64,000 nucleotides of DNA, taken from positions 53,891,408 to 53,955,407 of the forward strand of contig OY829329.1 of assembly GCA_963691655.1 (NCBI GenBank), given 5' to 3'. The translations under genes were made by a program, and so were the position numbers. The notes under the pieces are model-generated. The model was not told the origin of the DNA. It did no database searches and was given only the letters and a program-made list of their open reading frames with translations. Below, in pieces: positions 1 through 64,000 of the stretch (position 1 is its first letter; the number at the start of each line of letters is the position of its first letter). The stretch comes from Toxonevra muliebris. Lineage: Eukaryota > Arthropoda > Insecta > Diptera > Pallopteridae.

Positions 1-976
1 AGTTTTTCCCTGTTGCTTCAGTTCAGCAGTGAAGTGGAGACTCTGCGCCTTTTCTGCCAGTTTGCTTGTTCGCTGGTATATCTGTCTCTCTGTATATCTG
101 TCGGTTTGTCTGCTGTTGCCTTTCTGACTGTTTTTTTTTTTTTTTTTTTTTTTGCTGCTGCATGAGACTATTGTATACATTGTAGTGTACTTATTCGCTT
201 AGTTAGTTTGAGAATGCAAGAAACATGTTCAAGTATCTTCTTCTGACTCTGCTATACTCCAACTAGAACTTCAGCTACTCCTCCAACTATTTACTACAAC
301 AACTACATACAACTTCAGCTTCAATTCTGTGTTCAGCTCCTGCTCTATACAGTACTGGCTTACAATTTGTTTTGTCATTTGTTCAAAAAGCTTCAAAAAG
401 CAGTAGCTATGCAAAAGTAGGAAGCAGAAAAAAACAAGAATTTTAAGTGAAGTTTTGATTAAAAACTGAAATCTTTATGTAAAAAAGTTTTGTGAAGGTG
501 AAAAGTGAAAAACATATTTTCATGTTTTTGTTAGTGTTGTGGTTTTAAAGGTAAGTAATTTTTAAAGTTGTGTAATAACAATAAGGTTTGAAAAATATGC
601 AGTTACTGCCTTTAAATTTAATTAAAAAAATATTTGTTAAATGCCTACCAAAAAAGTTTCAGTTGATTATTTCACATTCGATTGCAAAAAAAAATTAAAG
701 CTCACTAAATAAGTTTTATTTTCTGAGCAAAAAAAAATAAAAAATAAAACTCTACTCCATAGTTTTAATAGAAAACATTCGGCCATCAGTATAAGACTAA
801 CATAAATTGGCGAAACCAACTGTCTGCTATCTAAATTACTAAGTAAGCTGATATTATTACTACGGGCTTCTACGAGTACTTGGAAGCTGCCCTTACGTGA
901 ACGCTGACTCACACATAATATTACACAAATAATACAAAACTATTTCTGGTTAGAGTTCAGTTTCTTCATGCACCAA
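1..976. other. A+T-rich non-coding DNA with a 23-T run
   Basis: I see no gene here. An uninterrupted run of 23 T lies at 131-153. The short open frames have no recognisable protein character and low-complexity composition. Confidence 0.6.
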
Positions 977-2010
977 CACGGAAAAAAATATTCTGTAATA
1001 ATTCATTGGATTTCTGGTAATAATTACAGTTTTCCCTGTCTTGCCCGGATAGTAAACGAAAAACGGTAATAATTAATTACGATCAAACAATAATTCCCTT
1101 GAGTTTAATTTATAGTATCCAGAATGAATCAATTTACGAATGAATAAGCACATTGTACTTCACAATACAGTTAATATTTTTGGAATTTCCAATCAATTTT
1201 TACAGTGTGATTTGGTAAATTATCAAATTTTAAATTAAATTTTTACTAAGCATAATAAAACTTTTGATATCAAAAGTCAGCAATAATGAAAGAGTTATAG
1301 AATATTTTGTTCTCTTCCCTATATTTAGCTTCAAATCGCATTGATCAAAAGCAAACAGCTCGACCAGCTATCTTCATGATTCTAGGGTAATTCAAAAAAA
1401 GATGGTGTCTCAGTTTCAATGGTTTTTGGAAAACTGTTCGATACAATTATGAAATCGACATGCAATGCTACAGACTTTTGCTAATAAAATAATAAAACTG
1501 TCATTTAATATAGTGTAGACATCCCAAATCTTACTAGCTTCAGGTAAAAGGTCCCGGATAAATAATCCAAAATGTCTCAATACAGAATGAAGCAAATCCA
1601 GGCGCTGACCAATCTGTTTGAAAGTTATTTTATTGAATGATAATTTAGAGAAAAATATTTGATATATAAAACAAAGTAACTGTGTGATTTAAAAAATGAA
1701 AGCAATGAAACAAAAATATTTTCATAAATTTTTACAGTTTCCCTCTAATTTTTAATTGCCGATCATAGAATATTTCAATAATAATTCAGTATTTTTTCTC
1801 AACTCAATTTTTTCCATGTCACTTTGAATATTTTCCTCTCTGAACCTGTAATAATTAAGTTTTGGGCTGTGATGTTTGCGGTTTACCCATAAATTTATAT
1901 TGAGTATCTCATGAAATTTCTGAATTACAGGGCGAAATGGCAATTTTTCCTGATTATTATGCTTTTTTTGAATATCACACGTTATTTTTCACAAATATTT
2001 TTTTTCCGTG
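977..2010. mobile_element. Possible DNA element with short terminal inverted repeats
   Basis: The left end reads CACGGAAAAAAATATT at 977. The right end, read in reverse complement from 2010, is CACGGAAAAAAAATATT, differing by one A in the homopolymer. The flanking pentamers ACCAA and AACAA could be an imperfect target duplication. The interior has no recognisable transposase, so this would be a non-autonomous element. The match is A-rich and may be chance; similar CACGGAAA strings occur near 17803 and 62602. Confidence 0.28.
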
Positions 2011-3600
2011 AACAAAGCCGAAATTAAAACATTGAAGAAAGACTTAATCTGTAGCTCTTTGTTGTAGAAATAATTTCGTTAACATTTGTGTAATTTTTTT
2101 AAATACTAATATTTGCACGCTGCTTTAAGTAAATTAAATTTTTCACATTTAAACATGCGCCTAAAAGCATGCAATACACTATGACAATCGAATTTTATAG
2201 CTCACACTCTTCTAAGCTAGATACACATACATACACACTCACACAAGCACTTAAATGATTTTTGTTGTTACTAAATCAGAGGCACTTATCGCACACAAAA
2301 CATCAACATCGATTTGAATTTGAAAACAACTGCTTAACGCGCGCTAAAGTATGCAACATTTTCAAATCTAAAATCATACATTTCATGGTAAGTTTTTTTT
2401 TTGTCGTTTTCCTTTTCTTTTTTTTTTTTGCAACATTCGAATTGTAAAATTCATTCTGAAATACAATGACAGCCACAACCGTAGCTATATGGATGCTATT
2501 TGTTGTATTGAGCTTGTGGGACTACGGGGAGAAGTGTCGGATGTATGAAAACTGAAATGTACTCGCATTACTAAGGCAATAAAAACGAAAATCTAATGCA
2601 AATCCTCAAAACAATTTACATATTTTTCAAATAGGATAAAAACCATCACAGCGGTAGCTAGAGTTAACAGCAGCAGCTAAAGCAGCTGAGGTTTTTTTTT
2701 TGTTGCTACCACTGCGAAGGAGTGAGTGAACGAACTTTTTGTCTGTAGCTCAAGCAAAATCAAAACGAAAAGAAGTTCGAAAGTTACAGCATTACTGCAA
2801 AAAACAACAAAAAACTGAATGCTACTTTAGAAGTATGTAGTAACAATGTTGGAATTGGATAGAGTAGCAATGCAATATGTATGTTGTCATCAAAGCATTT
2901 ACGCCTGCAAGTATACTTGCAAAAGCTAAAAAACAACACAGTTTCATTGTCAGATTTTCACATTCAAATTTATCCACTCAAGGTTTCTAGATTTCGGTTT
3001 CTGTTTTTGTTTTTTGTGTGCTTTACATTTATTTATATTTTTTATCATACCCACACAGTCCGAATTGTTGTTATTGTATAAAAAGGTTTTTTCTTTTTTC
3101 GTTTGGCGACAATGCGAGACAAAATAGATTTTTGTAGCGCGTTTATCTGTTTAGGTTTTGATACTGATCATTTGCAAGTACTACAAACAGAACAAAGCAA
3201 AAAAATGGCATTTCGTTGCATACTTATAGGGTTATTGACTTGGTAAATAGCTGATGATAATTCGTTTTGTAGTTAGTTTGTGGTTTTGTTAAATAACTAT
3301 TTATATATGCTGGAATTTAAAACGGAAATATGTTTTGAAAGTGTGTGCCACTGTGTAAAGGAATCCAAATCTTTCAAAAACGATGTCCAGTTTTCTAAGC
3401 AGAAATTTAGCTCTGCGTTCAACAACTCTTAAAATAGGGTGTGCAAATTTCCCCTTGCCTTCAAAGGTTTTAAATTTTTAAATATATATTTTAAGCTGAT
3501 AGTAGCGAACTGATTGTGAAAATTTAAGAATTAAAAATTAAGACCTTTTGAATCTTTACTTGCATTGCCTCAAACTCATAGATATTATGATATCGTCATG
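2011..3600. other. A+T-rich non-coding DNA
   Basis: There is no recognisable gene or paired repeat. It holds short CA-rich and CATA-rich microsatellite runs around 2222-2250 and scattered CAG and CAA triplets near 2665-2700. Confidence 0.55.
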
Positions 3601-3942
3601 ATTATCCAACACTTATCCAATCCTTATCCAATCCTTATCCAGTCCTTATCCAATCCTTATCCAATCCTTATCCAATCCTTATAAAATCCTTATTCAATCC
3701 TTATCCAATCCTTATTCAATCCTTATCCAATCCTTATCCAATCCTTATCCAATCCTTATCCAATCCTTATCCAATCCTTATCCAATCCTTATCCAATCCT
3801 TATCCAATCCTTATCCAATCCTTATCCAATCCTTATCCAATCCTTATCCAATCCTTATCCAATCCTTATCCAATCCTTATCCAATCCTTATCCAATCCTT
3901 ATCCAATCCTTATCCAATTCTTATCCAATCTTTATCCAATCC
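3601..3942. repeat. 11-bp satellite array (CCTTATCCAAT)n, block 1
   Basis: About 31 tandem units of CCTTATCCAAT with few point variants. The array is interrupted at 3943 by a SINE and resumes at 4251. Because 11 is not a multiple of 3, translation gives a periodic peptide pattern that is an artefact. Confidence 0.95.
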
Positions 3943-4250
3943 GACCTCGATAGCCTAGTGGATAGTGCACTAGACTTTCATCTGGGAGGTTCGGGTTCGA
4001 TTCCCGTCTTCGTCTGGTAGTTAATTTTCATACCTTTCTTATATTCACTATCAATATGAAGTGTATGAGAATTATAAGATAGTGTACAAGTACACACATT
4101 GGTTGGTAATGGCAAAACCACCAAGCCGATAAAAAATTGCCACACCGCCGTTCGGAATCGGCGTTAAACTGTAGGTCCAACTATGTGGTATCACAATGGG
4201 CCGTTCAGGCCTAAGTGTGTCTCTCGACAGCCACTCCAACCTAACCTAAC
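3943..4250 (+). mobile_element. tRNA-derived SINE, copy 1, inserted in the 11-bp satellite
   Basis: The head is a tRNA-like sequence with RNA polymerase III box A (TAGCCTAGTGG, 3951-3961) and a perfect box B (GGTTCGATTCC, 3994-4004). The anticodon-loop region CTTTCAT and the flanking arms most resemble tRNA-Glu(TTC); this is inference from the pattern. The body (about 4015-4165) has no tRNA similarity. The last ~80 bp carry GTGGTATCACAATGG, CTAAGTGTG and GCCACTCCAACCTAACC, which match the 3' end of the LINE at 20420-21252. It sits between two parts of one satellite, so the insertion is clear. The target duplication cannot be resolved because the flanks are repetitive. A second copy lies at 24972-25273. 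Confidence 0.9.
3951..4004 (+). promoter_or_regulatory. Internal pol III promoter (box A and box B) of SINE copy 1
   Basis: Box A is TAGCCTAGTGG at 3951-3961 and box B is GGTTCGATTCC at 3994-4004. The 32-bp spacing between them is normal for a type 2 pol III promoter. This would drive transcription of the SINE; the element is not a functional tRNA because the acceptor stem does not close. Confidence 0.8.
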
Positions 4251-4353
4251 CTTATCCAATCTTTATCCAATCTTTATCCAATCCTTATCAATCCTTATCC
4301 AATCCTTATCCAATGCTTATACAATCCTTATACAATCCTTATCTAATCCTTAT
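4251..4353. repeat. 11-bp satellite array, continuation after SINE
   Basis: The same CCTTATCCAAT unit resumes directly after the SINE tail for about nine units, then degenerates (TATACAATCC, TATCTAATCC) into unique sequence. Confidence 0.9.
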
Positions 4354-5336
4354 CTCGAATTATAGTTCACTTAACTGACATTTTTAAAAGTTAGTTACAA
4401 CTAGTTTAAAGCTTATTTTAATTTGTATTCCATAATTGAATCATCTACAACTTATTGCACTACAATAACTTGAAGCACTTTTAAATAACTCTCACACATT
4501 TAAAATGTTGCTAGCAATTCAATTTTGTCAAGCACAAAAAATACACATTTTGAAGTTGAAGTTTTCCGACAATATTTTTTTGCACGATTTTTGTCATTTC
4601 GAATTTACAAAACAGTTGCATTTGCTCTGTTTTCTCTGTGGAGGTGTATACAAATTTAGTTGAGCAATTTGTTGCAATTGTATTTTTGGGAATGATGTGG
4701 AAAATGTCAAAATTGTAGCAATGTAGTTTGGGAAAACATAATAAAACAATTACAACAGAAACTTGAACACCGATGTCTTAAATTGTTGTAATGAAAATTG
4801 CGATTGCTCAAAGGGGTAAAAACAATTGTTGGAAGCAACTTTAACTATTGCGAATTGCATGGAAAAAGCGAACAGATTTCTAGTAACTTTCATTCAAATC
4901 AAATAGTTACTTATCCCAAGACAGTGAACAGCTTTTTTGAAGTATACTATTTTCTTACTTTCAATTTTCTTACTTGTTGTATAGTTTTTGTGGATTATTT
5001 ATATAATTTGTCTGCGAGCTCAAAAGTAAGCAATGTTTATTTTTGCCTACATAAGTATACTTTTAACTATATATCGATGTATATTTTTCATTTGCATCAT
5101 AGGCTTGATGCAAAATAATCATATCAAATGCTGCTTCAATTGTAATAACTACAAAGTTGCGACACATAATATGCTACAAATTCACTTCAACTGCTACAAA
5201 TATACAGCCTCATACAGTCTAAAACTATGCCACTTTAGAAAGTTTTTCATTACCGAAATTGTGATAAATATAAATGAGACAGTGAACGAAAACTAACAAG
5301 GGCACAAGATCTTGTGTATTTATACAAAAATAAATA
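4354..5336. other. A+T-rich non-coding DNA
   Basis: No gene recognised. The open frame around 4798-5118 is cysteine- and tyrosine-rich low-complexity translation and resembles no protein I know. Confidence 0.5.
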
Positions 5337-5478
5337 CACCAAACCCTCGATTTACGTCATTAATTGAGATTTTAGAAAGAAAACGAAATTCGAAACGACG
5401 CAAGCCGATGTTTTTCCTATGTAACGACGCAACTTTGAAATCACGAAAAATTTAACTACGCAAATCGAGACTTTGGTG
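5337..5478. mobile_element. 142-bp MITE with TA target duplication
   Basis: Imperfect inverted ends of about 21 bp: left CACCAAACCCTCGATTTACG at 5337, and right, in reverse complement from 5478, CACCAAAGTCTCGATTTGCG. TA dinucleotides flank both sides (5335-5336 and 5479-5480), as for Tc1/mariner/pogo insertions. CCTCGATTTA near an end resembles pogo/Tigger ends; that assignment is inference. There is no coding capacity. Confidence 0.72.
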
Positions 5479-5480
5479 TA

Positions 5481-6278
5481 TAACCAAAATTTTATGTTCG
5501 CTATGGAAAAGTGCTAAAGTTTCTAATTTCTCAAAAACATAAGCAGCAAGCGGATATATGTAAGAATGTCTGCTTTGGCTGTAAGCACATGTGTATGAAG
5601 CAAAGTTGATACAAAGTTCGTTGTTTGGTATTTTTGTTTGTTTTTTGTTGACAACTTTTAAGTTTATTGTGTCATTTTGGCGCTAAATTTCTTCAGTTTC
5701 ACTCAGCTCACAGCAAACAAGCTGCAGTAGTAAAACTTTACGACTTTCAACTCTAAATAGTGCACAATCTTTGTTAAAATGCAAATAGTTTTGCATACAC
5801 ATATATAACACATATACATACATATGTGTATTTTGTGTTCTACTTCTATCAAGTTTTTACTTTTATAAAAAATGAAATCTGATAGCATCACAATGACAGT
5901 TGAGTTATTAAAACTGTTGACAGGAAACACACATAAATACTTGTGCTTATAAATAAATTGTTGTCTTTTTGCATAATTAATACGAAATTAATGATAATTA
6001 AATATTAAATACACAATACGCCCAGCGCATTTAAAAAATAATAATATTTATTCACAATTACTTTTTTGTATTTGCATATGGCGCAATCTGCTGTTATGTA
6101 CTGGGACTGGTAATCAATGCAAATAAGACAAAATACACAGACTAATTGCATATATACATACATGGTGTTACTAAAGATTCCCTATAGTCTTGAGGAATTT
6201 TTTTATGTATTTGAAAAAACTGATAAACAGAAAACCTCATTCAGTCGTAATCCATACTATACCAAATCATTAAATTTT
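5481..6278. other. A+T-rich non-coding DNA between satellite and MITE
   Basis: No gene or paired repeat recognised. It holds a CATATACATA-type microsatellite around 5800-5830. Confidence 0.5.
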
Positions 6279-7382
6279 CATCCAATTCTTATCCAATCCT
6301 TATGCAATCCTTATTCAATCTTTATCCAATCCTTATCCAATCCTTATCCAATCATTATCCAATCCTTATACAATCCTTATCCAATCCTTATCTAATCATT
6401 ATTCAATCCTCATCCAATCCTTATCCAATCATTTTTCAATCCTTATCCAATCCTCATCCAATCCTTATCCAATCCTTATCCAATCCTTATCTAATCCTTA
6501 TCCAATCCTTATCTAATCCTTATCCAATCCTTATCCAATCCTTATCCAATCCTTATCTAATCCTTATCCAATCCTTATTCAATCCTTATCCAATCCTTAT
6601 CCAATCCTAATCCAATCCTTATCCAATCCTTATCCAATCCTTATCCAATCTTTATCCAATCCTTATCCAATCCTTATCCAATCCTTATCCAATCCTTATT
6701 CAATCCTTATCCAATCCTTATCCAATCCTAATCCAATCCTTATCCAATCCTTATCCAATCCTTATCCAATCCTTATCCAATCCTTATCCAATCTTTATCC
6801 AATCCTAATCCAATCCTTATCCAATCCTTATCCAATCCTTATCCAATCCTTATCCAATCCTTATCCAATCCTTATCCAATCCTTATCCAATCCTTATCCA
6901 ATATTAATCTAATCCTTATCCAATCCTTATTCAATTCTTATCCAATCCTTATCCAATCCTAATCCAATCCTTATCCAATCCTTATCCAATCCTTATCCAA
7001 TCCTTATCCAATCCTTATCCAATCCTTATCCAATCCTTATCCAATCCTTATCCAATCCTTATCCAATCCTTATCCAATCCTTATCCAATCCTTATCCAAT
7101 CCTTATCTAATCTTTATCCAATCCTTATTCAATCCTTATCCAATCCTTATCCAATCCTAATCCAATCCTTATTCAATCCTTATCCAATCCTTTTCCAATC
7201 CTTAGCCAATTCTTATCCAATTCTTATCCAATTCTTATCCAATCCTTATCCAATCCTTATCCAATCCTTATCCAATCCTAATCCAATCCTTATCCAATCC
7301 TTATCCAATCTTTATCCAATACTTATCCAATCCTTCCCCAATCATTATCCAATATGTATCTAATCCTTATCCAATCCTTACT
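6279..7382. repeat. 11-bp satellite array (CCTTATCCAAT)n, block 2, about 100 units
   Basis: The same unit as at 3601-4353, tandem for 1.1 kb with point variants (CCTAATCCAAT, CCTTATTCAAT). The TTATTC variant falls at 6311, 6399, 6575, 6696, 6927 and 7125. The spacings are 88, 264, 121, 231 and 198 bp, all exact multiples of 11, so the register is unbroken. The last four start the same ~44-bp variant string, which points to segmental duplication inside the array. Confidence 0.95.
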
Positions 7383-10270
7383 CACAAAATTTTTATTAAG
7401 TCCTTATCCATCTGTAGCTACAGTGCACAAATAAATCGGTTTCGACCAACTAACTCAACGCATGTAATTGTAGAAATACGCTCGCATTCAAAAAGCAATT
7501 AAAACTGCTCGAAATATCATGACGTTCAAAAAATACTAGCAGATTTAAAACTTACGAAATGTTGTGGAAAAAGTTGCGAAGCCAGCGCATATACAACCAA
7601 AAAATCGATTAAATTGTCAGCAAACGCAAATGACATTATCATTACGCAAATATCGCAATATCGCACACGATGCGATATATTGGGAAACTATAAAAAAAAA
7701 AGAAACAACTAAGAGTACAACACAACAACCATATGTACATACATACATCCACGACATTGCTAGCTGCAAATATGCGTTTATGAGGTAACGTATACATCCA
7801 TATATATATTTGTGTATACGCAACTTATATTTTTTGGTTGACATTTTAATTTCGCGCATCATAACATCATAAATGCCAGAGGTATTATTATTATTATTTT
7901 TTGGTGAAGATTGCAGAGCTGCTGCCACTACCGCTGATGATGACTGACGATTATATTTAAACATTCGCTATTTGTTTGGTAATTTACAAAGAATATGCTA
8001 CATATTTTCAAATTAAAGCATACTTTTAGTCGCACTTTAATATAACATAAAGAAATATTCGTGTCGTTGTTTCTTTTTAGGCGCACTCACACACACACAC
8101 ACACACACACACATTTAAATTCAAAGTCATCATCATCATAAACATTTCCTTTTCGTCTTGTTTGTTAACTTCAGTTGTTGGTTCTTTCTTTCACTTCTTT
8201 TTCTTTCCTTCTTCCTTCTTGCTTTTATACATTTTTTCGCTTTCTTTAGCAAAGTCAATTTGGTTGTCTCGCACGTGTTCGGCATATATAAATTCAACAC
8301 TGTTCGTGTGTGTTGATTAGGTTCCTTACACATCGGGGTATTACTACATACATATTTGTATGTATGTGTTTGTCCTTGCATATTATCCTCATGCTTATGC
8401 TTAGTCCTATTTCAAAATCATGTATAAATATTTGCCCGGTTTCTCTACAAATATATGTTCGTATACGTGCATTTTACGTTGACTTTCGGGGCAAAAAGTT
8501 TATTTCTTTTTCTTTTTTTCTTTTCTTGGCTGTCACATTTTAGGCGCTCAAAATTTCAGTTTCAGCTTATTTGATAAATTACCAAAGGATTGTGTATTAA
8601 GCTGTATGACAAAAAGCTACTGCTATTTTCTACATACACAGTTGGATTTTGTTATGTTATGATGAACACATAAAGGAAACAGTTGATTTTTTTAATGTAA
8701 AAAAAAAAGTTTTTGCTTGATTTATTCTGCATTTTTCATAAAGTTAAATTTATATATTATTGTTGAAGATTTAGTTTAAATTATTTTATTGTTCAAATTT
8801 ATAAACTAACAAATTCAATAATGAGTCAAGAGTTGATATTTTTAAACTAGTTTTTAAAAAAGAAAGAAAATGTCTGATTACACTGGTGTTAATTAAAAAT
8901 ATTCTTATAAGTATGTAATTATATTTTTTCCTTTTTACTCCACTTGGGAGCGTGGCTCTTGTTTTACAAGATGTAATGTGCCTCTAGGTGAATACTAAGA
9001 TTTTAAAAAGCGCATACACTACAAAAATATCAAATTAAATTAAACTGAATCCAGCATAATTAGAGAGGCTGTTTTAAGAAGAAATTGTGTATCCTTTCAA
9101 AGCAATCCATGTTAACTATCTATCTACTATTTTATATAATTTTCAAATCTAATTTAATTCTAGCTGGAAAACTTTTTAATTTCTATAAACACACACAAGT
9201 TAGAAGTGTACAACAAATTTGCATGGTTTTGCCTAAAATTGCTCTAAAAATTATTAATATCTATATCATTATTGCATTCATTTTTGTTTTATTGCTAAAA
9301 AAAAAACTCATCATTTCATTGACGGATAAAACGGATAAATTTTAACCGGTTTTAAAATTTTATCCGAAATTTAAAATAACATATTACAAAATGATGAATT
9401 AACAATTAGCATAAAATATATCGAATAGCAAGAAATCGTCAACATAATTGCGAAATCGCTACGACCTTTTTCAAAAAACACTGTTTTGAGAAACACGCGT
9501 TTCAAGTATCAAAATCAGGTTTTTCATAGTTAAAATTATTTAAATCTGACGACTCTATACATCTAATTCAGGGCCATAAAGGAACCGTTCTGCTTTTACC
9601 GTTGTCTCTAGATTCTACAGACCATAAAACCCTCTAACGATCGTCTACTAAGCTCATAAGTTTAGAACGTATGCTATTATTCTCATGTAATTTCGAAGGA
9701 AGATTTTTGTGTAGAAAATTAACAATCAACTAGTCGGTAAGGCCCCAGTAACTGGGGCTAGTTTTTTTGCGGAAGAAATCTCTTTATGAAAAACAAATAT
9801 CAAAAGAGAACCAAACTACTCGTTGATGGTTGTTTTGTTATTTGTGTATGCAGATAATTCGTTAGATATTTCTGAGAAATGCCGTTACACATGTCTTCTC
9901 TCTCTCTCTCTCATTTGTGTTTTTACTCCCGCTTAAGAATAATTTTTTCAACGATGAATGCAATGCTTTGTTCAATGAGCGAATTTTAAAAAACTTCCGG
10001 TGCTAATGTTTTGGAATTGGCTTAACTGATTTTAAATCTGATAATTTTTGGCTAACCTATTCGTCAAGCTCTTTAAATTGATATATAATATGATAGTGTA
10101 GTATTTCTGAAATAAAATTGTAGTTACACTAATAAATGTATAGATTTTTCCGACTTACTTAATTAGACGCACAGAGAGAAATAGTTGGGATATTTATCGG
10201 ATCTACTTTTTAATCCACTTTTGTCATATTAAAAAAGGTAACTCTATGAATTTGAATTTATGATAAATAA
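7383..10270. other. A+T-rich non-coding DNA with microsatellites and one GGATAAAAT-family fragment
   Basis: It contains a (CA)n run at 8088-8113 and a (TC)n run near 9895-9912. At 9322-9371 there is a reverse-oriented fragment of the dispersed family built around CGGATAAAATTTATCCG (other copies near 18965, 27617 and 29341-30360). No gene is recognised. Confidence 0.55.
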
Positions 10271-11685
10271 CACAGTGTTACAAAATTTAGTGAAGTAGAA
10301 ATACCTGGGAAGTGATATTATTTTTCTTGTAGGTCTTGTCGAATAAAATAAGAGTCTGTACTTGAAGTTTTCCAAACACCCCCAAAATCTTGATTTACCG
10401 TTAAAAACCCGGTTTTACGTACCTTTGCGCACTTATAAGCCTATAACTTAGTTGATTATCAATAGATTTCAGTTTCTTGCCGGTTTTAGAAAAAAATAAA
10501 CTTATGCCTTTCGAACGATATATATTTTATTTAAGAAGATTTGTCTAGCAAACACAATTTTTTCCACTTTTTTCTTTTTGCTGGCTTTTCTCAACTTTGC
10601 TGGTATTTCTACACACTTTTATATAAAGGAGCTATACTACTTATGGACTTATTTTAAAAATACGTTTATTAACGTTATTACGTAGTATTAGTTTTAAAAA
10701 TCGGTAAGTAATTGACTGAGTTATTAAACTTTTTATGAAAACAAAATGGCCATCCAACTTAAAAATGTATGATTAAACGTTATTTTTTTAAAATTCAGCT
10801 TTATCAGTTTCTCGTTGAGTGACCAACAATATTCTGAAATCAATTTTATTTTATTTTTTTCCTTCTTTCCTTCAATTGAACCCATTTCTTGGTGAAAATA
10901 TTCGGCTCGTTCATCGCTGAATTGGCCCGGGTTATCTGAGAAGAAGTTCAAATGCGAATGGAAGAAATTAATTTTTAAGGACATGTTCCAGCCCATTTTA
11001 CCAAACGCACTTAAAAATTCATCAACAACCGTGACATAGTCGTCACTTCTGTGATTACCAAGATAATTATCGTATAGCGCAACAAAACTCTTCCATTCAC
11101 GTTTTTCAGTTCTATTGAAAAACTGTTCATAAAGTTCACATCACTCATAATTTTACGAATTTGAAATCCAATAAAAATACCCAAAAGTTCTTCAAAGTGA
11201 TAAACACGATGAAAGAGTACTAGATATGGAAACAAATAAATTAATACCTCTTATCATTTTGGCTTCAATTAGCTTTGGGAACATCTCTTAAAGATGACAA
11301 AATGTGTCGCAGTTTACATCCAATTTTTCAACAAATTGTTTCATATATCCTAACTTTAGATGCAATGGTGGCAGAATAAAATCTTCAACTTTAACTAATA
11401 GTCCAGTCATTATAAAGGCTTACATCATAAAAATTCTGAACTGAGATTTTTCTTTAGTAATTGTTAGAGGGGGTATGATAGATTCAAAAACCACAAAAAT
11501 CAGTCGTGGGGTTGCAGAGCGACTTCCCCAAAAAATCCGCTCTTTGGTGAAAAAATCATTTTTTTACTAATAACTGGGTAACCGTTGAATTACTCGAAAA
11601 CCAAACAAGCTAGGAAAAAAAATCAAAAAGGGTTTTGAAGAGGATATCCTCTTCAACATCCTCTGCCATTTTTATTGACAACGGA
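10271..11685 (-). mobile_element. Left copy of a head-to-head inverted transposon pair
   Basis: The outer end reads ACACAGTGTTACA at about 10271. From there to about 11685 the sequence is repeated in inverse orientation at 12300-14322. Matching landmarks include AATACCTGGGAAGTGATAT, GTACCTTTGCGCACTTATAA, TCGGTAAGTAATTGACTG, the protein-coding stretch, and the GGTTGCAGAGCGAC block at 11514. The left copy lacks about 190 bp present on the right near 12360-12520. It could be one foldback element or two separate insertions of one family. Confidence 0.75.
10733..11425 (-). pseudogene. Decayed transposon-associated protein (left copy)
   Basis: Read on the minus strand from about 11425, the frames give LPPLHLKLGYMKQFVEKL, then a segment with FPKLIEAKM, then ...MSLKINFFHSHLNFFSD, then FSDERAEYFHQEM and SEYCWSL. 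This order matches a family I remember as widespread, unnamed proteins in arthropod genomes. Its members carry the signatures PPLHIKLG, HSHLDYFPENLGAVS, E-x-GERFHQD and DYCW. It is usually multi-copy, so transposon-borne, but I do not know its enzymatic role. At least one frameshift and an in-frame stop after the CDTFCHL segment break the frame, so it is not functional. The inverted partner lies at 12640-13122. Recognition of the family is from memory and unverified. Confidence 0.6.
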
Positions 11686-12299
11686 TAATTTGTTGTATAC
11701 AAAAATAACAATATAGTATAGTTGTCTGTTGGTTTTTACTACTTTTACTATTTGCAGGCCTAATAAAAATAACTGGCTTCACTATATGTTGGAACTAGTT
11801 CCAAATGAACTGCATCAATATTTCTCCTTTTTTTTATCTTTATATACATAAAATGTAATTATCATGAAATCTTTGTAATTGTAATTTCTTTTAAATATCA
11901 TGCATCATGCACCATGCATCCTTGCGAATTCCATTTTCAACGTTCATAAAATTAGTACACTAATCTTATACAAATTCTATTTATTCTATTACTTTATTGT
12001 ATTAAGCTTTAATATGAATTCCAAAGCTTTGTTTTTTGGCACCGGCTATAAAAGCCGCCCACTCATAATCATTGGAGCCATCCGTTCACTTATTATCATT
12101 GTCATCAAATCTACATGAATTATATTATCAACATTTCAAATCAATTAAAAATTCGAATTTGTAAACCGAAATCTATTCATTATAATTTTTAAAAGGAAAC
12201 TAGGGAAAATTCTCACCCAATAGTTTTACACTATATGTTATAAATGTATTATCTTTTAGTTCAAGACATTACTTCTGAAAATCCTATAAAAGTTAGAAG
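11686..12299. other. Spacer at the centre of the inverted pair
   Basis: About 600 bp of A+T-rich sequence between the two inverted copies. I see no gene and no clear self-inverted structure. Confidence 0.5.
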
Positions 12300-12639
12300 T
12301 TTTAATTTTTCTTCCTAGCTTGTTTGGTTTTCGAGTAATTCAATTTTTCCTATAGGCTCCGCACTCAAAAATTCAAATGAACAAAAATGCGCGCGCATCC
12401 ACAGTACATCCAAAGTACTAAATTTGCAATTTCTTAAATATTGAATATCTCGAAAACTATGATATATACGAAAAAATTTCTCAGTCTTTTTACGTGTGCT
12501 AGATAATTTTTTGATATCTCCAACGGTTAACCAGTTATTAGTACAAAAAGGTTTTTTTCACCAAAGAGGGGGTTTTTGGGGAGGTCGCTCTGCAACCCCA
12601 GAACTGATTTTTGTGGTTTTTCCATCTATAATACTTATG

Positions 12640-13122
12640 AACTTTTGATGCATTTTTTACTCAACCGACTGGGCTTTAATAGGAGGTTTAAAACGTTTTA
12701 CCGGCCTATTTAATGCGACTTACGAGATGGCCGTACTTTGCGATCATAGCAATTCGGTACACGACTATCCCATTCACAAAGATGCGCTATGCGATAATTT
12801 CCATGGTAATCACAGAAGCGACGTCTATTTCACTTTTGTTAATGAATTTTTAAGTGCGTATGCTGCAATATGGCCATAAAAATTCATTTCCTGCATTCCC
12901 ATTTGGAGTTCTTCTCAGACATCCTGGGCCAGTTCAGCGATGAACGAGCCGAACATTTTCACCAAGAAGTGGCTTCAATTGAAAATAAAAATGATTACAG
13001 AATATTATTCGTCACTCAACGAGAAACTGATAAAGCTGAATTTTAAAAAAATAACGTTTAATCACACATTTTTGAGTTGCATTGACAAAAACTGCATTTT
13101 TGCAAAAATTTTGTTTTCATAA
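12640..13122 (+). pseudogene. Decayed transposon-associated protein (right copy)
   Basis: On the plus strand one frame gives CNMAIKIHFLHSHLEFFSD, FSDERAEHFHQEV and, after a frameshift, a segment ending in the same AEF/KLNFKKITF tail as the left copy. It therefore carries the same HSHL...FSDE-x-x-E-x-FHQ signature. Upstream, GNHRSDVYFTFVNEFLSA parallels the left copy but lies in another frame, so the gene is broken. It points away from its partner at 10733-11425. No function can be assigned from sequence. Confidence 0.58.
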
Positions 13123-13201
13123 AAAGTTTAATAACTGAGTCAATTACTTACCGATTTTTAAAACTAAACTTGCGTGTTACTACGTATATAATAGTGTGTA
13201 T

Positions 13202-13966
13202 GTTAGGTTGGAGTGGCAGCCTTCTGCTTGAAAGCACACTTAAGCACATTTAGACTCATTGTGATACCACAGTACGGCGCTACTCCCCCATTTACGGATT
13301 GGAGAACCATGGGGATTCCATAATGAATCTGGCTATGTCCTTAATATTTACAGATGATAGCTCGGACAGACTAGTGAAGAAAGGTGAGCCCAGGAGTTTT
13401 AGTCTCCTCCTGGCCAGGGATGGGCATTCGCACATGAAATGGAGGTTTGTTTCTTCCTCCTCCTCAGAGCCGCAGCCCCGACAGAAGTCATTGAATGGCA
13501 GTCCTAGTCGTGCAGCATGTCTCCCCATTATGCAGTGACCCGTGAGCACCGAAGTCGTAATACTGATGGAGTTTCTGCTAAGGTTGAGTAGCTGTCTAGT
13601 TTGTCTATTGTCAATAGTGGTCCATGTTAGCCTGGTAATACCACAGGTATGCTCCGCTACCCAGGATCTTTTTGCTTTCTCAAGGTAGTTTTGCTTAATG
13701 GCTAATTTAATAGATGTAAGAGGGACACCAATTGTGCAGGAAGGTGATATATCTGTAAGCTGCGAGCCCTGTTTTGCTAACTCGTCGGCATTGCAGTTAC
13801 CTGAAATATCCATATGTCCAGGCACCCAATGTAGGTGGACCTGCGAGTGACTCGACAAAATGTTGAGTGCAGATCGGCAGTCGAGAACAAGCTTTGATGT
13901 AGTAAAAACACCGCCAAGGGACTTGATTGTTGCTTGGCTGTCCGTGTAGATGCAGATATTCTTATC
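13202..13966 (-). mobile_element. 5'-truncated non-LTR retrotransposon (LINE family 1), copy A
   Basis: A 765-bp LINE 3' end on the minus strand, flanked by a perfect 12-bp target duplication AATAGTGTGTAT (13190-13201 and 13967-13978). It starts just upstream of the RNase H motif YTDSQATIKSL and ends in ...GCCACTCCAACCTAACA. The open frame from about 13966 to its stop at 13292 carries HWVPGHMDISG with NADELAKQG, then a zinc-knuckle-like C-x2-C-x10-H-x4-C (CRGCGSEEEEETNLHFMCEC). The first ~26 codons of the longer open frame beginning at 14044 come from flanking DNA, not from the LINE. It is nearly identical in protein to copy B at 20420-21252, which implies recent movement. Confidence 0.93.
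13292..13966 (-). pseudogene. C-terminal part of LINE ORF2: RNase H and cysteine-rich tail (copy A)
   Basis: This is a remnant of the polyprotein that in complete elements carries endonuclease, reverse transcriptase and RNase H. RNase H removes the RNA strand during target-primed reverse transcription. Visible here are the third catalytic Asp (TDSQATIKSL), the conserved His (WVPGH) and the final Asp (NADELAKQG). The first catalytic Asp and the Glu are missing because of 5' truncation, so the domain cannot be active. The frame is otherwise open to the natural stop. The RNase H plus C-terminal CCHC arrangement fits the I/R1/LOA-type groups; I cannot place it more finely. Confidence 0.88.
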
Positions 13967-14322
13967 AATAGTGTGTATAAACATCACCAAAGTTGAGAAA
14001 AGGCGAAAAAAGTGGAAAAAATTGTGTTTGCTAGACAAATACACACATATTTCTCAAGTTTTCTTAAAAGTTTATTATTATTATTTATTATCTCTAAGTT
14101 TATTTTTCCTAAAACCGGCAGGAAACTGAAAATCTATTGATAATCAACTAAGTTACAAGTTTATAAATGCGCAAAGGTACGTAAAACCGGGTTTTTAACG
14201 GTGAATCAAGATTTTGGGGATTTTTGGAAAATTTCACATACAGACTCTTGTTTTACTCGACAAGACCTACAAGAAAAATCATATCACTTCCCAGGTATTT
14301 TTTACTGTCACACCGTGTATCG

Positions 14323-17029
14323 ATAGGCTAGTAAGTAGATCTATGAATTTTCTATTGGCCAAATAATTTTTCTTGCTGATAGATTTTTCTGTGCTCCAAG
14401 TGCAGACAACATCATCACCAAACAAAAGTTGAATTTCTTTTTTTTTTATTGTCTCACGTAAGTGGAACCTTCTGAACCTATACTATTATTGCAAGAATTT
14501 AAATACTTAAATGTATTTTTCTTAGTATGAAAGCAAGCAAGAAAAAAACACAAAACTGAAGGAGGGAAAACACTTTATCACTGCGGTACATTTAATTTAT
14601 AACTTTTAGCTCATTTGTCGCACATTTTACCTTGTTTGTAACACTAAATCTTGTAACAATGCAAACAAACTACATACAACATACAGAAAGATCATTTCAA
14701 ACAAACAAGCACACATATATTAAACAAGGTTGCAGAAGAATGCATACAAAAGAGACAAAGAGAGAGAGAAAAAGACAGGTAATAAATTAAATTTATGAGT
14801 TCTTTGATAAAAAAAAGAAAGCATAAATGAAAACGTAAACTACTATAAAAATCTTCAGCAAATGAAAATATTGCCAGTGGAAAAAAATGGCATTTGTAGG
14901 AAAAAAGAGTGGCAAAAAACTTAAGTAAATTTCTGCAAGTTTCAAAGCGTTTTTTCCTTTGCTAAAACTTAAAAATTACTATTGTCAAAACTTTTACTTA
15001 CCAAGCTTAAATTGTTAGAGTAATTTGTATAATTGAATATGAAAATATTTACTTTAAAATTTTTTTGGTTTATTTATTTTACATAATTAGCGCCATTAAA
15101 ATATCCACATCTCGAAGCTGCCAACGAATACGAAGAATATCACTCTTTTACATATCAACATTTGTGAAATTTAATTTTAAGCAGCCACAGCCACTCACAC
15201 TTGGAGTCGCCAGCCATCGTTGCCACAGCACACACTTGTCGAAACAATTTTCCCACATACAATCAGAACAGAAAGAAGTTTCTACGCGATTTCATTAAAA
15301 ATATGAGAAGAAAGAACGAGAAAGTATAAATGAAAACCACGCGTAAACATTCACATTCACCAAGCCAAACAAGCCACACACATACATGCATGAGCAAATA
15401 CTTTTCACATTTCATAGTTTAAGGCGTATACTATGTGGTTTTTGTGTGTGTGTGTGTGTGTGTGTGTTGAAGTAAAAGCAAAAGCAGCAGCAAAGCAAGC
15501 TACAATTTTATATGTGGGCGAACGAAAGCAAACATGCAGGCTGGCGGGCAAAGGCGAAAGCACCTTCTTCTATTTTTTTGCTACTGGTTTGCGCCATGAC
15601 TTTTCATATAATTTCCGCATCATAAAGCTGTGAAAGTAATTTTCCACTTGAAAAACACGATGACTCCGACGACGACAATAGTGTTTTTTTTTTTCGATTT
15701 TTCACATTACAAGAACAACAACAGTAGAAGAAGAACCAACAGCAGCAGCAGCTGTTGGTAACACACACACACTCTAACAAAACCACACAAATAAACAAAC
15801 GTAAATACTACAAAAATATGTTCTAATATACGCGAGTATATATGTATGTATGTATATCTCTCTATCTTTCCATGTATACGTTTGTGTGTTTCTCTGTTTC
15901 TCCGTGTTTGTCTGACTGCGTTCACTTTTAATGGCGAACTTCAACTTCACGCACATAAAAGAGTCCAACTTTTTTTCGCTTTTCTTTTTTTTTTTTTGTA
16001 ATTTCTTTTACTCTCTGCCGCCTTTAGGCGTAAATTTCAATGTTGTAGTATTTTCGTTCGTTTGTCGTTTTTGCCTCATTTTGATTAGCAAAACTTTTAT
16101 GTTTATATTCTTGTTGCTGCCTCCATTGTTGTCGTTGTTGTTGTTATTGCTCTGTAACTTTAATGATTGTAATTTCATTTCATTTCGTTTCGTTTTTAAA
16201 AGTGGCAGCGAACATTTTTAATTGCACTTAATTTTTGCGTTGATTTTGCTCGATTGTTTGTTTGTTTATTTGTTTGTCATGACAATTCGCCATCTCCAAC
16301 GCCACTTTGCGTTTTGAGTATTCTATAGTGAAATGGGCGTGATATGACAAGTTTTATGTGCTTTCTTTATTGTCGTTGTTTTTGTTGTGGTTTTACATTA
16401 ATTTCGGTTAATGTAATAAATTGAATTTAGAAAAGTTTTCAATTTCACAAATGCCAGTATAAATAAATTTAAGTTTTAGTTGAATTTTAAGCAAAAGAGA
16501 TTCAAATTTTTTGTACACCATTGCGTATACGTAACTTTTTTGTGTGTTTATTTAAATTGTTAGTTTTTTATTTAAGAAAGAAAATGGTTTTGGTTACGGA
16601 ATATATACGAAATAGAAAAAATTTTTTTTTGATTTTAAAAAAAAAAGGTAAACGAAACATAAACTTTTTGAGACTTCTTTATATTCTACAATTTTTGTTA
16701 AAAAAATTTATGTAAAATATTCGCCATTGGGTTTACTTTCCAACACTTTAGAAAAAGAACGTGATCTTTGATCAGATATTGGTTGAGTAGATTAGAAAAA
16801 TCACCTTCCCTTATTCTTTGATTTGCCGGTCGACCTTCGTCTCAATCGATTATGATGACAGTGAGTGAGTTGAATCAAAATATGTTCTAGCACAACAGTT
16901 GCAAAACAAAAATGTTGTTGTTTTCGTTGTTTTAAAGGTTATGTAGACAATTCGATAAAATTATTTATTATTTACGGGTAAAAATTCATTGAACTGTGCT
17001 CGAATTTAAAAAAAAAATTGTTGTAGCAG
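14323..17029. other. A+T-rich non-coding DNA with microsatellites
   Basis: It contains a (TG)n run at 15443-15467, TATG and CAG runs around 15735-15860, and many CAA/GTT triplets. No gene is recognised; the translated frames near 15604-15968 are Cys/Leu-rich low complexity from GTT and CAG runs. Confidence 0.55.
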
Positions 17030-18820
17030 ACGGGAGACATATCTTTTCTAACGAATTCGGGGTCAAGGAACTCAGTGGTGATAACAGTTTTTTCCCTGTT
17101 ATCAGCGTTTCATACAAATTTTTTATTTTTGATGTGTAAACATTTTAGCTCACGGTATGGGCAAAATTTCAACTGTGTAAAATGTAAGAATAACTGTATC
17201 GTAAGATGTAAGATAACTGTAACGTCCAGTTCCTCTCTCGCTCACACTACTGCGCGGCATGACTGTGCTACTCTAAACAACAAAGAAAAGAGAGGGAGAA
17301 ATTAAAATACGAGCGGAGTTTGTTTGTTTATGTTTCGATCAATTTATTCACACATATACGAAAACAAAATATGTATGCACATTTATTCGTGGCAGAATTA
17401 TTTGTTGGTGTTAAACGTGTGGAGATCGACTATACCATACAAGCAGAGAAGTCGACGTAGCAAACACAGGCGTTTGATAGGTTTTGCATTCGGTTAGTTA
17501 GATTGGATTAAAATCAAACTTATTTATTATAAAATCACTTATTTACTTCAATAAAAATACATTGTTTCTTATTTTTATTAAATTCAGTTAAGGCCAATCT
17601 CTTTGCGGTGCTTTTAAAAAGTAGTGGGGTGACTGGTCACCCCTGTTGCCTTTCTAAGGTTAAATGCGGAAAGCACTTATCGTCGCTTATAGGTGTATGA
17701 ATTTGTACACACATACTCCAAATCAATTCTCAGGCGACGTTATGTAAAATTTTCACATCTAATAGAATTTCAAATCGACAGGAAAAAAAACTTAAAGCAC
17801 GGAAAAAAAGATGCAATTACAGCTGTGTATATGCGAACATATCGTGCCCGATTCATTGACTAAAAGAAAAATAATGCAACTACGATTTGGTGCAATTGCA
17901 AAATATTTTTGCATTCACACAACAACAAATATATGCGATATGGAATAAAAATTTGCATTTGCGATGATGCAAGACCATTTGCAATTTATAGTGAATTGGG
18001 CTATTATATATAAAAGATAATGATATCTTATAAATTTTTAAGTTTATAAAAGAATTATTTTAATTTGAATTATTTACCTAGCATGTAGGTTATACATCAA
18101 ATCCCTATATATGGCTATACATATGTGAGCTTATGTACATGGCATTCAGTTGGCTTAACTGTTTACACAGCAAATATCTTGCGTGCCTTGCACACATCCA
18201 TTGTTTTTTTTTTAGTTTTGGTTTGGGGATATACTACGAAGTTACATGTTCCTCTTTAGAGGGTTAATATGTTCAAGATATATGTTGCCCATGAAATTTT
18301 ACTATAAGTCACTGAACAACAAAAATCTGTAAACTTAGTTTTAGGAAACATAAACTCAAATTCCAAAAATGTTTCAAATTTTCAGCTTTTGTGTGAACTG
18401 GAAGCTTATTTTTTAGCCGATCGTTTTGAAACTTTTAGAAACTAATTTCTTAACGAAAAAAATGATATGTACCAAAATTTAATTTATTTCGATGTAAAAT
18501 AAAGGTACCTCCCATACAACTTTTCCACTTTTTGGGGATTTTTAACGGTTTTTTGTATGGGAGCTATGTCTAAAATTATTTTTTTCTGCAAATAAATATC
18601 CGATTCAGTTTTCTCATGTCAAAAAACCCCTCGATACCAATTTTCACTGCAATAAGAAGAGGAACATGTAACTACGTAGTATACCCCCAAACCAAAACTT
18701 CAAAAAAAAAAAAAATTTGTATGAAACGCTGCTGATAAGGGAAAAACGGTTATCACCACTGAATTCCTTGACCCCCAATTAGTTTGAAACGATATGTCTC
18801 CCATCTGCCACATTTTATGA
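17030..18820. mobile_element. 1.8-kb element with ~100-bp terminal inverted repeats
   Basis: The left arm (about 17030-17130) contains GGGAGACATATC, GGTCAAGGAACTCAGTGGTG and ATCAGCGTTTCATACAAA. The right arm (about 18705-18820) is their inverse with a few changes. There is no recognisable transposase inside, so it is probably non-autonomous or degraded. A second inverted-repeat element is nested at 18214-18702, close to the right arm. CTAGCACA and GGTTATGT-type strings recur in direct orientation outside both ends (16888/18822 and 16937/18900). The host sequence may therefore itself have been a repeat, but that is less certain. Confidence 0.65.
18214..18702. mobile_element. Nested ~490-bp MITE with ~43-bp inverted ends
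   Basis: The left end reads AGTTTTGGTTTGGGG followed by ATACTACGAAGTTACATGTT; the right end is its inverse with small changes (AACATGTAACTACGTAGTAT then CCCCCAAACCAAAACTT). The interior has GGTACCTCCCATACAA, a phrase shared with the dispersed repeats at 25391 and 33005. It does not encode a protein. Confidence 0.68.
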
Positions 18821-18849
18821 CTAGCACAGTGTTATTATCAATTTCGGAA

Positions 18850-19777
18850 AAAAATTATTTTCCGGTTAATATTTATCTGTTAGGATTTCGTTGGTTTTAT
18901 GGTTATGTTAACAATTTGATGGAATTACTCCTATTTTGTTAGTAAAAAATTATTATTTTTTATTTCGGATAAAATTCAAATTCCGGATAAAATTTATCCA
19001 TTTTATCCGTTTATAACATAAAGTGTTTTAAACAATAAAATAACTGTGGAACTAATAAAATATACGATAATAACAATTTATCCGTAAATAATATCTATAA
19101 TATAATATAGTAAAAATCTATACCATTTTTTGTTTTAGCTTAAATAGAGCTTCTTTCCATTAAGCTTTGCTCTCTGCCCCATAAATTTTGCCTACAGTAA
19201 TATCAGTTTTCAATTTTGTTGTTGTTACACATTTATCAAGTAATAACTTTGTATGAAACTAAATGCAGCTGTTTGCAGCTTGCATACATTCATATATATG
19301 AAAATAAATGCATCAATAAATGCATTTCCGATGATAGATGACAAATGTACATATAAAAGATAAATGCATTTTTGAGTAAAATGTAGTCACCAAAAACCTA
19401 CTAGTAATAAGTAATGGAATTTTTAAATACGCCTGAGAGTATGCAACATATTTTTGTTATTACTTATTTTTTTTGTTTTTCTTTTTTGGTAAGACTCACA
19501 CAGTTATCTACTTTTATGTTACAATTGGAAAATGGCAGCACCAAAGTGTTCAATAACACATATACCAACAAGTAAGCACTCTCACACAGGCACTCATACA
19601 TCCACAATAGAACACACAAATGCAATCAAATGCTTCTGGTGATCGAACCGGATGTTCTACGTTTTTCTTTTCATTTATATTTTCTTTTGCATTGAAATAA
19701 AATAAAATCAAAAAAAATTGCACACCTCTTCAATATTCAAAAATTTTAAATGCATTCATAGGTAGTTACTACCTACA
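18850..19777. other. A+T-rich non-coding DNA with a GGATAAAAT-family fragment
   Basis: At 18965-19010 the motif CGGATAAAATTTATCC followed by ATTTTATCCG matches the repeat family that is tandem at 29271-30360. No gene is recognised in the rest. Confidence 0.55.
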
Positions 19778-20049
19778 TACAGTGTCGGACAAAACTAAAG
19801 CACGGATTCTTCATTGTTTGCATTTTGCTCAGTAATATTGTAAACCAAGTTTTGACTGAAATTTTGTTTATGAATGTAATAAGAGTATACACTCGTTGTA
19901 ATAAAATATAAGAATTATAATATTATTTTTTAAATAAAATAAAAATATTAACTCAAAAGTAACAAAATGCATAAAACTGGGGCGACAAAACTAAAGCACA
20001 AAAGGAATATATTAATAGAAAATTTTGATTTCTTCATTATTTCGTAGCG

Positions 20050-20400
20050 TACTCATTACTTTTCAGAGCTGTTGCACATTTTCACCAGAGCACTACGTTG
20101 GCTCCCCCGTATTATACGGTGCTTTTCAAATAACGCGGATTTCATCATTGCCCATTTAGTCTGCACACTAGCTTTAATCCTTCGCAACCTTTCATGTTAA
20201 ATATCGATTCATCCGTAAGAAGCACGGTCTTTCATTTGGCAGTAGCCCAGCTAAAGTGCGCGGCTACAAATTCGAGCCTTGCCTGTCGATTCTCTCGAGA
20301 AAAAAATGTTTTTTTTTACGCTTTTGTATCTTGCTAAGCCACCCTCCACAGCTCGTCTTCTCTAGTAAGTTAGATCACAGACTTTCTCTCAGACTTCCTG
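20050..20400 (-). pseudogene. Tc1 transposase, central part with first catalytic Asp
   Basis: On the minus strand the translation gives RLEFVAAHFSWATAK, stop, KTVLLTDESIFNMKGCEG, then a region like the GG-x-x-MVWGCF block of Tc1 transposases, containing several stops. TDES carries the first Asp of the DDE triad, which cuts and joins DNA. The second Asp and the Glu are absent because sequence between here and the left terminal repeat is deleted. It is separated from its N-terminal part (21253-21500) by the LINE. It is a dead copy. Confidence 0.78.
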
Positions 20401-20419
20401 ACCATTGCAGCATCTTTTA

Positions 20420-21252
20420 GGCGGAAGTAATGGCTATCTATCAAGCGTCCAAGTGGCTTATTCGCAATGATTCATTCGATAAGAATATCTGCATCTACAC
20501 GGACAGCCAAGCAGCAATCAAGTCCCTTGCCGGTGTTTTCACTACATCAAAGCTTGTTCTCGACTGCCGATCTTCACTCAACATTTTGTCGAGTCACTCG
20601 CAGGTCCACCTACATTGGGTGCCTGGACATATGGATATTTCAGGTAACTGCAATGCCGACGAGTTAGCAAAACAGGGCTCGCAGCTTACAGATATATCAC
20701 CTTCCTGCACAATTGGTGTCCCTCTTACATCTATTAAATTAGCCATTAAGCAAAACTACCTTGAGAAAGCAAAAAGATCCTGGGTAGCGGAGCATACCTG
20801 TGGTATTACCAGGCTAACATGGACCACTATGAACAATAGACGAACTAGACAGCTACTCAACCTTAGCAGAAACTCCATCAGCATTACGACTTCGGTGCTC
20901 ACGGGACACTGCATAATGGCGAGACATGCTGCACGACTAGGACTGCCATTCAATGACTTCTGTCGGGGCTGCAGCTCTGAGGAGGAGGAAGAAACAGTCC
21001 TCCATTTCATGTGCGAATGCCCACCCCCGACCAGGAGGAGACTAAAACTCCTGGGTTCACCTTTCTTCACTAGTCTGTCCGAGCTATCATCCGTAAATAT
21101 TAAGGACATAGCCAGATTCATTATGGAATCTTCATGGTTCTCCAATCCGTAAATGGGGGAGTCGCGCCGTACTGTGGTATCACAATGAACCTAAATGTGC
21201 TTAAGTGTGCTTTCAAGCAGAAGGCTGCCACTCCAACCTAACCTAACCTATA
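20420..21252 (+). mobile_element. 5'-truncated non-LTR retrotransposon (LINE family 1), copy B
   Basis: It starts at the RNase H catalytic Glu codon (AEVMAI at 20421) and ends in the pentamer tail CCAACCTAACCTAACCTA. The 3' untranslated part (21153-21252) contains GTGGTATCACAATG, CTAAGTGTG-like strings and GCCACTCCAACC, shared with the SINEs at 3943 and 24972. It lies inside a Tc1 transposase gene. Possible short target repeats (ATCTTTT near 20412 and 21259) are imperfect. Confidence 0.92.
20430..21152 (+). pseudogene. C-terminal part of LINE ORF2: RNase H and cysteine-rich tail (copy B)
   Basis: A 240-residue open frame. The RNase H part has the catalytic Glu just before the first Met (AEVM), the Asp in YTDSQAAIKSL at about residue 25, WVPGHMDISG at about 63-72 and NADELAKQG at about 75-83. 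The C-terminal part has CRGCSSEEEEETVLHFMCEC (C-x2-C-x10-H-x4-C) and ends ESSWFSNP. The first RNase H Asp and all of the reverse transcriptase and endonuclease are missing. The Met at 20430 is simply the first in the remaining frame, not a natural start. It differs from copy A at only a small number of residues and has no internal stop, consistent with young age. In full elements this domain digests RNA after reverse transcription. Confidence 0.9.
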
Positions 21253-21500
21253 AAAGGATCTTTTTTAATAAACCGAATAATGGCCTGATCCTCACGTTTG
21301 GTTGTGCGGAAAATAGCTTATAGCTCGGGAATTAACGTAATGGCAAATACAAAACTTTTTTACAATGCATGCCACTGATTCAGCTTTATTAAATTCACTT
21401 AGAATATTTTCTCTAAATTGTGCAGAATACTTATTTCGAGCAATTTTGGGAAGCGAAATTTTGAAATGCGAACGGTGACGGTGAATGATAACCAACAACT
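21253..21500 (-). pseudogene. Tc1 transposase N-terminal part
   Basis: On the minus strand the frame gives SLPKIARNKYSAQFRENIL, then SEFNKAESVACIVKKFCI, in the position and style of the N-terminal helix-turn-helix DNA-binding domain of Tc1 transposases, which recognises the terminal repeats. A stop follows HNQT. The remainder of the gene lies beyond the LINE at 20050-20400. Confidence 0.6.
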
Positions 21501-21856
21501 TATATACGCTTCCAATTTTTTTCTTAGCCCTGCTTTTTGTTTTCCAAAATAACGGGTTACAAGTTTAACGATAGTTGTTATTGTTTATTTTTAACAATTG
21601 ATCGTAACAGTAAGCGAAAAAGATTATGTGCTTTAGTTTTGTCGCGGCAGGTTTAGGCATATTGCGCAATATTAGTAAAAAAAAGGAAAACTTTAACCAG
21701 TTTTTAATGTTATTTTGTTATTTTGTTTCAACAAGTGTATAATTATACTAAATTTATAAAACAAAAAAAATTTGTGCATACTTGCATATTTTTAAGTTTT
21801 TTTGAACTAAATGTTGACAAGAAAGAGTTCGTGCTTTAGTTTTTTCCGACACTGTA

Positions 21857-23513
21857 TGTATGTGAGAAGTACCTATATATTTGTGTCTTTTTTTGTTAAT
21901 TTACTACACTTTTGAATATAGCACATACATATGTATGCAGGTGTGTAAAAAAAAAAGAAACTTTACTTTTTGGGGAGAATATGGGAATCGTACGCGTTGT
22001 CGCTCTAATATTGCAATGCTAGTGCTAATATCTATCGTCAGTTTTGCTTCTCTATGTAATGTCAGCTGTGTTTGTGTTATTTCCCAGCCACGTGGGGCTT
22101 AAAAAGGCTTAGTTTCAAATAGGTTTTAGATGAGTGCAAATTGAAGTGATGCTGTTGCTATGCTTTTGCTTTATTGTGTTGTGGGGTAAATTGTGTGTGA
22201 CAAAAAACGTGTGGTCTTCATGAATATTTTAGTATGACTGTATTCGCATAAGCGTGTACCTACATATGCTTGTATGTGTATATTTGTGTATGTATGTGTC
22301 CGTTTTAAACATGTTTCAAATTTTTCATGTTATATGTTTGTTTGTTTGTCTGTTTGTTCATTCATGTAGATGCTCCCCCAAAATAACCAATTTAAAAAAT
22401 TTTCAGCGCCGCTTCAAACTGAAAATGTCATGTTTGTGTGATTTAGCGAATGACTTCACGTTGTTTTTACTGTTGCTGTTATTGCAGTTGTGTTCGTGTT
22501 TGCTGTGTCGTTTGTTGTTTGCCATTTTTAAAATAAGTATTTACATGATTTAGCAGAAATGTTTATACTGAAAACAAAAAAAAAACACAACAAAGCTTGA
22601 GGTCTAAGTTAAGAATATTCAATCAATCAGCTCAGCTCAATTCCCATACTATTTTCTCCACTGAATTAGTTACTCTTTTGACTCTTGGTCCAAAACAGAA
22701 AGGGTGTGCAAAATGTACATGTGTCATAAATTCTTTTAAACCCTTTTCTGTATATATAACTACTGTGCGCCAATTTCCCTAAAAATAAAAAAACACACAC
22801 TGTCACTTCACTTCATTTTATATTGGGTAGCTTGGAATTTTTGGAAGTTGAAGTTGCAGCTTGTTGATATGTTATGGGATTTTTGTTTGGGAATTGCACA
22901 AATTGACACTTGCGGGCATGTTGTATGTATATGTAAATTGTACTCATCGTAGTCGTGCATAAAATGTATGTGTATGCACGTAACACAAACATACTCGTAT
23001 ATATGCCGTGAAAAGAAAAGGGGAAACAACAGCAGCAACTTGTTTGCAAATTAAATGATCCGGTAAAATCAATAAAAGCGTATTAAAAGCAGAGAACATT
23101 CTCAGTGTTTCCTTCGTTTTTTGGTTCAAATTATTTTACATAGAAATTCAATTGTGGCTTTGGAAATTTTTTTGATGATGAGTTTTTTTTGGATTGTTTT
23201 CTTTCAAAGAAAACTTTTTAGATTTTTGTTAAGTAATTTTTCTTAACAAAGCGAATGCCAATTCAATGTTAACTCTTTCTTCACTAGATAGTGTGTAGTG
23301 TAGATACAGATTTTTTTTTTTTTTTTTTTGTTGGAACAGCAAGATACCGATATATATATTCATAACTTTATACAACCCTAAGAATTTACCAGGAGATCGA
23401 CTTCACATTTTGGCAAAAATAATCTTACACAATGACAAAAAATGCCAGTGCATAGAATAGATTTAGTTAATTTGACATAAGAACACTTTAGAAGCTTGTT
23501 AAACAGAATAACT
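21857..23513. other. A+T-rich non-coding DNA
   Basis: It contains TATG microsatellites near 22255-22300 and a 19-T run at 23311-23329. I recognise no gene. Confidence 0.5.
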
Positions 23514-23803
23514 TTAACCCTTCTGTTGGCACCACTTTTGTTTATCACATTGCTACCACCACGGTCCAGCCAGACCGTCATACATTTATACTGCGTTTAT
23601 TTGAATTTTCAATGTAAACTGTACGAAAACACTACATAAGGAGTGAGATTGAAAAAATCTTAACAAACGTTTTACCTATTAATTTTTTTTTTTTTTTTTG
23701 GGTGTAAAATTTAAAAATTTTTTTGATCTAGTTATCTTTGAAAAATATGTCAGTTGTTATTTTTAATGACAAACATGTTGATTTATTGTGACTTTGATCA
23801 AAA

Positions 23804-24829
23804 TGAGTGAAGAAAAAGAAGTACGTCTTAAAATTATTAAAAATTTTCAAAAAAATTATTATTGTCATGACTAGTGTTTTAAATGTAAAAGATTGTATAA
23901 TCTTATAACACTGGGATGTACCTTATAATTAATTAAAAAAAATAAAATTGGCCAAGGAATTGAAGGTCTGCCGTCAAATTGTTTCCAATGTTATTAAACA
24001 TTTTCAGGAGAATTTGACCATCGATAGGAAACCTGGTTCGGGAAGAAAACAAGGACCACATGATATTGGGAAAGCCAAGAAAATAGAAAGCATATTGAAA
24101 AGATCTCCAAACACATCTGGTAAAAAAGCTGCCCGGTTAGCCCAGTGCTCTGACTACATACAAAGTCCAAAAAGTTCCAGACAGGAATGCTGCAAAAAAT
24201 TTAGACGCCAAAAGTAGGGCTCGGAAATTAAAATCGGATTTCATACAAAAATATTCATGTTGTATAATGGACGACGAAACGTATGTACTGGCAGATGTTA
24301 CGCAACTTCCGGGTCAAAATTTTTATGCTTCTGATGCGGGAGGAAATGTCGAAGAACAATTTAGAATCCAAAAGCAGACAAAATTTCCTAAAAAATTCCT
24401 GGTATGGCAAGCTATATGCAGTTGCGGCAAAAGAAGCAAGTCATTTGTTACAGTGGGCCAAAAAATACCGAAATATACATCAAAAAATGTTTGAAAAAAA
24501 GTTTTCTTCCTTTCCTAAGAGAGCACCGATTTTGGACCGATTTGGCATCATGTCACTAAGGCAAGAAAGCTCTGGAGTGGTACCAAAGTAATAACATAGT
24601 TTTTGTACCAAGAGAGGCCAATCCTCCAAATTGTCCGGAGCTAAGACCAGTGGAGAGATATTGGGCTCTTGTGAAAAGAAACTTAAAGAGCACAAAAAAG
24701 GTGTCCCAAAATATCGAAGATTTTAAAAGGAGATGGGCAAACTGTTCCAAAAAGGTGTCTGAAACAACTATCAAATCTCTAATGGAAGGCTTACCAAAAA
24801 AGGTCCATGAGTCTATAAATAGTGGTTAG
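23804..24829 (+). pseudogene. mariner transposase, degenerate
   Basis: The frame begins MSEEKEVRLKII at 23804, breaks, resumes at 23948 (AKELKVCRQIVSNVIKHF and GSGRKQGP, a helix-turn-helix and GRPR-like region) and breaks again. The catalytic part starts MDDETYV at 24267 (first Asp), followed by KFLVWQAIC. The second Asp is in FWTDLAS near 24540. The Glu is in CPELRPVERYW near 24648. The frame ends at the stop at 24827-24829. Reading through one stop I count 37 residues between the second Asp and the Glu, that is DD37E spacing. Several frameshifts and stops mean it is inactive. In life this enzyme would cut at the CATAA inverted repeats and insert at TA. Confidence 0.85.
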
Positions 24830-24971
24830 AACTATAAAAGTAATATTTTTCCGTAATTTGTAAAATATTATCAATTAAATAAAATACTCAATATCAAAAC
24901 TCTAAGATCAACCGTTTAAAAATTATTGAATTTTGTATATGTTAAGACTTTTTCGATCTAACTCCTTATTA

Positions 24972-25273
24972 AGACGACCTCGATAACCTAGTGGATAGTG
25001 CACTAGAATTTCATCAGGGAGGTTCGGGTTCGATTCCCGTCTTCGTCTGGTGGTTAATTTTCATAACTTTCTTATATTCACTATCAATATGAAGTGTATG
25101 AGAATTATAAGATAGTGTACAAGTACACACATTGGTTGGTAATGGCAAAACCACCAAGCCGATACAAAATTGCCACACCGCCGTTCGGAATCGGCGTTAA
25201 ACTGTAGGTCCAACTGTGTGGTATCACAATGGGTCGTTCAGGCCTAAGTGTGTCTCTCGACAGCCACTCCAAC
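24972..25273 (+). mobile_element. tRNA-derived SINE, copy 2, inside the mariner right inverted repeat
   Basis: Same family as 3943-4250: box A TAACCTAGTGG (24984-24994, one change), box B GGTTCGATTCC (25027-25037), the same body, and a tail with GTGGTATCACAATGG, CTAAGTGTG and GCCACTCCAACC. A 14-bp perfect target duplication CTAACTCCTTATTA flanks it (24958-24971 and 25274-25287), proving retroposition. The target is the right terminal repeat of the mariner. Sequence identity with copy 1 is high, so both are fairly young. Confidence 0.93.
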
Positions 25274-25390
25274 CTAACTCCTTATTATGTAAAAATCATG
25301 TATTTATAAAAAGTTAATTTTTAAAAAGTTTTACGTTTCGAAACAGCAATGAAGAAAATAATTTAACAATATACCATATATATAAAAGGG

Positions 25391-25710
25391 AAAATCTGTT
25401 TGTATGTCCGATTATACTTCTTAAATGACATAAAAACTTATATAATACTGCATTATGTCTCTGAGTTTACAATTAACTTGGTAAAAGTTTGTAATTACAA
25501 GTGGGCGAGGTACCTCCTATACAAACCTTATACTTTTTTAAGTATACCATTTATAGTACAGTACTGAAATTTTCTGCGCCCTGCGTGCAAGGACGCTGGT
25601 TGACAATACCACAGTAAAAATGGGGAAGGAGCCAGAAAAAGGGGTGTGGCACCTCAGGTTATATATCTGAATATTTATTATGGGATATCTCAGGCACCAT
25701 TTGAGAGGCT
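25391..25710. repeat. Dispersed repeat with the GTGGCACCTCCCATACAA phrase, copy 1
   Basis: It shares with 33005-33345 the order: a TGTATGT... opening, GTGGGCG(A/T)GG(T/C)ACCTCC-x-ATACAA, TATACCATTTATAG-like, CAGTAC(T)GAAATTT, GGGGTGTGGCACCT, and ATTATGGGATATCT. The family seems older than the MITE at 25711, which lies inside it, because related sequence (TTGTGGAAATTTTATTTGCCG and GGACATGGCACC) continues after 26010. It is not classified. Confidence 0.6.
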
Positions 25711-26004
25711 GAGAGGAAAAGTGGTATAACTTCTACGTTCAGAAAAAAATGGAATAATTTTACTTAAGAGCAAAAGCAAAACGAAATATGTTCAGAGCAA
25801 AAGTGAAAAGAAATATGTTCAGAGCGAAAACGGAATAAAAAACTATGCTGTTTTTGCTTTGAAAGAATTGTTGTACCATTTTTGCTCTTACTTTTAAGGC
25901 GTTTCATTTTCACTCTAAACCGTATTACTTATGCCATTCTTGCACTAATACACTAAGTTATTTCACTTTTGCTCTTATATAAATTTTAGCCCGCTTTTCC
26001 TCTC
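25711..26004. mobile_element. MITE copy 1 with CTGAGAGGAAAAG ends
   Basis: A 294-bp element with short inverted ends GAGAGGAAAAGTGG and CCGCTTTTCCTCTC. The interior has repeated GAGCAAAAG-type strings in both orientations, TTCTACGTTCAGAAAAAA near one end and TATAAATTTTAGCCCGC near the other. A second copy lies in inverse orientation at 40685-40952. No coding capacity. Confidence 0.82.
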
Positions 26005-26367
26005 AACCTGTCATTTGTGGAAATTTTATTTGCCGATACCAAGTTTATACTGGATTTTCAGATCTGAATTTGTGTTCAAATGGACATGGCACCACTCATG
26101 CAATCTTAATGCTATTTTGAGTATATTTCCAAAACCACACATATTATGGTACAAAGATTTTGTGGAAATGATTGGTCGACAACACCATGCTCCAAGAAAC
26201 ATGTGTATGAAATTGAAAACGACGGAGTGGCGCAAAGTTTTAGGCAAGTGGGCACGGCAGCTCTCATACAAAGAAAATATTTTAAACGGTGTATTTGAGG
26301 AACCAAAGTAAGAAGATGATAAAGGTTTTCTTTTCTATAACAACACTTGTTTACAGCCAAAATTACC

Positions 26368-26687
26368 AATGAACACCACCATCCAATTTCTATGTAAAAT
26401 TTCTTGATAATTTACTTAATTGTGCCAAAACTATTTATCCAATCGAATCAAAATGTATAAACGTGAGATGAGAAATTTCATATTTCTTTAATTTCATATA
26501 CTTTTTGCTCAAATCAAGTTCCTAGTTTCCAAAATATTTGTAATTATGTGGACAAACCTTTTTTTTTTCTCCAATAAAAAAAATTCAACTGGTGATATCT
26601 CCAAAACCACACAATAGAATTAAAAATAGATTGAAATAAAGATTCAGCGATTAATTTTACATAGGAATTGGATAGTGGTGTTCATTG
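26368..26687. mobile_element. ~320-bp MITE with 33-bp inverted ends
   Basis: The left end, AATGAACACCACCATCCAAT continuing to ATGTAAAAT at 26400, is matched by its inverse at 26654-26686 with two or three changes. The interior is A+T-rich with no open frame of note. It lies inside the piggyBac-bounded interval. Confidence 0.72.
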
Positions 26688-27146
26688 CCCAGAAAAAAAT
26701 AATTATTTATAAGCTAGTGTAATTTGTGTTTTCAAATTTTCAATTACAATTCCAATGGTCATTTGTGTGATGGTGTGTGTTGATTCAAAACTTTTGTTTT
26801 CATAGTAAAATAAGTTTTTATTTCAAAAAGAAAGGATGATAATATTTATATACATACAAACAACACGTACTAATGACGAAGTAAAGCAAAAATATCGGAA
26901 AAACTATGAGAAAATGCATACGGTCTGGCCAGACCGTGGTGGTACCAATATGACTAAAATTTTGAAATCACCAAAATCGCGCCTCCCTCATACCTCAGGA
27001 CTCCGATTTTTTTATAAATCTATTTAGAAATAGTCATTTAAGGATATTATGGATTTTGGAGATCGTAGTGATATTACAAATATAAAAAAATTGTCAACAA
27101 AGTTGAAAAAGGTCTGGACAGACCGTGGTGCCAATATAAGGGTTAA

Positions 27147-29210
27147 GATACTTTACTTTATGGATAAGGGAATAATATCTTGTTTCTTTGAATTACTTAA
27201 ATTATTTCGATGATGGAGAGGATGTGAACCACAAAACTCGCCTCACCTTGAGCCTTTGGCTCTAGCACTTACACACTATAGAATTTGTTATGAAATCAAT
27301 ATTATGTATAAGTTTCATTTACATTTATACTGCGATTAAAAGACCTTAGCCAAGCTTGGATTGAATCATATTCATATGTATGGGAACAATATTTTTTTTC
27401 CAATTACAGAAGATGAAATTCAACTTCCTACATAGTTCCCGTAGGGTGACATCATTAAATCAAATTAGATTGAAATAATATGCTTCCAACAATGTGATGA
27501 ATGCATTCCTAAGTATGTGTAATGAATACGTTTACATAAATGTAAAGATCATATTAACGAAGATGTACATGAATTCAGTCAATAGCCAATTGATAAAAAT
27601 TTAAAAATTTCTCATTTCGGATAACATTTGTTCTCCGGATAAAATTTATCCGTTTTACACGTTTATGAAATAAAGTACTTTTGAGCAAATAAATGTCTCC
27701 AGAAGCTATAATAATTTACATATATGATATTCCTAATAATATCTAATGCCGGAAATTCAATTTCTTCAAGCTGAAAAGCAAAGAATAAGAACACTCAAAA
27801 TAAAATAAAAATATGCAACTCATAAATACAATTATAACGAAAATAAAAAACACTCTGCTTGTTAATTTACTACAAAATCGATTAAACTGCTATAGGAGAA
27901 AAACAGCAGTACATTTAAAATTGTACATAAATTTGGTATAGGATAGTAAAATATATAATTATATGTAACTACAATATAAAGCTAGAGGCAAAGAAATATC
28001 TATGATATACACATAGGAATAGGTATACCATATCTAAAGTGGTAGTGCAATCACAATACACAAGTAGAATAGACAACGAGAAAAACACTTGAGCCCCTGC
28101 GCATTTTTACGCATTAACGTTTTCATTTTATTTACGACAATTGCAAAAGATGGAGCATATGTAACAAAAATAACAACAACAGCAACACTATCAGAAACAG
28201 CACACAGTGACAATAAGTCACGTTTTCAATTGTTAAGTAAAAAAAGAGATATATAAAAAAACGGCAAAAGGATAATACCAACCAACCAAAATCAAAAAAT
28301 GAAATGGATATTTGTGCGAGCAAGAGATAAAAAGAAAATTGCAAAAATCTTTTATCCAGAGTGTATACATATCTTGGGCGCTTTCGCGTATATTTAGGGT
28401 CTCAGCAGAAAAAAAACAACGTCTGCTTTTATTTTTGGATAACAATTGCATGAGGATTTTTATTTTTTTTAGAATGACAATAATACTCAAGAATATTCTG
28501 TGGAGAGGAAGGCTGCAGCAGAGATAAGCAGCAAAAGATTTGAAAAACGATTTTACGCTGTAATGATTTGGCATTGAATACAGTAAAAAGAAAAACACAA
28601 ACAACAGTAACAACAGCAACAACAACAGTGACAACAGTTGAAACTAAAAGTGCTTGAATGAAACGGAAGGAAATGTTTTCTCTTACATTTATATGCATGT
28701 ACGACTACATACATATACCGGAAGTATTGCTGTCGTCATCGCCATCATCATCTCATAGCCGTCGCTTCTATTACTGCCGAAGCCGTGCTTGGGCCGTCGT
28801 TTCTATAGGAAAGCAGAAAAGTCGCATCTGTTTTGTTAGCAACATTTTTTTTTCTCATTGGCGGTGTTGAACTTTGTCTGAGTCGTGTCTACATGTTGAC
28901 TTGTGAGCAATTGTTGTTATATTTATTATTGTTATTGCTGTTGCCACTGCTGTTATTTTTTCATTGTTGTTGTTGTTGTTGTAAGATGTCATGAAAAAAT
29001 GTTATACTATTTACATGGAAAACAACAATGCAAGTAAAAAAATATGTATGTAAATTTAAAAAATATTGCAGTTTTTTCTATGATAATAAATGACTTATTT
29101 TTTTTTTTGATTTCGTTGTACACGCTACATTCAAGATTGAAGTTGTATTCGTTTTTATATAAAAAACTGTTAATAGATGATGATGCGTGTAACAAATTCT
29201 AAGAAAAAAC
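27147..29210. other. A+T-rich non-coding DNA with a GGATAAAAT-family fragment
   Basis: The family motif CGGATAAAATTTATCCG occurs at 27617-27660. AAC/CAA triplet runs lie near 28165-28200 and 28590-28640, and a GTT run near 28963-28981. I recognise no gene. Confidence 0.5.
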
Positions 29211-30420
29211 GAGCATTATATCCACTAGTACTATAGTTCCACAATAAATGTCTTGTTATTTTGCTTGTTTTAGTGGTTAAGCTGACATTTCGTACCAATT
29301 ACGATTACTTTATTGTTGAAAATTCATTATTTTTGGTTTTGGATAAAATTAATTTTCGGATAAAATTTATCCGTTTTATCCGGTTACGATAAAAAAATGT
29401 TTTGAAAGGTAAAACAACACTTAAAGCAGTAATAATTGAAAAAATTGTCAACTTTTTCAGTGTTTAAAAAAATAATATAATACTGAGTATGTACTAGTTA
29501 AATTCCTGTTGTTTGTTGATAATGATGCGTGTGAGTGAATTGAAGCTAGAAAAATTTTCTAATTCAAAAGTTGCATAGTAAATATGTCTCCGCTTTGCTT
29601 CTTTTAGCGGTTAAGGAGCCAAATCCTTACAATTACGCCTGCTTTATTGCTGAAAATTGATTATTTTTGGTTTCGGATAAAATTTAATGTTCGGATAAAA
29701 TTTATCCATTTTATCCGGTTACGATAAAAAAATGTTTTGAAGAAGAAAACAGCACTTAGAGCAGTAATAATTGAAAAAATTGTCAACTTTTTCAGTGTTT
29801 AAAAAAATAATATAATACTGAGTATGTACTAGTTAAATTCCTGTTGTTTGTTGATAATGATGCGTGTGAGTGAATTGAAGCTAGAAAAATTTTCTAATTC
29901 AAAAGTTGCATAGTAAATATGTCTCCGCTTTGCTTCTTTTAGCGGTTAAGGAGCCAAATCCTTACAATTACGCCTGCTTTATTGCTGAAAATTGATTATT
30001 TTTGGTTTCGGATAAATTTTATCCGGTTACGAAAAAAAATGTTTTGAAGAAGAAAACAGCACTTAGAGCAGTAATAATTGAAAAAATTGTCAACTTTTTC
30101 AGTGTTTAAAAAAATAATATAGTACTGAGTATGTACTAGTTAAATTCCTGTTGTTTGTTGATAATGATGCGTGTGAGTGAGTTGAAGCTAGAAAATTTCT
30201 CTGGTTCAAAAGTTGCACAGTAAATGTGTCTACGTTTGCTTGTTTTAGCGGTTAAGGTGCCAAATCCTTACAATTACGCCTGCTTTCTTGTTGGAAATTC
30301 ATTATTTTTGGTTTTGGATAAAATTTAATTTTCGGATCAAATTTATCCGTTTTATCCGGTTATGAACAAAACTGTTTTTGAACATTCAAAAAACATTATA
30401 AATAATAATAAATAAAAATA
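29211..30420. repeat. Tandem repeat of about 335 bp, about 3.5 units
   Basis: The marker TAG(C/T)GGTTAA falls at 29271, 29605, 29940 and 30246, giving periods of 334, 335 and 306 bp. The shorter period reflects a deletion at about 30008-30026. Each unit has GCTTTATTG(C/T)TGAAAATT, a double CGGATAAAAT motif ending TTTTATCCGGTTA, AGCAGTAATAATTGAAAAAA, and GATGCGTGTGAGTGA. Units 2 and 3 are almost identical, so the tandem expansion is recent. Single fragments of the unit occur at 9322, 18965 and 27617. Confidence 0.92.
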
Positions 30421-33004
30421 TTTTTAATGTTTAGTGTGAAATGCCAAAAAAAAAGAAAAGGACCAGCATTGACTCTCTTAACAGTTTTTGGTAGTACGAG
30501 TATGAAGTTTTAATAGATTTAAAAATTTAATTATTAAAAGTGCTTTAAAGAATTTTGTTGTAGCGTATCAAATATGTTTGAAATACCAATTTTGTTATAT
30601 TCTAGGTACTTATTCTATTTACTATTTCTATTTAATTCTTTTTTTTTCTTTTTTTTTTTTTTGTTAGGAGACGCAGCTGCCTTTTTCTACTGTAAAGAAA
30701 GTGTGTATGAAAGTTTCTCTGCATACATATGCCCAGTAAAATTGCAATTTTCTCACTATTGTTATGCGTGTCTGCATATCTATGGACATGTGTGCGTGTG
30801 TTTACCACAAACACCAGTAAACAAATGTCATTTTTCTTTTTACATATTTTTCTATTTTTCTACATTTTTTGGTTTTCATCTTCTTCAGTGAATTTTTTCT
30901 CCCCACTGAAACATGTTTTGCATACTAAAAATGAATTTAGTTAGAAAATAACCTTCAGCTTGTTTTCACTGTCATTGAAGCAAATGCTATGCTATGCTAC
31001 CTTTTCCATTTTACACACTGTTCCTCCTCCTCTGCTTTAGCTTCTGCCTTTTTTTCTGCTTTTGGCGCATGATATATTTGACTTATATGTAAATAATGTA
31101 TGTATGTTACTGTTTTTATTTTTTACTGCGTGATTATAAGAATATTAAGTAAGCTGCTATTGTTTACCTCCTAAAAGTATGTAAAGTTTTTTTAAATTTA
31201 TTTAATACGTATAGACTGAGAATCTATCTACACACATAAACTTTACTTTGTTGCACCTTTGAGTGACATTTATGCGATTATGCTAATAACTTATATTGCT
31301 GGCATTGTTGTTGTTATTGCAACTATGTGACCGACCAACTATAAGCATATAATTTGCTATACAAAAGAAAAACTTATAAAGTATAAAGTTTAAACTGTTA
31401 CTCATAAAGCATAAGGGGAAAAACTGCACACTCAACTATTAAAACTAACGAGTTTCTCCTCTTTTTTTTTTTTTTTTGTTTTGTTGTAGAAAGTTCCTAC
31501 TCCTTTTTATCTTCTTATAGCTACCTAACTTTGAAAATATTTTTATCATAAAACTATGTAAGACGATGGCACATCACGAAAAGGTGGAAAGGAGCAGAAT
31601 ACGTACTAGAATTTACATAAAACTGCAAGGAAGTTTGAAAACCTTCAACTTTTTGACACATACATAAGTACAAACTAGTCGTTGTAAGACGTTGTGTAGT
31701 ACTTTTTGCAATAGCTATACTAACTACTCTTACTAAATAATAGTAGTAGTAGTAAGTAGTATAAGTAACGCAATGGCAGCACCTACTTTACTGTTCTTTC
31801 TGCTATTCCAGTGATTGCTATGCGCGTAATTTATGCGTTTCACTGCTTTGAAATGTCCACAAAAAATGACATTTTAAATGTGTTTACCACAAAAGTAGAA
31901 ATGACATTAGAGTGACATTTGAAAAAATTAGACAAAAAACAGACAATAAACAACGTAGTAAAACGTAGTTAAAATGTCTATAAAGAAAACAATTGCAAAA
32001 TAGGAATCTGTTTTTTTTTTTTCATTTCATTGTTTTGGCACAGCAGCAAACGACAACGCATTTTGTGGTCATAATAAAACTATAAATTCCAGCAGACATT
32101 TAAATTGCTTGCAGTGGTAACTCACAGACAGAGAGAGACAATACAATGCACAGCAACAAGCCAAAGAAGACAGGCAACAACGTTACGTAGCACATATTTC
32201 TCTAAATAGAAAAACGAACAGCAATAACAACGGATATTACATGCTTCAGGTATGCTTAAATATTGCAACATCACCCAAGGGAGTTAAAGTGTTTGTCCTA
32301 CTACTATTGCTATTACCATTTCCCTACTACTTTTCTTACTTGTTTTCTTTTTCTCTCGCTATAATTTTTGTTTTGTTTTTGATAGTCATAAAAATCTACA
32401 GCAAGTGTCATCAAGCAGTCATCTTTGATGCCACGCAGGAGGGTTGATAAAGAATAGCAAGCAGTAGCAGCAAAGTTTAAGTTTCCTTTTACTCTGAATT
32501 GAAGTTGAAAATTTTCTCCTAATATTCGTTTATCCAATGTGTAACGTAAGAAAAATCAAAAACAAAAAATAATAGCAAAAACATTATAACTTGGCAACTC
32601 ATGCACAAAAATATGATTTTGCGTTTACACAGATTTTTATGACTTTTACGTGTGCGCAGTTTATTTTAGCTTATAAAAATTGCTAACTTTTCTTTATTTT
32701 CCAAAGAAATATTTGAGAAAATATTCCAGCATTGCAGTGGAAGTTATGCATAAAATATTCAACGTTGAAAAATTGATTTTCTTTTTTGTGTAAATTTTTT
32801 TTATATGTATATGTAATAAATTCTATTTTAATAGAAATTATAATAAATTGAATAAGGGAATTTTTGATATTTGAATAAAAAAAATTCAATTTATTGAAAA
32901 AAAAACGTTTTGTTTTTTATTTATATACGCAAATACTTAAATTAAATTTCTAAATAGTTAACTCAATTAAAATGTATGCCAAAAAGTATTGCTTTCACTT
33001 AATC
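30421..33004. other. A+T-rich non-coding DNA
   Basis: No gene recognised. Poly-T runs and CAA/GTA triplets (for example TAGTAGTAGTAG near 31740) are present. Confidence 0.5.
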
Positions 33005-33345
33005 TTTATGCCTATGTAAAATCGTAGAGTTTTGTGTGTATGTAAGCGTGTAACTTCTGAACGACTTGACCGATTAAAGTCATATTTCCAGAATATATTT
33101 TCTTGGGCGGAGGATGAAACATAGCTATTCATAATGGCTTTTAGTAAAGTGGGCGTGGCACCTCCCATACAATCCTAATAGTTTTTTGGGTATATCTCAA
33201 GAACCATTTATAGCCCAGTACAGAAATTTGGTACAATAACGAGAATTGACAATGCCATGCTACAACAAAAGTATAGGTGGGATTGACAAAGGGGGTGTGG
33301 CACCTTTCATATAACCTGAATTCCCATTATGAGATATCTTTTCCA
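33005..33345. repeat. Dispersed repeat with the GTGGCACCTCCCATACAA phrase, copy 2
   Basis: It carries AAGTGGGCGTGGCACCTCCC followed by ATACAA, then ATATCTCAAGAACCATTTAT, CCCAGTACAGAAATTT, GGGGGTGTGGCACCT and ATTATGAGATATCT, in the same order as 25391-25710. The opening TGTGTGTATGTAAGCGTGTA and CGACTTGACCGATTAAAG is a style I associate with very abundant insect dispersed repeats. The class is undetermined. Confidence 0.6.
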
Positions 33346-33650
33346 CTAATATTTTCTACTACTATTTTACTATTGTACATTTTTAATACATTGTTTACAA
33401 TTTCTTTTTATTTTGTACCTTTACTTTCTACTATTTATTTCCTACTATTTTTTAATACTTTTTTACTATTTTTTTTAGTACTATATTTTATTATTATTTC
33501 TACCACTCTTTCTACTCCATTATTACTATTTTTGTACTACTATGTTTAACCATTTTTCTACTACTTTTTCTGCTACCTTTAATTATTTTCTATTCTTTTT
33601 CCTACTATCTTTTCTACTACTTTTTTACTGCTATTTTCAACTATTTTTGT
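33346..33650. repeat. Degenerate (CTACTATTTTT)-type simple repeat
   Basis: About 300 bp made almost wholly of CTACT, TTTTT and TACTATT strings. There is no fixed period, so it is a decayed pyrimidine-rich minisatellite. Confidence 0.7.
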
Positions 33651-36600
33651 GGCGCTGTAACAAATGCTATATTTATAATAAATATAAAATTGGTTCAAAT
33701 TTTTAAACAATTTTTGGGATATAATTTATAATTATAATTTTTAGATATAATTTCAAGAATGGTTTTTGATAAGAATATAGAGCCTCTATATAATTCAACT
33801 GAAATCTAATAAAATTGTTCATAAAAAAAAACAGTTAAAAGTTATTCCTTTTTACTACAGATATGCTGGACTGGAATTTCTATTTAACTGCTGAATGACC
33901 CCTTTACCATAATTTTGCTCAAACAGTATCATCAGCTGATATAGCTTTGTTTTTGTTGAAGGTTACTCACTAATGCGCTTAACGGTCTTTTGTTTTTATA
34001 AAAATTCACTATGTTCTTGGCTATCAAAGTCCAGTTGTTTTCGTACACGTGGTTGAGTTCACATCGATGATAATACAATAAAAAAGTTTCATTTTCTGGT
34101 GGCCCAGACGCAACGTGATTTTTCATTCCTAAAATTTAATTAACACAATATTGATTTGAGATTTTCATTTATAATGATTCTCTGTTTTTAATGTGCAGTT
34201 CTGCAAGTTAAATACTTTTGAAAATGTCAATTGTGTCAATAATGAGACACATTTTTAAATCTACAATTTTTTTTCCAAATTTAATGGAAGCCTGAATTGT
34301 CGCTACGAATCTTCAATTTTAAATATCAAGTACTTCATTATTTTTTTAATTTTAACGCTTTTTCGCAGAAAAGGCAAAACAACGTTTGCCCGGTCAGCCA
34401 GTCTTAAATATTTCTTCATGCCAAATTCCCCAAAAAATCGTAATTTTATTAGATTTGAATATTAAACTTTTCATATTGCATAAATACATAAGTAGTTAAA
34501 ACTTAACCAAAAAGTATAAATCTTAAAGTGATTTAATTATTTTTTATGTATGATAATATTATTTAAATTTTCAGATTCGTGTAGGGATTTGATTTGAGAA
34601 CGAAAATATTTAAATTGAATATGTAAATGGGTAACTCAAATAAAATGCTTGCCAACAAATATGTAACACATTTCTGTTTAGTTTTTCTTTCCTCAGCTTT
34701 TGCTTTTCATTTCTATTAAAAAATGATTTTGATCCCATTGGAATTTATTTCTAGCCTTCAGATAGTTTCGATGCAGAATATTTCTCTTGAAGATGCCATT
34801 ATAGGTTTCAGTTTACCCAGTATAATTATATATATATGTATGAACACATAAAGAAATTATTTCATATAGAGACACAAACTCTTTCCTCACCCCATGGTGA
34901 GGAAAGAGTTGCCGGTGAAGTAATTTTCTATGAGTTTTGAATCTCTACAGCGAGAATCCTTGATATGTTATAGGTACAGGGTCGGAATCATAGTCTTCGA
35001 ATCACCATTAAAAAATTGAATTTGATTTCGTAAAGTTTCAAATTTTTACATATTCAATTCAATATTCAATTTATATTTAAAAATCATGAGTTTTTAATTA
35101 AATTTGATTTGAATAGAAAAATATTCAAATTGAATATGTAAGTGGTTAAATAAATGAAATTCATTTATATTCTTATTTAACGTATTTGTACTTACTATAT
35201 ATTAAACTAATTTAGGTTTGATTTTAAAGATGATTTACAAAAACCAATGCCTAGCGTAGAAATAGAGTGATCGATTCTAGGTCAGTCTTTGCAATACTTT
35301 CACTATGAAACCAGCGGCATCAAACATTTTTTGTTTGAATTTCAATGCAAATTGAATATATAACAAGCCAGAAAGCTCAAAAGGAATATATGTAAGAGCC
35401 CATTTATTAAATATCTAATTCTAAACACGTTCACCTAAGAAAAAGAGGAACGAAAATGTAAAAGTTCGTGTTAAAATTGAATATAAGAAAACATTTTATG
35501 CTGCAATACATATATTGGGAATGGTGTTGTACATAATGTGCAGCAACAATAACTCTTCCATCATCATCAACATCAATGTCATCATCGGAAGTATGTATGT
35601 AAAAACAGCTAGAACAATAACACGTGAAAGCTGTCAACATCATACAGTGTAAAAACCAAACAGCAACCATGAACATGCAATACTCATGGAAGAGGAAGCA
35701 AAAAGAAAGAAAGCAAAAACAAAGCGAACAGAAAAGAAGAACAAAAATTAAACACCCGCCAAAATTATTGATATATGAGTAAGTAAGAGGGTGAGGTAAA
35801 AAGTGCATAGATACAGTGACGCATATATATTTACATTAGGGTGTTATAAAACAAATAAAACAAATTTGAATAAAAATGTGTTGCATACTTTTTGGCAAAA
35901 TATTTTAATTGATTCAACCTCTAGCATAGGTACATATTCATTATAAATATTTTCAATTTCAAATCAATAAATAAATGAATAGAATGAATTTTTCAAACGA
36001 ATAAAGTTGATGCTAGAAAAAACTCTTATTTTCGAAACACCCATCCATGCTATGATACCAAAAACAAATAAAGCAAAAAACACCAAAAGAGATAGCTACA
36101 AAAAAAACAGCAAAAGCAATAACAACAACAACCAGTCAACCAACCAACAACAGTTTATAAGCTTAATAACAACAATAAATAGAAAATATGAGTGAGTGGT
36201 ATATATAGCAGTTAAGTACAGTACAGCAAGCTGCTAGATAGAAGCAGAGACAGAAATACCTCACCATAATATATAAGGACGAACGAACAAACGCATGGAC
36301 AGACATAACAGAGACGTGACTTTGTTGCTTTATTAATATCATAAAAATTGTTTAACACTTTTGACGTGTCGGTATTTATTATTAATAATAATAGGCTCAA
36401 AACGAAAAACAACAAAATAATAATATAGCAACATATAAAAACAAAGAACAGGGAGTAGAGACAGAAATGTGGAGTGAACTTGGAATGAGAATGAGTGTGC
36501 AATACAAAGTAAGAAAGCCTTAGACAATGGCAGCTTTCGCTATTGCAAAAAAAAAAAAATTGAAATTGATTCACGTGTGGCAACATAAATCACTAAATAT

Positions 36601-38039
36601 GTGTGCAGAATTATTAACAACACCCAAAAATAGGGAATGGGGGGAGGGGGAGATAGGGATGGGTAGAAAAAAAACTGTAAAAGGAATTGTATGCTATATT
36701 CTTTAAAAATACATTTATAAAATATATATATATATATAAATAAACTAAACAATAAAAATAACAACAAACTGACAAAACCACAAATTAATTTATGCAATAC
36801 TTTGAAGTTTATCCTGCCCGGTTCTTCCAACTAGTAATGAAAAACACCACAGGCAAAGCATTGACACCAATTTACACAACAACAACAACAACGATGGTGT
36901 TGCTGTCACTTTTGGTTAGCTTTTAAATGCAATAATTAAAATTTTGTAGTTTAAATACGCAGATGATTAAAAATTTCAACAACAACAACAATTTTGATTA
37001 TCATAAAATTGTAGCTACTCTACTGTTTTACAGTTGCTGACTGCTTGCTCCTAATGCTATTTTTCCTGTTGTTGCTCTTGTCGTTTCTACTGATGTTGAT
37101 AATAATATCAACAATAAGCACTCCATACACTTGGCCATTAAATCAACAATCATTATGGTAGAGTATTAGTGGCAGTGATGCCATTCAGCCATTTGTTATT
37201 GCTGCTGCTTTGTTGTCTGCAATAGCATTAATTCAATTATGGTTAAAATATTGTTGTTTGACAAACTAAATGACAACTTAAACAAAGTAAGTAGAGCGTA
37301 AAATTGTGTGTGGGGTTGTACAGTGTACACTTTAAAATAGATACAGAGCTGTATGCAAATAAAATATACAAGCTCATGCTTATATACACGAAAAAGAAGC
37401 CTTTAGGCCAGTTTTTCACCACTTAAAAAGTTGCAAATGCAATATATCCATCTATGTATAAACGAGTATGTATGCGTGGGAATTGTTGCAGCTGTTTTCG
37501 AGGCACAAAAACCAAAAATTCAGAAGAATATTTCAAAAAGCAAGCAAGCAGATAAAAGCAAATGTCCTTTTTTTTTTTGTTTGCTTTTGTGTGAAAATAA
37601 ATAAAAGTTTTATTGAAAAAAAAAATTATGTATGTATGTTGAACTATATAGTGAAAAGTTTTTGAGGCATTTACTTTTTCAAGTAAATAAATAATGGTAA
37701 TGAAGTTTGGGCAGTAAAGTTTAAACCTTCATGCATTACAATCTACTAACAAGTTGCAGGCTCGTTCAGTTTAATTTCTAAGAAATCATGCAATTTGAAA
37801 ACTTTACAGCATCAAAGCTTTTAGCTGACTTCCAGTAACTCTATCTTACAGTAACTGAGCCAGAGCTAATAAAGATTCATCTTTAAAGAATATACCAAAA
37901 TAACCAGTTTCTAAAAGGGTTGGTATTTAAAACTCATGAATATCTCATGAATTTAAAGAGATTTTATGCACATTCTAAAACTACGCACACTCAAGGTTTT
38001 GTTAATTTTTTCATATATTTTTTCTACATTCGTGATTAA
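33651..38039. other. A+T-rich non-coding DNA
   Basis: No gene recognised. Several related strings such as AAATTGAATATGTAA recur near 34615 and 35130, weak traces of an old dispersed repeat. A G-tract cluster lies at 36633-36664. CAA runs lie near 36120-36180 and 36880. Confidence 0.5.
36633..36664 (+). other. G-quadruplex-forming motif
   Basis: Five G tracts of at least three (GGG AAT G6 A G5 AGATA GGG AT GGG) with loops of 1-5 nt on the plus strand satisfy the usual G4 rule. Function unknown. Confidence 0.6.
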
Positions 38040-38700
38040 TTGCTGTATGTGAGCATTTGTTTGATGGACTCCTATACATGTAGTTATTGAACATTTCGAA
38101 TCTCTTCGCTCATGTGCATGCTCAAAAATGTGAGTGTTCGTATTTGATCATTGATATATTAGACGCTTTTGATTTTTTTACACATTAGCATGTTCAAAAT
38201 CATCAGTGCTCGTTTTTTAATACAAATTTTTGATTGATTTTTATTATATCTTACATACACATATGTGTTCAAGACTATCAGGATTTGTATTTGAGCACTC
38301 ACGTACTGAACATTCTTGATTTCTTCACTCATGAACATGTTCAAGAACTAAGGATTTATATTTTAACACTCATTTGTACTCATGTACATGCTCAAGACCA
38401 CTAGAGTTCGCATTTGAACACTTGTCTACTGAAAATTCATGATTATTTCGCGCATGTAAATGTTCAAGAACATGAGTGTTCGTATTTAATTTCTTTGGGT
38501 ATGTAAATGTTCAAGAAAAAAAGTGTTTATGTACTGAACGTACTTAATCTAAGCACAAATTGCATGTTCATAAATATGAATATCATTCGCATTTGATACC
38601 TCATGTACTGAATATTCTTAATCTCTTTGCACATGCACATGTTCGGGGACACGAATTTTTGTGCTTGAACACGAGTACACGGGTATGTGCTTGTCAACTT
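38040..38700. repeat. Degenerate tandem repeat of roughly 100 bp
   Basis: The strings ATGTTCAAGAAC, GTGTTCGTATTTGA, CATGTACTGAACATTCTTGA and TCTCTTCGC-x-CATG recur several times in the same order with much divergence. Inverted near-palindromes (GTTCAAGAAC) are embedded in it. No protein is evident. Confidence 0.6.
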
Positions 38701-39411
38701 TTGTGAGCAGAACATAGCAGAGATATTTTACTCTTTAACAATTGCATGTGCTAAAAGATCGAGAATATTCAGTATATTTGAAAACAAATACCAACACTGA
38801 ACTCTAATAATGCGAGAACACTAACGGAGTACAACGAAAGTTTGAACTAAGCCTCAATAAAATTTATGGGATTAGTCAAAATTGACCACCACATGCTGGT
38901 TTGTTTTTTGTCTTTTTAAAACAAAACAATTAAGAGAGGACAAGAGATTCTTTAAAACCTCTAATGGCTATAAATATGTCAGCAAAAATCCCAACTTTTC
39001 CGTACTTCAAACTAGTTCCATTAGTACTGCTTCCATTAGACACTTCAGACTCCTCAGACATTTCAGACTCCTGGCAAAAATTGTGTGTACTTTGATTTTC
39101 AAATATTTCATTCATACAAAAAGTACAATGTAAAATTGATATTTTTGTAATGTTATTTTTAATGTAAAAATAAAAATGTTAGTTTCATGTCAAATTATAA
39201 TGTTAAAATTACATTTCGTAATGTCAATTTTGATATTTTTTCATGTTGGCTGAATATTGTAAACAAAAAATGTTATTTTTACAGCTTTTTCACGTACTTT
39301 TTTTTTGAGTGTATTTCCACTAGAAGTAGCTGAGTTAAAAATATCTTTACTTTTAGGTAACAAGGAATTTAGTTCGGGCTGATGTTGTACAATTGATTAC
39401 TGATCTCTATG

Positions 39412-39570
39412 CAAATCTGTAATTCTGGGTTATGATTTCAAATATTAGTAGCTTATATAGGATATTGAAAGATTAAGAACTATCACTAAGATCACTGATG
39501 AGGGATCGTGGCGGATTCCGAAACGGCCGTCTGATTTGCCCGTCTCTGTATACACTGTTGTTGTGATGAC
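39412..39570 (+). repeat. 159-bp hammerhead-bearing repeat, copy 1
   Basis: It matches 63321-63479 base for base over 159 bp with no indel and fewer than ten substitutions. Homology begins at CAAATC and stops after GTTGTTGTGATGAC. The ribozyme core is in the right half. No open frame and no flanking target duplication are visible. It could be a short retroposon or a fragment of a larger retroelement such as a Penelope-like element or a retrozyme; I cannot tell which. Confidence 0.9.
39482..39567 (+). ncRNA. Type I hammerhead self-cleaving ribozyme, copy 1
   Basis: All conserved elements are present in order. Stem I 5' strand AGATCA (39489-39494). Core CTGATGA (39495-39501). Stem II GGGATC (39502-39507) pairs fully with GATTCC (39514-39519, one G-U) around a GTGGCG loop. 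Then GAA (39520-39522), and stem III ACGGCCGT (39523-39530). The cleavage base is C39531 and the stem I 3' strand is TGATTT (39532-39537). Predicted self-cleavage is between 39531 and 39532. Stem I may extend through ATCAC (39482-39486) with GTGAT (39563-39567). Stem III is self-complementary with almost no loop. In known type I hammerheads of this kind, such short stem III versions often act as dimers or in tandem RNAs; for this element that is inference. Confidence 0.88.
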
Positions 39571-39917
39571 GTTCCTTAAGCCTGTCATACATTACCTAAA
39601 TCTCTATGCTTTTTGTTCAGTTAGGCGGAAGGAAGAATTTCCTCGAAATTATAATAAAATAAAATAAAAGATTCAATAATATATTAAAAATCTCCTTTAT
39701 ATAAAACTTCGAAAGACACTCACTGCCATTAATGACTGACAGTAGTGTTTCATTTTTCCTGAATTTTTCAATTGCTCCCATTTATTTTGTTTGGAGCAAC
39801 CAAACCAACTACATTACGACAATCATACGCAAAAGCAAAAGATACCAAACCATTCTCGAAGCAAATGAAATCAAAGTTTTACAAGAGATTTCGCTTTTCC
39901 ATACACACTCGCACACA

Positions 39918-39957
<40 letters not shown>

Positions 39958-40391
39958 ACCAATATGTATTTTTAAGATTACATCAAAGTTTTGATTGCAT
40001 TTTTATGAAATTGCAAAAACAAAACGAAAAACATAATAAACATATCGAAAAATAATAATAAAAAAAAACAAACAAGACAAATACTTGAGAAAAATATGAA
40101 AATTTTATTTGTATGTATAAAAATAAAAACATGAAAATTATTTTAGTTGAAAAAATGTATAAAAATTACATACATTTTTGTGTCTTTCAATCCAAAGAAA
40201 GAAATTTTTAAGTTTGATGTTTTGTGAGGAGGTAAAGAAGAGGAAACGACGGTAGCGAAATGTAGGCAACACTTGTCTAAATTGAAAGCACGCTTCAATT
40301 TGATATTTGCATTTAAATGAGGTTGTGTTTTGTTGTCACTTTTGTTTTCTCAAAACTTCAAATTACTTACAAAACAGTCAACCACCCAATC
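39571..40391. other. A+T-rich non-coding DNA with a (CA)n microsatellite
   Basis: The (AC)n run spans about 39920-39953. The two overlapping open frames here simply translate it as Thr-His repeats. No gene is recognised. Confidence 0.6.
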
Positions 40392-40406
40392 ACCCACCCA
40401 CCCACC
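40392..40406 (-). other. G-quadruplex motif (GGGT)3GGG on the minus strand
   Basis: The plus strand reads CCCACCCACCCACCC. The complement has four GGG tracts with single-T loops, the textbook very stable parallel G4; the C strand can form an i-motif. Function unknown. Confidence 0.72.
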
Positions 40407-40684
40407 CACCAGTAACCCCCAGTTTGTAAGTAAACAAAACACACAAATATTTAATTTAATATTTACTATTTTCCAATTTGGAATTTGTATTGTTTTCTAT
40501 ATATGATTTTGTATATGCATATGTGTGTGTGTGTGAGTATGTGTGCATGTATATTAGGATGCACTGAAAAAATTAAAAGTTGCATTGTCTAACTTTTAAA
40601 TTTTAATAAGGTTTTTTTCAGGATTATCGTAAAAGTCCAAAAAAAAAGGAAATCAAACAAAAAATCGGTTTCAAATGACAGACT

Positions 40685-40952
40685 GAGAGGAAAAGCGGGC
40701 TAAAATTTATATAAGAGCAAAACTGAAATAATTTAGTGTATCAGTGTAAGAATGCCATAAGTAATACGGTTTAGAGTGAAAATAAAATGCCTTAAAAGTA
40801 AGAGCAAAAATGGTATAACAATTCTTTCAGAGCAAGAACAGCAAAATTTTTTTATTCCGTTTTCGCTCTGAACATATTTCGTTTCGCTTTTGCTCTTAAG
40901 TAAAATTAATCCACTTTTTTCTGAACGTAGAAGTTATACCACTTTTCCTCTC
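40685..40952. mobile_element. MITE copy 2 with CTGAGAGGAAAAG ends (inverse orientation)
   Basis: 268 bp, inverse of 25711-26004. The ends are GAGAGGAAAAGCGGGC and ACCACTTTTCCTCTC; the same TATAAGAGCAAAA, AATACGGTTTAGAGTGAAAA and CTGAACGTAGAAGTTATACC blocks are present. The extra CT/AG outside both ends of this copy extends the inverted repeat to CTGAGAGG. No coding capacity. Confidence 0.82.
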
Positions 40953-41499
40953 AGCCGCTCAAACCAAATTCAAATTTAAAAATCCAGCAAATGATACCAT
41001 AAAGCACACTTTATTAATTTCAAAGTTTATATAGAAATATTTTAAACTAATTTTTGAAAATATTTTTATCGGTTCTCCAAGAAGACTTGATGAATCTGAT
41101 GGCAATTTTTGTGGAAATTATGATTTTATGAGATCGTTTATATTCCAGCGTAAATTACACTTAAAGAAAGGTAAAAATTTGTAAGCAATTGTAAAGAAAC
41201 AATATGCTTAGATTTATTATAAACATCGCAATGTTGCACAAAACATGGCAGCCTGACCTTCTGCCCATATAGCTTTATTGAGTTTACTACTGAGTTTTTG
41301 ATAATTCAAAGCAGCACATAAGTTGTGTATTGTCTATTTTACTAGGTAGTCTTTTTTAAAACTTTAAATCCGAACATAATGAAAACTATATGAACTAGAT
41401 CCATAGAATCTTCTATAATTTCCAAACTCTGACTATTCTTCACTTATTCGGCATTTAGTTTATAACATATTTGGCTCCCATTTCGACTGCGCATGTGAT

Positions 41500-41965
41500 T
41501 GTCTTACCAGCTATTAGACTATCCATGTGACCATTTCTTTGGGCACATATTTAATTTTTTTACTTGCGAATATATTTGACCATAAATGTTACAGCCTTTT
41601 TGACTAACTATTTGGTTATTTGCCTATCATTTATGAGCATTCATAGCTTTTGACTACACATTTGACTTAATATTTGTTCTATTTGATTGTCTAAATGGCA
41701 AACAATTTTACTCCTATTTGACTAGCTTTTTGACTATCTACTTATTTGACTAACTATTTGACGATTTACTTGAGAACCCTTGAGAAGTCATATTTGACTT
41801 TTTACTCGCTATTTTACTGCCTTTTTGGTTTTTTTTTTTTTTTTTTTTGACTATCTCTTTCACTACTCATTAGATTATCTATTTGACTATTCTTTTGACA
41901 ATCTGATTAACTCTTTGGCTATGCACTTGACTATTAAGTTAAGCAAATATTCATTTAACTGGCTA
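41500..41965. repeat. Degenerate TTTGACTA minisatellite
   Basis: The strings TTTGACTAT and TTTGACTAACTAT recur many times at irregular spacing, and a poly-T run sits at about 41828-41848. It is a decayed tandem array without coding character. Confidence 0.65.
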
Positions 41966-42308
41966 TTGGCTACACAGAGCCAAAACAACCTAATAAAATA
42001 GAACAAAAGTAAAAAGATATCTCTATGGTTTTTCTTCAAGAAGAAAATCTTCTTATTTTTAGAAGGATTTTCTTTTCAATAAAACGAATAAGAAATATTC
42101 GAAATTTTATAAGATTATCTTCTTGAATTTATTGAAAAGAAAACTTTATTATTTTTATAACGTAACCGTCTTGAATTTATTAAAGAGAATATCTTATTAT
42201 TTTTATAAGGCAATCGCATTGAATTTATTGAAATCATAGATGTTAAGTGAGTTGTTTTTACAAATAAAGCAAGCGAATTGGGGCATTTGAAAACAATTTA
42301 AGACGAAA

Positions 42309-42500
42309 TTAATTAAGTTTACCACTGCAGGCCATTGCAAAAACACAAAACTCGGAAATAGATAAAAAATCGGATCCAACGACGATAATTTTTGGCTGTA
42401 GTTTCTCCTTCAGTGATTCATTATCATTGCGTGTTACAGCGAGTGTAACAAAATCTGTTTGGGGATCAGCTATTGTTGGTTTGCTGTCTTCATTAAACCG
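42309..42500 (-). other. Unrecognised 63-codon open frame between splice-like signals
   Basis: On the minus strand the frame runs from CGG at 42500 to TAA at 42309 without a Met start. It has protein-like composition (TIADPQTDFVTLAVTRNDN, KLQPKIIVVGSDFL). Just upstream is CTGCAGCCTTAG (acceptor-like) and near its end CAGTGGTAAAC (donor-like). I do not recognise the product. It could be a fragment of a transposon gene, an exon, or chance. Confidence 0.25.
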
Positions 42501-42710
42501 CTAAGGCTGCAGCAAAGCATGTTGAACAATTGTAGAAACACAATATGTATTTAGAATTTGTATAGAAAACTAGATAAATCAAAATTTTATATTTTTATAA
42601 ACGACTTTACCTTTTGAAATGTTGTCACAATGCTTCAAGAAGAAGCCCATCGCTAGTAGCGTACAAAAACTTGAACCAAGTTAAAAATAACAATGCAATT
42701 TATTGAGAAA

Positions 42711-42763
42711 TTAGACATGAAAATTTACCCTTAGATTTAATTTTCATAGTCTCCTAAAAAAGA
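42711..42763 (+). repeat. Short dispersed repeat, copy 1
   Basis: It contains TAGATTTAATTTTCATAGTC followed by TCCTAAAAA, shared with 52476-52540 (inverse) and 63528-63605. This copy lacks the AAGTCATGACTT palindrome present in the others. Confidence 0.6.
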
Positions 42764-43150
42764 AATAGCAAGTATATAACAAGAGATAAAAGGGCCCACA
42801 TAAAATTTAGAAGATATTCTTTTTAATAGATTCAAAAAGAATTCTAATAAAATTAAGAAGATTAATATTGTAATATTACTTAGATTTGTCATAGAAACAA
42901 GAAGATTTTCTCTATGAATTTGTTGTTTTACTGAATTTAAGAAAGAAAGATTGCCAATAAAGTAAAAAAAACTGAAACTAGAAGTTTTCTCCTTATTTTT
43001 AGCAGATATACTTTTAAATAAAATTAAACGGATTTTTCACATAAAAATAATAAGAAATCTTTATGAAAATATCTTCGTTACTGCCTTTTGTCAAACTCCT
43101 TTGTCTAGAAACTGTTCATAGAGATGATCTTTTACATTTTAAAAGACATA

Positions 43151-44997
43151 TTTTTCTCTGTGTATCTAACTAGATCTAACTATATCTCCGACTCCATTCC
43201 ATAAATACTTTAGTTTTTTCGACATACCCTAATGTATCTACAAGTGAATTTAACTAAAGAAAAGTGCACATGTGTTGTGGCTTAAATGGATTTCGATTTT
43301 ACATACAAGTATCTACGCTGGTTTGTCTGCATGAATGTAGATATACATTTTGATTTCACACACACCACTGGAATTGTATTTACATAGGTACTTTGGCTTG
43401 ATTTAATGATGAAAGTTTGTGGTAAAATTAATTTTGCTAAGCATATGTAAATGTATTTAATTTCAAATTAATTTATTAGTGTATGACATAAAGAGAGATA
43501 GACTTAAAAAACGATATCATACAAATCTAAAAGTGAAGGAATACAAGATAAGCCATTGTGCGGTATTCCGGTGTTTGTGACGTCACATGATGTATTCTCA
43601 GAGAATTCTAAACTCAACTCACTGAATATATGAAGCAAATTTAGGTTATAAAAAGGAAGATCTTCTTGTATAAAAGATTTTCTGAGTATGGCTTTTTCAC
43701 AACATCCCAATAGTTGAAGTTTCAGAAGAAAATTAATATTATTAATTTTGCAATAACTTGAAGAATAATTTTCTTTAAATTTTAATTTAAATTTGACTTT
43801 AATAATTGACAAAAATCAATGCCGATTTTTTATCAAGAAATATCTTCAAATATCTATCTATCTATCTTCTAAATATAATAACATTATTATAAATTATTTA
43901 CTAATTTCAACACCCGGCAAATATTAAATAATAATCACTTAAATATAATGAAAAAGTAATCTTTCAGGATTATATTAACACTCAGTGTAATAACATCATT
44001 GTCTGTATGTCTGTCTGGCTGAATGCTTCTAATTATATGCAATGAATATGATCACAATACCACTACAGTGCGCATACGACCAACATCATCAACATCCCTT
44101 CGCGTCCTTATAGTTCCCCCAACGTCATCGTTATTCGTCGTCATCCTGCTGCTACCATCATTCTTTCTTACTCATTGTGGATTTATTTACACATTTTGCA
44201 TACGTAATTACACCTTTTTCGACTTTGATTCCTTTCTTAGTCCTTTGTAAGTTATGCTCTTTGCTGCTTTTGATACTACTGCTGCTGCTGCTGTTACTGC
44301 TTCCTCTACGATGCAACACACAAAAAGGACATGCACACAGCAAGCAACATAGCAGCCAAGCAGACAGGCTGTTTTATAGGCAACCAGCCAGGTCTACTAT
44401 GTATGAATGCACTACCAATGCGCTATACACACACAATGAAAAATGTTTGCGATAATTACTGTAGAATTTTAAAAATGGAGACATATGAAAGTTGTATGGC
44501 GATAGTAAATCGTATAAAAATGCAATGGCTTCGTTGGCTGGATCTTAATGAGTTATGATGATAGTCAATTCGAATCACGATGGTGGAACGCACAGAAGAA
44601 AACGACCTAATCTTTGTTTATAAAACCAGAAACAGACGGACCTGACTACACTTAGTTTAGTTGAAGATTTTTCGCTGCAGCCACAATTTTTCATTGATTA
44701 TATCTAAATATTTTCAGTTGCACAGAATCAGAGCTTTGCTAATGCGATGAAAAAGCGATTTTTTTTAAATCTTTCAAGTAACAACTTAAACCATTCCTTG
44801 CATTTTCTTTTTCTTTATTGTGATAACAAAAATTTTGTTAGTTTTTTACATTTGCGTGAGAAAATATTTAAGAATTATTTTAAATAAATTAAAGCTGGCA
44901 TCATTTACGTGACCACATAGAAGTGAGAAACTGACACTGATTGTATCGCTTACAGTTTAACGACAGAGGTTTTTACTCGATCTGACATACATGCTGT
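43151..44997. other. A+T-rich non-coding DNA
   Basis: An open frame of 102 codons on the minus strand (43504-43812) has no recognisable domain, so I do not call it a gene. A CTG/CTGTTA triplet run lies near 44279-44300. Nothing else is recognised. Confidence 0.5.
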
Positions 44998-45700
44998 ATT
45001 GTATTGTATTATATTGTACTATATTATAGAGGTTTCTGTCGTTGTACCGCGACCTATAAGATCTATTGTACGTCCCTCTTTTCTATCTTGTCTAATCTGC
45101 CTAGAGTACCTTATCCAGTCCAGTCTCCCTCAAGAATTTGAGTTTTGCGCAAGGATCTATTGATGCTAGTTCGGTACTGGGCACTTGGTGCACGCCCAGA
45201 CATTTCCTTCTTTTGTGGATCAGTGCTCCACATTGAGCTAAGATATGTTCTGATGATTCGTCTTCCTCATTACAAAACCTACAAATTGAGCTTTGCTCAA
45301 CCCCTATCTTGCAAAGGTGTTCTCTGAGCCCGCAATGCCCAGTCAGAATACCAGCGAATATGCGCAAACTGTTTGTTTGTTGAGACCAACGCAGAATGCG
45401 TATCTACTCTTATTATAATTACCTAAAAGCGCTTTGGATTGCCTCAGTCCCGTAAGATTGGTAAAGAGTTCTTGCCTCTTGTTCCTCTCTTCTTGCCTGA
45501 GTAACTCCCTGATTACGCTATCTCCTATTCCACAGAAGGGTTCAGGTCCCACGACAGTGGTTGCTACCCCCTTTCTTGCAAGCTCGTCTGCCTGCTCATT
45601 ACCCTCAATTCCTGCGTGTCCGGGGACCCAACATAGAGCGACTTCGTTGTTTTTGCCCAGTTGATTGAGCTTGCTCAAACAGTCCCACGCCAAATTAGAG
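44998..45700 (-). mobile_element. 5'-truncated non-LTR retrotransposon (LINE family 2), copy C
   Basis: On the minus strand it ends in a pentamer tail; the plus strand reads TGTATTGTATTGTATTATATTG at the left edge. It then contains ACCGCGACCTATAAGATCTA, shared with copy D at 54991. Coding remnants on the minus strand carry the RNase H end (WVPGHAGIEGNEQADELARK) and CRFCNEEDESSEHILAQC (C-x2-C-x8-H-x4-C). The 5' break is near 45700. No target duplication is clear. Confidence 0.88.
45101..45693 (-). pseudogene. C-terminal remnant of LINE ORF2 (copy C), frameshifted
   Basis: There are two overlapping frames: 45693-45343 (RNase H C-terminal part with GHAGIEGNEQADELA, then a helical stretch) and 45367-45101 (GILTGHCGLREHLCKIG, the CCHC knuckle, then FLRETGLD before the stop). 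The frameshift near 45360 separates them. The RNase H active-site Asp and Glu residues upstream are lost. Copy D (55091-55996) is the same family but longer, with about the same C-terminus. Confidence 0.85.
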
Positions 45701-48420
45701 GATCATAACATCATCTTATTCAGATTCTTACAACTTCGAGACGGACTCTGCGATAATATGAAATTTAATAATATAACAGGCGCAAAAAATGGAGTACAGA
45801 AAATCATCTTTCTAATTTCTTAACGATTTTAGGATCAGGGAAAAGTTTCACTCAAATAAAACATTCGGACAATTATTCGAATCGATTTCGAACCTTCGTA
45901 TGTAACCTATCACTTGCGTTCTCTCCTGATTAATCGTTTAGAACTCTTCCCAGCGAATGACTTTTGGACGGGAGACTCGCAAGTGAGACAAATGAATCGC
46001 AGATTAATCTTCCACTATCGGAAATTAACCAACAAGCGTAACTTCAAAAATATTAATTTGCACAAACTTTTTTCCATTGGTATAGATATCACTGCTGTCG
46101 CTATTACAAAGCATAAATCCTACGCGATGTTCCCTCCCTCATCTGGCAACTCTTTTTCTCTCACTCTCTTTTTATTACTTTTATGCCTTTGTGTAATAAA
46201 GACGTGAATTTTCTGCATTTTCGCAGATTTTGTAAATTTTCTGTGAATTTCAAAATATATTTTCTTAGCGATTTGTTTTTGTGCTTTTTACTACTTTAAC
46301 TTTACTTGGATTTGGTTTGGTTGGATTTTTAAAAGTAAAACCACACCCCAGTAGCGTCAAAGTTTTCTAGATTTTTTTTTTGGATTGGTAAGGATAAAAA
46401 TTTACATATCCACACACATATCACACATATGCTTTTTGAAGTGGCATCAGTTGCATTTCTTTATTTTACATGTGAACACACACACACACGCACGCATACA
46501 TAAAGTAATCCCCAGTTAATTGTCCTCTTTATATTTGTGTATCGACGCTAGAAATATTATGTTTTTAGTTTAAACTATACTAAAATTGCTCGGTTAACTG
46601 CATTCCGCGGTTAATTGAACCAGATGTTGTACATTTTCATTGAAGTACTTAAGCAGGGACTACTGTTCATACATTGCAAGAGTGCATTTATGAAAACCAC
46701 ATGTAGGTATGCGTTTCTGTGTATGCCTTTTATTCGCTTGTATGCTTGTTGAATTATTATAAAAGAATCCTTTTGAGCAATATTTATGCTCCTTTTATTG
46801 TAGTGTGTGAGTGTGTGAAAAAGAATTTTCTCATGGCTTATGAGTATATGTTGTGGTTGTTGGTTGTTGATGAAAAAAAAGCACAATACAAACTGTGAAG
46901 AACTAAGAATAATTTTCTTAAATTATTAAATCAATTAAACCGAAAAATTTAATAACTTATATTCATAATTTAATTTTAAAATTGAGTTGAATCACATCTA
47001 AAGGAAAAATATGAAAAATTATAGCATAATTTCAATGGTTTAATTTTCATCTCAATTTTCGTAGCCACCACTGTAATTTTTGTTTGTATGAAACGAGACC
47101 GCATTCATTTAATACTTGGTCTTGTCTGTTTATTTCTTTCATGCACATTGTAGTAGAAAATTTGTAGAGAAAAGGAAACGTTTTACTGCATCAAAGAATT
47201 TAATCTAAATTTCTCAAGAAAACGGGAAAAGCAAGGATATTTTATAAGCGACGCTGCAGACAGAAAAAACAACAAAAAGACGTACACGAATAGACATAAA
47301 CTTAGAACAAATACATATGTATATTTGTATAGTTATACCAGATATCTGCATGCATAAATATATGAATACTAAGACCAAATGGCCAGATATATGTACACAA
47401 ACATTTACCAAGACATGTTATTACACACACATACCATTTACACAAATGCATGCAAACATATTTATATGCATATTTTTGCCACCTGTTGTCTGTCTATCTA
47501 AACGTCCGTCTGTAAAATTTCCTTACATTTGTATGTCTACTTGCACATATAAATCACAACGACACACACACATTACCCAGTATAAAAGACCAAGAAATAT
47601 ATTACGTACATATAGATTTTGCTATTGCTGCACTGATGTCATCATTCTTTGATGACGATGTTGATGATTATTAGAATGATCATAGAGATGTTAATGCGTA
47701 CAATCAAGTATAATAAAGAGACCATGTCCCTTTTGTATTTGGCTGTGTGTATTTGAGTGACTGAGTGTGTAGTAAAGAACAAGACAAATGGAAAATTAAT
47801 TTGCTTTTTCTAAAGTTAAATATAGGACGGTTCCCTGTGCCTAGTCTTCCCAATGGTCATCCTATTTTGCGCGTTCCACAACCATGTGAGATAGAGAGTC
47901 TCGTTATAGGGAACCAGCCACATTATCTGAAACCTCACTTGGTATCAAATATAGTGAATACGTCAGTCCCGATTGTCATTGCGTAGTTCATATCGGTCAT
48001 TGTCGTTTGGAAGGTATTTTTGACAACTTTATAATCGACGAAGAGGAGGTGAGCGTCCATCCAAGATATGACAATGAGTGAGTATCTGGTCAATGTTACT
48101 TACTGAGCCCGTATTAACACTTGTTGAAAAAAGTTATTTTTCATTTGATCTGTAGGCAGGCATTTTTATTGCTGTTAATGCAGTATTCTAGGGGCTTGGG
48201 ATGGAGAATATATGGTTAAGTCTGTGACAACCTTACTAACGAGCTAGGTCAAAGGTCTCAAGCCTCGGATAGGTTTCAGTACATTAAGAGCTTGCTGCTG
48301 AGCTGCTACTATACAACCTACCCCTTCTCTTCGGGAAATATAATCGCAACAGGGGACAGAGAATATTCAAAAGAAATGGCAGCAATCAGAAAAAAGGTAC
48401 TTTTAGGTTTTGCAACAAAA
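45701..48420. other. Mostly A+T-rich non-coding DNA with unplaced more complex sequence
   Basis: Segments 45715-46150 and 47765-48400 are less simple than their surroundings, and an open frame at 47765-47986 contains GRFPVPSLPNGHP. I recognise no protein family, and no repeat partner elsewhere in the window. CA-type microsatellites lie near 46482-46500. Confidence 0.4.
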
Positions 48421-49078
48421 CGTAAAGAAGGAGAGAAGACGGAAGTGAGAGAAGAGGAGACTTAAAGAAAAGGAAAGTGAGAGAAAAGAGGTGAGATAAG
48501 ATGAGAGAAGAGGGTGATGAGAAAAGATAGAGGTGAGAGAAGAGAGGGTGAGAGGTGTGAGGGAAGAGGGTGTGATAGAAGAGAGGGTGAAGGGTGTGAG
48601 AGAACAGGAGGTGTTAGAAGAGGGGGTGTTAGAAGAGGGGGTGATAGAAGAGAAGGTGAGAGAATAGGAGGTGAGCGAATAGAGGTGAGAGAAGAGGTGA
48701 TAAAAGAAGAGGGGATGAGAAGAAGGGGGTAAGAAAAGAGGAGGGTGAGAGAAAAGAAAAGGGAAAAGAGGAGGACAATGAAAGAAGTTGGGAGGGGAAA
48801 AGAGGGGAAGGGAGTAGAACACGATGAGGAAGAGGAATGTTAAAAAGGGGAAGAAGGATAAGAAGGAAACAAAAGAACAGTGGAAAGAAATAAAAGAAGG
48901 AGAAGGGGAAATAAGAAGAAATAGGAGAAGAAGGTGAACTGAGAAATGGAAGAATAAATAGAAGAAACATAGGAATGGAAAGGAAAATGTGGAAAAGCAA
49001 AAAAGTAAAGCACGAAAAGAAAAATTATGAAAAAGAAGTAAAACGAAAAAAAGAAGCGGAAGGGAAAAACTAAAAAAT
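48421..49078. repeat. Homopurine (GA-rich) tract of about 650 bp
   Basis: The plus strand is almost wholly A and G, with strings such as GAGAGAAGAGGGTG and AGAAGAGGGGGTGTTAGAAG repeated at roughly 11-24 bp in the first half, then plain GGAAAAGGAGAAG-type purine. The 239-residue open frame on the other strand (Phe/Ser/Leu/Pro only) is its translation and not a gene. Such mirror-like purine tracts can adopt triplex (H-DNA) structure; that is established for the sequence type, not shown here. Confidence 0.9.
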
Positions 49079-49124
49079 ATCGGGCACAAGGAAAAAAAAA
49101 TTATGAGTCTGCGGGCACACACAG

Positions 49125-49497
49125 TTGAAGTGAAACTTTGTTGTTTATTTGAAAATTATTAGAAAGCATTTATAAGAAATTCTGCTGAAGTTTTTGCAGC
49201 ATTCTTCCCTCTATTTTGTTATTGCTTTTCTTCTGTTGACACACTCTACACTTATCGACACAATCACGACTAACACGTAAAGAGTAAAGTTCCGCTATAT
49301 GCAATCACGCAGACGCTACTAATTCGGCGAGAAGTCGTGTCTCTGCATGATTGTATGCAGCCGATCCCTATATCACTTTGTTCACTAAACTAAACACTAA
49401 CAAAAGCATAACTTTGTTTCTTATTAGGAATGCAACAACAACGCGACTTACGTTGCAAAATTTTCCATTTACCCTCGCTAAAGAAGTTTCACTTCAA
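49125..49497. mobile_element. 373-bp segment with 14-bp perfect inverted ends: solo LTR or MITE
   Basis: The ends are TTGAAGTGAAACTT (49125-49138) and its exact inverse AAGTTTCACTTCAA (49484-49497). Internally TGAAG...CTTCA would also fit the TG...CA rule of an LTR. I could not find a target duplication, so the class is open. It begins just beyond the purine-rich tract. The interior has an imperfect hairpin around 49300-49365 (GCAATCACGCAG / GCATGATTGTATGC) and no protein. Confidence 0.5.
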
Positions 49498-51560
49498 AAA
49501 TAGAAGAAGAAGAAGACTGAAGAGGGAGTAAGATATAATATATTATTATTATTTATTTAATCTTAAAATAAATTTTAAAACTAATTCAAAGCTAAGCACT
49601 AGCTGCCAGGGCTATCATGGTTTCCCATGAAGATGCTATTTAAAACTGGTATTATTAATAACTCATGAGATGAACACATTTATATTTCAATCGACTTAGT
49701 CTGTGTAAAGAATATAGACAAATTATCGCAAATTTTTAAAATTATTATTATATAAATTATTATAAGAACTTCAAAGTAGATTTGCCACAAATTAATAATT
49801 ATTAAAAAAACGCTAAATAAATATAAGTGACATATTTGTGATCAAGCAAAAGAAATAAAAAGACAAACATTCATTCACATACATGCGAGTAAATATTTTA
49901 ATGGGCATACACGTATGCAAGAGTGAGCGAGTGAGTAAAATCGACCCGTCCATAAATGTCAGTCAAATGTCAGAGTGCATATGTGTCATCAATGTTGCTA
50001 CCTTGATAAACGTACTAACATTTCATATGTATACTACATATACAACACAGACTCTGAAAAAAACAACAAACTTTGACAGTGAAACTCAAATAATTACGAT
50101 GGATTATAAAGACAGATGAATGGACATAATGAAACCAACAAAAAACCACATGAGAGCGCAATAAAAAAATGTCCAGAATAATCCATCAACACAGACAGCC
50201 ACAAGAATTTAACATATACATAAACTTGTATTTATGTATTCGCCACACACCTAGTTGGAAATTTAGATATCAATAAATAAAGTCATCAATCAATGATGAT
50301 AGTAAGAATTTACATTATTCAGGATTACACTTAAAATAAATCCTTCAATAATTTCTATTAAAAGACTAGTTCATTAAATAGAGTAAGAATTTTCTCAAAA
50401 AAGCTCAACTACTTTTTTTTTCATTTAACGAAAATATTAAACATATTTTTGATTGAATTTAAACATGACAGGAGGACTCAGCCCTTCTACGTCACTAATT
50501 GTATATAACATTATGTACCATCACTTGACATTACAATATCATTATTGATACATCCATTACCGATAACAGTCTCAGATTTATTAACACTTTTTGACATCAT
50601 TTCCTACTTGGTACTGAAATAGAGAGAAAACCAAACATTTGTATATCAAAATTATTGACTCAACTTAAATTGTTTGGAATGCGTCCTTGGAATACTATAT
50701 ACCGTCTCTCCCTTCTCTCCTCCTCGTTTATATTAATTTAAGACGCAAACAGAGAAGAGTGGTGACGAGCAAATAGAAGAGTAGCGCCATCTCTCTATGC
50801 ATGCGGTCGTCTGCCAGACATACACGAATTATCTCATCAAATGAGTAACGATGCGTTAATTTCCATAATGGAATTTTCACTAGCTCCAAAACCAAAACTG
50901 AACTTTTAGCATCAACTTCTTCAATTCAATTCTATACTATATGTACTACACTAAACGACCGACTGCAACAGATACTCGTTGAAGTGATGAAGTCAAATTG
51001 AAATCATTGAGGCATACGGAAACGGAAGTAGTAGTAAAAACATAAGCTTTAGTTATTGTATTGAAATGCTCATGGGTAAAAGTTTAACTAGCTAAGTATG
51101 TAACAGCAGCAGCAATATTATTCATGTGTATAGTAAATTGAATAAATTAGTCTGATGAAGTGATGTGAAGTGAAGTGGCTGGGGTTGTTGGTAACGTATC
51201 AACCACTTACTTTTTCTCTATGTAGAGATCGAGAACCTTTTCATGTAACCGTTATATATTGATTTGCTTAAGATAACAACAAAAGCAACAACAACAACAT
51301 GAGCAAATAAAATAATTTATTATGCCGCATTACTCTCACTTAACTTGGAATTTGAATACATATAAAGGAGTCGGATTTTATACTTGCAATGATATGAATG
51401 TATGAAAAAGTATCAATGCAAATTGTAATGTTGCATGTAAATATGCAATGATTTTATTTTTAAATTGTGCTATAAAACTTTTCAGCTTAAAAGTTTAATA
51501 AAATCAACACACATATGTTTTTAAGCTGCATACATGTTGATTTGTATGAATCAAATTATC
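49498..51560. other. A+T-rich non-coding DNA
   Basis: No gene or strong paired repeat recognised. A CTCTCCCTTCTCTCCTCCTC pyrimidine stretch lies near 50706. Confidence 0.5.
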
Positions 51561-51568
51561 ATATATGA

Positions 51569-52020
51569 TAATAAAAGAAAATTTAAAAGCATACATTTAG
51601 GCTTAACATAAAAATAGTCATAGAAAGTGCTGAATCGAGGCACCTAATATAGGTGTCAGTGATAGATATTAAGGAGTAGACTAATTTTGCATTTTCAGAA
51701 CATCTAGCAATAATTTGTGACTATTTTTAATTAATTTTCCCAAATTTTTAGATGTATAAACTTGGTGGCTAGTTGGAACTCTTACAATATAATATCAGGC
51801 ATTTCTTAGGTATCCATTGGATAGATTCTTAGGAGTAGTTTAGTACTGAATTCTCAGAACATCTACTACATATTATCTTGCGATTATTTTAAATTGATTT
51901 TTGAAAATTGACATATTCTAATAAAGAGCTCAAATATATAGGAAGGAAAATTTTAAAGCATACTTTTAGCCTCAAAATAAAAGCAGGCAAACTGAAGCGT
52001 CTAAATTTTGCATTTCATTC
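51569..52020. repeat. Degenerate tandem duplication
   Basis: AAAATTTAAAAGCATACATTTAGGC near 51579 recurs as AAAATTTTAAAGCATACTTTTAGCC near 51948. ATATTAAGGAGTAGACTAAT and TTTTCAGAACATCTA near 51665 recur about 175 bp later as ATTCTTAGGAGTAGTTTAGT and TCTCAGAACATCTA. This is old tandem duplication of undetermined origin. Confidence 0.6.
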
Positions 52021-54990
52021 GGAATTCGAATAATTATTTTTTAGCTTGAAGAAAATATTCGAAGGGTTTAAAATTGCATAGCGATATTTCCCTTATAGAA
52101 AAGGCCAGGATATTCTACATTTCAGCAAATTATAATCCTTAAATTGATGGGAATCACAACAATTAGGTGATTTTAACTTTTCTTCAGTAGATTTCTGTGA
52201 AGCAGCAGCATCTCGAAACCATCAAGCACTTCACATGTAAATGTCATTATAAGTATATTGATGGATTGAAAGCAGATGCAAGCAAGTGATCATTTGAGGA
52301 TTAAACCCATAAAACAGTTTTTAATTGAAAACAAGACATTTCCGTAAAAAGATCACATTTGATGTTGCAAATTCGTATCATTATCTAAAATTGAAGATAT
52401 GAGAATGCCATCGTTGAAGTGTTAGATCATGTGCATGAAACCAAAACAGACCCAACATGAAGCGATTTGTTAGTTTTTAGGAGACTATGAAAATTAAATC
52501 TGAAGGTTAATTTTCAAAGTCATGACTTAAGTTCATGTTTATTTCGATTTGTTTTAGTTTATCTTCAAGATTTTCACGCCCAAGTTTTGTTTATAGGCGT
52601 TTATTTATATTAGCTATCAGTGACTACGCTTTAAAATCAGAGCATTCAGTTGCATACTTTTAAATAATCTTCAATACAGTTTTGATTACATTTTTCACTA
52701 CACACATCAAGACGCCAAAATTTTCAAGCCAATATTTTGCTTGTTGACGAAACGGCAGGATGAATAAAAAAATATCCTACATATAGTATTTCATTCCCCT
52801 CCAAATTTCTTTAGTTTGACGCAATATTTTCCAACATCTACAAATAAAAATCGGGGTGCTTAAATATTAAGGAAAATCACAAAGAGAAAATAAAAAGAAT
52901 TGACGCGAAAAAAATCTGCCTGTCTGAACTCAGAGTTTTTGCAGAAATGTATTAAGGATTTACAATTTCAACACAGATTCATGCCTTAAAGTATATTCCA
53001 GCAGTTTTTAAACTTTCTTTCGAGTGTTTAAGATAATTGCATTACATGTTAGAAGCTTTTTATTAAATTTTATAGCGCTGCAAAATATACAAACAAAGCC
53101 CCTTTATTTTTGTTTTATTTGTTTGATGCACGCATTTAATATTTGTAATGAGGGTCACTCACTAGTAAACTCTTCTGATAAATGCAAATGTTATTTGCAC
53201 AAAGGAGCTCAGTCTTTAAACAAATAAAAACACACTTGAGATATTACAGCAGATATACGAGTATGTATATAGCAATAGCATTGGGTCATTAAAAAATGTT
53301 TTTTTAAAGAAAGAGTAGTAGTGGAACATTTGTATGTAAAAAAGTATGTAGAACAGAATAAATACAAGGGCGATAAGTGCCTACTACATTTCGAAAGCTT
53401 CATAGCATATTTTCTAGAAAAAAAAAAGACGAGAATAAAATAAGCAGCAGTAGAAATTATAAAAAAGTAGCGCATTTATAAAAAAGAAAAAATTATATGC
53501 TTTGAAATGTTTATCATAGATAAGTAGCTACAATTAAATAGCTCCTAAAGTTATGCAACATCTTTTTTTTCTACATATTTATTCTTTTTTTGAGCTTGCT
53601 ACCGATACATATTTACTTAAAGCATATCTAAGGGCGGGCAGCATTTAATATAACAACAACAGCGCATAAAATGGAAACAAAAACGATACTCTTATGTACG
53701 CATACTTTTGAATAAATTAAAACATTTCCTCTCCATTATGAAGGATGAAGAAGTAGTGGGTAGATACCGAAGAAGAAGCAGAACAGTAGCTGCAGCATAA
53801 ATAGATGAAAACAGCGTAAAAACCTTCACTTAAATTAAGCGTAGCATAAATGATGCGAGGGACAGGGGCACGAGCACTGAAGGTCGCTATGTTGTTTGAG
53901 TTGAGCGTTGTTAAGTTGTTCGTTTATTCGTTCGTTCGTTGTCTCTGACTCTGTAACATAATTAAATTAATTAAGTTAAGTGAATGCCATTAGAATGAAT
54001 GATTTTCTTCTTTTTTAACTTGTTTTTTTTTTTTTGGTTCGAGCAATACAGCAGCATTGAGAATTAAAGAAGAAAAATAAAGAAAGAAAGTGAGAGTGAG
54101 AGAACAGCAATACACTAACTAGTAAGAAATAAAACAAATTTGTAAATTACGCCTAAAATTAGGCAAAATTAAGTGAGAAACATAATTTTTGAAGGTAGGC
54201 AGGATATACAACGTTAATTATTACATTTGAGATTGAAAGAATGTGCGTTTATAAATTAAGATGAATTTAATAGAGTTATGAATTTAGAATGTAAGAATAA
54301 CAAGGACAAATTGTGAGGGTATTGCTTTGGAATGTAGCATACTTTTGAACCAAATAAATAGAAATCCAATTATTTAATTTGAAGTGCAGCTCCGATAGTA
54401 TTCGTATTTTACTTATTATTGTATATATTTAGGCATTTTAAAAATTATAAATTTACATACATTTGCAAAGAATGTAAAAGAAGCAGTACTGTTTTTAAAC
54501 ATTTCACACTATTGTTTTGTAAAGACTATAAATAAGAGATATGAAAGAACAGATAGAAGAAAGAATAATATATTTATAGCATATATTTAGGCCTTCTAGA
54601 TTATAGTATTGGTTCAAATGGAAATCTTTTGTTTAGATTTTGCTGTTTCTTTATTGTCAAAACCTGTGATGTGATTTTGTACTTTACGATATTCATATTC
54701 CAACGAAATTGCGCACTTCGTCGTGGTAAGGGGGCTGAGTGAAGTTAACGACTCACAGATTCATCACAATATAACAAATAAAATCAAAAAATAATCAAGA
54801 GACTGGATCACACAAGGTTGTTGATCCAGCAAAAATTTCGCAGTCCAAAATTGAGTATATTTGATACTTTGGGTCATCCAATATTATTTTTCCTTATTTA
54901 CTTCTCCTATGACGGCCAATAATAATATTTTTAAACAAAAATATTACTTTCGGATTTCGACCCAAAATTACCTCAGTCAAACAAAAATTA
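52021..54990. other. A+T-rich non-coding DNA
   Basis: No gene recognised. It contains the short repeat at 52476-52540. The rest has no recognisable protein or element. Confidence 0.5.
52476..52540 (-). repeat. Short dispersed repeat, copy 2
   Basis: Inverse of 63528-63605: TTTTTAGGAGACTATGAAAA, TTAAATCTGAAGGTTAATTT and CAAAGTCATGACTTAAGTTC. It contains the 12-bp palindrome AAGTCATGACTT. Confidence 0.65.
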
Positions 54991-56060
54991 TGTGTATTGT
55001 ATTGTATTGTATTAGTGAGGTTTATATATATTTATACCGCGACCTATAAGATCTATTGTACGTCCCTCTTCTCTATCTAGTCTGATTTGCCTAGAGTGCT
55101 TCATCCAGTCCAGTTTCCCTCAAGAATTTGAGTATTGCGCCCGGATCTATTGATGCTAGTTCTGTACTGGGCACTTTGTACATACCCAGATATTTCATTC
55201 TTTTGTGGATCAGTGCTCCACACTGACCTAAGATATGTTCTGATGATTCATCTTCCTCATTACAAAACCTACAAATTGAGCTTTCTTCAACTCCTATTTT
55301 GCAAAGGAATATACGCAGTCTGTTTTTGTTAAGACCAATGCAGAATGCGTATCTATTCTTGTTATAGTTACCTAGAAGCGTTTTGGATTGCCTCAGTCCC
55401 AGAAGATTATTAAAGAGTTCTTGCCTCTTGTTCTTCTCTTCCTGCCTGAGTACTTCCCTGATTACTCTATCTCCTATTCTACAGAAGGGTTCAGGTCCCA
55501 CGAAAGTGGTCGCTGCTCCCTTTCTAGCAGGCTCGTCTGCCTGCTCATTGCCCTCTATTCCTAAGTGTCCAGGAACCCAACATAGGGCGACTTTATTGTC
55601 CTTGCCCGGCTTATTGAACTTGCTCAAACAGTCCCACACTAGTTTAGAGGTGATCTCAGAGGAGCATAATGCTCGAATGGCTGCCTGGCTATCCAACATG
55701 ATAGCGATATTTTGCCGTTGTACTTCCTGAATTGCACCCATATATCGATTGCGTGAATTTCAGCTTGAAAGATGCTGATACTTCCCCATCGGCTCAGAGT
55801 GTTTGATTCTTGGCCCAAATACTAGTGCCCCAGTTCCATCCTTAGTTCGTGACCCATCTGTATACCATTTAATCGTGTGCTCTTTGAGAGTGTAGTTATG
55901 TTCTACACTCTCCCATTCATTCTTACTACTAAGTTTTGCAACAAAGTGTTTCTCAAAACTATACTGTTTGCCCATTCTGTCCTGGGGACAGTCCAAGAGA
56001 TAATTGTCTTTCGCCGGGTTATCTCGGTTTTCAGGCCCTATAGACCAAAATTATGGGTAA
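54991..56060 (-). mobile_element. 5'-truncated non-LTR retrotransposon (LINE family 2), copy D
   Basis: On the minus strand, same family as 44998-45700 but longer. The 3' tail is a pentamer repeat (plus strand TGTATTGTATTGTATTGTATT at the left edge), preceded by ACCGCGACCTATAAGATCTA. Coding remnants reach back past the RNase H start to NPAKDNYLLDCPQDRMGKQ near 55990-56030. The exact 5' break is uncertain. Confidence 0.88.
55091..55996 (-). pseudogene. LINE ORF2 C-terminal remnant with RNase H (copy D)
   Basis: Two in-order frames on the minus strand. 55996-55760 has IKWYTDGSRTKDGTGALVFG, the first RNase H Asp. Between the frames FQAEIHAI holds the catalytic Glu but is preceded by a stop. 55741-55091 has MLDSQAAIRAL (third Asp) and WVPGHLGIEGNEQADEPARK (His and last Asp). 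It then has CRFCNEEDESSEHILGQC (C-x2-C-x8-H-x4-C) and ends FLRETGLDEAL. RNase H degrades the RNA template in reverse transcription. The in-frame stop and the missing reverse transcriptase make it inactive. The order RNase H then CCHC matches family 1, but the sequence is clearly a different family. Confidence 0.87.
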
Positions 56061-56717
56061 CGACGTGGGCTGGGAAATAAAGCGTCTCACTGAGTTCTTT
56101 TCAATCAAGAAAGTGTCAATGCATCTTCATATTGATTGGAAGTGAAGTTAAAATTTCATTTTTATGTACTGTACTTCGAATTTAAATTCAAAAGACCAAT
56201 TTTCCAAGCTTATAGTAATAAAAAGCTTGTTTAAAAGTACGCACACTTTATTGCATACTTTAAGGCTTTTTAATTTCATTTTTTACATTGGATGCACACT
56301 CTTGTGCTGCAATGCCTAAACAAATGTGCACAGTAGGAAATTTCTTTAAATTGTATTGCATTTTTACAAAAGAAGTATTGAAATTAGCATTGAAGCATAT
56401 TACTTAAATTTAAAATGAAACAATTTTATGCAGAAAAAAATATGAGAAAATTTGTACTAGAAATTGAGACAGTATCATTTTACAATACTATTTAAATTCA
56501 ATGAAACTATTTAGTTCAACTTAATTTCAGTTCAAACTTCCATTCATAATTTTTCCAATTTCATTAAAAATTTTTATATTTACAACAAAAATTTTATTAA
56601 AAACAATTCAATCAAAGTGTAATTTATTGTTTCTACATTGGTTTTTTAATCTGGTGGTTAAGTGTTAAGGGCTTTCTGATTTGAAAAATCGTATGAACTA
56701 TAAAAAACACTCCAACT
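56061..56717. other. A+T-rich non-coding DNA
   Basis: No gene or paired repeat recognised. Confidence 0.5.
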
Positions 56718-56788
56718 GCCTTTGTAGTCTAGTATTAGCGTGCTAAAAAATCATCTCTAAAGATACGGGTTCGATTCATGGCGAGGGC
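56718..56788 (+). other. tRNA-like sequence, degenerate
   Basis: A 71-bp stretch whose ends GCCTTTG and CGAGGGC pair over all seven acceptor positions (two G-U). A box B (GGGTTCGATTC, 56767-56777) and a weak box A (TAGTCTAGTATT) are present. The D and anticodon arms do not fold properly, so it is a tRNA pseudogene or the head of another SINE family rather than a working tRNA. No anticodon can be assigned. Confidence 0.42.
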
Positions 56789-58440
56789 ATGATCTCTTAT
56801 CTATACCTTCTTTTCTCATTCAGCAAAATGATTTGCATTCATCCGCTGTTGGTTGTTCATTGCATTTAAGTTTCAGCAATATTTTCATGAGTATAAACAC
56901 TTTTCCCAAGTGGATCAAAATATTTCCTAGCAGGTTCATGTATATGTATGTGTGCGTCTGTGGAAATATTTTGCCCTTCACATTGAAATCATATTAAATT
57001 TAATGCAACGTCGAGCATTTGATTTGACATCACAGCAGCAACAGCAATAACAACAACAACAAAAACCACTTACCAGTAAAATAACATTTATATAATATGT
57101 ATTATTTATGTACAAGCTATGTGTTTTACATTGGAAGGATTAAAATATTTGATAAATCGTTTTTATATGAAAGTATACTTCAGTGCGTATGAGCAACACA
57201 AAAAATATTTCCATTTTTTTTTTTCAAATAAATACAAATTCGAAATTTTTTAAAGAATCCAAAACCAAAAAAAATCTCCGTAAATACACAATTTTCGCTC
57301 ACGCTTCCAATTTAGTTATCAGTTAATCTGTGAATTTTCATGTTTGTCTTCTTCTTACACCTTAATGATTTCATTTTCCCCCTAGAGCATAAAAAAAATA
57401 AGGAAAAAAATGCAGCAAATCCTACAAAATCTCATTTTACCAAAACTCAAGAGTGTAACAGCAATACGCACATACATACACACACACATATATTCATATA
57501 CAAGCAAGAACAAGTCTACCACACATACACACACACACAATAAAATACCGTATAAGTGCCAAAAAGATAAAGAATCATTATCTGTGCGATTAGGCAGCAG
57601 CAATGGCAAAAAGCAGATGATGTTTCGCCACACCACTACTACTTTACACACACACACACACATACTCTTTTCTCCCCTATTCCTCATTGCTTTAGTTATG
57701 CTAATGTGCTTGCTACTGTGCCGTGTGGCAAAAGGCGCGCATATCTATATGTATGTGTATATGAATGCGAGCGTCAAAATTCACAGCTCAATGAAACACC
57801 AGCGATTTAATAATAGCAAGCAGCATTGAAGAAGCATAAAGAGAATTTTTGATGATGCTTGGAAATTGGGTGCAGGCAGTGGCAGTCAGAATATTTTTGT
57901 ATGCGCGTGATGACATGACAATCGATTTTATGTAAAGTAGATGTGATGAACAACATTTGTACACACTCAAACATTCACACACACACCCACACACATACAT
58001 ACGAAAATGTTTCTACTAAATCCGTATTCTGATAGATAGATAGATCGATAGATACTCAATAAGCAACAGCAACAGCATTGATGAGTGATGGATTTTTTCT
58101 TTCTTTCTTTTGAGAATTTGTAAGAACATTTTACGTTTTGATATAAGAAGAAGCTGCCGCTGCCGCTGCCGCTAACAAATAGAAAACGTTTTCAGCTTTA
58201 CATAATAGCAAATCAAGTAAACCTTTTTCAAATCGATGAACATAGATAACTACATATGTATTAGTGCTACCATTTTTTCTTTAAAAATATTCATTCAAAA
58301 TAAATTTAAAATAAAATCATTAATTTTTATTGGCAATTTAATTAACATGAAATCGATATTTTAATTAGCGCTGCATTTTTTTACGCTTCAAGACGTACAG
58401 AGAAGTATAAATATTTTTGCTGAAAATTGAACTAATGGCA
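56789..58440. other. A+T-rich non-coding DNA with CA microsatellites
   Basis: (CA)n or CATA runs near 57475-57540, 57646-57664 and 57962-57995; CAA runs near 57033-57060; a GATA run near 58034-58055; a CTGCCG triplet run near 58153-58172. Overlapping open frames there are Thr/His/Tyr-rich translations of the repeats. No gene is recognised. Confidence 0.55.
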
Positions 58441-58852
58441 AAGCTGGTGTCTAAAAATAAGAAATTGATATTTTTACATTTTACACCTAAAACTATGCAA
58501 AAAAGGAAATAGGGGAAAAAGGGGAGGGACCCCATTTCAAGATTTAAATAGTTGTTGTAAAGTTTAACCACTGAATACAAGAAATATTCAAATCTGTATT
58601 TTGTAAAATTTCCCATACTTTATCACTGTTATTTTGAAATTTCACACCTATAAATATGCAATAAAAGAAATATTTACTTCAATTTTGGTCTAGAATGGTC
58701 TTTCTAGGGGGAGATATATAAAAAAAGAAGAGAAAGTGGTAAAAGAAATCAAAACTAGCAGCAAGACTACTATCTCAAACAACAAAAAAGGCCTCCAATA
58801 TTAAATATTTACATTCATTCTAAATTTCAGATATATTGAAAAGATATATACC
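58441..58852. repeat. Degenerate repeat with the TTTCACACCTAAAA-TATGCAA motif, left part
   Basis: TTTTACACCTAAAACTATGCAA near 58480 and TTTCACACCTATAAATATGCAA near 58640 lie about 160 bp apart, each followed by AAAAGGAAAT-type sequence and CATACTTTATCACTG-like sequence. The series continues beyond the mariner at 59750-60210, so the mariner appears to split it. Confidence 0.55.
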
Positions 58853-59745
58853 ACATTGATCAAAAAGTTCTCGGAATTTATTCAGAAAATTGCAAGTTTA
58901 TTCATCGAAATCTATATTGTCCCCTTTAAAGTAATCCCCATCGACTGCAACACACTTATGCCAGCGCTTGATCCAATCCTCGATTTTATATTCGGTTTTC
59001 GGTATGTCCATCAGTGCTTCCTGCGATTTATCCATTACTTCCTCTCGGCTGCTGAAACGCGTTTCCCGTAATGTTTTTTTAACTCGATTGAACAGAAAGA
59101 AGTCAGAGGGATCCAAATCAGGTGAATTCGGTGGTGTTGGATGGTATTTGTTGGATTTTTCGTCAAAAAATTACGAATAATGATGGCACTGTACGACGGT
59201 GCGTTATTATGATGCAAAATTCACGAATTTTCTGTCCACAATTCTGGTCTCTTTCGGCGTATTGCTTCACGGAAACGCCTCAAAACGCCCTGATCTAACG
59301 TCTCTCTGATGGTTAATTTGTGGTTATTGACCAAAATTTCTTTTACTTTATCAACGTTTTCGTTGGTTTTCGATGTCGATGGTTTGCCACTGCGTTCATC
59401 ATTTTCGATTGACTCACGACCACTTTTGAACCGCTCGTGCCACTAGTAAACGACTGTTTTCTTTAGGGAATCGTTGCCGAAACACTTTTCCAACATTTCC
59501 AACGTTCGCGCACCATTAAATCCGTTTTTTACGCAAAATGCAATACAATTTAATAATAATTGTAAAAAATCTCCAACACACGCAGAGATAGATGTACTCT
59601 TGGCTACGTAACTTTTGCAAAAGTCAAGCTATGACGCTAAGATTTAGAGGGAATATCAACAACAGATGTACCAACTTAACAAAAAAAACAGAACTGAAAT
59701 CGAAACGATGGGAGCGCCACACGGCGCAAGGTGGTATTTCTTTCT
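58853..59745 (-). mobile_element. Broken mariner transposon
   Basis: The left end carries CATTGATCAAAAAGTTCTCG, the kind of terminal repeat seen in mariners. The transposase on the minus strand is degraded. I could not find the matching right terminal repeat, so the right limit (about 59745) is approximate. It lies within a degenerate repeat region. Confidence 0.75.
58898..59580 (-). pseudogene. mariner transposase, internally deleted and frameshifted
   Basis: Reading the minus strand from 59580: FCVKNGFNGARTLEMLEKCF, then KTVVY, stop, WHERFKSGRESIENDERSGK (helix-turn-helix and linker), then VNNHKLTIRETL. After this it jumps to the C-terminal catalytic region, so the first Asp block is deleted. 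Next come LHHNNAPSYSAIIIRNFL, where the second catalytic Asp of the HHDNA motif is Asn, and DPSDFFLFNRVKKTL with the third Asp. It ends WIKRWHKCVAVDGDYFKGDN. Frameshifts lie near 59110. This is the D34D-type mariner family; the copy is inactive. Confidence 0.85.
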
Positions 59746-60210
59746 CGTTTGAATTTACCATACTGATATTTTGGTATTTCACACTTAATAAGATAGAAGA
59801 AATTGTGTTAAAGAATTTCCTTTTAATTTCTTCTTCAAGTTTCCTTTTTCATACTTGTATTCAAAAACCGATTTGCATGCAATGGTAATGATGGTAAATA
59901 GGTTTTGGTCCATGAAGCTCACAGATATATTTTTCAAGGGAAAGGGAGACGGAAATATTTTTTTTGTTCAAAGTTTATTTTTAATAAAATCAGGTCCAGC
60001 GCCAAAACTTGCGGTGTGAAATAACTGTAGTTTAATATTTCTAAACTCCTGATATTTTGAAATTTCACTCCTAAGATTATGCAAAGAGAATATAAATGTT
60101 CCTTCCCCGTATTAGGGGTTAAGTGCTTGTAAAGTTAAAGCATTGAATACTTTTCATACTTTATTACTGATATTTTGGAATTTCACCCCTAAAATTATGC
60201 AAGCTAAAAA
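59746..60210. repeat. Degenerate TTTCACACCTAAAA repeat, right part
   Basis: ACTGATATTTTGGTATTTCA near 59761, CTGATATTTTGAAATTTCAC near 60049 and CTGATATTTTGGAATTTCAC near 60167 recur, the latter two each followed by CCTAA-x-ATTATGCAA. They match the series before the mariner. Confidence 0.55.
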
Positions 60211-62395
60211 AAAAATTACTACAATTTCCCTCAAACTGTTTTCTTTAAATTCACGTTTTCATTTTTAAATTCAAAAATAGATTCACAAGCAATTGCTCAA
60301 ACAAATCACTGCATCTATAGTAAACGAAAAGTTAACGCTTGACAAGATTCACGTATATTCTTACATACAGCAGCCAATACCATTACCTTCCTTTTATTTT
60401 TCACCAACTTTTTATTGCCTATCCCCGACTCCAAATACCAGAACAAACCATAATTTTCTTTGAAATTTTAAATAAATTCGAATTCCAAAAGCGAAACGAA
60501 AATTTGTTCATAATTTATTGTTAAGTATTTGAATTTATTATGAAATTAAATGCAATTTTCTATCACTTTTCCTCTTTTACAGTGCAAAAGAACAACACAG
60601 ATGAAAAAGCTCGCGTGGAAAATTGCCTGAATGCTAGGAAAACGTTTTTCGTTTTTTGTATTAACTAAAAAATGGCCAACAAAAATTTATGTATGCCATT
60701 GTATCTTTAAGTGTATGTATTTGTGTATTTAAGCGCACAAAAGCGCAGCCAAATGCACAAGAAAAAAGTAAACCCATTTTTTTTTTCAAATATGCTAAAT
60801 AAGTTATTTCACATAAATTTTAAATAAGGATTAATGTATTTCATGTTATTTTATCAAGATACAATCCTTGATAGTTTTTAGGTTTCCTGGAACTTTTTAT
60901 GTGAATATATATGGTGATAAAGATTAAAATAACAAATCTAATTAATTTAAATACTAGCGTAAACTTTTTGTTGTTGTTAGAAATAAAACAGCTACAATGT
61001 TTTGTTTTTCAAATTTACCATGTACCTTAAAACTGCTGGCATCTGCTCTTTCGAATTTATTTAGCCCCTAAATACTTATATACAACTACACATTTTATTC
61101 TCATTTTTGATGTCATAAAAATAAATAAATAAGTACTAAAATTGCATTCAGTTATTAACATTTACTTTCTATCTATGTATTCCAAGCATTTTGTAGACAT
61201 AATATTTTTATGCGCTGCATATAAATATGCTACAATAATTTAAAACTTTATAAACAAACATTTACTACGTAACTCATTATGATTATAATCAACTTCATAT
61301 ACTTCCATAATACATACTTATCTGCTACTACTAAAAATAAATAAACTCACTGACCAAAATAGTAAACAAACGTAAATGTAAAATACAAACAACAAGTGAA
61401 AGTGTTTTTTTCATACGCCAAAATGTATACTTCGACAATGAAGACGAACAAAAATTCAAATGAAGTTAAATTTTATAACACTGGCAGCCCAAACACACAC
61501 ACACATCAACATCGTTTCCTTTCTTTTTCCTTTACCAGCAACCCACCCACTACTCAAAAATATGTTGATTTACATTTTATTAGATTCGCAAATTTATTCT
61601 ATGAATTTACTTTGACTTTACTTTTGAATGAACGTTGTGTGTGTGGTTGTCTTTATATCGGCATTGTGTTAGTATTGATGGAGATGATGGGAAAAGGGAA
61701 AATGATGTTTGGCAGCAAAAGGAACAGCAAGTTAAATTTGTGCTTTATGAGCGCTACTTCTTCCTCTTCTTTTGCTATGCTCCTCTTTGCTCTTCTTTGT
61801 GTAAAAATGAAACTGAAGCAAATAAGTAAAGTTTAATGACATAAATCATATAAATACAAAGGAAGAATGAGATAAAGTGAGAGATTGAAAGAGAAAGAGA
61901 GAGATGAAAAAGCAAATTCGAAATGCAAAAGGAGTAGATTGGTTGTGCGGTTTGTAAGTTATTTAAAGAAATACACTGAAGAAAGATCACACATTTATAC
62001 ATATATAGATTTAGAAATTTATAAGCAAATTGAACGATGAGCGATGAGGACGATAGGGAGTGAAACTTATTAATTTAGGAAGAACTAGAAAGATCTAGAA
62101 GATCGCATACAATATCCCATTGATGACCTTGAAGAATTATGCCCCGTTGGAGATTAAACGAAACAAAAAAATAGAGGTGCAATAAGGAAGTAACTTCTTT
62201 TAAAACGAGAGAATACTTCAAATTTATTGAAAGTTGAAAGCAGAGACCGAAAATAAGGATTATTTTACAAAATTCAATGAGATAAATCGACTTGGAGGGA
62301 ATAATTGAGTACACCAAAACAATACTGATTGCATGCTTAACTGAAACCAGTAAAGATTTTTATTTTATGAGCGTAACCCATAAAAATTAAAATTA
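60211..62395. other. A+T-rich non-coding DNA
   Basis: No gene recognised. The 146-codon open frame at 61396-61836 is mixed low complexity (Thr-His run from ACACAC, later Leu/Phe) with no domain I can name. GA-rich sequence lies near 61860-61910. Confidence 0.45.
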
Positions 62396-63235
62396 ATTGT
62401 TATTTGTAAACTTTTATTTTTTTTTATCATTTTTGCTTAACCAAAAAAATTATTTTTCATTTCTTATTTTTTTTCTTAAGAATTAATATTATTTTTTGAG
62501 TTTAATTTTTTGGCTCAGGAATAAAAATTATTTTTTCAGTTTTATTTTCCGGCTCGGGAACAAAAAATTTATTAGTTTTTTCAAAACTCAAAACTTGTGA
62601 GCACGGAAATACATTTTTTTCCGGTGCACTGTCATTTACGAATGATTAAAAAAGTTATCAATGAATTGTTGTGGGTATGCATGGATAAAAGACCCTTCAC
62701 TTAATTGCATTGCTTTCACATGCAGTCCATCACTGTAAGCGATACCGTTAGTAAATCAATGACTCAACTGAAAAGGGAAAATTAATCGAGGTGAACCGAC
62801 CACATCGCAGAAACTGTTTTCCCCGAAGCTAATCGTCGTTCAAGCTTCAGCACACAGTTTTCTAAGATATCCTATCCCAAAGTTCAACTTCCTTACTTAG
62901 CAGAATTTTTAATTCGATTAAGTTCTCTCCATTATGTGAAGAATTCGGCGACGAGAGTTTCAAGATAAGGAAAATTTATTTATCTTCGTGCTCACAATAA
63001 CAAAGCTGTATCATTGAGTTTTTCATTTCGAAAATGAAATGAATTCCAAAGCAAGAAAATAAAACTCAAAAATAATTTTTATTTCTGAGCAAAAAAATAA
63101 AACTCAAACAATAATTTTTATTCTCGAGAAAAAAATAAAAGATCATAATGTGATTTTTTCATTTGAGCAAAAATATAAAAATCAACTAAAAATTTTTAAA
63201 CCAGATCGCAGAAATAAAAATCAGGCAATAATTAT
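62396..63235. mobile_element. Possible foldback element with tandem-repeat arms
   Basis: The left arm (about 62396-62600) has three ~50-bp subrepeats, each with AATAAAAATTATTTTTT and GTTTTATTTTCCGGCTCGGG-like strings. The right arm (about 63035-63235) has the inverse subrepeats (AAAATAAAACTCAAAAATAA, TTTCTGAGCAAAAAA). The central 430 bp (62600-63030) is more complex, with no gene recognised. This resembles foldback elements but the arms are simple sequence. Confidence 0.42.
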
Positions 63236-63256
63236 TATCATTTAATTTGAATACCA

Positions 63257-63278
63257 GGGGGGTGGGGGGAGGGGGGGG
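63257..63278 (+). other. G-rich tract, potential G-quadruplex
   Basis: G6-T-G6-A-G8 on the plus strand, 43 bp upstream of hammerhead copy 2. It can supply four G tracts if the long run is divided. Function unknown. Confidence 0.5.
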
Positions 63279-63320
63279 AAAAGAACAACAACATAAGTGT
63301 ATAGTGAAGATATTTGGAAT

Positions 63321-63479
63321 CAAATCCGTAATTCTGGGTTATGATTTCAAATATTAGTAGCTTATATAGGATATTGAAAGATTAAGAACTATCACTAAGA
63401 TCGCTGATGAGGAATCGTGGCGGACTCCGAAACGGCCGTCTGATTTGCCAGTCTCTATATACATTGTTGTTGTGATGAC
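63321..63479 (+). repeat. 159-bp hammerhead-bearing repeat, copy 2
   Basis: Same start (CAAATC) and end (GTTGTGATGAC) as 39412-39570, equal length, a handful of substitutions. It is on the same strand, about 24 kb away, in unrelated flanking sequence, so it is a mobile or retroposed unit. Confidence 0.9.
63391..63476 (+). ncRNA. Type I hammerhead self-cleaving ribozyme, copy 2
   Basis: Stem I 5' AGATCG (63398-63403). Core CTGATGA (63404-63410). Stem II GGAATC (63411-63416) with GACTCC (63423-63428), loop GTGGCG. Then GAA (63429-63431), and stem III ACGGCCGT (63432-63439). Cleavage base C63440; stem I 3' TGATTT (63441-63446). Compared with copy 1 the stem II G-U pair becomes A-U (pairing kept), the next A-U pair becomes A-C (weakened), and the stem I closing A-U becomes G-U. 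Every catalytic-core base is unchanged. Predicted cleavage is between 63440 and 63441. Confidence 0.86.
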
Positions 63480-63527
63480 TATATTTGTTCATTAACCTGT
63501 TTATATATAACTTCAAATAACGAAATT

Positions 63528-63605
63528 GACATGAACTTAAGTCATGACTTTGAAAATTAACCTAGATTTAGAATTAGATTTAATTTTCATAGTCTCCTAA
63601 AAAAA
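63528..63605 (+). repeat. Short dispersed repeat, copy 3
   Basis: GACATGAACTTAAGTCATGA, TTTGAAAATTAACC, then a small internal duplication (TAGATTTAGAATTAGATTTA) and ATTTTCATAGTCTCCTAAAA. Shared with 42711-42763 and, inverted, 52476-52540. Confidence 0.65.
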
Positions 63606-64000
63606 TAATTATTATCGTTGATCGAAAAAAATTAATATGACAAAATAATTATTGAATTAAGATTTCGTTGAGAAAGTAGAATATAGAATCCAAAACGATT
63701 TTTTTTCAAACTTTCCTTCAACATTTTCGCATATTTGATTCCAATATTTCTGTATTTTATCAAAGTGAAACTTGTTGAATTTACGTCAATTTTTTTTTAG
63801 AGTAAAGTATATTAATTTTAAAATTAACTCACTATTGAAACCGAAACATTTTTTCTACAAATATCAGTTCAAAGTTTACGCACTTTCGACCAAAATATAT
63901 CCATATTGAATCGAAGCAAAATTTCTTTAATCTAGGTTAATATTTTCTTGAGTGTTCAAGATGTACCTAAGTGTTTCACAGTTTTCCACAATTTCTTAAA
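63606..64000. other. A+T-rich non-coding DNA
   Basis: No gene or paired repeat recognised to the end of the window. Confidence 0.5.

Follow-up and report, generated by a model that had tools for sequence, protein, structure and literature searches.

What kind of element carries the hammerhead-like motif in this stretch of fly DNA, and is the motif a genuine ribozyme? Hammerhead ribozymes (HHRs) are known in animal retrozymes and Penelope-like elements (PLEs). We know of no settled account of the role of the HHR in the life cycle of either, or of the enzyme that moves retrozymes. The analysis covers the window, meaning the whole stretch of 64,000 nucleotides, together with the genome (491 Mb, 96 contigs). 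The sequence is probably a type I HHR on a non-autonomous retroelement of ~490 bp, with the reverse transcriptase (RT) of a resident PLE as likely helper in trans. We assign this reading a probability of about 0.6 on the basis of copy number, covariation, and insertion anatomy. The HHR is most likely genuine, and it is highly probable that a hammerhead has been maintained in the source elements.

Read letter by letter from the window, the type I core at 39489-39537 (+) is complete: all invariant core bases are present, and the three helices are arranged as in type I hammerheads (Table 1). The first-pass annotation had described a complete type I hammerhead here, and all of the letters it named are where it placed them. 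A descriptor requiring CUGANGA, stem II, GAA(A), stem III with 2 bp or more and an A-U closing pair, H17, and stem I matches the 64-kb window solely in two copies of one repeat. In its strict form, which demands 6 bp in both stem I and stem II, the descriptor is matched in 2 of 7,808 random 64-kb Markov windows. Matches rise to 30 of 7,808 when a stem II of at least 3 bp suffices, and the looser descriptor is found in 40 of 4,096 dinucleotide shuffles of the window.

Table 1. Coordinates of the element copies and of their predicted hammerhead parts (positions of the window)
Feature	Position	Strand	Basis
Left copy of 10-bp direct repeat ATCTCTATGC, probable target-site duplication	39403..39412	+	
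Copy 1 of HHR element, 5'-truncated	39413..39599	+	homology to 39 other genome copies; 3' end in main 3'-end class
HHR stem I 5' strand, AGATCA	39489..39494	+	sequence read; RF00163 alignment
HHR core CUGAUGA (DNA CTGATGA)	39495..39501	+	sequence read; RF00163 alignment
Short open frame, 22 codons, AUG inside CUGAUGA; possibly a relic; no Pfam match	39498..39563	+	
HHR stem II GGGATC/GATTCC (39502-39507 with 39514-39519), loop GUGGCG	39502..39519	+	sequence read; RF00163 alignment; compensatory change in subfamily 2
HHR core GAA	39520..39522	+	sequence read; RF00163 alignment
HHR stem III, 8-nt palindrome ACGGCCGT (RNA ACGGCCGU; subfamily 2, ACGAUCGU)	39523..39530	+	sequence read; subfamily comparison
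C17, predicted cleavage between 39531 and 39532	39531..39531	+	position from RF00163 alignment
HHR stem I 3' strand, TGATTT	39532..39537	+	sequence read; RF00163 alignment
Right copy of 10-bp direct repeat ATCTCTATGC	39600..39609	+	
Copy 2 of HHR element, reaching second 3'-end class	63303..63607	+	
HHR of copy 2, with an A-C mismatch in stem II; cleavage predicted after 63440	63398..63446	+	

The two window copies are 95.6% identical over 159 nt (39412-39570 and 63321-63479). The 159-bp unit proposed earlier is a fragment of a larger element, as junctions and aligned genome copies reveal; tail-to-head junctions in L049/L083, L050, L051, L060, L061, L064, and L065 set the length at ~490 bp. 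A tandem 159-bp satellite is ruled out, as the unit is longer and the window copies are dispersed. In the genome, the 30-nt core occurs at 3,871 sites with up to 3 mismatches and the exact 35-nt core at 185, and the reversed control of each search gives 0. A 171-base query finds at least 41 matches (40 scored of 1,533 first-look candidates). Forty genome places were aligned, copy 1 itself among them, and the HHR frame is kept in 34 of the 39 other copies, which were chosen by similarity and are therefore biased towards the window copy. Among 17 loci of 3-5 kb, L052 alone holds two core motifs, 1,194 nt apart and one of them altered in stem III. Tail-to-head junctions exist, but none of the examined loci showed an array with its HHRs spaced by one unit. 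Exact element patterns find 0 relatives outside the genome in viral_contigs and genome_contigs, and the element may already be catalogued in a repeat library. One locus (L004, 112-1400) carries a ~1.29-kb insertion-like stretch with 32-bp inverted ends and, by eye, a mariner-like minus-strand frame, apparently within an HHR element copy.

A second subfamily, with at least 42 matches (among 1,911 first-look candidates), came to light through a diverged copy in L075. CTGANGA stands upstream of the GAAA anchor in 14 of 20 subfamily 2 places, with the anchor set off in L142 and L156. Other sequence replaces the left half in L138 and L152, the core is altered in L144, L145, and L150, and L146 retains CTGANGA by eye with the anchor missing. 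One identical HHR is common to L139, L147, and L154. Compared with the HHR of L002, a copy from the first subfamily, that of L139 differs at 7 of 49 positions, and all 14 pairs and every core base are kept. The changes comprise a two-sided T-A to C-G replacement in stem II, G-U to G-C in stem I, two substitutions in loop II, and another two at the centre of stem III, whose sequence remains palindromic (ACGGCCGT to ACGATCGT). In 200,000 trials, 7 random changes preserve the pairs and core in 0.07% of cases, or in 0.02% if the dimer palindrome is also required; this test was devised after the sequences had been seen and is a single comparison of two lineages. The sequence flanking the HHR is ~58-71% identical between the subfamilies, with agreement in 30 of 42 aligned columns upstream (L139 and L002) and 97 of 166 downstream (L075 and L002). 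The earlier proposal, a fly repeat with a hammerhead of the PLE or retrozyme kind, is supported by thousands of genome copies and by a structure kept between two diverged subfamilies.

The ends of the copies bear on how the element moves. In 66 distinct copies, 3' ends fall at reference positions 392-403 (27 copies), 476-490 (23), or elsewhere (16), and 5' starts are scattered over 1-275; the count includes solely copies covering the HHR, hence starts past 300 could not appear. The reference is one actual copy (L039), and chance matches may shift ends by a few bases. Counted from the AUG within CUGAUGA, the first 3'-end class spans +108 to +119 and peaks at +114 (9 copies). Flank repeats, scored as the longest word common to a copy's own two flanks, reach at least 9 bp in 8 of the 62 copies with enough flank and at least 7 bp in 22, where swapped flanks lead one to expect 1.0 and 7.4, respectively; a few of the words are A-runs. 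The duplication around copy 1 is probable rather than certain because ATCTCTAT, part of the repeat, also occurs inside longer copies. Copy 2 has no flank repeat of 7 bp or more in this test. An inverted piece of the element lies at or over the 5' side in 7 of 30 exact-core loci (L059, L060, L061, L064, L074, L077, and L084), and in L060 a 14-bp duplication surrounds both inverted and tandem pieces. Target-site duplications, 5' truncation, partial tandems, inverted 5' pieces, and internal 3' ends, all insertion traits of PLEs, are thus present in the element.

PLEs are resident in the same genome. A search for GIY-YIG returns 2 matches (L088 and L089), which we read as one host-like gene and one PLE. 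A PLE RT piece has 148 genome matches, several in open frames of 827-866 codons, so the GIY-YIG family search evidently missed most PLEs. The RT piece also has relatives in other flies. Flanks were read for three PLE families at one locus each. In family A, both flanks contain an HHR-like CTGAGGA...GAAACGCGTA. Family B carries CTGAAGA...GAAACGTT in its 3' flank, with no HHR core found in its 5' stretch, and one copy of family C shows CTGAAGA...GAAATATT in the 3' flank. A head-to-head pair of family C copies, at G000:C3:56000546 (-) and 56003784 (+), has two more motifs of this type between its members, both on the minus strand. The flanking repeats of families A and C end ~144 and ~163 nt past the core start. 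A motif near CGGAGGGCACACCG is common to the PLE families (L131, L132, and L133), with CGGAGAGCACGCCG in family C, and in families A and C it stands immediately beyond the 3' end of the flanking repeat. This motif may correspond to the AC-rich stem-loop at which, according to published work, reverse transcription begins; by eye, the motif was not seen in the HHR element. Separately, L075 (1193-1287, -) contains a non-coding 96-bp stretch that matches, at 82% identity, DNA lying upstream of the L090 PLE frame.

Judging from the sequences, the element looks like a PLE at insertion while carrying no PLE genes, and the likeliest single explanation of its movement is help in trans from a PLE. Transcripts of source copies, probably partly tandem, would contain the HHR. 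The ribozyme may cut these transcripts and so trim multimers, possibly in dimers joined by its palindromic stem III. Small PLE hammerheads are said, in work attributed to Lunse and dated 2017, to act as dimers. An RT supplied in trans, most likely by a resident PLE, would then begin copying at either of two internal sites, ~116 and ~200 nt downstream of the HHR core start, and 5'-truncated copies would be inserted with target-site duplications. Self-cleavage by the element's HHR, and its action as a dimer, are predictions from the motif.

The element resembles HHR-bearing PLEs (PMC11167929; PMC3846280) in its HHR, in a 3' end that lies a favoured distance downstream, and in its target-site duplications, partial tandems, and inverted 5' pieces. 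For Adineta PLEs, PMC3846280 describes flanking repeats in inverted orientation, partial tandems, duplications of 9 and 10 bp, and joins at microhomology. For the Anolis PLE, PMC11167929 places the RT start 111-118 nt into an ORF that begins at HHR stem II, and it describes both insertion without HHR cleavage and protein-assisted cleavage. Unlike PLEs, the element has no RT or endonuclease gene detected in the examined copies, no frame joining RT and GIY-YIG found there, and no homology to the resident flanks read. By eye, its HHR also departs from those of PLEs in its longer stem I (6 bp compared with 3-4 bp) and its 8-nt palindromic stem III.

A strict metazoan non-LTR retrozyme is an unlikely but serious alternative, in which the HHRs of tandem units would release monomers that are circularised and the circle would be copied by a LINE-type or other RT. 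The element shares with retrozymes (PMC7229834) a type I HHR, a short non-coding unit near the published 150-450 bp, low G+C, target-site duplications (here the longer ones), and some direct tail-to-head junctions, and the 6-bp stem I and 8-nt palindromic stem III fit the consensus layout of RF00163. However, unlike these retrozymes, the element is dispersed, mostly single, 5'-truncated, and ~490 bp long, has preferred 3' ends past the HHR, and carries one HHR per copy in nearly all examined loci. Ends beyond the cleavage site mean that those templates were uncut there, and the inverted 5' pieces are a described PLE trait. A similar animal case, likened by description rather than by sequence, is the Schistosoma Sm-alpha HHR repeat (PMC6155905), also a non-autonomous element with a type I HHR.

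Descent from a further PLE family beyond A, B, and C by internal deletion, making the element a PLE by origin and not by mechanism alone, is improbable. The AUG does lie in the HHR core (the Anolis PLE frame begins slightly later, at stem II), the main 3' end at +114 from this AUG falls within the Anolis RT start of 111-118, and PLE matches in the genome are numerous. However, the 0.3-2.4 kb of sequence surrounding each of the copies examined gives no PLE coding match at E up to 0.01. Nor is the element homologous to the PLE flanks read from families A, B, and C, the best match being 43 bp at 72% on the opposite strand. In family A, ~200 nt separate the HHR from the start of the long frame, so an AUG placed as in the element is not general among the PLEs here. 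Since the PLE coding region was looked for and not found, the element is placed among non-autonomous HHR retroelements of the retrozyme kind rather than among PLEs.

A functionless HHR-like motif within an ordinary SINE-like repeat is very improbable, and three lines of evidence speak for it: Rfam scores, folding, and the decay of single copies. The covariance-model search that the first-pass annotation had named as a possible refutation went against it: no Rfam hammerhead scores above cut-off, the best score being 23.8 bits against 34. No Rfam family matches the window at the gathering cut-off, and at E up to 10 there is no hammerhead in the whole window or in the 701 bases around copy 1. On a 221-base stretch, RF00163 gives copy 1 its 23.8 bits (E 0.00089) and copy 2 22.7 bits, and a typical genome copy (L002) also reaches 23.8, all under the same cut-off. 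Ten further element copies scanned together show no hammerhead at E up to 1. The 3' motifs of PLE families A, B, and C are likewise without an Rfam match at E up to 1, a scan that is no fair control of the cut-off, since the ten element copies gave none in a scan of like size, and that is not comparable with the short-stretch scores. Over the whole genome, RF00163 yields 0 matches, but the controls of that search gave no signal anywhere, so this zero carries no information. Because the cut-off is missed, the HHR is claimed by motif and covariation, not by Rfam membership. The predicted folding of the isolated RNA favours another structure (-23.0 kcal/mol, compared with -8.0 for the HHR), and folding z-scores are ordinary.

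Selection on the dispersed copies is not visible in the two places where it was sought. Contig C1 holds 46 sites with an intact 30-mer but not the 35-mer, of which 40 were taken and 2 then set aside for an indel or divergence. In the resulting 38 copies, changes in the GGCCGTC block are even (6, 7, 7, 8, 6, 5, and 8), loop and cleavage-site positions included. Stem I in 70 copies (420 cells) is unchanged in 358, altered yet paired in 13, and broken in 49, with 0 compensatory changes. Even changes without compensation indicate that single copies decay neutrally and that constraint is seen between source lineages only; pairing is kept through sequence change between the subfamilies but not within the dispersed copies. 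A 41-copy column table has loops more variable than stems, but its sample was chosen by similarity, and it is not used as evidence. What argues against a functionless motif is the finding of paired changes and an intact core between diverged subfamilies, together with the great rarity of the motif itself in random sequence.

The last alternative, that the repeat is a retroposed small nucleolar RNA similar to SNORD24, with a D box mimicking the HHR core, can be dismissed for practical purposes. SNORD24 scores 27.9-28.6 bits over both window copies (39423-39502 and 63332-63411, overlapping the 5' half of the HHR), and 5 of 10 further copies score 24.1-28.6 bits. These values are under the cut-off of 41, and across the window they do not rise above background (E 1.2 and 1.8); L002 scores 22.1 bits, and stem II, GAAA, stem III, and the paired changes are left unexplained.

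The non-autonomous HHR element with a PLE helper would stand between metazoan retrozymes and PLEs, probably moved by PLE reverse transcriptase. A bolder form of this idea, tentative though worth considering, is that an HHR retrozyme moved in trans by PLE RT forms the missing link between retrozymes and PLEs, with the covarying palindrome further suggesting a dimeric HHR. With HHR copies dispersed in their thousands, two or more covarying subfamilies, PLE-style scars, and open-frame PLEs, this one fly genome would make both the role of the HHR and the enzyme that moves such elements addressable. Insects are named among hosts of type I retrozyme-like repeats in PMC7229834, and for type III HHRs in PMC7761336. 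By title and abstract, the work found that joins Penelope, hammerhead ribozyme, and Diptera concerns HDV-like RNAs.

The window holds several other repeats. Arrays of an 11-bp tandem repeat (TTATCCAATCC), of up to 100 copies, occupy 3602-3942, 4250-4354, and 6280-7380, and 29260-30327 is a tandem repeat with units of ~335 and ~307 bp. By eye, open stretches at 13292-14053 (-), 20421-21152 (+), 45101-45702 (-), and 55091-55759 (-) resemble LINE RNase H-like ends. Another open stretch, at 24141-24591 (+), is like a frame in L072 and, again by eye, resembles a DNA transposase fragment.
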